A stretch of 39,946 nucleotides of DNA, taken from an uncultured Saprospiraceae bacterium. Lineage in GTDB: Bacteria > Bacteroidota > Bacteroidia > Chitinophagales > Saprospiraceae. The stretch spans positions 1 through 39,946 of the forward strand of contig CALIHL010000008.1 in NCBI GenBank assembly GCA_938022935.1, in the 5' to 3' direction. Each line of letters starts with the position of its first letter. The stretch's first letter is position 1. Positions 1-39,946 of the stretch are shown in pieces. Both the position numbers and the translations under genes were made by a program. The notes beneath the pieces are model-generated. The model saw nothing but the letters and a program-made list of their open reading frames with translations, had not been told where the DNA came from and ran no database searches.

Positions 1-168
1 ATCAAGCAACGCCCGATCGCAGTGGATGGAGAAGTTGTGATCAGACCGATGATGTACTTGGCGCTCTCTTATGACCATCAAGTGATCGACGGAAGTACGT
101 CAGTAACCTTCTTGGTTAAGGTGATCGAACTTCTGGAAGATCCTATACGCTTAATGATGAACATATAA
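1..168 (+). CDS. sucB: Dihydrolipoamide succinyltransferase (2-oxoglutarate dehydrogenase E2), 3' end only
   Basis: Only the last 55 codons lie in the window; the gene starts to the left. The visible piece is the C-terminal end of the catalytic acyltransferase domain. It carries the active-site motif SYDHQVIDG (family pattern DHRxxDG, with Gln here in place of Arg), followed by the [15 protein letters not shown] ending typical of the succinyl-transferring branch. That branch reads SYDH, whereas pyruvate dehydrogenase E2 usually reads CDHR. The enzyme would transfer the succinyl group from lipoamide to CoA in the cytoplasmic TCA-cycle complex. The E2 family is clear; the choice of 2-oxoglutarate over other oxoacid complexes rests on this short stretch. 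Confidence 0.85.
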
Positions 169-214
169 GACATTGATATAATGTGTAACTTGCACATTCA
201 TACTTCAGTACAAG

Positions 215-736
215 ATGACTTTAGAAGAATTTTTCCAGGTAATATCTGAGAACCCTGCTTTCATACTCTTTTTCTTTGTAGCTCTTCCGCTTACGGCATT
301 CTTGGCCAGTGTATTTGGAAAGGGCGAGGGGCACTTGACTCCTTGGAAGCAACTCTATTGTTTTCTTGCTTTTGCAGCAGCTATACCAGGGATATTTGCA
401 GTCATGCTAAATGTGTATCTCTTTCTATTTGAGAAGCAACCGATCATGCAAACTGATATCTATACTCAGATACTTCCAATACTCATCATGGTGCTCACGT
501 TCTGGTTGATCAATCGCAATGTTCCTTTTGAGTTGATCCCAGGTTTTGATAAGTTAACTGGGCTAATTATGCTTACAGTGGCTGTGCTTTCTTTGATGTG
601 GTTCTTAGATAGACTGCGCATTATAGCATTTACGTACATGCCATTCCATTATGTATTGATCTTTTTGGTAGCGGCCTTTGTCGGGATACGGTTCGGGGCG
701 AAGAAGATGTTTACAGGAAAGAAGGCAGAGGCTTAG
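215..736 (+). CDS. Five-helix integral membrane protein of unknown function
   Basis: I do not recognise this 173-residue protein. Hydrophobic segments at about residues 14-35, 46-72, 84-100, 112-132 and 144-160 predict five membrane helices, with a short Lys-rich C-terminal tail (GAKKMFTGKKAEA) that would face the cytoplasm. There is no signal peptide and no catalytic motif I can name. It follows the E2 gene by 46 bases on the same strand and could be co-transcribed with it, but no functional link is evident. The ATG at 215 is chosen because it is the first in frame and precedes the first helix. Codon use does not stand out from neighbouring genes. Confidence 0.75.
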   Translation: MTLEEFFQVISENPAFILFFFVALPLTAFLASVFGKGEGHLTPWKQLYCFLAFAAAIPGIFAVMLNVYLFLFEKQPIMQTDIYTQILPILIMVLTFWLINRNVPFELIPGFDKLTGLIMLTVAVLSLMWFLDRLRIIAFTYMPFHYVLIFLVAAFVGIRFGAKKMFTGKKAEA

Positions 737-808
737 TTAGCCTAACATACTTTTTTCTAGCTTTTTAATCCTTTAGGTGAGTCTTTAGACGTATGACTTT
801 TATCTTTT

Positions 809-950
809 TATTTCACACTTTTTAAATGAACAAAATGAAGTCGCAGGACAGATGTCTGGGAGACATTTGATGGAGAGAACTGCAAGCGGATGTGTTGCAA
901 AATCGTCAGATTAAAACACCGATATTTTATTTTCTATTTCACACTTTTTA
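809..950. repeat. Direct repeat of a 16-bp element
   Basis: TATTTCACACTTTTTA occurs identically at 809-824 and 935-950, 126 bases apart. The second copy forms the left arm of the 941-959 hairpin; the first has no such partner. Together with the 21-bp repeat nearby it suggests local duplication or a repeated regulatory element. Confidence 0.6.
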
Positions 951-976
951 GAAAAGTGTTGCAAAATCGTCAGATT
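892..976. repeat. Direct repeat of a 21-bp element
   Basis: The same 21 bases (beginning GTGTTGCAAAATCG and ending CAGATT) occur at 892-912 and 956-976, 64 bases apart, each followed by an A-rich segment ending in AAAAC. The first copy can pair its GTGTT with AACAC at 915-919. The second begins inside the right arm of the 941-959 hairpin. A 21-base identity within 85 bases is not expected by chance. Confidence 0.7.
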
Positions 977-1054
977 TAAAACGCTTTAAAAAAGTGGCGT
1001 TGTAGTGGTTCAGTCTTTTTGCTTTCTATAACTATGTGCTAAAGAAGTGATGAG

Positions 1055-1072
1055 GTTGGCTACCAACTTTTT
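1055..1072 (+). terminator. Terminator-like hairpin in the gene-poor stretch
   Basis: GTTGG at 1055-1059 pairs with CCAAC at 1063-1067 across a CTA loop. The stem can extend outward by a G-T and an A-T pair, and T5 follows at 1068-1072. It is short and weak for a Rho-independent terminator, but the layout is right for the plus strand. No gene directly upstream explains it, so it might end a small RNA. Confidence 0.35.
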
Positions 1073-1390
1073 AGCCTGTGCAAGTTTGGCCGCCCCACAA
1101 ATCTTCCAATGCTAACGCTTCTTTCTTAGAAGACCCCTTAGCGCCTTTTAATTAACATTTCATACTTTTATTCAAAGCCTCTTGGCACCTTGTGTTCCTA
1201 AATGAAGGATCATGCCTGCTTTAAAATTAGGGTTAGCATAGGGGGAATATGCAGGGTCAGCCATGCTGCACAGGATTAAAATGAAGAAAGTCAGCAGGCT
1301 CGCTCCCTGTAATGTGCTTGAGCAAGTACTAAATATCTGTAAAAGCAAAAGACTTCATTTTAACTGAGATAATAGATTCCCCGATTTTGC

Positions 1391-1410
1391 TCAACTTTTC
1401 TAAAAGTTGA
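1391..1410. repeat. Near-perfect palindrome
   Basis: TCAACTTTT at 1391-1399 is followed after two bases by its exact reverse complement AAAAGTTGA at 1402-1410. It is followed by a second, looser hairpin (ATCAGG at 1431-1436 with CCTGAT at 1445-1450). It could be a protein-binding site or a structured RNA element. Confidence 0.5.
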
Positions 1411-1608
1411 ATATAGATGATCGTGTAAGCATCAGGAGTTTGAGCCTGATAGGCTAAAGAAAAACAATTATTAGTCCACTGATATATGCCCTTCATCGAT
1501 AATCTGCTTGGCAAATCAAGAAAGCCCAAGCATTAGTCTGACTTAGTTTTTTATGCCCTGACTTTAGCTCAACTTTGAGTCATCGATCAACAATTAAAAA
1601 CTGATACC

Positions 1609-1701
1609 ATGAAAAAACTTGACCATTACGCACGACTCGGATTACTGATTATCACACTTGTATCATACATAGGCATATTATCATTCGGTTTAGTTTCTTA
1701 G
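1609..1701 (+). CDS. Small single-helix membrane peptide, 30 residues
   Basis: ATG at 1609 opens a 30-codon frame ending in TAG at 1699-1701. The peptide starts MKKLDHYARLG and then carries one continuous hydrophobic helix (about residues 11-28), with a positive N-terminus as expected for a small inner-membrane protein. The frame is followed 65 bases later by a good Rho-independent terminator at 1767-1794 on the same strand, which supports a short transcription unit. There is no clear Shine-Dalgarno, but an AT-rich leader (CAATTAAAAACTGATACC) precedes the ATG, as is common in Bacteroidetes. I know no family for it; a chance open frame cannot be excluded at this length. Confidence 0.45.
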   Translation: MKKLDHYARLGLLIITLVSYIGILSFGLVS

Positions 1702-1766
1702 TATAAAAGATCAATTGAGTGAGCCAGGTGAAAGATGGCGCCAATCATACAATCGATCAAAATGAA

Positions 1767-1794
1767 GGGTAGCTATTAGAAGCTATCCTTTTTT
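1767..1794 (+). terminator. Rho-independent terminator
   Basis: GGGTAGCT at 1767-1774 pairs with AGCTATCC at 1781-1788 (eight pairs, one a G-T wobble) across a six-base loop, followed directly by T6 at 1789-1794. It lies between the small membrane peptide on the plus strand and the convergent aminotransferase gene, and most likely ends the former. Confidence 0.75.
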
Positions 1795-1808
1795 ATTTCT
1801 CCAAACTA

Positions 1809-3071
1809 TTATGCTGCTGCCATCTCTTTGAGCGCATTTACGAAAGTGTCTAACTCTTCTAAAGTTGTATAAATGTTAGGTGTTATCCTACATCCAATAA
1901 CAGGCGGCTCGTTGATCGCGACAGTCCAGATGTTATACTCATCCATTAACCTCTTCGCTAAGTCTTTTGGATGTATGTCATCGATACCAACATTAGCTAT
2001 CCCGCAACATCGATAGTCTTCTATTGGTGTGTTGACATTGATACCTTTAACATTGCGCACTCGATCTGTCCAGTACTTCTGTAAATATCTCAGTCGAGTT
2101 TCCTTACGCTTAAGCCCTACTCTTTGCAAATAGTCAATGGCATCATTGATAGCAAGGTCTGTATGCACAGGGTGCGTGCCTGTATGATTCAACTTTTTGA
2201 TATCATCTTCTGCTTTATTCCATTCTGCAAAAGTGGGCCAGACATCAGCGGCTCGCCCTTTCTTTACATACAACAATCCTGCACCCAGTGGCACACTTAA
2301 CCACTTGTGTAAACTCGATCCATAGTAATCACAGTCTAAATCTTTGATGTCAAATTCAAAATGTCCAATGGCATGGGCTCCGTCTACCATCACTTGTACA
2401 CCTCTAGCATGTGCCATATCACAGATCTTTCTAATCGGAAGGATATGTCCCGTGATGTTGACGATGTGACAAACCATCAGCAGTCTTGTCTTATCAGTTA
2501 TTGCAGATTCGTAAAGAGCTACAATCTCTTCATCGCTTTTTGGATGATTTGGCAGTGAGATCACCTTAGTTTTGATACCATGACGCTTTTCTTGAAGCTC
2601 AAACATGATGCGCATCGCTCCATAATCTTGCTGTGCATATACTGCCTCATCTCCTGATGTCCAATGAACTCCTCCAATGATCGTATCTAAAGATTCTGTA
2701 GTGTTTCTAGTGATCACTACTTCGTCATCATCGGCTCCTATCAACTTTGCCAATCTAGCAGCTGCTCTATCTTTGTTTTTCCATTGTACCGTGCGCATGT
2801 AGTAAGAAGCCTGATAGTTAACATGCCGGGCATGGTTTATATACTTTTCTAAAGTTTCTTGAGGCACCATGCAGTAGTAGCCATTTTCAAGATTGATGTA
2901 GTCAGGCTTCAATCGGTAACCGCTTCTTATAGTTGCCCAGTATTCTTCGTTTTGAGCAACGGACATATCATCGTCACCTTCTAATAGAAGATTCCAATTG
3001 TCGAGCTTATCGCTAAATGAAGGAATAAGCGCAGTACCTATCATGGATTTTAAAAAGGATCTTTTTTTCAT
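1809..3071 (-). CDS. PLP-dependent aminotransferase class V (isopenicillin-N-epimerase/SufS-like), exported
   Basis: The 420-residue protein has the fold-type-I layout of class V aminotransferases. ITRNTTESLDTII near residue 120 is the phosphate-binding region, VDGAHAIGH near 229 supplies the cofactor Asp230 and His233, and SSLHKWL near 252 carries the Schiff-base Lys256. The family includes cysteine desulfurases and isopenicillin N epimerase-like proteins; the substrate here is unknown. The N-terminus (MKKRSFLKSMIGTALIPSFS) resembles a Tat-type signal, though with KR rather than RR, so export is likely but not certain. It lies 59 bases downstream of the DUF1501 gene on the same strand, so it may belong to that exported cluster. 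Length fits the family. Confidence 0.85.
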   Translation of the reverse strand: MKKRSFLKSMIGTALIPSFSDKLDNWNLLLEGDDDMSVAQNEEYWATIRSGYRLKPDYINLENGYYCMVPQETLEKYINHARHVNYQASYYMRTVQWKNKDRAAARLAKLIGADDDEVVITRNTTESLDTIIGGVHWTSGDEAVYAQQDYGAMRIMFELQEKRHGIKTKVISLPNHPKSDEEIVALYESAITDKTRLLMVCHIVNITGHILPIRKICDMAHARGVQVMVDGAHAIGHFEFDIKDLDCDYYGSSLHKWLSVPLGAGLLYVKKGRAADVWPTFAEWNKAEDDIKKLNHTGTHPVHTDLAINDAIDYLQRVGLKRKETRLRYLQKYWTDRVRNVKGINVNTPIEDYRCCGIANVGIDDIHPKDLAKRLMDEYNIWTVAINEPPVIGCRITPNIYTTLEELDTFVNALKEMAAA

Positions 3072-3130
3072 GACACTTACTTTATACAGACAATATAGTG
3101 AAGACTTACCTGAATTAGAAATACAGCTTA

Positions 3131-4651
3131 TTAGCTCAGTATACCTTTAACAACATGTCCATGGACATCAGTCAATCTATACCTTCTCCCTTGATGCTTA
3201 AATATCAAACGCTCATGATCGATACCCATCAAGTGCATGAGCGTGGCATGAAAGTCATGCACATGGACTGGATCCTTGACGATATTATAACTAAAGTCAT
3301 CAGTCTCACCATATGTAAATCCCGGCTTGACGCCAGCGCCAGCCATCCACATCGTAAAGCACTTTGGGTGATGATCGCGTCCATAGTTAGTCGTAGTCAA
3401 CTTCCCTTGAGAGTAGACAGTACGTCCAAACTCTCCACCCCAGACTACCAATGTATCTTCTAACAAGCCACGTTGTTTGAGATCTTTAAGTAGAGCAGCA
3501 GTTGGTTGATCCGTTTGCTTACATTTATGTTTTATCCCTCCAGGTAAAAAGTTATGTTGATCCCATCCTCTATGAAAAAGCTGAACAAACTTCACATCTT
3601 TTTCTAAAAGCTTGCGAGCCAACAAACAGTTAGCCGCATATGTACCTGGCGTTCTACTATCTTCACCGTACATCTCAAAAGTTCGATCAGATTCATCTGA
3701 CATATCTGTCACTTCGGGGATCGAAGTTTGCATACGACATGCCATTTCATATTGAGCTATTCTTGCGTTCACTTCTGGATCGCCGTAAGTGCTATTTTGT
3801 AGTTCGTTGATCTGCTTGAGATATGATAGCATTCGACCTCGATCTGCACCGTCATAATTTTCTGGATTATTTAGAAACAGCACTGGATCTTTGCCTGATC
3901 TAAACTGTACTCCTTGATGCTCTGTTGGCAAAAAACCATTGCCCCATAAACGAGAATACAATGGCTGCCCACCACTTTTAGAAAGTAGGACTATAAACGT
4001 TGGCAGATTATCATTACTTGATCCTAAACCATAACTCAACCATGAACCGATCGAAGGGCGGCCTGCTAGTTGGTTTCCAGTTTGAAAAAAGGTAATGGCA
4101 GGATCATGATTGATCTGCTCTGTGTACATCGACTTTATAAAACAAAGATCATCCACAACTTCTGCTGTATGAGGCATCAGTTCGCTTACCCAAGCACGGC
4201 TTTGTCCGTACTGATCAAACTTAAACATAGAAGGTGCGATTGGTAGTGACGATTGATTGCCACTCATCCCGGTTAGTCGTTGTCCTTGCCGGACAGAGTC
4301 TGGCAATTCTTTGCCAAACATCTTTTCTAATTTAGGCTTGTAGTCAAATGTTTCAAATTGTGAAGGGCCTCCACTTTGAAATAAGTAAACTATCCTCTTT
4401 GCTTTAGGCGCATAGTGTGGCAAGTCAGCCAAACCTCCTCTCGATATATTTTCATAGTCAAAACCAACATTTGAGCTATTGGCTTGCAATTTATCTATAC
4501 CCAATAACGAACCCAGCGCAAAAGATCCAAGTCCAAGCGATGTCTTCGTTAGAAACTGTCTTCTATCAATCTTTGACTCTTCCTTCTTTAGATCTTTGTT
4601 GTTAGACCTAAGGACGTCGTGATCGTGGTCATGATGATGTTGATGCAACAT
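3131..4651 (-). CDS. DUF1501 family exported protein with Tat signal and His-rich N-terminus
   Basis: The product is a DUF1501 protein, a sulfatase-like (alkaline phosphatase superfamily) family of unknown activity. A twin-arginine signal ([19 protein letters not shown]) sits about 30 residues in, after a His/Asp-rich head ([10 protein letters not shown]). Later motifs typical of the family are [16 protein letters not shown] near the N-terminus, [11 protein letters not shown], and [10 protein letters not shown] in the C-terminal half. I chose ATG at 4651, four bases after the stop of the upstream PSD1 gene and preceded by AAAAAGG. An alternative ATG at 4678 adds nine residues and overlaps that gene. 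DUF1501 genes are regularly paired with PSCyt2/PSD1 genes in Planctomycetes and Bacteroidetes, as here. Confidence 0.85.
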
Positions 4652-4655
4652 GGTT

Positions 4656-7600
4656 TTACCTTTTTGTGATGCTGGCATCGGAGTTTAAAATTACACTGGC
4701 GACTATAGCGTTTGCTGCTGTCATATCCGTATCCAATGATCGGTCAATCTCAAAATCTCCTGCTTCTATCCAGCCCTTTTTCTTCTTGCTGTCTTTTCTA
4801 AATATCTCGTATTCTTTCTTTTGCAAGTCAACTAATAACCTTAATTGTTCATGATCAACATCGGTACCCGTGATTCTTTTGTAAGCATTGGCGATGCTAC
4901 TTGGTGTAGCACCTTCTTTATTGATTCGCTCTCCAATTACTTTACATGCTTCTAAGTATGTTGGATCATTTAGAAGGACAAGTGCTTGTAAAGGAGTATT
5001 GGTTCTTTGCCTGCGAACTGTACATACCTCTCGATCTGGTTGATCAAAAGTGTAAAGTGTCGGATTAGGCACTGTTCTCTTCCAGATAGAGTACAAGCTT
5101 CTTCTGTAGAGTTTATCTCCTTTGTCACGCTCATATCTGCCACTGTTCATACTCCACAATCCATCAGGCTGATAAGGCTTTACGCTCTCTCCTCCTATTT
5201 CTTTATTCAATAAACCACTTGCAGCGAGTGCATTGTCTCTCATCATCTCACTGGACAACCTGACTTTTGGGCCTCTCGCCAAAAATTTATTTTCTGAGTC
5301 AACCCGCACTAACTCCTCTGATGCCTTAGAGCTTTGTTTATAAGTAGAGGACATGACGATAAGTTTGTGCAAGGCTTTGACATCCCATCCAGAATCTATA
5401 AACTCTATAGCTAGCCAATCTAACAACTCAGGATGTGTAGGCAATGATCCTTGGTTACCAAAATCCTCTGTTGACGCTACAATCCCTCTTCCAAAGAAGT
5501 TTTGCCAATACCGATTAACAGCCACCCGGGCTGTAAGCGGATGAGCGGGATCAGTCAACCATTTTGCAAGTCCTAATCTGTTTTTAGGATATTCTAATTT
5601 CCAAGGGAGGATGCTTTCAGGAGTATTGGGAAAGACCTCTTCTCCATGGTTGTCATACAAACCTCTTTCAAGTATATATGCTTGTCTTGGCTCCTTCATC
5701 TCCTTCATCACCATCAACTCTTTAACTTGTTCAATAGTATCAAATAAAACTGAACGCGCTTCTCTTAGGTTCTCAGAGGCGACATCATACGAAGAAGAAA
5801 GGTTGTGCACGTAGTACTCATACAATAGTTCCTTTTGACTGGCAGATAATTGTTCATAGTCTCTTGAGATTATGGTCTCAATTGATTCTGGATCTACAAT
5901 TTGTAGAACTTCAAGGGCAGATAATTGAGCCCCATATACAATGACTTCATCTACATGCGCACCTCTTATACCTGTACCTCTCCATCTTGCCCCTACTTGT
6001 AGTGAAGGTTCTGGTGGCAAGTTTACAGCACTTTCTATGATATTAAAAAAGACGATGTCTTTATATAGATTGTCTACCGACGTCTCAGTATTAGCTTCTT
6101 GACCATTGATAAATAGCTTAACTCCAGATGCTTTGCTCGATCCATCATAGGTCATCATGAGATGGACCCATTCGTCTTTAGGAGCATCGACAAGTGAAGT
6201 TTTTATAATTGCATTGTCAGGGTGCGTATGGGCGAGGACCATCTGAAGTTTGTTGTCCTTTAGCTGCAATAGATATCCCTTGTAATTATAAATTTTTCCT
6301 CCACTACATTTGTGAAAGATCACACCTTCCTCTAAATCTTCTGGTAGCTTCACCCAGAGTCCTACGCTAAAAGCATCTTTACGTTGAAAGACACCAACAC
6401 CGTCTAGTCCCAACCACGCATCTCCATCCAATTGCAAACCTCTATCTCGATATCCTTCAGCATATACGGGCACCTCTTTGGGAGAATTTTGTCGATCCAT
6501 CTTCCCGACTTGCCTTCTGTTAACTTTATTCTGAAGGTTGTTATCAAGATCAAAGTAACCTTGTAACCCTCGGGTTGGTATTGTCTTTTTTATAGATTTA
6601 TAACCTTCTTGTTCTATCCAAGCTACAGCTGCGTCCTTCGCTTCAGTTTCCTTTACTTGCACTGTTTCTAATTTCTCATCGACTAAAGAGTTTAGAAACT
6701 CTATAATCTCTTCCTCCTGCTCATCAGGCATCAGCATGGCAGGCACCGGGGTCGAATTATCCCAAGACAACTGACCGCTTTCATTTACATTATTGAAGAA
6801 GCTAAACATCTCGTAGAAGTTCTTTTGTGAGATGGGATCAAATTTGTGATCATGACATTTGGCGCAAGCTAATGACATCCCCATGATACCTGTACCGACC
6901 ACAGAAGTTCTGTCCGCAACATACTCTACTCGATACTCCTCGTCTACGATACCGCCTTCTAAGTTTTGAGGATGTAGTCGATTAAATGTCGTTGCAAGGA
7001 TCTGTTCGCGACTGGCATTAGGCAGCAGATCTCCTGCTAATTGCCATGTTATAAACTGATCATAACTCATGTTTTCATTAAAAGATTGGATTACCCAATC
7101 TCGCCATGGACTTACATCTCTATAATAATCAACTTGATAACCATGCGTATCAGAATATCGAGCCAGATCCATCCAATCAATAGCCATCTTCTCACCGTAA
7201 TGAGGAGAAGCTAATAGACGGTCCACTTGTTTTTCAAAAGCATCGAGGCTTTGATCATTTACAAAATGATCAATCTCTTCTGCTGATGGTGGCAGACCTG
7301 TTAGATCAAAAGATAGGCGTCTTAGTAAAGTCTCCTTCTCAGCACGCGCTGCAGGCTCAAGGCCTTCAGCCTCTATGCGCTTTAAAATGAAATTGTCAAT
7401 TGAATTAGAAGTCCAGTTTACATTTTTAACTTTTGGAAGTTCTGATTTTATAGGTTTTTGAAACGCCCAATGCGGTTTATACTCGGCTCCGTCTTCTATC
7501 CACTTTATAATTATCGCTTTTTCTTGAGTCGTCAACGCAAGGTTAGACTCAGGAGTTGGCATCATATAATCTGGATCTTCAGATATGATTCTATGGTAGA

Positions 7601-7952
7601 CTTCACTACTTTTTAAACTTCCTGATACTATCGCAATATTTCCAGAAGAGTTAGGCAAGACAGTTGTAGCGCTTTTCTCCTCATCCAATCTCAATCCAGC
7701 TTGTAGTTTTGCTTGGTCAGGCCCATGACAAGAAAAACACTTATCCGAAAGGATCGGCTTTACATGGATATTAAAATCAAGCTGGTCAGGCAGATCATTG
7801 TAAGCCACTTCAACTAAGTCAGGGAGCTTTGGACCGCAACCAAAGATGCATAATATCATCGTGACAAAGAGTGATATATATAGGCTCTGCTTTCTAAGAT
7901 AGACAGCAAACGCATCTTCACTATTGGGCTTCAAAAAATCTCTTACCTCCAT
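4656..7952 (-). CDS. PSCyt1-PSCyt2 (DUF1549)-LamG-PSD1 (DUF1553) lipoprotein
   Basis: This is a 1098-residue multidomain envelope protein. A hydrophobic N-terminus ends in a lipobox (CIFGC, Cys39), which suggests anchoring in a membrane. Next comes a cytochrome-c-like PSCyt1 segment with one haem motif CFSCH (Cys72, Cys75, His76). The DUF1549 domain follows, with its [12 protein letters not shown] and [13 protein letters not shown] signatures. A concanavalin-like LamG insert lies at about residues 470-690 ([30 protein letters not shown]), and then the DUF1553 domain ([20 protein letters not shown]). The activity of these families is not established; electron transfer combined with sugar binding is a plausible inference. 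Codons 1-32 may be over-extended, since Met32 lies just before the lipobox helix end. Confidence 0.88.
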
Positions 7953-8101
7953 TCGAATCTAAAATAGCTTAATCCAATGAAAAACTATGGTGAATTGTAA
8001 TGATCAATTGTAGTTTATCCGCGATATCGTATTTGCGTCAAGCGTGACTAAAAAAAGTGATACAGTTTTGAGTATCTTGATGTTTCCATAAAACAAAGAT
8101 T

Positions 8102-9958
8102 ATGCACAAGTCATTATTGATAATCGTCGCTCTTTTTCTCCTTAAAGGAAATGCCTTAATCGGACAGAAAACTCAAAAGCCCGTTTTGCATGCGAAGAAG
8201 TGGATGGCCATAACTGGCAAGCCGCTGGGCGCAACTGCTGGAGCCATGACATTCTCCAAGGGAGGTAATGCCATAGACGCCGCATGCGCTATGCTGGCTG
8301 CCACTGCAACGATGTGGGATGTACTCAGCTGGGGAGGCGAAACACAAGCGCTCATATATAACCCCAATACAAAAAAAGTCATAGGCATCAATGCTCTAGG
8401 CGTCGCACCTACTGGAGCTACTCCAGATTTCTTCTTGGATCAAGACATGAACTTTCCTCCACAGTATGGGCCTCTTGCAGCGGTAACGCCAGGCACACCA
8501 GGCGGACTAATGACTATGCTTGCAGAATGGGGCACAATGTCACTCGCTGAAGTCTTAGCACCTGCTATGGACATGGCCTCTGGATATCCCATAGAGGCCC
8601 AGACCGCTAACGGGATCGAAAGTCAAAAAGAAAGAATCAAAGAGTGGCCATACTCTAAAGAGGTGTATCTCACACATCAGGGCGAAGAAAGAGAAGCGCC
8701 ACATCCGGGTGAGATATTTGTACAGGAAGATCTACTCAATACATTGCAGAAACTTGTAGAAACAGAGCAACAGGCATTGGCAGCAGGTAAGACACGAAAA
8801 GAAGCCATCTACGCTGCCTACGATCGATTTTATCGTGGAGATATAGCACAAGAATTAGTAAGAGGTACTCAAGAGCAAGGTGGCCTGATCACTATGCAAG
8901 ACCTAGATCAATGGCAAGTGTATATCGAAGAGCCTGAGGTTACTAATTATAAAGGGATCGATGTCTATAAACTCACCTCATGGGTACAAAGTCCAGTGAT
9001 GCTGCAAGCGCTCAATATGATCGAGGATATGGACTTTTCGTCTATGCCTTACAACTCAACTAAGTACTTACATATGCTCTATCAAGTGATGAATATGAGC
9101 TTTGCAGATAGAGACTTTTACTATGGAGATCCATACTTTGAGCCTAAAGAACCCATGAAGGGGCTACTTTCTAAAGAATATGCAAGAGATCGAGCTAAGG
9201 AGATCAATTGGAATGAAAACGATGAAGCATCAAAGCCCGGTGATCCATATCCCTATCAAGGTGAGGTCAATCCTTTTCTAAACTTATTAGAAGGATGGGA
9301 GAGCAACCCGACGTCTTCTATAGATGGGCCAAAAGAAAAGCTTACAGATGAGTTTCCAGTTGATGATGTCTTCTATACTGGCACAACATCCATCCAAGCT
9401 GCTGATGCAGATGGTTGGGTCGTCTCGATCACCCCAAGTGGTGGTTGGGTGCCAGCTGTGATAGCTGGCAACACTGGCGTAGGCCTAAGTCAGAGGATGC
9501 AAAGCTTTGTCTTAAGACCTGAGGAAAATCCATACAACGTAGTGGCTCCGGGCAAAAGACCACGAGCTACATTGACACCCAGCATGGCTTTGAAAGATGG
9601 ACGTCCATATGTTTCATTTGCAGTTCAAGGAGGAGATAGTCAAGATCAGAACTCGCTACAGTTCTTCTTGAATATGGTAGAGTTTGACATGAACGTACAA
9701 GAAGCAGTCGAGGCTGCAAATATGAATAGCTTTCAGATGCGCGGATCATTTGGTCAGCATGAGGTAGCCATCGGGAAGATGCTCTTGCATGATTCTACAC
9801 CTTACTGGACCCGTAAAGAATTGAAAAAGATGGGTTACAAATTAGAGTTTAACGATAGGACTTCTGGGCCGCTTAATGCTATCTACTTTGATTGGAAAAA
9901 TGGTAGTATGTGGGGAGGAAGTAGTAACCATGGAGAGGATTATGGAATCGGTTGGTAG
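8102..9958 (+). CDS. ggt: Gamma-glutamyltransferase-like Ntn hydrolase, secreted
   Basis: The 618-residue protein has a signal peptide (MHKSLLIIVALFLLKGNALIGQ) and the gamma-glutamyltransferase fold: GGNAIDAACAMLAAT near the start, AAVTPGTPGGLMTMLAEWG, and a C-terminal small-subunit region. The expected autocleavage site and nucleophile is Thr429 in GTTSIQAADADG. In classical enzymes the nucleophile is followed by HYSVVD; here Ser-Ile replaces His-Tyr. A glycine-rich loop (TPSGGW) follows where the family binds substrate. Members act on glutathione and gamma-glutamyl compounds, or as acylases, in the periplasm. The altered residues and the long inter-domain segment leave the substrate open. 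The preceding divergent intergenic region (7953-8101) shows no clear TAnnTTTG promoter. Confidence 0.85.
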   Translation: MHKSLLIIVALFLLKGNALIGQKTQKPVLHAKKWMAITGKPLGATAGAMTFSKGGNAIDAACAMLAATATMWDVLSWGGETQALIYNPNTKKVIGINALGVAPTGATPDFFLDQDMNFPPQYGPLAAVTPGTPGGLMTMLAEWGTMSLAEVLAPAMDMASGYPIEAQTANGIESQKERIKEWPYSKEVYLTHQGEEREAPHPGEIFVQEDLLNTLQKLVETEQQALAAGKTRKEAIYAAYDRFYRGDIAQELVRGTQEQGGLITMQDLDQWQVYIEEPEVTNYKGIDVYKLTSWVQSPVMLQALNMIEDMDFSSMPYNSTKYLHMLYQVMNMSFADRDFYYGDPYFEPKEPMKGLLSKEYARDRAKEINWNENDEASKPGDPYPYQGEVNPFLNLLEGWESNPTSSIDGPKEKLTDEFPVDDVFYTGTTSIQAADADGWVVSITPSGGWVPAVIAGNTGVGLSQRMQSFVLRPEENPYNVVAPGKRPRATLTPSMALKDGRPYVSFAVQGGDSQDQNSLQFFLNMVEFDMNVQEAVEAANMNSFQMRGSFGQHEVAIGKMLLHDSTPYWTRKELKKMGYKLEFNDRTSGPLNAIYFDWKNGSMWGGSSNHGEDYGIGW

Positions 9959-10003
9959 AGTTTACTTTGTTGACTGGCAGATAAAATTACAAAAAGAACA
10001 AAA

Positions 10004-11485
10004 TTGACAAAAGAGGTAGATATCCTATTGATAGGAGGAGGAATCATGAGTGCGACGCTCGGTGTGCTGCTGAGAAAGTTGATGCCAGAAGCAAAAATAA
10101 CCATCTGCGAACGATTAGAAAAAGTGGCAGCCGAAAGTTCTGATTGTTGGAACAATGCAGGAACTGGGCATTCTGCGTTTTGTGAATTGAATTATACTCC
10201 GCTCAGAGAGGATGGATCTGTCGACATAACTAAAGCGTTAAGGATCGCTGAGCAGTTTGAAGTATCAAAACAGCTATGGACCTACCTCAAAGAAAATGAC
10301 CACCTACCAAAGTCAGAAGCTTTCATAAACGACATCCCACACATGAGTTTTGTATGGGGTCAAGACAATGTGAACTTTCTAAATACCCGATACAATGAGA
10401 TGATAAAGCAACCCATCTTCGATGCTATGCAATATACCACAGATCATAGAAAAATTACTGATTGGGTACCACTCATGATGAATGGCAGAATTCATGAACA
10501 TCCAATCGCCGTTACGCATATGGATATCGGAACAGACGTCAACTTTGGCGCGATCACCAGAAGCATGATCAAGTCGTTGGAGCAAAGTGATAATGTAGAG
10601 TTATACCTCGGTCATGAAGTTAAAGATCTCACCAAGCAAAAAGATGGAAAGTGGTATGTCGACATAGTAGATCGTAATACACATGAAGACAAAGACCTTA
10701 TCTGTGATTATGTATTCATAGGAGCTGGCGGAGGATCCTTAACGCTTCTTGAACATTCTGACATCGAAGAAGGGAGAGGATATGGAGGATTTCCAGTAAG
10801 TGGTTACTTCTTAGCATGTGACAATGAGGATGTTGTCATGCAGCATGAAGCAAAGGTCTATGGAAAAGCAGCCGTAGGATCTCCGCCCATGTCAGTACCG
10901 CACTTAGATACTCGATGGATTAATGGAAAAAGAAGTTTACTTTTTGGCCCGTACGCTGGGTTCTCTACTAAGTTTTTAAAACAAGGCTCTTACTTGGATT
11001 TATTTTTATCCATAGAGATGCACAATGTCTGGCCGATGCTATCAGCGGGTATCGATAACATCCCTTTGACCAAGTATCTCATTGATCAAGTGATGCAATC
11101 ACCAGAAGAAAGATTTGAATCACTTCAGGCATATTATCCAGAAGCTCGATATGAAGATTGGGATCTTAAAATCGCTGGACAGAGAGTTCAGATTATAAAA
11201 AAAGATAAAGATGGAAAAGGTAAACTACAATTTGGTACAGAGATAGTGAGTGCCGCAGATGGTCGGCTAGCTGCTTTGTTGGGTGCATCACCTGGGGCTT
11301 CTACTTCAGTATCGATCATGCTCAACGTACTTGAGAGGATGTTTCCAGATCAATTAAAAACCACAGAATGGCAATCAAAATTAAAAGAGATGATACCGAG
11401 CTATGGTGAGTCACTCGTCTTCAACAAAGAGTTATGTCATGCTACAAGAGACAGAACCAGTGCCGTTTTAAAATTAGACAACTAG
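10004..11485 (+). CDS. mqo: Malate:quinone oxidoreductase
   Basis: The 493-residue protein is an FAD-dependent malate dehydrogenase (quinone), a membrane-associated TCA-cycle enzyme that passes electrons from malate to the quinone pool. The N-terminal dinucleotide-binding motif GGGIMSATLG is followed by the Mqo signature NNAGTGHSAFCELNYTP. GAGGGSLTLL and GASPGASTSVSIML are further family blocks. The start is TTG at 10004: an in-frame TGA lies at 9971, no ATG follows it, and the first ATG (10028) falls inside the FAD motif. It lies 45 bases after the ggt stop and 32 before the next gene on the same strand, so the three may be co-transcribed. Length matches the family. Confidence 0.93.
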   Translation: MTKEVDILLIGGGIMSATLGVLLRKLMPEAKITICERLEKVAAESSDCWNNAGTGHSAFCELNYTPLREDGSVDITKALRIAEQFEVSKQLWTYLKENDHLPKSEAFINDIPHMSFVWGQDNVNFLNTRYNEMIKQPIFDAMQYTTDHRKITDWVPLMMNGRIHEHPIAVTHMDIGTDVNFGAITRSMIKSLEQSDNVELYLGHEVKDLTKQKDGKWYVDIVDRNTHEDKDLICDYVFIGAGGGSLTLLEHSDIEEGRGYGGFPVSGYFLACDNEDVVMQHEAKVYGKAAVGSPPMSVPHLDTRWINGKRSLLFGPYAGFSTKFLKQGSYLDLFLSIEMHNVWPMLSAGIDNIPLTKYLIDQVMQSPEERFESLQAYYPEARYEDWDLKIAGQRVQIIKKDKDGKGKLQFGTEIVSAADGRLAALLGASPGASTSVSIMLNVLERMFPDQLKTTEWQSKLKEMIPSYGESLVFNKELCHATRDRTSAVLKLDN

Positions 11486-11517
11486 TTGAACTATAAAAAA
11501 TTACAATTTTATAAAAG

Positions 11518-13020
11518 ATGATCAGATTTATAATTTTTATCGCTTTCATTTTTTCAAACATAAGTTTGTCAGCTCAAACTGCTGAAGACTTTCGAAAAGC
11601 TGCGCATCAAGCTTTAGAGGTTTTTGATACACCTGGATTCTCTGTGGGGATTATAAAAGATGGTGATATTATACTTTCTGAAGGTTACGGCACTCGGACT
11701 GTCAACAAATCAGAATCAGTTGATGGGCAGACCATCTATGCTATTGCCTCTAATAGCAAAGCATTTATATCTACTGCAATAGCGAGACTTCATACAGAAG
11801 GAAAATTAAATCTGGATGCACCGGTCCAAGACTACCTACCCTACTTTAAACTATATGATGAATATGTAAGTCAGCACACAACCGTCAGAGACTTACTTTG
11901 TCATAGAGTAGGATTAGGCACATATAGTGGCGATGCTATCTGGTACAAAAGTGAAAAAAGCGCTGAGCAGATCATCAGACAGATACGTCACTTACCACAA
12001 GCATATGAGTGGCGTGGAGGATATGGATACACTAACCTGATGTTTATCACTGCAGGTGAAGTTATAAAAGCGGTAACTGGTCAAAGCTGGAGTGATTATG
12101 TAAAAAAGAACTTCCTAAGTCCGCTCGATATGGATAGAACACAAACCAGTGTCTTAGACTTAAAAGGAGTAGAAAATATTGCAACACCACATATCACACA
12201 TCGCAATAATCTGCCGATAGATATGGCACCATGGGAAGCTTCTGGAGCAGCAGGCGGTATCCTATCCTGCACTGATGATATGCTTAAGTGGATGAATGCA
12301 CAACTTCATCCAAAACAAGCAGAACAGAAAGGGCTCTTTACAAAAGCAGCTCGTGATCAGTGCATGCAGCCGCATAACCCAATCCGTAGTGACAACTTCT
12401 ATAGTGCAGGTTTAGGGTGGTTCGTATATTCGAGAGCAGGGCAAAAGATTATAACCCATGGTGGAGGATATGACGGTATGTACTCAAGGGTAATCATGAT
12501 TCCTCAGATGAAGATTGGTATTGTTGTGCTTTCCAACAGCATGACAGGTCTATCTTCTGCCATAGCCAATTATATTAGAGATAGCTACCTAGGCATGTCT
12601 ACAAATGATTGGCTTAAGAAAGCAACAGACAGTGAAGCAAAGTCCAGAGAAAAGTGGCAAGCTAAGTTTACAAAACCACAAGCCAGCAGAGTAACTGGAA
12701 CATCTCCATCAATTGATAATGCGACTATGATTGGACGTTATAATGATCCTCTATATGGAGAGATAACCATCACTGAAGAAAGTGACAGTTCTATGTCCAT
12801 CAACTTCCAAGACGCACCTGCGCTCAAGGCAAGTTTAAGTCATTGGCATTATGACACTTGGCAAATTGATTGGGCTGAAGAACATGCATGGTTCAACTTT
12901 GGTACAGTGCAATTTCTTATTGATAATGACAGACATGTCACAGGATTGCAATTTCAAGTCCCGAATGATGATATCTTCTTTGAAGAAATCCATATGGAGA
13001 AGATGAATAAAATGGAATAA
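11518..13020 (+). CDS. Serine hydrolase, class C beta-lactamase-like, with DUF3471 C-terminal domain
   Basis: A signal peptide (about residues 1-20, ending SLSAQT) precedes a beta-lactamase/penicillin-binding-protein-like domain. The catalytic set is readable: Ser78-x-x-Lys81 (SNSK), Tyr171-x-Asn173 (YTN), and the third motif HGGG at His314. Residues from about 400 form a DUF3471 domain (MIGRYNDPLYGEITITEE), common in Bacteroidetes members. Such proteins are usually esterases or D-amino-acid or peptidoglycan-peptide hydrolases of the periplasm rather than antibiotic-resistance enzymes; the substrate cannot be read from sequence. The gene ends 14 bases from the convergent oxidoreductase gene, with no clear terminator between them. 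Confidence 0.9.
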   Translation: MIRFIIFIAFIFSNISLSAQTAEDFRKAAHQALEVFDTPGFSVGIIKDGDIILSEGYGTRTVNKSESVDGQTIYAIASNSKAFISTAIARLHTEGKLNLDAPVQDYLPYFKLYDEYVSQHTTVRDLLCHRVGLGTYSGDAIWYKSEKSAEQIIRQIRHLPQAYEWRGGYGYTNLMFITAGEVIKAVTGQSWSDYVKKNFLSPLDMDRTQTSVLDLKGVENIATPHITHRNNLPIDMAPWEASGAAGGILSCTDDMLKWMNAQLHPKQAEQKGLFTKAARDQCMQPHNPIRSDNFYSAGLGWFVYSRAGQKIITHGGGYDGMYSRVIMIPQMKIGIVVLSNSMTGLSSAIANYIRDSYLGMSTNDWLKKATDSEAKSREKWQAKFTKPQASRVTGTSPSIDNATMIGRYNDPLYGEITITEESDSSMSINFQDAPALKASLSHWHYDTWQIDWAEEHAWFNFGTVQFLIDNDRHVTGLQFQVPNDDIFFEEIHMEKMNKME

Positions 13021-13034
13021 TAGCAAATTGAGAC

Positions 13035-14063
13035 TTACACCTCTACCACAACCTTTCCCACAGTCGATCCACCTTGAAACAACTTTATAGCTTTTGGCAG
13101 TTCTTCAAACCTGAAAGTATGACCAATGATAGGTTTCCCAAGTTTAAGCAACTTTAACTCTTGCAATAACTCATGCATGATGGAGACATTGTCGAATAAA
13201 TAGATGAGGTTAAACGCCAAGACTCCTTTGTTGTACTTGATCATATTTTGAGGATCAAGTCGAGGTCTCATTAGGTATTTAGGGATCAAATTGAAGTAAT
13301 TAGGTCTATTGCTTGTATCGCCATACTGAGCGGAACCATAGACAATGTGTCTTCCCATCGGGCCTAACAGTTCAAACCCTATCTTCATGATCTTACCGCC
13401 TATACACTCCATGATAAGGTCAAGTGGTCTGTCATTTAATTTTTCAATCAACTCCTTTTTGAAAGTTTTGGGATTGCGAACTATGGCTTCATCATAACCT
13501 TCAGCTTGAAGAAGCCCTAACTTCTTGCTACTACCTACTGTGCCAATGGTAACTGCCCCTTTACTTTTACAAATTCGATTGGCCCATATCCCAACTCCAC
13601 CTGCAGCAGAATGAATCAAGGCCGTATGCCCTTCTTTCAGACTCCCTAAATTAGAAAGTCCATAATATGCCGTTAGCACTTGGACAAGATAGCTTGCACC
13701 TTCTTGATAGGACCAATCCTCAGGAAGAGGGACTACATATCTGAAGTCAATATTTACGACAGTGGCATATGCACCAAATCGCGTGACACCCATGATCCGA
13801 TCACCAATGTTCACATCTGCGACGTCCTCACCAACTGCTACTACTTCACCAGCATATTCTAATCCGGGTATAAACGTACCATCAGGAGTAGCGCTATACA
13901 ATCCAAGGATAGCAAATACATCTGCGAAGTTGAGACCTATCGCGTGAACTTTGATCTGCACCTCCATGGATGACGGAGCGGACAATGTCTCATCAGTCAT
14001 CTTCAGCCGAGAGATATCTCCCGCCTTCAGTTTATAAACTTGTCGGATGGTACTATTCGACAA
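13035..14063 (-). CDS. Medium-chain dehydrogenase/quinone oxidoreductase-like (zinc-free MDR)
   Basis: The 342-residue protein has the GroES-like N-terminal domain (VHAIGLNFADVFAILGLY, PGLEYAGEVVAVGEDV) and the NADPH-binding Rossmann motif HSAAGGVGIWA of zinc-independent quinone oxidoreductases. It lacks the Cys cluster that binds structural zinc. It probably reduces quinones or enone-type substrates in the cytoplasm; the pattern is closest to the VAT-1/quinone reductase branch. The start is TTG at 14063, two bases after the asnS stop: no ATG precedes the first beta strand, and the next Met (residue 22) would remove it. The tight spacing suggests translation coupled to asnS. An ATT codon just upstream is a less likely start. 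Confidence 0.85.
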   Translation of the reverse strand: MSNSTIRQVYKLKAGDISRLKMTDETLSAPSSMEVQIKVHAIGLNFADVFAILGLYSATPDGTFIPGLEYAGEVVAVGEDVADVNIGDRIMGVTRFGAYATVVNIDFRYVVPLPEDWSYQEGASYLVQVLTAYYGLSNLGSLKEGHTALIHSAAGGVGIWANRICKSKGAVTIGTVGSSKKLGLLQAEGYDEAIVRNPKTFKKELIEKLNDRPLDLIMECIGGKIMKIGFELLGPMGRHIVYGSAQYGDTSNRPNYFNLIPKYLMRPRLDPQNMIKYNKGVLAFNLIYLFDNVSIMHELLQELKLLKLGKPIIGHTFRFEELPKAIKLFQGGSTVGKVVVEV

Positions 14064-14065
14064 AA

Positions 14066-15499
14066 TTAGAATTCTGCACTTCCTGGGAAGCGAGGGAATG
14101 GTATCACGTCACGGATATTGGACATACCAGTAACGAACATGATCATCCGCTCAAAACCTAATCCAAATCCTGCATGTGGACAAGTACCAAATCGACGAGT
14201 ATCTAAAAACCACTCCATCTCTTCATGTGGTATATCAAACTCAGTCATGCGACGCTCAAGAACATCAAGACGTTCTTCTCTTTGCGAACCACCTACGATC
14301 TCACCGATCCCAGGGAACAAGATATCCATCGCAGCGACCGTCTTGTCGTCATCATTCAGCCTCATATAGAAAGCCTTGATCTCTTTAGGATAACCTGTAA
14401 GTATCACTGGCTTCTTGAAGTGCTTTTCTACAAGGTAACGTTCATGCTCTGATTGGAGATCTGCTCCCCAATCTTCTATTACAAATTGGAATTTCTTCTT
14501 CTTGTTAGGCTTAGAATTCATCAATATTCTGATGGCCTCTGTATAAGTCAAGCGTTCATAATCCTCATCGAGACAAAACTGTAGTTTCTCTCTAAGCGGC
14601 ATCGGGCTTCTCTCGTTCTGAGGCTTGTTCTTTTCTTCTTGTATCAGCCTGTTTTCTAAAAATTCTAAATCATCCTGACAGTTTTCCATCACATACTTGA
14701 TGATATACTTGAGCATATCTTCTGCAAGATCCATATCATCATGGATATCTGCAAAGGCAATCTCAGGCTCTATCATCCAAAACTCAGCTAAGTGCCTTGA
14801 GGTATTAGAATTTTCAGCTCTGAAGGTTGGCGCGAAAGTATAAACATCACTCAGTGCCAATGCTCCAAGCTCCGCTTCCAATTGACCCGAAACAGTCAAG
14901 TTGGTCTCTTTATTAAAAAAGTCTTGCTTGAAGTCTACTTCGCCTTCATCTGTTTTAGGAGGATTTTTTAGATCAAGTGTTGTTACTTTAAACATCTCGC
15001 CCGCCCCTTCTGCATCAGAGCCAGTGATGATCGGCGAGTGTATATAGACAAACCCACGATTATTAAAGAACTCGTGTATAGCAAAAGCCGCAGCATGTCT
15101 GATTCTGAAGACTGCACTAAAAGTGTTCGTCCTCATTCTAAGATGTGCGATATCACGTAAGAACTCTAAGCTGTGCTTTTTTGGTTGTAGAGGATATTTC
15201 TCAGGATCGCTATCTCCAAGTACCTTTAGCTCAGCTACTTTAAGCTCCATGGCTTGCCCTTTGCCTTGAGACTCTACAATCTCGCCTTTTAGTCTAAGTG
15301 CTGCTCCGGTAGCGATTCGCTTGAGTTCGCTTTCATCAAAGGTCTCACGGTCTACAACACACTGTAGCGTCTTGATAGTACTTCCGTCATTCAGCGCTAT
15401 GAACTGATTATTACGAAAGGTTCTTACCCATCCACAAACTGTAACTTCTTGACCTATCGAGTCAGACCCTATAATCGACATTATTTTAGAACGCTTCAT
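14066..15499 (-). CDS. asnS: Asparaginyl-tRNA synthetase
   Basis: This is a class IIb aminoacyl-tRNA synthetase charging tRNA-Asn in the cytoplasm. An N-terminal OB-fold anticodon-binding domain ([19 protein letters not shown]) is followed by the class II catalytic core. Motif 2 reads [21 protein letters not shown]-like (FRAE with the downstream TSRHLAEF), and motif 3 is [11 protein letters not shown] near the C-terminus. Asn rather than Asp specificity is supported by the overall layout, the [12 protein letters not shown] pattern and the 477-residue length, which is usual for AsnRS and shorter than bacterial AspRS. A Bacteroidetes-type -7 box lies 39-46 bases upstream. The MDR gene follows at once. 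Confidence 0.95.
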
Positions 15500-15537
15500 A
15501 TCTCTTCTTGTATGCTTGCTTACTCCTATAAAAAGCG

Positions 15538-15545
15538 CAAAGATA
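15538..15545 (-). promoter_or_regulatory. Bacteroidetes -7 promoter box for asnS
   Basis: TATCTTTG on the minus strand matches the Bacteroidetes -7 consensus TAnnTTTG, 38 bases before the asnS ATG. No TTG lies at the ideal -33 distance, so only half of the promoter is well matched. Confidence 0.5.
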
Positions 15546-15615
15546 CGGCGAGTATGAATAATCTAGGGAACAATAAAAATTTGGATAAAGAAAAGATACC
15601 ATAGGAAAAGATATG

Positions 15616-15644
15616 AAAAAAGCTCGCTATTATGAACAGCGAGC
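15616..15644 (-). terminator. Rho-independent terminator downstream of the bat operon
   Basis: On the minus strand GCTCGCT (15638-15644) pairs with AGCGAGC (15622-15628) across a nine-base loop, and six T follow (A6 on the plus strand, 15616-15621). It lies about 165 bases after the batD stop, and should end the bat transcript or a small RNA placed between. Confidence 0.8.
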
Positions 15645-15808
15645 CTCCTATTTTCACGGAGGAATTAAAAGGTACGTTGTAGAACGTTCTTTCTAATTCA
15701 CAAAACAGGTTCGTAAATTTAACAAATAACACTGTTATAACAAAGAAAAGTGTAGAATCAATAATTAATTAGATTAATTATTAGTGCAACAACTTTTGGT
15801 TGACGATT

Positions 15809-17524
15809 CTATAGTAGTTTTTCTTCGATAGAACCTATAATATCAAGACTGGTATAATAGTCCTTCAACTCATCACCTGGAGCTATAGATGCGTATATAG
15901 CCTGCTCCCCTTTCTGCATAATCTTCAACAACTGATCTTGATGAGCCTCAAGATCGAAGTCCGTAAGCAAGCTCGCTATATGTTCTTTAGAAAGCTGACT
16001 TGTGTCTTGATAAGTCTTATCAGCTAGGTATTCTTGTAGTGCACTTCTTAGCCGCATGTAGTACGTCGTGATGTCGCTTTGATCTAAAGCCTCCTTTGCT
16101 GATGACAACTTGGCTATTGCTCTTTCTTTGGCTATCCGCTTTCTCTTAAGAGCTGGATCTTCATTGTCCTGGTTCTTTTTCTTTTGGTACATCCCAAGTA
16201 GACCCAAAAATCCCATCAACAATGCTCCATTTGCACCAAGATGCATCCATGAAAAAGCAAACTGGCTATCCTTATCGTACAGCTTCCCAACCGGTGGTGG
16301 TATGGGAAGTTCTGTAATAACATCTTCTATATCAGCCAGTTCTCTATTGCTGCCTTTGATTACATTGATCCGATATTGCTGTCCATATATCTTTTCGTAT
16401 CGACTACTATCTACATTAAAGAATGTGAGCTCAGGATTGAACTTGATAACTCCAGTACGTTTAGGGATCATCAAGTATTCGTATGTCTTCGTCACTTGTA
16501 TCTTATCATCGACGACTTGAATTTGCTCACCTAAAAGATTAGGATCGTATATATCGAATAAGTCTGAGTAAGGTTGCTCCGGTGGCTCAACAAACTTTCC
16601 ATCACCGTTACCTCTGATCTGCAGCGTCAAAGTGACAGCATCATCCATAGCTACCGTTTTCTTGTCAACCCTTGTACCCAAAAAAAAATCACCTACAGCT
16701 CCATTATAAGAGATAGGTGGATCTCCTGGTGTCTCTAAGATCTCAATATCCAATCCATTAGAAGCTGCGTTGTATCGTTTTAATCGAGTGCTAAAAAAGA
16801 AGCTATTAGACTTTTGTCCATCTGAAACACCCAAAACCAATCGAGAAGGATCCAGTTTAAACTTCCCTCTCTGTTGTGGAAACAGTGCGATCACCTTGAT
16901 GACTCTTGAATAGTATTGGACGCCATCTCTTACTACTTGTTCTGTAGGACTTCTATAATTATTAAGCTCTTGCGCAAAGAATCCATCGAACGATGGTAAA
17001 GTTGAAAAGTCAACTTGTCTAACATTTTGAGTTGTAAACAAAGTGTACTTCAGCGTTATCTGCTGACCTACATAACCTGTATCATGATCGACGGTTGCTT
17101 CGACTATAAAATTATTCGCAGTATTGCCATCTTGCTTTGCCGCTTTTACAACTTCTATGTTGAGCGGTGCAGTCTTATAAGTTTCTCCATTTGCAAAAAT
17201 CGTCGCCGAGCCTATCTTAAACTTTCCTGGTTTATCCGCGGCAAGTGTATAACCAAATGAGACCTCATAGGATACTTTTCCATTAACATTGGAGCGCATT
17301 TGACTTCTACTTGGTCCACCGACAACTTGAAAACCTGAAAACGACGGCGCTTTAAATTGGTCACCATTTCCATTTTTAAGCGTAAACTTAACTGTAAAGT
17401 ATTGGCCCGTTACAACTTGCTTCGCATCTGTAGTTGCCACAAACTGAACTTGGGCTTTGCCAACGCCAGACAAAGACAAGCAGAATGTAAGCAATAGGAA
17501 GAGTCTCGACACGTAAAGCCTCAA
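15809..17524 (-). CDS. batD: BatD, Ig-like membrane protein of the bat operon
   Basis: The 571-residue protein starts with a signal peptide (MRLYVSRLFLLLTFCLSLSG). It then has several beta-rich BatD/oxygen-tolerance repeats beginning VQFVATTDAKQVVTGQYFTVKF and carrying the FSGFQVVGGPS block. One membrane helix lies near residues 432-448 (GALLMGFLGLLGMY), followed by a Lys-rich cytoplasmic tail of about 120 residues that is helical in character. BatD is thought to be the periplasmic part of the MoxR/Bat complex; its molecular job is not settled. It is the last gene of the operon and overlaps the short BatD-like gene by four bases. Its first repeat is clearly similar to that neighbour. Confidence 0.88.
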   Translation of the reverse strand: MRLYVSRLFLLLTFCLSLSGVGKAQVQFVATTDAKQVVTGQYFTVKFTLKNGNGDQFKAPSFSGFQVVGGPSRSQMRSNVNGKVSYEVSFGYTLAADKPGKFKIGSATIFANGETYKTAPLNIEVVKAAKQDGNTANNFIVEATVDHDTGYVGQQITLKYTLFTTQNVRQVDFSTLPSFDGFFAQELNNYRSPTEQVVRDGVQYYSRVIKVIALFPQQRGKFKLDPSRLVLGVSDGQKSNSFFFSTRLKRYNAASNGLDIEILETPGDPPISYNGAVGDFFLGTRVDKKTVAMDDAVTLTLQIRGNGDGKFVEPPEQPYSDLFDIYDPNLLGEQIQVVDDKIQVTKTYEYLMIPKRTGVIKFNPELTFFNVDSSRYEKIYGQQYRINVIKGSNRELADIEDVITELPIPPPVGKLYDKDSQFAFSWMHLGANGALLMGFLGLLGMYQKKKNQDNEDPALKRKRIAKERAIAKLSSAKEALDQSDITTYYMRLRSALQEYLADKTYQDTSQLSKEHIASLLTDFDLEAHQDQLLKIMQKGEQAIYASIAPGDELKDYYTSLDIIGSIEEKLL

Positions 17525-18021
17525 ATCTTTTTCGATTTAATTTTTCTCAACTTCATTTTGAGAGAATCACTTTTACTCATCGGTTCTTTTTCTCCAGCAC
17601 TAATCTTTGCATGAGATTGATTATATCTCGCATAGCTTTGTTTTATTCCTTCTGGGTTGTCTACTACCACTACCTTTAAAATATCAGAGTGCGTAGGTCC
17701 TTCACCAGTTTCTACAGTTGCTTCATGGATAATAAAATCACCAACCTCCGATGGCATGAGATAGTACTCATAGGTTGACGATTGTGTGACAGAACCATTA
17801 ATCATACTAAACTGATTAGAAACATTAGGTCCACCTACAATATCAAATCCTTCAAAATCTGGCGGCACAAAGACACCTTGCATATTTTCAAAAGTATACT
17901 TAACACCCAATGGATTACCAAAGTATAGTGTATCGGTAGTTACTTCAACCTTGAAAACTACTTCTTGTGCCGAAACCAAACCAGACAGTCCTAAGAGTAC
18001 AAAAAACACGAGCTTTTTCAT
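17521..18021 (-). CDS. Short BatD-like secreted protein (single repeat)
   Basis: A 166-residue protein with a signal peptide (MKKLVFFVLLGLSGLVSAQ) and a single BatD-type beta domain. The block FEGFDIVGGPNVSNQFSMI lines up with FSGFQVVGGPSRSQMRSNV at the start of the following batD gene, and the domain spacing matches, so the two look like tandem relatives. The C-terminal 30 residues are highly basic (KLRKIKSKKI) and there is no membrane helix, unlike full BatD. Its ATG overlaps the batC stop by one base (TAATG) and its own stop overlaps batD by four, so translation is probably coupled. It may be a soluble partner that binds the same periplasmic surface; that is inference. Confidence 0.8.
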   Translation of the reverse strand: MKKLVFFVLLGLSGLVSAQEVVFKVEVTTDTLYFGNPLGVKYTFENMQGVFVPPDFEGFDIVGGPNVSNQFSMINGSVTQSSTYEYYLMPSEVGDFIIHEATVETGEGPTHSDILKVVVVDNPEGIKQSYARYNQSHAKISAGEKEPMSKSDSLKMKLRKIKSKKI

Positions 18022-18779
18022 TACCAGTCTTTTTTAGGTTTCTTCTTATTCCCAAATGACTTTCTTAACTTCTCCTGAACGTTCTTCTCTTCGTTCTCTA
18101 TAACCTGAAGCAACTTTTCTGCATCCTCTTTACTTAACTCTTGTGCTTCTTCTGGTGCAGCGGATTCTTCATCTTCTTGATTGTCTATCTCAGATTCTGA
18201 TTGTTGCTGATTTTCTTGCTCTTGCTCACCTTCGCCCTCTTGCGGTTGTTGCTCTTGGTTCTCTTGTTGATTTTCTTCGCCTTCTTGTGGCTGATCACTT
18301 TGTTGCTGTTGCTCCTGCTGCTGTTGTTCTTTGCGCATCAGTTTAGCAAGATACAAGTTCTGTCTTGTATCATCATCAGTGGGATCTATGAGTACGGCTT
18401 CTTTATAAGATTCTATCGCATCTTCGAGCTGCCCACTTTGTAATTGGGCGTTTCCAAGATTGAACATGGCTTCCGCACGATCTTGATTATCTGGCAAAGT
18501 ACTTACCGAAGCCTTATAGTGCTCTACTGCTTCTTCGTATCGCTCTTGCTGATAGACAGTATTCCCTAGGTTAAAAGAACCTTTGGCATTGGGCTCTGTG
18601 CTGGTTGCTTTCCTGTAGCTTTCTTCAGCTGCGTCATAGCGTTCTTGCTTATAAGCCTTATCCCCTTGACGCAGATGTTTGTGAGCAGATTGTGCTGACA
18701 TAGATATAACAGACATGCTCATTATGAGGCTGATTACAATTCTTCTATTCACTATCATATCGTCAAATTTATAACGCAT
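18021..18779 (-). CDS. batC: BatC, TPR protein with Gln/Glu-rich tail
   Basis: The 252-residue protein has a hydrophobic N-terminal signal or anchor and about three tetratricopeptide repeats (GDKAYKQERYDAAEESYRKA, GNTVYQQERYEEAVEHYKAS, GNAQLQSGQLEDAIESYKEA). A region made almost only of Gln and Glu follows (residues about 153-210), then a charged C-terminus ending KKKPKKDW. TPR modules suggest a scaffold role between the vWA proteins and BatD. The ATG at 18779 is used, but Met8 (18758) starts a cleaner signal sequence. A TAnnTTTG-like box (TAAATTTG, 18764-18771) lies between the two starts and could be an internal promoter. The gene lies 19 bases after batB. Confidence 0.87.
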   Translation of the reverse strand: MRYKFDDMIVNRRIVISLIMSMSVISMSAQSAHKHLRQGDKAYKQERYDAAEESYRKATSTEPNAKGSFNLGNTVYQQERYEEAVEHYKASVSTLPDNQDRAEAMFNLGNAQLQSGQLEDAIESYKEAVLIDPTDDDTRQNLYLAKLMRKEQQQQEQQQQSDQPQEGEENQQENQEQQPQEGEGEQEQENQQQSESEIDNQEDEESAAPEEAQELSKEDAEKLLQVIENEEKNVQEKLRKSFGNKKKPKKDW

Positions 18780-18798
18780 TTGCTTTTATCGCAAGCCA

Positions 18799-19815
18799 TC
18801 AGGCTATGCTTTCTATTTCTATATCCTTTCTATCTGGTATCAAAAACTGTATCAACAACAAGAGCAGACCAGCTCCAATCAGATACTGGAAGTAACTATT
18901 ATAATCTGTGAATGCTCGTTGCTCTACTTCTTCTTTTTCCAATTTATCAATCTCACTTTTTATCGAAGTGATGATAGAGTTGCCCTCTCCTATCAAGTAA
19001 GACGTACCTCCTCCTGATTGAGCAAGGCTTTTTATAAGTTCTTGATTTAGACGACTTGTCACGGGGTTTCCCTTTTCGTCTCTTTTGTACTGCTCTCCAG
19101 CTTGTGTACGATAAGGCACAAGGGCTCCCTCAGAAGTTCCTACTCCGATGGTGTATAATTTCAATCCATTTGCGGCAGCGTCACTGGCGGCAGCGACGGC
19201 TTCATCATCATGGCTTTCTCCGTCAGTGATGATGATCATTGCTCGCTGGCTTGTCTTCTTTTGTTCAAAAGATCGCAGCGCAAGATTGATTGCTTCACTT
19301 ATAGCTGTGCCCTGGGTACCTGCTTGATTAGTATTGGCGCTGGATACAAATAACTCAGCTGCAGAATAATCACTCGACAATGGCATTTGTAAGTAAGCAT
19401 TGCCTGCAAATAAAATCAGCCCCAGTCGATTGCCACGCAAAGCACGAACGATATTTTGAGTCAACCTTTTCGCTCGTTCCATCCTGTTAGGTGAGATATC
19501 CGTAGCCATCATACTTTGAGAGATATCCAAAGCAATGAAGACATCAGAACTCTTAGCCATAACCTTCTCCTTCTTACTACCCCATTGCGGATTGGCTAAC
19601 GCAAGAACAAAACTTAACAATGCAACCGTGATCAAACCCATCTTTATATGGCTTCGCTTTGGTGCTTCACCATCTATGAGTTTTTGCAAAAGCTCATGGT
19701 TACCAAGATGATCTCTTTGTCCTTGTCGATACTTCAGATATACCAGATACACAATCACCAACACTGGAATCATCCAGAGCCATATAAGGTGCGACATGTA
19801 TTCGAATCTAAACAT
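18799..19815 (-). CDS. batB: BatB, membrane-anchored von Willebrand A protein
   Basis: The 338-residue protein has two N-terminal membrane helices (residues about 9-26 and 60-78), a vWA domain with a metal-ion-dependent adhesion site, and a C-terminal helix near 312-330. The metal site reads DISQSM (D-x-S-x-S), SSD in the middle and ITDGES for the distal Asp, so metal binding should be intact. Bat vWA proteins project into the periplasm and are held to work with MoxR; BatB is told from BatA by its place and by the GQRDHLGNHELLQKL-like membrane-proximal segment. It follows batA by 13 bases. Confidence 0.88.
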   Translation of the reverse strand: MFRFEYMSHLIWLWMIPVLVIVYLVYLKYRQGQRDHLGNHELLQKLIDGEAPKRSHIKMGLITVALLSFVLALANPQWGSKKEKVMAKSSDVFIALDISQSMMATDISPNRMERAKRLTQNIVRALRGNRLGLILFAGNAYLQMPLSSDYSAAELFVSSANTNQAGTQGTAISEAINLALRSFEQKKTSQRAMIIITDGESHDDEAVAAASDAAANGLKLYTIGVGTSEGALVPYRTQAGEQYKRDEKGNPVTSRLNQELIKSLAQSGGGTSYLIGEGNSIITSIKSEIDKLEKEEVEQRAFTDYNSYFQYLIGAGLLLLLIQFLIPDRKDIEIESIA

Positions 19816-19828
19816 CTTTTATAATCTC

Positions 19829-20836
19829 TTAAGGTATCGTTTTAAAAATACTCATGCGGAGTAGCACTTCTAAAAAGAACAACAGCATCGCTCCTAACAA
19901 AAACGGTCTATACTCTTCGCTATAACGCTTGAATGTTGTGATCTCCATCTCTGTTTTCTCCAGCGCATCGATCTCCGTGTAGATCGCTTGAAGACTTTCT
20001 TCATCGGTAGCGCGATAATACTTCCCACCTGTTGACTCTGCTATCTGGGTGAGTAGTTGCTCATCAATATTGACATTAACCATACGATACAGATACTCGC
20101 CATTGCCCCTGCGAGATTGAGGCGTTAGTGCACGACCTCGTGATCCTACACCGATGGTATAAACTTTCGTTCCCATCTCTTTTGCAATTTCAGCTGCGGT
20201 CATCGGCTTGATGTATCCACTGTTATTTACACCATCTGTTAGCAGGATAACTACTTTACTTTTTGCCTCACTATCCTTTACTCTATTGACAGATGAAGCA
20301 AGCCCCATACCGATCGCTGTACCATCTTCTAGTATGCCACACTGTAGTCCATCAAGAAAATCTTTTACAACTCTATGATCTGTCGTCAGCGGACATTGTG
20401 TATAACTCTCCGCAGCAAATACCACTAACGCAATACGATCATAAATCCGCTTATCTATAAATGACTTAGCTACTTCTTTGCTTACGCTAAATCTATCAGG
20501 TTTAAAATCTTGCGACAACATACTACTGCTGACATCCATTGCAATCACGATATCAATCCCTTCTGCTTTTACTTCTTCTTCTTTCAATGAAAGCTGTGGT
20601 CTTGCCAATGCTATGATCAACCCAACCAATGACAACAAACTTAGAATAGGAAGAAATGGATATATCCTGCTTCTCAGAGAACGCAACTCCCGTATAGGTT
20701 TAGTTGACGAAATCGTCATAAAGACTTGCTGATCTCTCAATCTTTTGAGATACCAAAACACAGCCAGTGGCACCAACAAGAGCAGGTACAACCACCAAGG
20801 GTTTACAAATTCTAAACTTTGAAACCAATTAATCAT
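19829..20836 (-). CDS. batA: BatA, membrane-anchored von Willebrand A protein
   Basis: The 335-residue protein has the same layout as BatB. Helices lie at about 12-29 and 59-78, then a vWA domain with the metal site DVSSSM, Thr in CPLTTDH and Asp in LLTDGVNNSG, and a final helix near 310-327. The block ALARPQ just before the vWA domain is typical of aerotolerance BatA. It would sit in the inner membrane with the vWA domain outside the cytoplasm. The gene overlaps the upstream 368-residue membrane protein gene by four bases, which points to coupled translation. BatA and BatB are side-by-side paralogues, as in Bacteroides. Confidence 0.9.
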   Translation of the reverse strand: MINWFQSLEFVNPWWLYLLLLVPLAVFWYLKRLRDQQVFMTISSTKPIRELRSLRSRIYPFLPILSLLSLVGLIIALARPQLSLKEEEVKAEGIDIVIAMDVSSSMLSQDFKPDRFSVSKEVAKSFIDKRIYDRIALVVFAAESYTQCPLTTDHRVVKDFLDGLQCGILEDGTAIGMGLASSVNRVKDSEAKSKVVILLTDGVNNSGYIKPMTAAEIAKEMGTKVYTIGVGSRGRALTPQSRRGNGEYLYRMVNVNIDEQLLTQIAESTGGKYYRATDEESLQAIYTEIDALEKTEMEITTFKRYSEEYRPFLLGAMLLFFLEVLLRMSIFKTIP

Positions 20837-21939
20837 AGCTCACTTTGATTATCGATTTCATCTAATAGATCGTCGTCCTTCAACACTACCTGCTTTGTAT
20901 CATCAGCAGTTCTTTCTACAAAAGATTCTGCTTCGGTCATGAAAGACTCGTGTAAGTTTTCATCTGGTTTTGCTTTTGCAAATTTTACCAAATCCGCAAC
21001 TTGTAATATCCTCTTTAGAGATATCACATCATCATTACTCTGTAACTCTTCAGATAAGTTTTTTACAATCTCATCCGTCGTTGACTCTAATGCCGATATA
21101 TCATACCGCCCTTCTAAGTATTCTCTGATGATATAAGTTAATTCTGACTGATACGTCTTTATATCACCTTGCTGCCAGAGTTGTTTTCCTTTTAAGTCCG
21201 ATAGTTTCTTAAGTGCTATCTGATGCGAAGGAACAAATACATCTGGGACGACAACTTCGGCTTGTCTTAATTCTCTGTTTTTATAATACTTTGTATACCA
21301 CCAATAGATTAATCCTAAAACAAGTGCTAATCCTATAATTATAAAGTAGATCAGAAAATCGGATAGATTAGTAGCTTCTTCTTTGATCGTTTTAATCGGT
21401 GCAACCTTCAAAGAGTCCTGCACAGGCGGTAAGCCTCCCGGCGGCGCTACGAACAGTTGCATCTGGCTTTCATTGATCGCTTGATCTTGTTGGCCATCTT
21501 TGGTATAAAGTACCGCAGGATACAACATGACATTTGGGCCTGGATCCCACATCCTAATTGAAAAAGTTTGCTCCAGTATCATTTGAGATCCAATACTTGT
21601 AGTATCCCAAGTCAATTCTCCACCTGCAAAGAGACCATCGTCATTAGCATCTTCCCAGCCGCCAAATGATAATATTTCAAAATCTGCAATAGCAGGTATA
21701 ACCGGTTGAGTTGTATCGACATTAGCCTTTGCAGTCTGCAGACCACTATAGATAGAATCCAAAAAATATCCAGTGACAGCAAGCACATTTGCTCCTTTTT
21801 CTACTTCCACACTTAAGGTCATATCAACAGCATCACCTATGACAACAGTATCAGTTGCAAACCCTCCAAGCACCTCCACTTGACTATATGAAAGATAACC
21901 AATCATTAGAAAAAAGAAAACAAAAAAGTATCTCGTCAT
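20833..21939 (-). CDS. Bat-operon membrane protein with periplasmic beta domain
   Basis: The 368-residue protein starts with a signal peptide (MTRYFFVFFFLMIGYLSYSQ). A beta-rich periplasmic domain of about 170 residues follows, then one membrane helix (about 196-215, FLIYFIIIGLALVLGLIYWW) and a cytoplasmic part with conserved blocks IALKKLSDLKGKQLWQQGD and YQSELTYIIREYLEGRYDI. That cytoplasmic pattern is like DUF4381-type proteins and like the tail of BatD, found next to MoxR/DUF58 genes. It overlaps both neighbours by four bases. I give no gene symbol, because naming of this Bat component is not uniform. Probable role: link between the ATPase side and the outer vWA proteins. Confidence 0.82.
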   Translation of the reverse strand: MTRYFFVFFFLMIGYLSYSQVEVLGGFATDTVVIGDAVDMTLSVEVEKGANVLAVTGYFLDSIYSGLQTAKANVDTTQPVIPAIADFEILSFGGWEDANDDGLFAGGELTWDTTSIGSQMILEQTFSIRMWDPGPNVMLYPAVLYTKDGQQDQAINESQMQLFVAPPGGLPPVQDSLKVAPIKTIKEEATNLSDFLIYFIIIGLALVLGLIYWWYTKYYKNRELRQAEVVVPDVFVPSHQIALKKLSDLKGKQLWQQGDIKTYQSELTYIIREYLEGRYDISALESTTDEIVKNLSEELQSNDDVISLKRILQVADLVKFAKAKPDENLHESFMTEAESFVERTADDTKQVVLKDDDLLDEIDNQSEL

Positions 21940-22811
21940 CTCTTATGTCTGTTTTTAAAAAAGTACATAAGATTCTTAACGTAGTCTTCTTTGGTATTGA
22001 TCGTTAGTATCGAAGCACCACTTCTTTGGAAGGCACTTCTAAAATATGATGTGTGTTCAGAAAAGTGAGCAGCATACTTATCTCTTAGCTTCTTAGATGA
22101 TGTATCTATTAGTTGCTTTTCTCCGGTCTCAGCATCAGAGACTTTTATAAGACCAACATTAGGCAATTCGGATTCTAAATCATCGTATACTCTCACACCA
22201 ATGATATCGTGCTTTCTTGCCGCTATCTTCAACACAGTATCATAACCATCATCCATAAAGTCAGAAAGCAAAAACGCGATACTTCTTTTCTTGATGACAC
22301 TGTTAAGATACTTCAGTGCTTCTCCGACATTAGTTCCTTGTCCATCTGGCTTGAAGTAGATAAGTTCTCTGATGATCCTAAGGATGTGATTACGACCTTT
22401 TTTTGGCGGTATGTATTTTTCTACTTTATCTGTAAAAAGTATAGCCCCCACTTTATCATGATTAGTCAAAGCTGAGAATCCAAGTGTTGCACAGAGTTCT
22501 GTGTTGATCTCACTTTTAAATTGATTGACTGTGCCAAAGAATGAAGACTTGCTCATATCTACCAAGAACACAACCGTTAGCTCACGTTCTTCTTCAAATA
22601 CTTTAACATGTGGATCTCCACTTCGTGCGGTTACATTCCAATCTATATTTCTGATATCATCACCATAGTGATAATCTCTCACCTCACTGAATGACATCCC
22701 ACGTCCTTTGAAGGCACTACTATACTCCCCAGAGAAAAGATGTTTACTGAGCTCTTTTGTTTTGATCTCTATCTTTCTAACTTTCTTAAGTATCTCAGCC
22801 GTTGTACTCAT
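21936..22811 (-). CDS. DUF58 protein (vWA-like, MoxR-associated)
   Basis: The 291-residue soluble protein has the DUF58 signature region: GRGMSFSEVRDYHYGDDIR followed by NIDWNVTARSGDPHVKVFEE, then a vWA-like core starting VVFLVDMSKSSFFG. The metal-site pattern D-x-S-x-S is kept as DMSKS. No membrane helix is present, so it should act in the cytoplasm beside the MoxR ATPase. DUF58 genes are nearly always next to moxR; here they are parted by one unrelated secreted-protein gene, whose stop lies one base before this start. The last four bases overlap the next membrane protein gene. Confidence 0.9.
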   Translation of the reverse strand: MSTTAEILKKVRKIEIKTKELSKHLFSGEYSSAFKGRGMSFSEVRDYHYGDDIRNIDWNVTARSGDPHVKVFEEERELTVVFLVDMSKSSFFGTVNQFKSEINTELCATLGFSALTNHDKVGAILFTDKVEKYIPPKKGRNHILRIIRELIYFKPDGQGTNVGEALKYLNSVIKKRSIAFLLSDFMDDGYDTVLKIAARKHDIIGVRVYDDLESELPNVGLIKVSDAETGEKQLIDTSSKKLRDKYAAHFSEHTSYFRSAFQRSGASILTINTKEDYVKNLMYFFKNRHKR

Positions 22812-22812
22812 A

Positions 22813-24063
22813 CTAAGCTCTCTCTTTTATAAAGTTAGAAAGTGATTTGTCATCTATAAAGCCTGATATCTCTTCATAAGGAATCAAGATATGTCTTCGA
22901 CCATATATAAAGTTATAGTCAGTAAAGAACACGATGCCTTGCTCTGTCAAGTTGTAATAAGAAAAAGGTGTATCCTTTAGCAACCTCCTAATCACAGGTG
23001 CCTCCTTCGCAACGATAGCTCGCTTTTGGTTTTCCAATAATGATTTAAGGAAATATGAGAAATTAAAGTCTTTCCTCCATATCTCTCTTATTTTATAGAA
23101 CTTCTTCTTGTTACGGTCAAAAGTAAAAGTCGTTGTTGATGTCCGGGGCTCTGTTGTGCTATGGAAAGTCAGATAACCGCTGACAATGTCTTCTGTAACC
23201 AGCGAGATAAAAAAGTCACCAACAGCTTTGTTCGCAAGCCGATCCCCAGGCTCCCACTCGCCATCTTCTTCAAGCGTAGGAAGTGCCTTTTTATATTTAC
23301 TCAGTTGTTGATCAATAATTTCTTCTATATAAGTATCAAATTGACTTACCCCTAAATAAGGATATCTATAATTGTAAAAGTGATCAAACTGATGACCACT
23401 TCGATTTTTGATCGTTATACTTTCTTTATATTCATATAGTTCACTTCCTATGCTGACGATTCTATCAGATATAGACATATCTTCTTTTTCGCCATCGGGC
23501 TTTTGATAGATACATGCATATGGAGGTGTCGGGCAGGTGTAATCACACCACTTGAGCAATTCGTCGTCGTTCGACAATTTTACTGATTCGTTATCTGCCC
23601 ATAACATCAATTGATTTGTATTGCCTTCTTTCTTGGTCTGGTATACTTTCACTTCTCCGGAACGGTTCGTTTTTTCCGCTCCAGTTAAACTGTAGCTTTT
23701 TGTATAATTATAATTGGACCAGTCGAGATTATACTTACCAGCATCACGAGCACCAGAGATGATACCGGATACTCGGGCATGTTCATCAAACTCATAAAAC
23801 GTCATGATAGAATCAGAACACTCACCTTCAAGTAAGATGGGCTCGAGGTCACTTAGCTCTAAGACTCCATTACAATCAGCAGCACCTTCAGTAAATAATA
23901 GTTGAAAAGGCATGGTTTGATCAAAATATCCAGTCACTCTTGTCATCTCTCCATTCAAACCGTTAGCAAGGTCATTGCGTAGATTTTCTGGAGAACGATC
24001 TTGGCCCGTAAGCGTACCACTCATAGCTACAATTAGAAAAAGGATAATTAATTGACTCTTCAC
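22813..24063 (-). CDS. Secreted protein, DUF3298-like C-terminal half, inserted in the bat operon
   Basis: The 416-residue protein has a signal peptide (MKSQLIILFLIVAMSGTLTGQ). The first half is unrecognised, with a Cys-rich cluster WCDYTCPTPPYACIY (Cys173, Cys177, Cys184) and Cys64 and Cys82, which may form disulfides. The second half, from about residue 215, resembles the DUF3298/RsiV C-terminal fold: a long helix ending in QLSKYKK, a strand-rich section, FYKIREIW, and the closing block LTEQGIVFFTDYNFIYGRRH with IPYEEISGFI. That match is by pattern only and the usual GGAH motif is absent. It sits 12 bases after moxR and one base before DUF58, so it is built into the operon. This gene is not part of the bat set as I know it. 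Confidence 0.75.
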   Translation of the reverse strand: MKSQLIILFLIVAMSGTLTGQDRSPENLRNDLANGLNGEMTRVTGYFDQTMPFQLLFTEGAADCNGVLELSDLEPILLEGECSDSIMTFYEFDEHARVSGIISGARDAGKYNLDWSNYNYTKSYSLTGAEKTNRSGEVKVYQTKKEGNTNQLMLWADNESVKLSNDDELLKWCDYTCPTPPYACIYQKPDGEKEDMSISDRIVSIGSELYEYKESITIKNRSGHQFDHFYNYRYPYLGVSQFDTYIEEIIDQQLSKYKKALPTLEEDGEWEPGDRLANKAVGDFFISLVTEDIVSGYLTFHSTTEPRTSTTTFTFDRNKKKFYKIREIWRKDFNFSYFLKSLLENQKRAIVAKEAPVIRRLLKDTPFSYYNLTEQGIVFFTDYNFIYGRRHILIPYEEISGFIDDKSLSNFIKERA

Positions 24064-24075
24064 CAGCTACTTCGC

Positions 24076-25074
24076 TTATGGTACTTCTACTCTATTTAAG
24101 ATCTGAGCTATAATATCTTCTTGGTTGATATTTTCAGCTTCAGCTTCATATGTGATACCGATCCTATGTCTCATCACATCAGAACAAACATTGCGTACAT
24201 CATCAGGGATGACATAACCTCTTCGCTGTATAAAAGCGTATGCTCTTGAAGCCAGTGCAAGGTTTATACTCGCTCTTGGAGATCCACCATAGCTGATCAA
24301 ACCATCTAAAGATTCTAAGCCATAATCTTTAGGATTTCTGGAAGCAAAGACGATATCAATGATATACTGCTCTACTTTCTCATCCATGTAGATACTTCTG
24401 ACCAGCTTCCTTGCCTTCATTATTTTATCCTGATCGACAACAGGATTGATCTTCTGGCTTATAGATCCTGATATGTTTCTTCTTACGATCTCAAGTTCAT
24501 CCTCTTTGGTTGGATAACCAATATTGACCTTGAGCATAAATCTATCTGTCTGCGCTTCTGGAAGCGGATAAGTTCCTTCTTGCTCGATTGGGTTCTGTGT
24601 GGCTAGTACCAAAAATGGCTCGTCTAATCTGAAGGTCTCTTTACCAATTGTTACCTGTCTTTCCTGCATCGCTTCGAGGAGTGCACTTTGCACCTTTGCT
24701 GGGGCACGGTTAATCTCATCTGCCAAGATGAAATTAGAAAATATCGGCCCTTTACGCACGCTGAACTCATTGGACTTCTGATTATAAATCATCGTACCTA
24801 AGATATCAGCCGGCAACAAATCAGGTGTAAACTGTATCCTGCTATATGAAGCGTTGATGATAGACGACAAGGTTTTGATCGCCAACGTCTTGGCCAATCC
24901 AGGTAGTCCTTCTAAGAGAACGTGACCATTAGATAATAGTCCGAGCAGTAAACGCTGAATCATATTGTCTTGGCCGACGATCACTTTTGCTGCTTCTCTC
25001 TGTATGTCATCCAGAAAGGCACTGTCTATCTGGATTTGCTGATTAAGTGCTTCTATATCTACAGCTGCTTGCAT
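24076..25074 (-). CDS. moxR: MoxR-family AAA+ ATPase
   Basis: The 332-residue cytoplasmic ATPase has Walker A EGLPGLAKT (residues 55-63), Walker B with ILADEINRAPAKVQSALLEA, sensor 1 ATQNPIEQEGTYPLPEAQ and arginine-finger region QTDRFMLKV. The C-terminal helical lid has RASINLALASRAYAF. MoxR proteins act as chaperone-like partners of vWA proteins. Being first in the bat operon, it would remodel or activate BatA/BatB and DUF58. Upstream (25075-25183) there is no gene and no full promoter match, and a 109-base gap parts it from the lipoprotein genes. Confidence 0.93.
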   Translation of the reverse strand: MQAAVDIEALNQQIQIDSAFLDDIQREAAKVIVGQDNMIQRLLLGLLSNGHVLLEGLPGLAKTLAIKTLSSIINASYSRIQFTPDLLPADILGTMIYNQKSNEFSVRKGPIFSNFILADEINRAPAKVQSALLEAMQERQVTIGKETFRLDEPFLVLATQNPIEQEGTYPLPEAQTDRFMLKVNIGYPTKEDELEIVRRNISGSISQKINPVVDQDKIMKARKLVRSIYMDEKVEQYIIDIVFASRNPKDYGLESLDGLISYGGSPRASINLALASRAYAFIQRRGYVIPDDVRNVCSDVMRHRIGITYEAEAENINQEDIIAQILNRVEVP

Positions 25075-25183
25075 ATGTTGATTTGTTTGTAAAGCTTATT
25101 ATTGGATCTCAGACTGAGCATGCAAAAATTGCAAATTATCCGAGAAGAAAACGAAGATAAGAATACTATCTTTTGCCAGACAC

Positions 25184-25507
25184 CTAGTCAATGATAGGTT
25201 TAACAGTTTGTTTAGAATTTACGACAGTGCTATCTGTACTGATATAGTCTGGTTTAGGCGGTACAAAGGGTCGATAAAGCGAATCCTTCAGTGGGTTGAT
25301 CTGCATCAGGCTGATCAAGGAGTCCGCTATCACCTCTGCTTCTACTTCTGCCTCCCTATCACATATCTGGTTTTGCTCCTTAATGAAGATGGCCATCTGT
25401 CGCTCATATTCCTGAATAACAAGCTGATTATACTCCTCCTCAGAGATACCACAGCCACAGATCGCTATCGCTATCCATATACTCGATATATACTGCCACT
25501 TACTCAC
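25184..25507 (-). CDS. Small lipoprotein, unknown function
   Basis: The 107-residue product starts with a hydrophobic segment ending in a lipobox (IAICGC) about 20 residues in, so it is probably a lipoprotein. The mature part is acidic and helical (EEEYNQLVIQEYERQM, then a Glu-rich stretch) and ends in a Pro-rich tail (RPFVPPKPDYIS). I do not recognise a family. The start overlaps the upstream small lipoprotein gene by eight bases, which supports it being a real gene of the lptB chain rather than a chance frame. It could assist outer-membrane assembly, by position only. Confidence 0.65.
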   Translation of the reverse strand: MSKWQYISSIWIAIAICGCGISEEEYNQLVIQEYERQMAIFIKEQNQICDREAEVEAEVIADSLISLMQINPLKDSLYRPFVPPKPDYISTDSTVVNSKQTVKPIID

Positions 25508-25808
25508 CAGTGATGTTTTTGATGCTTTTTTGTTCCAAGATGACTAACGAATCAACCTTTATTTTGATCAAGCCATCCCTTCTTAAGATGCATAAACTAT
25601 CCAACTCTTTCTTCATGACCCTACGGTTACGAGCAAACATCGTATCAGCACTATATTGGATATCGGGTGGAAGGATATTTACCACATTCCCTTTGCCGCC
25701 ACAAGAACTTATAAAGCTTATACATAGGGCAAAAAACAGGAAACATACGATCCCTATAAAACCAGAGATCCTTACATCTTGGCCACTTCGAGTTCTAACC
25801 AAAGTCAA
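25500..25808 (-). CDS. Small lipoprotein (possible LptC-like position), unknown function
   Basis: The 102-residue product has an N-terminal basic segment, a hydrophobic helix ([17 protein letters not shown]) and a lipobox ending at SSCGG (Cys36). The mature part is about 65 residues with [18 protein letters not shown] and a long Lys/Leu-rich helix. The start at 25808 overlaps the end of lptB by 14 bases; no later Met precedes the lipobox. Bacteroidetes loci of this type often carry an LptC/DUF-type small membrane-attached protein beside lptB, but this one is too short to assign. No enzyme motif is present. Confidence 0.65.
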
Positions 25809-26538
25809 TTACTTTTTTTCTTAGCTCAAAGTTCTGACCCAGATAAACTCTTCTTACCATCTCATCGGCAGCAAGCTCTTCAGCCGAGCCATCCATCAGG
25901 ATATTACCTTCAAACATCAAGTAAGCCCTATCGATGATACTTAAGGTCTCTTGTACATTGTGATCGGTGATCAAGATACCTATGTCCTTCATCTTGAGGC
26001 GCGCTACGATCTGCTGGATATCTTCAACAGCGATTGGGTCAATCCCAGCGAATGGTTCGTCCAACAAGATGAACTTTGGATCACTCGCAAGTGCCCGTGC
26101 GATCTCTGTTCGTCGACGCTCTCCTCCAGATAGAGAATTACCAAGGTTCTTTCTCACCTTCTCCAAGCCAAACTCACGGATGAGTTCTTCTTTCTTATCT
26201 TTTTGCTCCACCTTACTGAGCTTTGTCATTTCAAGGACAGCCTTGAGATTATCTTCTACAGATAGCTTCCTAAAGACTGATGCTTCTTGAGGGAGGTAGC
26301 CGATACCCCGGCGAGCGCGCTTGTACATCGCCATCTTAGTAATATCAGTATCGTCGAGGTAGACAGCGCCTGATTCCGGCTGGACAAAGCCAACCGTCAT
26401 ATAAAACGTAGTCGTCTTACCTGCACCATTAGGGCCTAACAATCCAACGATCTCTCCTTGGCCTACTTGAACAGACACTTCTTTGACGACCTGGCGGCCG
26501 CCATAGCTTTTTATAAGATTGTCAGTACGTAGTACCAT
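25795..26538 (-). CDS. lptB: LPS export ABC transporter ATP-binding protein
   Basis: The 247-residue ATPase has Walker A GPNGAGKT (35-42), the ABC signature LSGGE (136-140), Walker B FILLDE (156-161) and the switch His193 (TDHN). The Q-loop [12 protein letters not shown] and the block [13 protein letters not shown] are diagnostic for LptB. It would power the inner-membrane LptFG complex that extracts lipopolysaccharide. It follows the Ig-like lipoprotein gene by 11 bases and overlaps the next gene. LptF/G are not in this window, so the partner genes must lie elsewhere. Confidence 0.93.
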
Positions 26539-26549
26539 AGTTAGGTTTC

Positions 26550-28232
26550 TTAATTTTCTTCTTCAGATAGACCAACTCTAGCTGATTGGTCTATCACGGA
26601 AAGCTGTTGCATATCCAGCGTCTTTTCTTCTGTCCAGTTTGCCCTTAAGGCTGGTAAAGGTACATTGTAAACTTCTTCCGATTGTCTCTTTGCGAGGTAT
26701 TCTCCCGGATCCCATTTGCCATTAGGCACTATATCGACGATTATCTCAAGTTTATATTCTCCAGGTACAAGACGATCGAAGACTATGTTTTGTTGATCTT
26801 CTGCTGCATCACTACTATAAACAACTTGCGATATAGGCTTATCTCCCTTGAGCAAACTGATCACATAATCCAAGGTATCGCTGCTCGTAGGCGTCAGTAT
26901 ATACTTCCCAAAATCTTCGGGTTGCGCTATCCTAAGGACGCGCTCTATTGTATCATGTGACCCGCCAAAAAAGTCAGTTACAGCTCCGGGCAGAAGCGTC
27001 ATTTGTATTACTCTTTCTACTGGCCAATCACTCGATATTACTGCCTTCAGAGCAGGCAGTCGTGATCCATCTACATTTATATCAAGAGTATCCTGATCTA
27101 ATGTATCAACCATAATGATCTTGTCTATCGCGACCTCTCGGATTGGACGATCAAAACTTAGGTTAACTTCTTCATCTGGATGTAACCCGATCTTACTGTC
27201 AAAGTCAAATGCCTGCAGTGCTAACCCTTTGGGCAGCGTATCTACATTTCTGGTATTGATACGCATCGTAACTGTATCCAGTTCACCCTGTCTCGTTACT
27301 TCGTATCGGACCGATCGAGCTCCTCGCGGGTGGTACCACAGCGTCAGGTATGGATCTTCTCCATTATGGACGACTAACTGGTCGATACTATCTATCACTC
27401 TAATAGCAGAGCTATCTATGGATCCTTCAAAGTCGATCCTCGCGCGCCCTTGATTAATCACATCAAAACTCTTGTATCTCGGTTCGCTAACTTCACGAAA
27501 CAACTCAATATCAACCCCCGAAGTCAATGTATCGCTGATGATCAAAACAGAATCGCGAAAACCAATATCCTCTTGACCAGGGTCATATAGATAGTTAAGA
27601 TTTTCATCCTGCAGTACCATGATCTTAAAAGTATCAGATCTTAGATTATTGATCTTATAGTTGCCTTCTTTATCTGTTCTCGCAAAGTAGTATGGTCGTT
27701 CTTGATACACAATCGAATCTCGATCATCTGTGTACAATAGCACCAGTGCATCTTCGCTGGGCTTACCCGTTTTTGCATCTTGGACACTACCAGATATACT
27801 TAGCGAATCGATATAGTCACCTGTTGAGAACACATACGTATAGTTAAGCAACTCATTAGACTCAGTAAAGTCACGGATAGACTTTCCAAAGTTGATGACA
27901 TAGGTCACATCTTCTTTAAGTATCTCACTTTCGTTAAATGATATAAACACCTTCTTCAGTCGACTACCGATCTTTGGTGGAAACTCCAATGGTGGACTGA
28001 TCACGATCTGCTTTGCCGCATCACGTAAGTCTACAAACTCATCAAAGTATAAGTTGATATCCTGCTTTTCGAACTGTGTTTGATAATTAGCTATAGAAGC
28101 TTCTTCATCTATCTGAGGTGGCACTTCATCTTTTGGACCACCAGTCAGGGAAACTTGATTGGCACAAGCACCAAAGATTAGACTTACACCTATAAAGAGC
28201 AAGGTGAAATAAAGATGATGATGACGATTCAC
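26550..28232 (-). CDS. Ig-like domain lipoprotein (Big_5 type)
   Basis: The 560-residue protein has a signal peptide with lipobox FGAC (Cys23). The mature N-terminus, [20 protein letters not shown], is the mark of the Bacteroidetes Ig-like (Big_5) lipoprotein family. The first beta domain is about residues 40-140 ([18 protein letters not shown]), followed by a carboxypeptidase-regulatory-like beta domain ([20 protein letters not shown]) and further beta domains to the end. It is expected at the outer membrane. Its function is unknown; members occur in cell-surface or gliding contexts. It overlaps xerD by four bases and precedes lptB, so it is likely to be expressed with them. Confidence 0.85.
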
Positions 28233-29137
28233 TTCTTATTGCGCGGATGAAAGTTAAGTATAGTGTCGCGAAGATACTGCGTATCGAGATGAGTGTATAT
28301 CTCTGTTGTAGTTATTGATTCATGGCCAAGCATATCTTGTACTGCTTTGAGGTCAGCACCTCCTTCTACAAGGTGCGTAGCAAATGAATGTCTGAAAGTG
28401 TGCGGACTCACCTTTTTGTCAATCCCAGCTTTAGCAATCACATCTTTGATGATCATAAATATCATCACTCGTGTGAGCTTCTTGCCTCGTCGATTAAGAA
28501 AGATATAATCTTCATGTCCAACTGCGATCTTAGGAAGCTTTGATCTATCATGCTGCACATAGTAGTCAATAAACTTTATAGCGGCATCTCCGATGGGTAT
28601 GATCCGCTCCTTGTCGTTCTTACCAATCACCCTGACTAAACCAATGTCTGGATAGTACTGGCTGAGTCGTAGATTGACAAGTTCTGATACTCTCAGTCCG
28701 CAAGCATAAAGCGTCTCAAGCATGGCTCTATTGCGATGACCTTGCGGATGACTCAAGTCAACAGCTTCTATCGCTTGAGTGATCTCATCTTGAGAGAGCA
28801 CATCAGGTATCTTTCTTTTTAATCGTGGCCCTTCTAACAGTTCCGAAGGATCATCCTTTACTAAGTCTTCGATGATCATATACTTATAGAACGCTCTGAT
28901 GCCACTGATGATGCGTGCTTGACTCTTAGCGCCCAAGCCCAACTCATTGATCCAGATGACGAAAGAAGAAAGATCATTGTATGTGATCTCTGTCGGCGAC
29001 GTGCTATTGCCTTGTTCTGAGGCCCATGACTCTAACTTGGAAAGATCATCCTCGTATGCATCTATGCTATTCTGAGACAACCCCTTTTCTAACTTGAGAT
29101 AGGCATTGAACCCTGACTTATAGATCTTCCAAGACAT
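28229..29137 (-). CDS. xerD: Tyrosine recombinase XerD-like
   Basis: The 302-residue protein has a SAM-like N-terminal core-binding domain (residues about 5-90) and a catalytic domain with the full tyrosine-recombinase set: Arg149 (CGLRVSEL), Lys173, His246 and Arg249 (HTFRH), His272 (LGHES) and the nucleophile Tyr281 (IYTHL). With XerC it would resolve chromosome dimers at dif; Bacteroidetes members of this length and pattern are usually called XerD. No att site, phage gene or cassette lies near, so a mobile-element integrase is unlikely. It heads the xerD-lipoprotein-lptB chain. The 70 bases before it show no clear promoter. Confidence 0.88.
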
Positions 29138-29207
29138 AAGAGTATAACAGACAAGTAAGTATTGGTATTATCTGGCTTGACTTATAATCGATTGCTTGTG
29201 CTCTCCC

Positions 29208-29720
29208 CTACTTCGTAGGTTTGTGATCATAACTCAAGATTCTGGCTACCATCCACCCTTGATCTGTCTTCTTCCAAAGATGTGTAAACTGACCCGACTC
29301 CGTGAATTCGTAAGCGCCATCCTTCTTTTGATAAAAGAGGTGTTTGCCTCTTTGCATGGCTCCATAATTACTAATCGGAAATATCTCGACTGACGATTTT
29401 ATAATTTCTCGCCTTGCTTTATTATTAGTGCCATTGGCTTGCGCCTCACATCCCTGTATAAAGGATGTAATCATGTCTTCAGATGAAGTCGCAGTGACGC
29501 CCCACTTATCATGATAGAACTCTACATCATCGGCAACCATACTCTTGACTGTCTCAACATCACAATTGTCAAATATGGCTTCAAATAGAATGCTGTCAGC
29601 ATCATTGATCTCCTTAATCAAAGATGGAGATGCTGGATCTATAAAGCCAGTCTGCGCAACTGCATCGTGGCAATAAGCGAAAAAATAGAAAACCGCTATG
29701 ATTACAAATATTCTGTTCAT
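29208..29720 (-). CDS. Secreted NTF2-like (DUF4440) protein
   Basis: The 170-residue protein has a signal peptide (ending DAVAQTG) and one NTF2-like domain. FEAIFDNCDVETVKSMVADD and VEFYHDKWGVTATSSEDMI match the DUF4440/SnoaL-like fold, and the C-terminal strand pair FTHLWKKTDQGWMVARILS is typical. Such domains bind small ligands or act as isomerases; neither can be assigned. The start lies one base after the stop of the PspC C-terminal half, so it belongs to the padR-pspC operon. A 5-bp hairpin (CCTAC/GTAGG) covers the stop codon without a T-tract. Confidence 0.8.
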   Translation of the reverse strand: MNRIFVIIAVFYFFAYCHDAVAQTGFIDPASPSLIKEINDADSILFEAIFDNCDVETVKSMVADDVEFYHDKWGVTATSSEDMITSFIQGCEAQANGTNNKARREIIKSSVEIFPISNYGAMQRGKHLFYQKKDGAYEFTESGQFTHLWKKTDQGWMVARILSYDHKPTK

Positions 29721-29721
29721 G

Positions 29722-30624
29722 TTATCCTTCTTTTACTAATTCTAATCCTTGATCTGTCATCTTCCATATCTCAGAAGTTATATCTCCGTCGCCATGACGA
29801 AAGCTTCTATCTCTGAAGATTTTTGATCTTCTGTTCAGCGCCAGCTGTGTGCCTTGAGGGACAGATATTTGATATCTATAGCTTTGGCTACGCCATTTGT
29901 CTCTATTGGAGATAGTATAGTAATCGTCGAGCGAAAGCTGATTGTCTTTAAGGGAGACATTATGTGATGGATAGTAAGTGTTTCTCTTGGCAGCACGATC
30001 GTTCATACCACGACTGTATGTTGTTCTAACCACTCTTACCTTATCATCTTCTGAAGGTATAAAGTCAACTTTTATATCATCATAATTGTAAAATCGCCCA
30101 TCAGTAAAGAAGGCTCCTCCAAATTGTATTTTCATTTTACTGAAGTACTGTGGGCTTGCTAATTCTATATTGAGTGGTTGATCTGGATCAGCGTGTACCT
30201 CCGAGATAGTCTCGGTCACAGAGGACTCGTACAAGAAGTTACGAGCTGTAAAAGCTGCCGTTAAAGCGAAAATCATAAAGGATACAATCCACACGCTTGC
30301 GATAGCATACCTGAACTTTGGATTTCTCTTGTATCTCCAGATGTAACTGACTCCTAAGCGAATCAAAACGATCAAAGGGATAATTAGAAAAGCAGTTATA
30401 CCTGCATAAAATCCTATGTAACCACTGACCGCTGGATCAGGAGTTATCATTGTTATATAGGGCAAACCGAAGTGCCCAGAGATTAATAGCGCTGTAAAGA
30501 AAATAGCGATAGCCCCAATCGCTATCAGGGCTATCACTTTAACAAATCTACTAACTATATATACTACAAAACTGACTGTTGATGCAATGAAACCTCCGAA
30601 GCTTTTTAAAACTTTGGAGACCAT
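29722..30624 (-). CDS. C-terminal half of a PspC-type protein, in a different frame
   Basis: The 300-residue open frame starts at ATG 30624. It encodes about three membrane helices (about 31-50, 68-88 and 107-126) and a C-terminal beta-rich domain (EVHADPDQPLNIELASPQYF onward). In Bacteroidetes PspC proteins this material normally follows the PspC domain in one chain. Reading upstream from the ATG without a stop, codons AGT ATA AAG CCC lead back to the A10 run at the end of the PspC frame, so the two are one gene divided by a -1 frame change. No Shine-Dalgarno precedes the ATG. Separate translation is possible but less likely than fusion. Confidence 0.8.
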   Translation of the reverse strand: MVSKVLKSFGGFIASTVSFVVYIVSRFVKVIALIAIGAIAIFFTALLISGHFGLPYITMITPDPAVSGYIGFYAGITAFLIIPLIVLIRLGVSYIWRYKRNPKFRYAIASVWIVSFMIFALTAAFTARNFLYESSVTETISEVHADPDQPLNIELASPQYFSKMKIQFGGAFFTDGRFYNYDDIKVDFIPSEDDKVRVVRTTYSRGMNDRAAKRNTYYPSHNVSLKDNQLSLDDYYTISNRDKWRSQSYRYQISVPQGTQLALNRRSKIFRDRSFRHGDGDITSEIWKMTDQGLELVKEG

Positions 30625-30636
30625 TGATTTTGCATT

Positions 30637-30669
30637 AGCCCCGACTTCGGGCTTTATACTTTTTTTTTT
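30637..30669 (-). other. Possible frameshift or slippage site: A10 run followed by a hairpin
   Basis: On the mRNA strand, ten A (30669 to 30660) end the PspC frame as TCA AAA AAA AAA GTA TAA. A heptamer A AAA AAA is in register for -1 slippage. Six bases later a hairpin AGCCC/GGGCT (30653-30649 with 30641-30637, seven-base loop) follows. The -1 frame runs open through the linker into the downstream gene. One extra A, by polymerase slippage or in the true genome, would also join them. Confidence 0.55.
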
Positions 30670-31304
30670 GAGTTGAACTCTTTAGTCATCTCACTGATGG
30701 TGTTGGTGAGATTATTAATCTCTTCTTCTACCTTTCGAGCGATGTTGGTGACATCTATCTTCTCACCTTTCATCGATAGCTTATCGCCGGATGACTTGGC
30801 TTCTGGTATCGCGATCCAAAGAACGAAATAGAGCATGATACCAACACCAGTGAAAAATGTAAAGACAAATAATATCCTTAACCACACCGGCTCGTTGATA
30901 CCGAAGTATGCTGATAAGCCAGAACAAACTCCTCCAATCACTTTTTCATCTGGGTCTCTAAACAAGCGCTTGCCTGTGGTATATGTTTTGGACTCGCCTT
31001 TAGCGTGACTCTTCTGTCCATTGTCTTTTATATGGTCCTCTTCTGTAGCGCCAAACTCTTCTGGCGTACCCATCACTTTTATAACTTTATCCACCTCTCT
31101 ACGCCCAACTATTGGTTGGCCTTTCAACTCTTCGTTAAAAAGTTCTGCTATTCTAATTTCTATATCTGCTATGATATCCTCACATCCCTCAGAGTTAGCA
31201 AAGTGCCTCTTTATCGTACTGAGGTACTTGTCCAACGTATGATAGGCGTCGTCATCTATCGTAAATGGATATCCGCCAAGGTTGATGTTAAATATTTTGT
31301 TCAT
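30654..31304 (-). CDS. pspC: PspC domain protein, N-terminal half
   Basis: The 216-residue frame begins MNKIFNINLGGYPFTIDDDA, the usual start of Bacteroidetes PspC proteins, with a helical N-terminal region to about residue 95. Next comes the PspC domain (LFRDPDEKVIGGVCSGLSAY, then a membrane helix ending VLWIAIPEAKSS). The tail is a coiled region (RKVEEEINNLTNTISEM) that normally continues into more membrane helices. Here it ends after SKKKV, at the A10 run. PspC proteins help sense or answer envelope stress. PadR lies 37 bases upstream on the same strand and probably controls it. Confidence 0.88.
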   Translation of the reverse strand: MNKIFNINLGGYPFTIDDDAYHTLDKYLSTIKRHFANSEGCEDIIADIEIRIAELFNEELKGQPIVGRREVDKVIKVMGTPEEFGATEEDHIKDNGQKSHAKGESKTYTTGKRLFRDPDEKVIGGVCSGLSAYFGINEPVWLRILFVFTFFTGVGIMLYFVLWIAIPEAKSSGDKLSMKGEKIDVTNIARKVEEEINNLTNTISEMTKEFNSKKKV

Positions 31305-31341
31305 GACAAGTTATTTAAAGAGTTAAGTCTTTCGACTAACG

Positions 31342-31728
31342 CTACTTTACAGTTTTAGTAGTAGATTTTTTTGATGTTGTTTTCGTAGTTCTTGATGCCT
31401 TGGGCTTTACCATCGTTTTGGTTACTGCCATATTAAGATCATTCCAAGTATCACGAAGTCCTTCTAAAAACGACTGCCCTTCTTTTGTGAGCTGATAGTA
31501 TTTACGAGGGGGACCCGAAGTGGACTCTTTCCACTCATAACTCAATAAGTCAGCGTTCTTAAGCCGTGATAGCAGTGGATACATCGTACCCTCTACAACG
31601 ATCAGCTTTGCTTCCTTCAGCTTATTTAAGATATCTGAAGGATAAGCCTCTTTTTGAGATATAATAGAAAGCACGCATAGCTCTAAGATCCCTTTTCTCA
31701 TTTGTGCTTTAGTGTTCTCGATCGTCAT
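31342..31728 (-). CDS. PadR-family transcriptional regulator
   Basis: The 128-residue protein is a winged-helix repressor of the PadR family: RKGILELCVLSIISQKEAYP for the first helices, VVEGTMYPLLSRLKNADLL for the recognition helix, and GPPRKYYQLTKEGQSFL for the wing. A Lys/Thr-rich tail follows (KASRTTKTTSKKSTTKTVK). I use ATG at 31728, preceded by AAAGAGATCATT. A longer frame to 31779 would begin inside the -33 element of the matching promoter, so it is not used. PadR genes commonly precede PspC genes in Bacteroidetes, and self-repression is likely. Confidence 0.92.
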   Translation of the reverse strand: MTIENTKAQMRKGILELCVLSIISQKEAYPSDILNKLKEAKLIVVEGTMYPLLSRLKNADLLSYEWKESTSGPPRKYYQLTKEGQSFLEGLRDTWNDLNMAVTKTMVKPKASRTTKTTSKKSTTKTVK

Positions 31729-31748
31729 AATGATCTCTTTGTATATCA

Positions 31749-31779
31749 CAAATGTATATAAACTTATAGTACCTTGCAA
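31749..31779 (-). promoter_or_regulatory. Bacteroidetes-type promoter of the padR-pspC operon
   Basis: On the minus strand TTG (31777-31779) is followed after 20 bases by TACATTTG (31756-31749), matching TTTG/TTG-N19-20-TAnnTTTG. The transcript would start near 31742 with a leader of about 15 bases before the padR ATG at 31728. Confidence 0.7.
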
Positions 31780-31811
31780 TACAAAGTAGCTTATATATAC
31801 ATGGTACTATA
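31765..31811. promoter_or_regulatory. Inverted repeat flanking the padR -33 element
   Basis: TATAGTACC at 31765-31773 and its exact reverse complement GGTACTATA at 31803-31811 lie on either side of the -33 element (29-base spacer). The position suits a PadR operator, but the arms do not match the PadR ATGT/ACAT consensus well. Confidence 0.4.
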
Positions 31812-31878
31812 TGAAAACAAGTCTCACATCGACAAACGGATCGATAATCACTACAACAAGATTATATCAGCTGACTAA

Positions 31879-32466
31879 TTAAGACAAGACCGCTTTATGC
31901 AAATGATATGTACACTTCTCAATAGAAGAAATGTCATCATGCAGGACCACTATATCCTCAGAATGAGCACTATCTATTCGTTGGCTCAAGACTTCCTGAC
32001 TCACGCTTTCATCAAAGTCCCCGGGCATCAAAGACCACATCATAATCTGCGACATTGAGGAGATCTCTCGGTACTGACGTATGGTCATCCTGCCATATGG
32101 TGGTCTAAAGTATGATGCATCAGTTATCGCTAAGCCAAGACGAACATCATCTATATATTTGTCATAGTTCGTCTTCCAGCCATTGAGGTGCCGATATCCA
32201 TGACTCCCTATCATATGACCAGCAGATCGGATGGCGTCCACTAACTGAGGGTGTTTTTCACATTTCGCGCCAAGCAGAAAGAAGATAGCTTTAGAATCCA
32301 TCTGATCGAGCAACTCTAACCATCCAGGTGTACTCTCAGGATCAGGACCATCATCGATCGTCCATACAGGACCATCATGCGTGAATTCAAGATCAGACTG
32401 AGACCATATCCCAGACGGATAGATCATTCTGGCCCACTTGGGAACTCTTATGAAATAACTACGCAT
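31879..32466 (-). CDS. Polysaccharide deacetylase-like (NodB homology) protein
   Basis: The 195-residue protein carries the NodB motifs: TIDDGPD (residues 36-42, with catalytic and metal Asp), SHGYRHL (His89 and His93, metal ligands), RPPYG (121-125) and VVLHDD (from about 173). It is short and has no signal peptide or membrane helix I can see, so it may be cytoplasmic or leave by another route. Family members remove acetyl groups from peptidoglycan, chitin or other N-acetyl sugars; the substrate here is unknown. It is divergent from gltX, with 128 bases between the starts, and lies 100 bases past the padR promoter. Confidence 0.85.
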   Translation of the reverse strand: MRSYFIRVPKWARMIYPSGIWSQSDLEFTHDGPVWTIDDGPDPESTPGWLELLDQMDSKAIFFLLGAKCEKHPQLVDAIRSAGHMIGSHGYRHLNGWKTNYDKYIDDVRLGLAITDASYFRPPYGRMTIRQYREISSMSQIMMWSLMPGDFDESVSQEVLSQRIDSAHSEDIVVLHDDISSIEKCTYHLHKAVLS

Positions 32467-32490
32467 TATAACTAAGGTACGCTTAATGAT

Positions 32491-32517
32491 AGAAGTGAAT
32501 GAGAAACTATCACTTCT
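32491..32517. repeat. Inverted repeat between the deacetylase gene and gltX
   Basis: AGAAGTGA at 32491-32498 and TCACTTCT at 32510-32517 are exact reverse complements with an 11-base loop. No plus-strand gene ends just before it, so an operator is more likely than a terminator. Confidence 0.35.
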
Positions 32518-32567
32518 TTAATAGACAATAAAATCACAATAAGAGATACACATAGTTATGACAATCC

Positions 32568-32575
32568 TACCTTTG
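32568..32575 (+). promoter_or_regulatory. Bacteroidetes -7 box upstream of gltX
   Basis: TACCTTTG matches TAnnTTTG and lies 19 bases before the gltX ATG. No TTG sits at the -33 distance, so the match is to half the promoter only. The leader would be very short. Confidence 0.5.
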
Positions 32576-32594
32576 CCACTTAACAACAATCTCC

Positions 32595-34133
32595 ATGTCA
32601 AAAGATAGTAGCGTAAGAGTAAGATTTGCCCCGAGTCCAACTGGACCACTTCATATAGGTGGCGTCAGAACAGCACTATATAATTATCTATTTGCTAAGA
32701 AGCACGGTGGCACATTTATACTAAGGATAGAGGACACAGATCAGACAAGATATGTCCCAGGTGCCGAAGAGTATATCATACAATCGCTACAGTGGCTTGG
32801 ACTCACCCCTGAAGAAAGTGTCAATCATGGTGGAGACTTTGGTCCATATAGACAATCAGAGCGAAAAGACATATATAGGAAGCACGTGGATCAGTTGATA
32901 GCATCTGGTCACGCATACTACGCATTTGATACGCCGGAAGAGTTAGAATCAATGAGGGCTCGAGAGCAAGCTGCTGGAGTGCATACTCCCAAGTATGATC
33001 AATCTGTAAGGCTTAAGATGCGCAATGGCCTCACCTTATCTCAAGAAGAAGTGGCTACATTGATTGCTAAAGGAGATAATGTCACCGTGCGGATGAAAGT
33101 CCCAGTTGATGAGACGGTAACTTTTAGTGATAAAATCAGAGAGAAAGTATCGTTCAGTAGTAATGAGCTTGATGATAAAGTCATCTTGAAAGCAGATGGC
33201 CTACCTACGTATCATCTTGCTAACATAGTCGACGATAGGTCGATGAAGATATCACATGTGATCAGAGGAGAAGAGTGGTTATCAAGTACTGCACATCATG
33301 TGCTTTTGTATAGATCATTTGGATGGGAGGACGAGATGCCAGTATTCGCGCATCTACCCTTGATCCTCAAGCCATCTGGCAAGGGAAAGTTGAGCAAAAG
33401 AGATGGAGCAAAGTTTGGATTTCCAGTATTTCCTCTGGAATGGTTTGACGAGAAAGAGCAGGAGACATTTGCAGGATTTAGAGAAGAAGGTTTTTTGCCT
33501 GAGGCATTGATCAATTTTTTATCACTCCTTGGATGGAATCCAGGTAACGATGAAGAGACTTTTTCAATTGATGACTTATGTCAAATATTCAGCTTAGACC
33601 AAATCAACAAATCAGGAGCACAGTTTAATTATGATAAAGCCAAGTGGTTTAATCAGCAGTACATCAACAGCACCGAGACCTCTACTCTCTATGCAGCTCT
33701 AAAGGATTCTTTTGATAATTCTATAGACCAGAACTATTTAGAAAAAGTGATTGAGCAGTTAAAACCAAGAGTTACTTTCTTGGGTGACTTTAAAAAGCAG
33801 TCTGCCTTTTTCTTTGACAAACCAACAGACGTAGACGAGAAAGGACTTAGAAAAAAGTTCAAATTAGAAAACGAAGGACACTTCACCGCTTTGGCGTCTT
33901 TAATTAATGACAGTCCGAATGATAGTGAGTCTATACAAACGGCAGTCAAAGGATATATCGCTGACAATGAACTAAGCTTTGGAGCCATCTTCGCACCACT
34001 TAGAATATTTATCGCGGGCACGATGGCAGGTCCTGACTTATTTGAGATGATCAGCCTCATTGGCAATAAAGAATGTAGCCAGCGCATCCTCGATGGCATC
34101 CCTCTTGCTAAACAATTGAAAAACAATGGCTAA
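32595..34133 (+). CDS. gltX: Glutamyl-tRNA synthetase
   Basis: This is a class I aminoacyl-tRNA synthetase charging tRNA-Glu, 512 residues. The HIGH-type motif is HIGG (20-23) within FAPSPTGPLHIGGVRTALYN, and the KMSKS-type motif is KLSKR (265-269). FILRIEDTDQTRYV and the block NFLSLLGWNPGNDEE belong to the GluRS family. No Gln-specific changes are visible; whether it discriminates against tRNA-Gln cannot be told here. The stop overlaps the next small gene by eight bases. Confidence 0.95.
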   Translation: MSKDSSVRVRFAPSPTGPLHIGGVRTALYNYLFAKKHGGTFILRIEDTDQTRYVPGAEEYIIQSLQWLGLTPEESVNHGGDFGPYRQSERKDIYRKHVDQLIASGHAYYAFDTPEELESMRAREQAAGVHTPKYDQSVRLKMRNGLTLSQEEVATLIAKGDNVTVRMKVPVDETVTFSDKIREKVSFSSNELDDKVILKADGLPTYHLANIVDDRSMKISHVIRGEEWLSSTAHHVLLYRSFGWEDEMPVFAHLPLILKPSGKGKLSKRDGAKFGFPVFPLEWFDEKEQETFAGFREEGFLPEALINFLSLLGWNPGNDEETFSIDDLCQIFSLDQINKSGAQFNYDKAKWFNQQYINSTETSTLYAALKDSFDNSIDQNYLEKVIEQLKPRVTFLGDFKKQSAFFFDKPTDVDEKGLRKKFKLENEGHFTALASLINDSPNDSESIQTAVKGYIADNELSFGAIFAPLRIFIAGTMAGPDLFEMISLIGNKECSQRILDGIPLAKQLKNNG

Positions 34134-34308
34134 AAAAAAGACTCCAAAGAAAGAAGCAGAAGTCCACGAAGACTTAAAAGGCTTTGAGATAAGCGTTGAT
34201 CCATTTGGCAATATCCAGACTAATATGGACATCGATAGAATCAAGAAGTTCTTAGATGAGAATATGGATGATAAGAAAGTGAATCCTTCTGAGAGTGAAG
34301 AGGAGTAA
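34126..34308 (+). CDS. Small charged protein downstream of gltX
   Basis: The 60-residue protein begins MAKKKTPKKEAEVHEDLKG, with a Lys-rich head, a central block FEISVDPFGNIQTNMDIDRI and a Glu-rich end (SESEEE). I know no function. It overlaps gltX by eight bases, which suggests coupled translation. The strong charge split (basic start, acidic end) and the structured middle argue for a real gene. Confidence 0.7.
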   Translation: MAKKKTPKKEAEVHEDLKGFEISVDPFGNIQTNMDIDRIKKFLDENMDDKKVNPSESEEE

Positions 34309-34346
34309 GAAGGTTTTGGTTTTCATGAATTATACTACATTCGCAG

Positions 34347-34385
34347 AATCAATATAGACGCAAAAAGTGCGATACTATATTGATT
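34347..34385. repeat. Strong inverted repeat upstream of tRNA-Val
   Basis: AATCAATATAG at 34347-34357 and CTATATTGATT at 34375-34385 are exact reverse complements (11 pairs). Inside, CGCA at 34359-34362 pairs with TGCG at 34368-34371 around AAAAG. No T-run follows, so it is a poor terminator; operator, RNA processing signal or transcript-end stem are options. Confidence 0.55.
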
Positions 34386-34396
34386 ATAACTCAAAA

Positions 34397-34411
34397 TGAG
34401 GGTATAACTCA
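34397..34411 (+). repeat. Partial copy of the tRNA-Val 5' end
   Basis: TGAGGGTATAACTCA at 34397-34411 repeats the bases at 34435-34449, which include the first 14 bases of tRNA-Val, with one mismatch (A for G). It stops before the D loop and cannot fold as a tRNA. Confidence 0.55.
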
Positions 34412-34435
34412 CTATACTCTATGTTTTTTTGATTT

Positions 34436-34510
34436 GAGGGTATAGCTCAGTTGGTTTAGAGCGCTGCCTTGACAGGGCAGAGGTCCACAGTTCGAGTCTG
34501 TGTATCCTCA
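34436..34510 (+). tRNA. tRNA-Val (GAC)
   Basis: The 75 bases fold as a tRNA. Acceptor GAGGGTA pairs with TATCCTC (one G-T), the anticodon stem CTGCC/GGCAG holds the loop TTGACAG with anticodon GAC, and the T arm contains GTTCGAGTC. CCA is not encoded. It is followed after 30 bases by tRNA-Pro on the same strand. Confidence 0.95.
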
Positions 34511-34540
34511 CTTTCACTACCTTATAATTTTTTTGTTCTT

Positions 34541-34614
34541 CGGGATGTAGCTTAGCCCGGTAAAGCGCTGGTCTGGGGGACCAGAGATCGAAGGTTCAAA
34601 TCCTTTCATCCCGA
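34541..34614 (+). tRNA. tRNA-Pro (GGG)
   Basis: The 74 bases fold as a tRNA. Acceptor CGGGATG pairs with CATCCCG, and the anticodon stem CTGGT/ACCAG holds the loop CTGGGGG with anticodon GGG. The T arm has GGTTCAAATCC. CCA is not encoded. A T-rich stretch parts it from tRNA-Val. Confidence 0.95.
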
Positions 34615-34638
34615 CACTTCTATTGATATATTAGCAAT

Positions 34639-35481
34639 ATGAATTTGATTCATGAGCTATCTTCTTTTCTCAACCAACCTTTCCCGGAGGATGAAAGTAG
34701 GTTTGGTACGCCAAAGACAGCTTTAATCGTCAGTATTTTCATTACTCTCTTTTTAATCATATTCGAGCCGTTTGGCATCTCAACTTTAGGTTCTGATCGA
34801 TATTGGGTTTGTGCTGGGTTTGGAGCAGTCACTTTCTTTTCGAGTCTACTATATGAATATGCGTTTGGACATGTCTTCAAGCTCAAAGGCAAAGGACAAA
34901 AGTGGACATATGGCAAGTGGATCATCTATAATCTAGCATTGATGCTCTTCATCAGCTTAGCCAACTTTTTATATGCACGGTTGGCCATATTCGGTTATAT
35001 CATTTGGTCATTACTACCAGATATGATCTACGGTACATTTATGGTGGGCATCATACCAGTTCTTGCCATCGGTGCCTTTGCATTGTTGATAGCCGAAAGA
35101 AGACATATAGAGATGGCTGCTGAGATAAATGCCAAGACATCTGATCCGGGACCTGCAACAGAAAGTAGTCTTCAAAAAACTCTTTTTGGTATTCCATTGA
35201 GTCAGATCAGATACGTTGAAGCCCTACAGAACTACGTGAAAGTCGGTTTTCTTGAAACTTCGGGTCAACATGCTACCAAGACCGAAAGAGCAACTATCAA
35301 ACAAATCTTGGAAGAAACAAAGGGTAGTTCGATAGTTAAATGCCATCGATCATTCCTTGTTAATCGAGATGCTATCACTTCTACCAAAGGTAATGCGCAA
35401 GGTTTGCTTCTTAGCCTCTCAGACTGTCCATCGTCTATACCTGTATCTAGAAGCTTTATTCCATTATTTCGAACCAATTAG
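34639..35481 (+). CDS. Membrane-anchored LytTR DNA-binding regulator
   Basis: The 280-residue protein has four membrane helices (about 27-46, 54-71, 92-115 and 127-150) and a C-terminal LytTR DNA-binding domain from about residue 180. The domain markers are IPLSQIRYVEALQNYVKVGF and IVKCHRSFLVNRDAI. There is no receiver domain, so control by phosphorylation is not expected; it probably senses something in or across the membrane directly. Target genes are unknown; the downstream amidohydrolase is a candidate. It starts 24 bases after tRNA-Pro. Confidence 0.88.
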   Translation: MNLIHELSSFLNQPFPEDESRFGTPKTALIVSIFITLFLIIFEPFGISTLGSDRYWVCAGFGAVTFFSSLLYEYAFGHVFKLKGKGQKWTYGKWIIYNLALMLFISLANFLYARLAIFGYIIWSLLPDMIYGTFMVGIIPVLAIGAFALLIAERRHIEMAAEINAKTSDPGPATESSLQKTLFGIPLSQIRYVEALQNYVKVGFLETSGQHATKTERATIKQILEETKGSSIVKCHRSFLVNRDAITSTKGNAQGLLLSLSDCPSSIPVSRSFIPLFRTN

Positions 35482-35573
35482 GCCATTCAAGCCTGTATTT
35501 CGGCCCAAAACCTTGCAGACTATCCCAAGTGATCTGCAATCCATCCCCATTCTTGCAGCTCATCACTTTACTC

Positions 35574-35604
35574 TTTGAAGCTGCCCTATTCCAATCTATG
35601 TTTG
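35574..35604 (+). promoter_or_regulatory. Full Bacteroidetes promoter before the amidohydrolase
   Basis: TTTG at 35574-35577, a 19-base spacer and TATGTTTG at 35597-35604 match the Bacteroidetes consensus exactly. The transcript should begin near 35611, giving a leader of about 20 bases before ATG 35633. Confidence 0.75.
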
Positions 35605-35632
35605 GATTATCAATTATAAAAACACAACCACT

Positions 35633-37159
35633 ATGAACATCAAAAAAGGCCTTAAATACTTCTTTATTCTAATCATCATTTTATTGATCATAACAACTTT
35701 ATTGTTTAACAGAATGGGTAAACAGATTTATGGTGGATTAACTGAGCAAGTCGACTATGAGCAGTTCGAGCCTCAAAGTGGATCATTTGCGATAGCGAAT
35801 GCAAACGTCTTATCACAAGAGGGAGATCGCTTCATCTCTGGGCAGACAGTGACGATAAAAGATGGCTTGATTCAGACGATAGATTCTGTAGAAGCAACAT
35901 CGGACCAGTTTACCATCATTGATGGTTCTGGCAAATACCTCATCCCAGGATTGATCGATGCTCATGTACACTTGTTCCAAAGTCCTAATGACTTATTGCT
36001 ATATGTTGCCAATGGTGTCACTGAGATCAGAGAGCTGATAGGTGAAGAGGATCATCTAAAATGGAAGCAACAAATAGAAGAAGGGCGTATAGGTCCAAAA
36101 ATGTTCGTTGCCACTCCAAGACTTGGAAGTTTTTCTAAAATAGAAGGATTGTTTATGGAACAGTCGCAAGGATTTATAAATGTGCCTGACGCTGCATCAG
36201 CTAAACAGACTATCAAGCAACTGCATGCTGACGGATATCAAGGAGTCAAGATCTACAGCCAGCTCAATCGAGAAAGTTATATCGCCATTGCAAAGACAGC
36301 AAAGGAGCTAGGCATGCCTATCTTTGGACATATCCCTTGGGCTGTTTCTTATGATGACATTTACAACCACGGTCAATCAGGTATTGCCCACTTCGAAGAA
36401 GTGATGAATGCTCTAGCTAGAGAGTTTGATGACTATGGCAACTTTGGTGGACACGAAGAAGAGTTTCTCGATTTTGTAAAGGAAAGAAGTGATGACCTCG
36501 CCCAAAACTTAATCAAGAATGACATCACTGTCACTTCTACCCTATGGCTGACGGAGAGCTTTGTCAACCAAAAATTTGACCTCGATAAAGTACTTCACGA
36601 TGTAGAACTCGCTTATCAAAACCCAGGCATCAGCGAATGGTCAAAATACATCCCCGGCGGATTAGGCTGGCTTCCAGAAGTGAATAGATACAAGCTGAAT
36701 GAAGCATTATCACCTGAAGAATTAGAGGGACTCAAATCATTTTGGACTACATATGGAAAAGCATGTGCGCTTATCGCAAATAACTTAAGTAAGAAGGGCG
36801 TGAAAATCATGGCTGGCACAGATGCTAACCTTCCTCCTACCGTTCCAGGTTTTTAACTACATGATGAGTTAGGAAGTCTCAATCGTGCAGGTTTATCTGC
36901 GGCGGAAGCGCTGCGTTCGGCTACCAGGAATCCTGCAGATTGGCTCAAAAGTAAAACTGGTAAGATTGCAATAGGTTACAACGCCAATCTCGTATTGTTA
37001 GACAAGAACCCTTTAGAGAATATTAGCAATACTAAAGCGATTAACACTGTCATCTTAGAAGGAAAGGTATTTAATCGTTCATTGTTAGATCAGATGTTAT
37101 CCGCTGTAAAGGAAGCTAATGATCGGAGCAGAAAGATTTCAATTGATGAGTTTGAATAA
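35633..37159 (+). pseudogene. Amidohydrolase interrupted by an in-frame TAA
   Basis: The frame reads as one 508-codon amidohydrolase with TAA at codon 408 (36854-36856). After it the same frame continues without further stops: LHDELGSLNRAGLSAAEALR, then ATRNPADWLKSKTGKIAIG, to TAA at 37157. An N-terminal helix (about 9-25) anchors it. Metal-site motifs DAHVH (His111, His113) and AGTDANLP (Asp397) lie before the stop, so a 407-residue product would keep the ligands but lose the final helices and the beta-sandwich strands. No frameshift is needed; one base change (for example TCA to TAA) explains it. A sequencing error or recent decay are both possible. Substrate unknown. Confidence 0.8.
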
Positions 37160-37223
37160 TAGAGAACAGAATAATTGCTAGTTTTAATGAAGAAGTCGGT
37201 ATTCCATTTTATCCCTGCTCTAT

Positions 37224-37274
37224 GGGCGATGTGATCAATCATACAAATTACTTCTATATTTGATCACATCGTCC
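37224..37274. promoter_or_regulatory. 15-bp inverted repeat over the sulfatase promoter
   Basis: GGGCGATGTGATCAA at 37224-37238 and TTGATCACATCGTCC at 37260-37274 are reverse complements with a single mismatch (wobble in RNA). The right arm begins inside a -7-like box, TATATTTG at 37255-37262, and the left arm covers the -33 region. This is operator geometry for the sulfatase gene starting at 37283. Confidence 0.6.
37255..37262 (+). promoter_or_regulatory. -7 box of the sulfatase promoter
   Basis: TATATTTG matches TAnnTTTG, 20 bases before the sulfatase ATG. The -33 region (37232-37235) reads TGAT rather than TTTG, which suits a promoter needing an activator or held by a repressor. Confidence 0.5.
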
Positions 37275-37282
37275 AATTCAAA

Positions 37283-38872
37283 ATGAGCCAGAGAGACAAC
37301 ATAAAAAAAGCAATCCTATACATAATCTTTCTGCTATTCATAGGAACCAGCTGTCAAGTAGCGCGTGATAGCCAACCACTTCCCAACATCATCGTCGTAC
37401 TCGCCGATGATTTAGGCTATGGCGATATATCCTCTTATTACGAAAGCAACAAAATAAAAACGCCTAACATTGATAGAATAGGAATTGAAGGCATGCGCTT
37501 TACGGATGCTCATAGTCCTTCTTCTGTATGTACGCCCACTCGTTATGGACTAATTACTGGAAGATACAGCTGGAGAAGCAAACTTAAGAGCGGCGTGCTG
37601 ACAGGGAAATCAAAAGCACTCATCCCAAGTTCTAGAAGCACTATAGCTTCAATATTAAAAGACAAAGGGTATCAAACCGGCTTTGTTGGAAAGTGGCACT
37701 TAGGTTGGGACTGGGCACAAATCAACCCTGTAGACACTACAGGTGAAGGATGGGATGAAAAAGACTTTTCAAATATTGACTTTACCAAACCTGTTCAGAA
37801 CACACCCAATGACTTAGGCTTTAATTATAGTTACGGACATTCTGGATCGCTTGACATGGCACCTTACGTCTATGTCGAAAATGGAAGAGCCACAGAAGTG
37901 CCAGACTCAACCACAGTCAACACTGGAAAATATTCGTGGTGGCGCAAAGGACCTACATCCAGTGATTTTATCCACGATGAAGTAACACCCCATTTTTTCA
38001 ACAAGAGCATCTCTTATATTAAAGACCATGCTCAAAAAGAAGATCCGTTCTTTCTGTATCTCGCTCTCCCTTCTCCACACACACCTATTCTACCGACTGA
38101 AGAATGGGCGGGAAAAAGTGGACTCAATCCTTATGGCGACTTTATGCTCTTGATAGATGACTATATGGGCAAGCTCTTAGAAGCCATAGAAGAACAAGGC
38201 ATAGATGACAACACCATTGTAATATTTTCAAGTGACAATGGCTGCTCTCCTGCTGCCAAGATTGATGAGTTAGTTGCAGAAGGCCATTATCCTAATTCTA
38301 TATATCGGGGGCACAAAGCTGACATCTTTGAAGGTGGTCATCGAGTCCCTTTTCTAATTAAGTGGCCCAATGGTATAAAGAACAATAGTGTTTCTGATGA
38401 GACGATATGTCTAACAGATCTGATGGCAACATTCTCTGATATCGTCAGTCATGAATTACAAGACAATGAAGGAGAAGACAGTTTTAACATATTGCCTATT
38501 CTTGAATCAAGATCTTTGACTGCTCCCATCAGAGAAGCAACAGTTCATCACTCTATCAATGGAAGCTTTGCAATCAGAAAAGACAAATGGAAATTAATCA
38601 TGTGCCCAGGCTCTGGTGGTTGGAGCTATCCAAAACCAAATGAAAAATCCATCATTGATACTTTACCAAAGGTGCAGCTATACGACCTTGCCAGTGACCC
38701 TAAAGAGTCACTTAACTTAGTTTCCTCTCACCCTGAGAAAGTCAAAGAATTAAGGTCCTTACTCTCAAAGTACATCACTGAAGGGAGAAGCACTCCTGGA
38801 GTATCTCAATCCAATGACGCCATAGATAGAGAGTGGAAGCAAGTGGCGTTTTTAAGTGATACCGAAGAATAA
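37283..38872 (+). CDS. Sulfatase, lipoprotein (formylglycine type)
   Basis: The 529-residue protein has a signal with lipobox GTSC (Cys24) and a sulfatase domain of the arylsulfatase A kind. Metal ligands lie in LADDLGYGD (Asp42, Asp43); the catalytic Cys83 is in CTPTR (C-x-P-x-R), to be turned into formylglycine by a maturase not in this window. VGKWHLG, PSPHTP and SSDNGCSP are the further active-site blocks. It would remove sulfate groups from sugars at the cell surface, a common trait of marine Bacteroidetes. It lies behind a 15-bp inverted repeat over its promoter. No carbohydrate-uptake genes are beside it. Confidence 0.93.
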   Translation: MSQRDNIKKAILYIIFLLFIGTSCQVARDSQPLPNIIVVLADDLGYGDISSYYESNKIKTPNIDRIGIEGMRFTDAHSPSSVCTPTRYGLITGRYSWRSKLKSGVLTGKSKALIPSSRSTIASILKDKGYQTGFVGKWHLGWDWAQINPVDTTGEGWDEKDFSNIDFTKPVQNTPNDLGFNYSYGHSGSLDMAPYVYVENGRATEVPDSTTVNTGKYSWWRKGPTSSDFIHDEVTPHFFNKSISYIKDHAQKEDPFFLYLALPSPHTPILPTEEWAGKSGLNPYGDFMLLIDDYMGKLLEAIEEQGIDDNTIVIFSSDNGCSPAAKIDELVAEGHYPNSIYRGHKADIFEGGHRVPFLIKWPNGIKNNSVSDETICLTDLMATFSDIVSHELQDNEGEDSFNILPILESRSLTAPIREATVHHSINGSFAIRKDKWKLIMCPGSGGWSYPKPNEKSIIDTLPKVQLYDLASDPKESLNLVSSHPEKVKELRSLLSKYITEGRSTPGVSQSNDAIDREWKQVAFLSDTEE

Positions 38873-38892
38873 ATCTTCCTTACTTTCGCTCC

Positions 38893-39573
38893 ATGACATT
38901 TGCAGAACAAGTCATTAGCTTTCATCGAAAACTAAAGCCCAATTGGAAAATCCCAAAAGAGATAGGACTCATCTACCCTTTTGAGCAAGACGAGACCTGG
39001 GAGGTTTTTGAAGCTTTTTACCACAAATACTTTAGTGATAAAAAGCAGAGGACATTTCTGTTTGGGATCAATCCAGGGAGATTAGGTGCTGGTGTCACAG
39101 GTGTACCTTTCACAGATCCTAAGATCTTAGAAAGTGTCATTGGCATCAAGAATACATTTCATAAACGCAATGAACTCTCAGCACTCTTTGTCTACGATAT
39201 GATAGAGGCATTAGGAGGCGTGAAGAAATTCTATAAAAACTACTACATCACCTCCGTTTGCCCACTCGGCTTTATCGGCAAGGGCAAGAATGTGAATTAT
39301 TATGATCAAAAAGATCTCCAAGAAGCAGTCGAACCACACATCATCAAAAACATCAAGACGCAAATCAAATTTGGTGCAAACATGAAAGTCGCCTTCTCTA
39401 TGGGACAAGGCAAAAACTTCAAGTATCTCAAAAAGCTAAATGATCAGTATCAGTTCTTTGAAGAGATACAACCGCTACCACATCCAAGATGGGTGATGCA
39501 GTATCGGCTAAAGCGCAAGCAAGAGTATATAGATGAATATGCGATGAAGCTTACAGCGGCTATTAAAAAGTAG
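38893..39573 (+). CDS. Uracil-DNA glycosylase, SMUG2/DUF4918 type
   Basis: The 226-residue protein has the SMUG2-like layout. Motif 1 is FGINPGRLGAGVTGVPF (from residue 57), with the catalytic water-binding Asn60, and motif 2 is LPHPRW (His197-Pro-Arg-Trp). The middle block YYITSVCPLGFIGKG fits the same family. It would excise uracil or related bases from DNA in base-excision repair. There is no signal peptide, as expected. It starts 20 bases after the sulfatase stop, without obvious functional tie. Confidence 0.88.
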   Translation: MTFAEQVISFHRKLKPNWKIPKEIGLIYPFEQDETWEVFEAFYHKYFSDKKQRTFLFGINPGRLGAGVTGVPFTDPKILESVIGIKNTFHKRNELSALFVYDMIEALGGVKKFYKNYYITSVCPLGFIGKGKNVNYYDQKDLQEAVEPHIIKNIKTQIKFGANMKVAFSMGQGKNFKYLKKLNDQYQFFEEIQPLPHPRWVMQYRLKRKQEYIDEYAMKLTAAIKK

Positions 39574-39716
39574 CCTTTTGACTCTGCTCTACTGCTGATT
39601 GAGCAATTAAAACCATCTTTTAATCTACATTTTGACCCACTTTGGTCGATTAAGCCCGCTGTATCTATAGGGCAGATGATACATTCGTACCATTCACACT
39701 AACTAATCAAACAGAT

Positions 39717-39946
39717 ATGAAATACTCAATTCAACTTCTTGTAATGGCTGTTCTTGCCATATCCAGCCAATCAGTGGAAGCAGCAGACTCTGAGATCAGG
39801 GACCTAAAGTCCTTCTCAGGTATATCAGTTGCCGCTGGAGTAGATGCCACCCTCGTCAAGGGAAATGAAAACTCAATCGAGATCTCAGTGTCAGGCATTG
39901 AGTTGGATAAGATAACCACCAAGGTATCAGGCGACGTACTCAAAGT
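39717..39946 (+). CDS. GIN-domain (DUF2807) exported protein, 5' part
   Basis: The frame begins at ATG 39717 and runs off the window end; 76 codons are visible. A signal peptide (MKYSIQLLVMAVLAISSQSV) is followed by the DUF2807 start FSGISVAAGVDATLVKGNEN and EISVSGIELDKITTKVSGDV. This putative auto-transporter adhesin head/GIN domain is a beta-helix of unknown role, common in Bacteroidetes. No clear promoter match lies in the 143-base gap before it. Confidence 0.82.
   Translation, partial: MKYSIQLLVMAVLAISSQSVEAADSEIRDLKSFSGISVAAGVDATLVKGNENSIEISVSGIELDKITTKVSGDVLK

Follow-up and report, generated by a model that had tools for sequence, protein, structure and literature searches.

A pspC locus interrupted at a run of ten adenines

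The window analysed here is a 39,946-nt stretch from a Saprospiraceae genome (G000), a draft assembly of 4.06 Mb in 231 contigs that is 84% complete. It carries a minus-strand pspC gene whose first open reading frame (ORF1) ends AAC TCA AAA AAA AAA GTA TAA, closing just past a run of ten adenines (A10), while the −1 frame stays free of stops from the run through twelve codons to an ATG at 30624 and onward to 29722 (Table 1). An earlier sequence-only reading had described this arrangement, including the A10 ending, the open −1 frame and a joined chain of about 527 residues, and each element was recovered here, with ORF1 contributing 212 residues and the −1 frame 315. Its attribution of the second frame to the C-terminal half of PspC is likewise borne out by two Pfam matches, LiaI-LiaF-TM_PspC and Toast-rack_PspC-Cterm.

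The predicted product would be a PadR-coupled membrane-stress sensor. A PadR-like gene adjoins pspC in 49 of 49 related loci, and the HAAS domain near the N-terminus is a putative partner of this regulator; HAAS–PadR pairing has been described in membrane-stress systems in which PspC, LiaI-LiaF-TM and Toastrack domains form one multidomain protein (PMC11237479). The HAAS match is weak, falling under the Pfam curated cut-off both in the window and in L043 (E 7.3e-5), a relative whose run lies in frame; in the same relative, PspC and Toast-rack were matched by Pfam, and a LiaI-LiaF-TM match did not reach E 0.001. The long form would add the LiaI-LiaF region, with its multiple TM segments, and a toast-rack domain proposed to act as an assembly platform beneath the membrane (PMC11237479), and short forms would consist of HAAS and PspC only.

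Table 1. Features of the pspC locus, with positions counted in the 39,946-nt window
Feature	Position	Strand	Basis or comment
padR (PadR-like regulator)	31342..31728	−	Directly upstream of pspC; Pfam PF03551, E 1.5e-17
pspC ORF1	30654..31304	−	216-aa short product with HAAS-like and PspC domains and a cytoplasmic linker that ends SKKKV-stop
Putative HAAS domain, residues 26-85	31050..31229	−	Pfam PF22564, E 4.5e-4, under curated cut-off
PspC membrane domain, residues 112-169	30798..30971	−	Pfam PF04024, E 2.3e-21
A10 run, candidate frame switch	30660..30669	−	Sequence; relatives carry A9-A11 at the equivalent place
Frame-0 stop	30654..30656	−	One codon past the A10 run
ORF2, −1 frame continuation	29722..30660	−	C-terminal half of the long product
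ORF2 stretch counted from ATG	30624..29722	−	300 aa
LiaI-LiaF-TM_PspC multi-TM region	30235..30642	−	Pfam PF22571, E 1.4e-8
Toast-rack_PspC-Cterm domain	29740..30102	−	Pfam PF22744, E 1.9e-15
5-bp hairpin, six bases 3′ of the A10 run	30637..30653	−	Sequence; judged incidental

The run is conserved at one linker across Saprospiraceae

The pspC run is the sole A10 in the window. Dinucleotide-shuffled versions of the window contain 0.32 such runs on average, with at least one in 20 of 100 shuffles; a single A10 per 40 kb is by itself not improbable. What does exceed chance is the conservation of the run at the pspC site, together with a genome-wide scarcity of long homopolymers: G000 holds only 4 A/T runs of 10 or more against ~32 expected when the shuffle figure of the window is scaled to the genome, an approximately 8-fold depletion of the kind expected where such runs slip (PMC1088944). 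The poly-A tract is also not a by-product of a lysine-rich linker. Lysine is encoded by AAA 62% of the time in these pspC genes, and other KKK triplets within them are all-AAA in 0 of 19 cases. A control linker in coaBC, unrelated and lysine-rich in some relatives, carries nine or more A in only 7 of the 30 genomes compared.

We read the frames past the linker in 169 Saprospiraceae pspC genes, locating the C-terminal half with a profile grown from the window's sequence. Metagenome assemblies make up nearly all of the named genomes; GYS_P2D (L035; A10, long form in −1), whose record has no MAG label, is an exception, and AG-470-E04 (L051), which has a single-cell-like name, is possibly another. 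A run of A9-A11 occupies the equivalent linker, at codon ~201-241, in 129 of the 169 genes, and is kept in ~58 genera, a count that, like all genus counts here (made by group codes, g numbers), is only partly independent owing to shared ancestry. Among the 118 genomes that retain the C-terminal half, 110 have such a run and the remaining 8 have none. Run lengths in those 110 are 9, 10 or 11 only, without a single A7, A8, A12 or longer tract. A further 19 genomes have the run with no C-terminal half found, a few of these loci ending at contig edges, and 32 of 169 have neither.

Past the run, the C-terminal half lies in frame −1 in 61 genomes (31 genera), in frame 0 in 47 (23 genera) and in frame +1 in 2 (2 genera), and the −1 offset occurs with each run length of 9, 10 and 11. 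In the window's genus it lies in −1 in 6 of 6 genomes; the run there is nine or ten A long and occurs in two registers, and all six have a frame 0 that ends in KKK[V/A/P]-stop. Outside the family, pspC occupies one reading frame throughout in Flavobacteriaceae and in most of the other families sampled, and several other families of the same order have an A9/A10 run in frame 0. Many loci from Flavobacteriaceae and allies (L244-L270) contain an A8-A9 run of their own at codon 182-187, inside an NIEKK motif.

These counts bear on two of the possibilities raised in the sequence-only reading, namely that the break is an inactivating frameshift or a miscount of A in assembly, so that the gene would really be one ordinary ORF. 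The draft state of the window genome gives this idea some purchase, yet the same split recurs in 31 genera with A9, A10 and A11, all of them at the −1 offset. Runs in in-frame relatives from the same collection are not systematically shortened, the frame-0 tails described below are under selection, and in 61 of 61 genomes the profile of the C-terminal half detects ORF2 at E ≤ 1e-31. The comparative data, through both conservation and dual coding, refute a miscount or pseudogene, and we regard either as very improbable.

Two separate genes, the second with its own start codon, would also account for the window, where an ATG (30624) follows twelve codons past the run. Such starts are not conserved: an ATG lies within 25 codons of the run in 7 of the 61 genomes, and any ATG, GTG or TTG in 19 of 61. 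Both halves belong to a single chain in 55 genomes, of which 47 have an in-frame run and 8 have no run. A search of 20 genomes for the C-terminal half at other loci found none in 19; the exception, G018, has it in frame. The pattern that would have marked independent genes, with separate starts and no A run, is therefore not what relatives display, and we give a separate downstream gene a practically negligible chance.

The register drifts while the run is retained

On the pspC tree, at least 18 changes in the register of the C-terminal half can be counted. Within g62, species have the long form in 0, −1 and +1, and registers are mixed within g3, g48, g64, g65 and g85. The run thus most likely gains or loses an A by mutation from time to time, and the change is tolerated, most likely because slippage keeps every product available.

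The same drift is what DNA-level phase variation would produce, in which the run would serve as a contingency tract, lengthened or shortened by replication slippage, and different cells would make different single isoforms. Both the mixed genera and the number of register changes speak for it, and some of the switching between related species, which reflects mutation of the run in the DNA, may be genetic. Against it, run length is confined to 9-11, and registers agree within genera in 114 of 176 pairs, where shuffled labels give 85.6 (p 0.002; one genome compared per species). The window's genus, moreover, has its long form in −1 in 6 of 6 genomes despite A9/A10 variation and register changes. 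As a full account of the locus we consider phase variation unlikely.

A conserved C-terminal tail overlaps the long form

In 54 genomes from 23 genera, a second conserved ending can be reached through the run: a tail of the form P-L/Y-R/P-K/R-G-F/Y-x-x-stop. It lies one frame off the long form on identical bases, and has been found in frames 0, −1 and +1. Read in the long frame, the same bases encode residues such as A-L-K-K-G-I-S-L-L-G, just ahead of the first membrane helix. The linkers between run and tail span from a few to ~40 codons and show no obvious alignment from one genus to the next, which tempers the concern that shared ancestry links the genera.

To estimate how often such tails would arise from the long-form coding constraint, we resampled synonymous codons of the long frame using local codon usage with amino acids held fixed. 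Strict tails with the stop in place numbered 13.6 observed versus 0.024 expected (genus-averaged over 50 genera); the tail pattern was set after the data had been viewed, and weight is accordingly placed on the size of this excess and not on a p-value. Judged by this comparison of sequences, the frame-0 tails are under selection. Independent support comes from four genera that keep tail and run after loss of the C-terminal half, namely g16 (G020), g83 (G087, G235), g85 (G089, G237) and g155 (G251, G300, G333, G379); 8 of these 9 genomes have the tail in −1. A scan of 150 genomes for the tail DNA pattern returned 9 matches, 8 of them pspC tails; the ninth was a short chance ORF ahead of another gene.

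The tail is conserved through its stop and is expected to lie on the cytoplasmic side, past the lysine run, where it may serve as a binding or degradation signal. The window's own genus lacks it, leaving two outcomes there, KKKV-stop or the long form.

Possible slippage by RNA polymerase or by the ribosome

From the comparative sequence evidence, we infer that the A10 run is probably a programmed transcriptional slippage site under selection, through which one pspC gene would give rise to several HAAS-PspC isoforms. RNA polymerase would stutter at A10 and generate a pool of mRNAs with 9, 10, 11 or more A. In the window, unaltered mRNA would encode the short HAAS-PspC protein ending in KKKV, and mRNA with one added A (or two fewer) would encode the 527-residue form with its LiaI-LiaF-TM region and toast-rack domain. 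In many relatives, the adjacent frame would yield a short form with the conserved tail, on bases shared with the beginning of the membrane region in the long form. The isoform ratio would be fixed by slippage, with the N-terminal, PadR-coupling part common to all products and the C-terminal sensing or assembly part differing among them.

Several observations favour RNA polymerase as the agent. Shift direction that varies among orthologues is a sign of transcriptional realignment and not of ribosomal frameshifting (PMC3711429), and pspC orthologues have the long form in −1, 0 or +1 and the tail in 0, −1 or +1; by this criterion, the variable product frame argues for polymerase slippage. The locus also has two recognised attributes of realignment genes, a homopolymer of at least 8-9 A/T conserved among orthologues, and conserved coding in the shifted frame past the run, seen both in the 61 genomes (31 genera) with a −1 C-terminal half and in the tails. 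Where a run accompanies the C-terminal half it is invariably 9-11 A long, though for frameshifting by ribosomes seven A would be enough; this too points to the polymerase, as does the failure to find a conserved stimulator.

The principal competitor places the slip in translation: by programmed −1 frameshifting of the ribosome, or its sliding, on the three AAA lysine codons, a homogeneous mRNA would give both products. It would also produce the preponderance of long forms in −1 over those in +1 (61 versus 2 genomes), a point against polymerase slippage, and E. coli ribosomes do slide on poly-A (PMC4363877). The slippery A_AAA_AAA to which the sequence-only reading drew attention is indeed present in register, but it discriminates nothing, since any A9 run has one. 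Had the heptamer sufficed, runs of 7-8 A might be expected, and they are absent among genes with the C-terminal half. There is no single conserved direction of shift: in many genera the long form lies in 0 or +1, or the tail in −1 or +1. In length, 110 of 129 runs fall short of the 11 A given as the lower limit for sliding by E. coli ribosomes (PMC4363877).

Neither test for a stimulator of ribosomal frameshifting returned one. The hairpin noted 3′ of the window's run exists (at 30653-30637), but no general role follows, as among the relatives examined only the nearest, G001, shares it, and G002-G004 lack it. Folding of the 60 nt 3′ of the run shows no excess in the −1 group (z −0.54, compared with −0.43 for in-frame genes and −0.70 for a control stretch), which rejects a downstream hairpin as stimulator. 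Upstream Shine-Dalgarno-like sites, present in 12 of 61 genes against 20 of 61 in the control, are not enriched, and this candidate was discarded as well. Overall we hold ribosomal frameshifting or sliding to be improbable, if a shade less so than phase variation, and of the four options in the sequence-only reading, polymerase slippage yielding short and long PspC emerges as the best supported.

Family-wide, transcriptional slippage at this site may well amount to a three-way frame switch between a long form, a bare short form and a short form with a dual-coded tail, a reading we think somewhat likelier than the alternatives to it. The set of products would then stay constant while the genomic register drifts freely, which would make it nearly irrelevant which product is in frame in any given genome.

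Comparison with known slippage systems

The closest precedent is Thermus thermophilus dnaX, where transcriptional slippage occurs on an A9 run (PMC3711429). There, as proposed for pspC, one gene with poly-A at a domain border makes a long and a short host protein from mRNAs of mixed A content. dnaX is a different gene in a different phylum, pspC differs in that its register drifts among relatives, and the alternative pspC frame encodes a C-terminal tail that overlaps the long form and is under selection. Realignment transposases, of the IS630 type and others (PMC1088944, PMC3711429), share the poly-A tract and have orthologues in which a −1 or a +1 shift gives the complete protein, whereas pspC is a chromosomal sensor gene outside mobile elements and has three readable outcomes. 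Shigella spa13 and mxiE, cited in PMC5009743 and PMC3711429, are regulatory or structural genes of the host in which a C-terminal extension is reported to depend on slippage; they are unrelated to pspC, whose conservation spans tens of genera.

The HAAS-PadR, PspC, LiaI-LiaF-TM and Toastrack systems (PMC11237479) have the same domains in a single chain and an adjoining PadR-like regulator, but are presented as one multidomain protein, and frameshifting is not mentioned in that paper. Contingency loci resemble pspC in having a coding homopolymer whose register differs between relatives, and differ from its narrow length range and selected alternative frames. Our literature search found nothing on PspC frameshifts or on slippage in Saprospiraceae.

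Other runs and implications

Two further runs in G000 drew attention. In coaBC (C133:45741), an in-frame A10 (SKKK) falls exactly at the CoaC/CoaB domain border; among the loci examined (L232, L280-L284, L300, L308), A10 occurs in 4 of 5 matched genomes of the window's genus (G000, G001, G003 and G005, not G002), and elsewhere G024 has A9, while G098 and G100 have A10. If slippage took place at this border, CoaC would be made by itself, making it a possible second site like pspC. A T14 run (C175:32671, L238) divides an FG-GAP-like repeat protein between two frames, with 360 codons before the run and 281 after it; this could be a surface protein that is phase-variable or read by slippage.

Genes of this kind would be called frameshifted, or split in two, by annotation pipelines, and yet in pspC the broken-looking arrangement is the conserved state in dozens of genera. 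If the proposed reading is true, pspC would be a clear and widespread case of a cellular signalling gene, belonging to neither a transposon nor a virus, that uses poly-A slippage and carries overlapping coding past the slip. It would offer a testable handle on how membrane-stress sensors set their isoform ratios, and on whether the RNA polymerase of this phylum slips on A9-A10.
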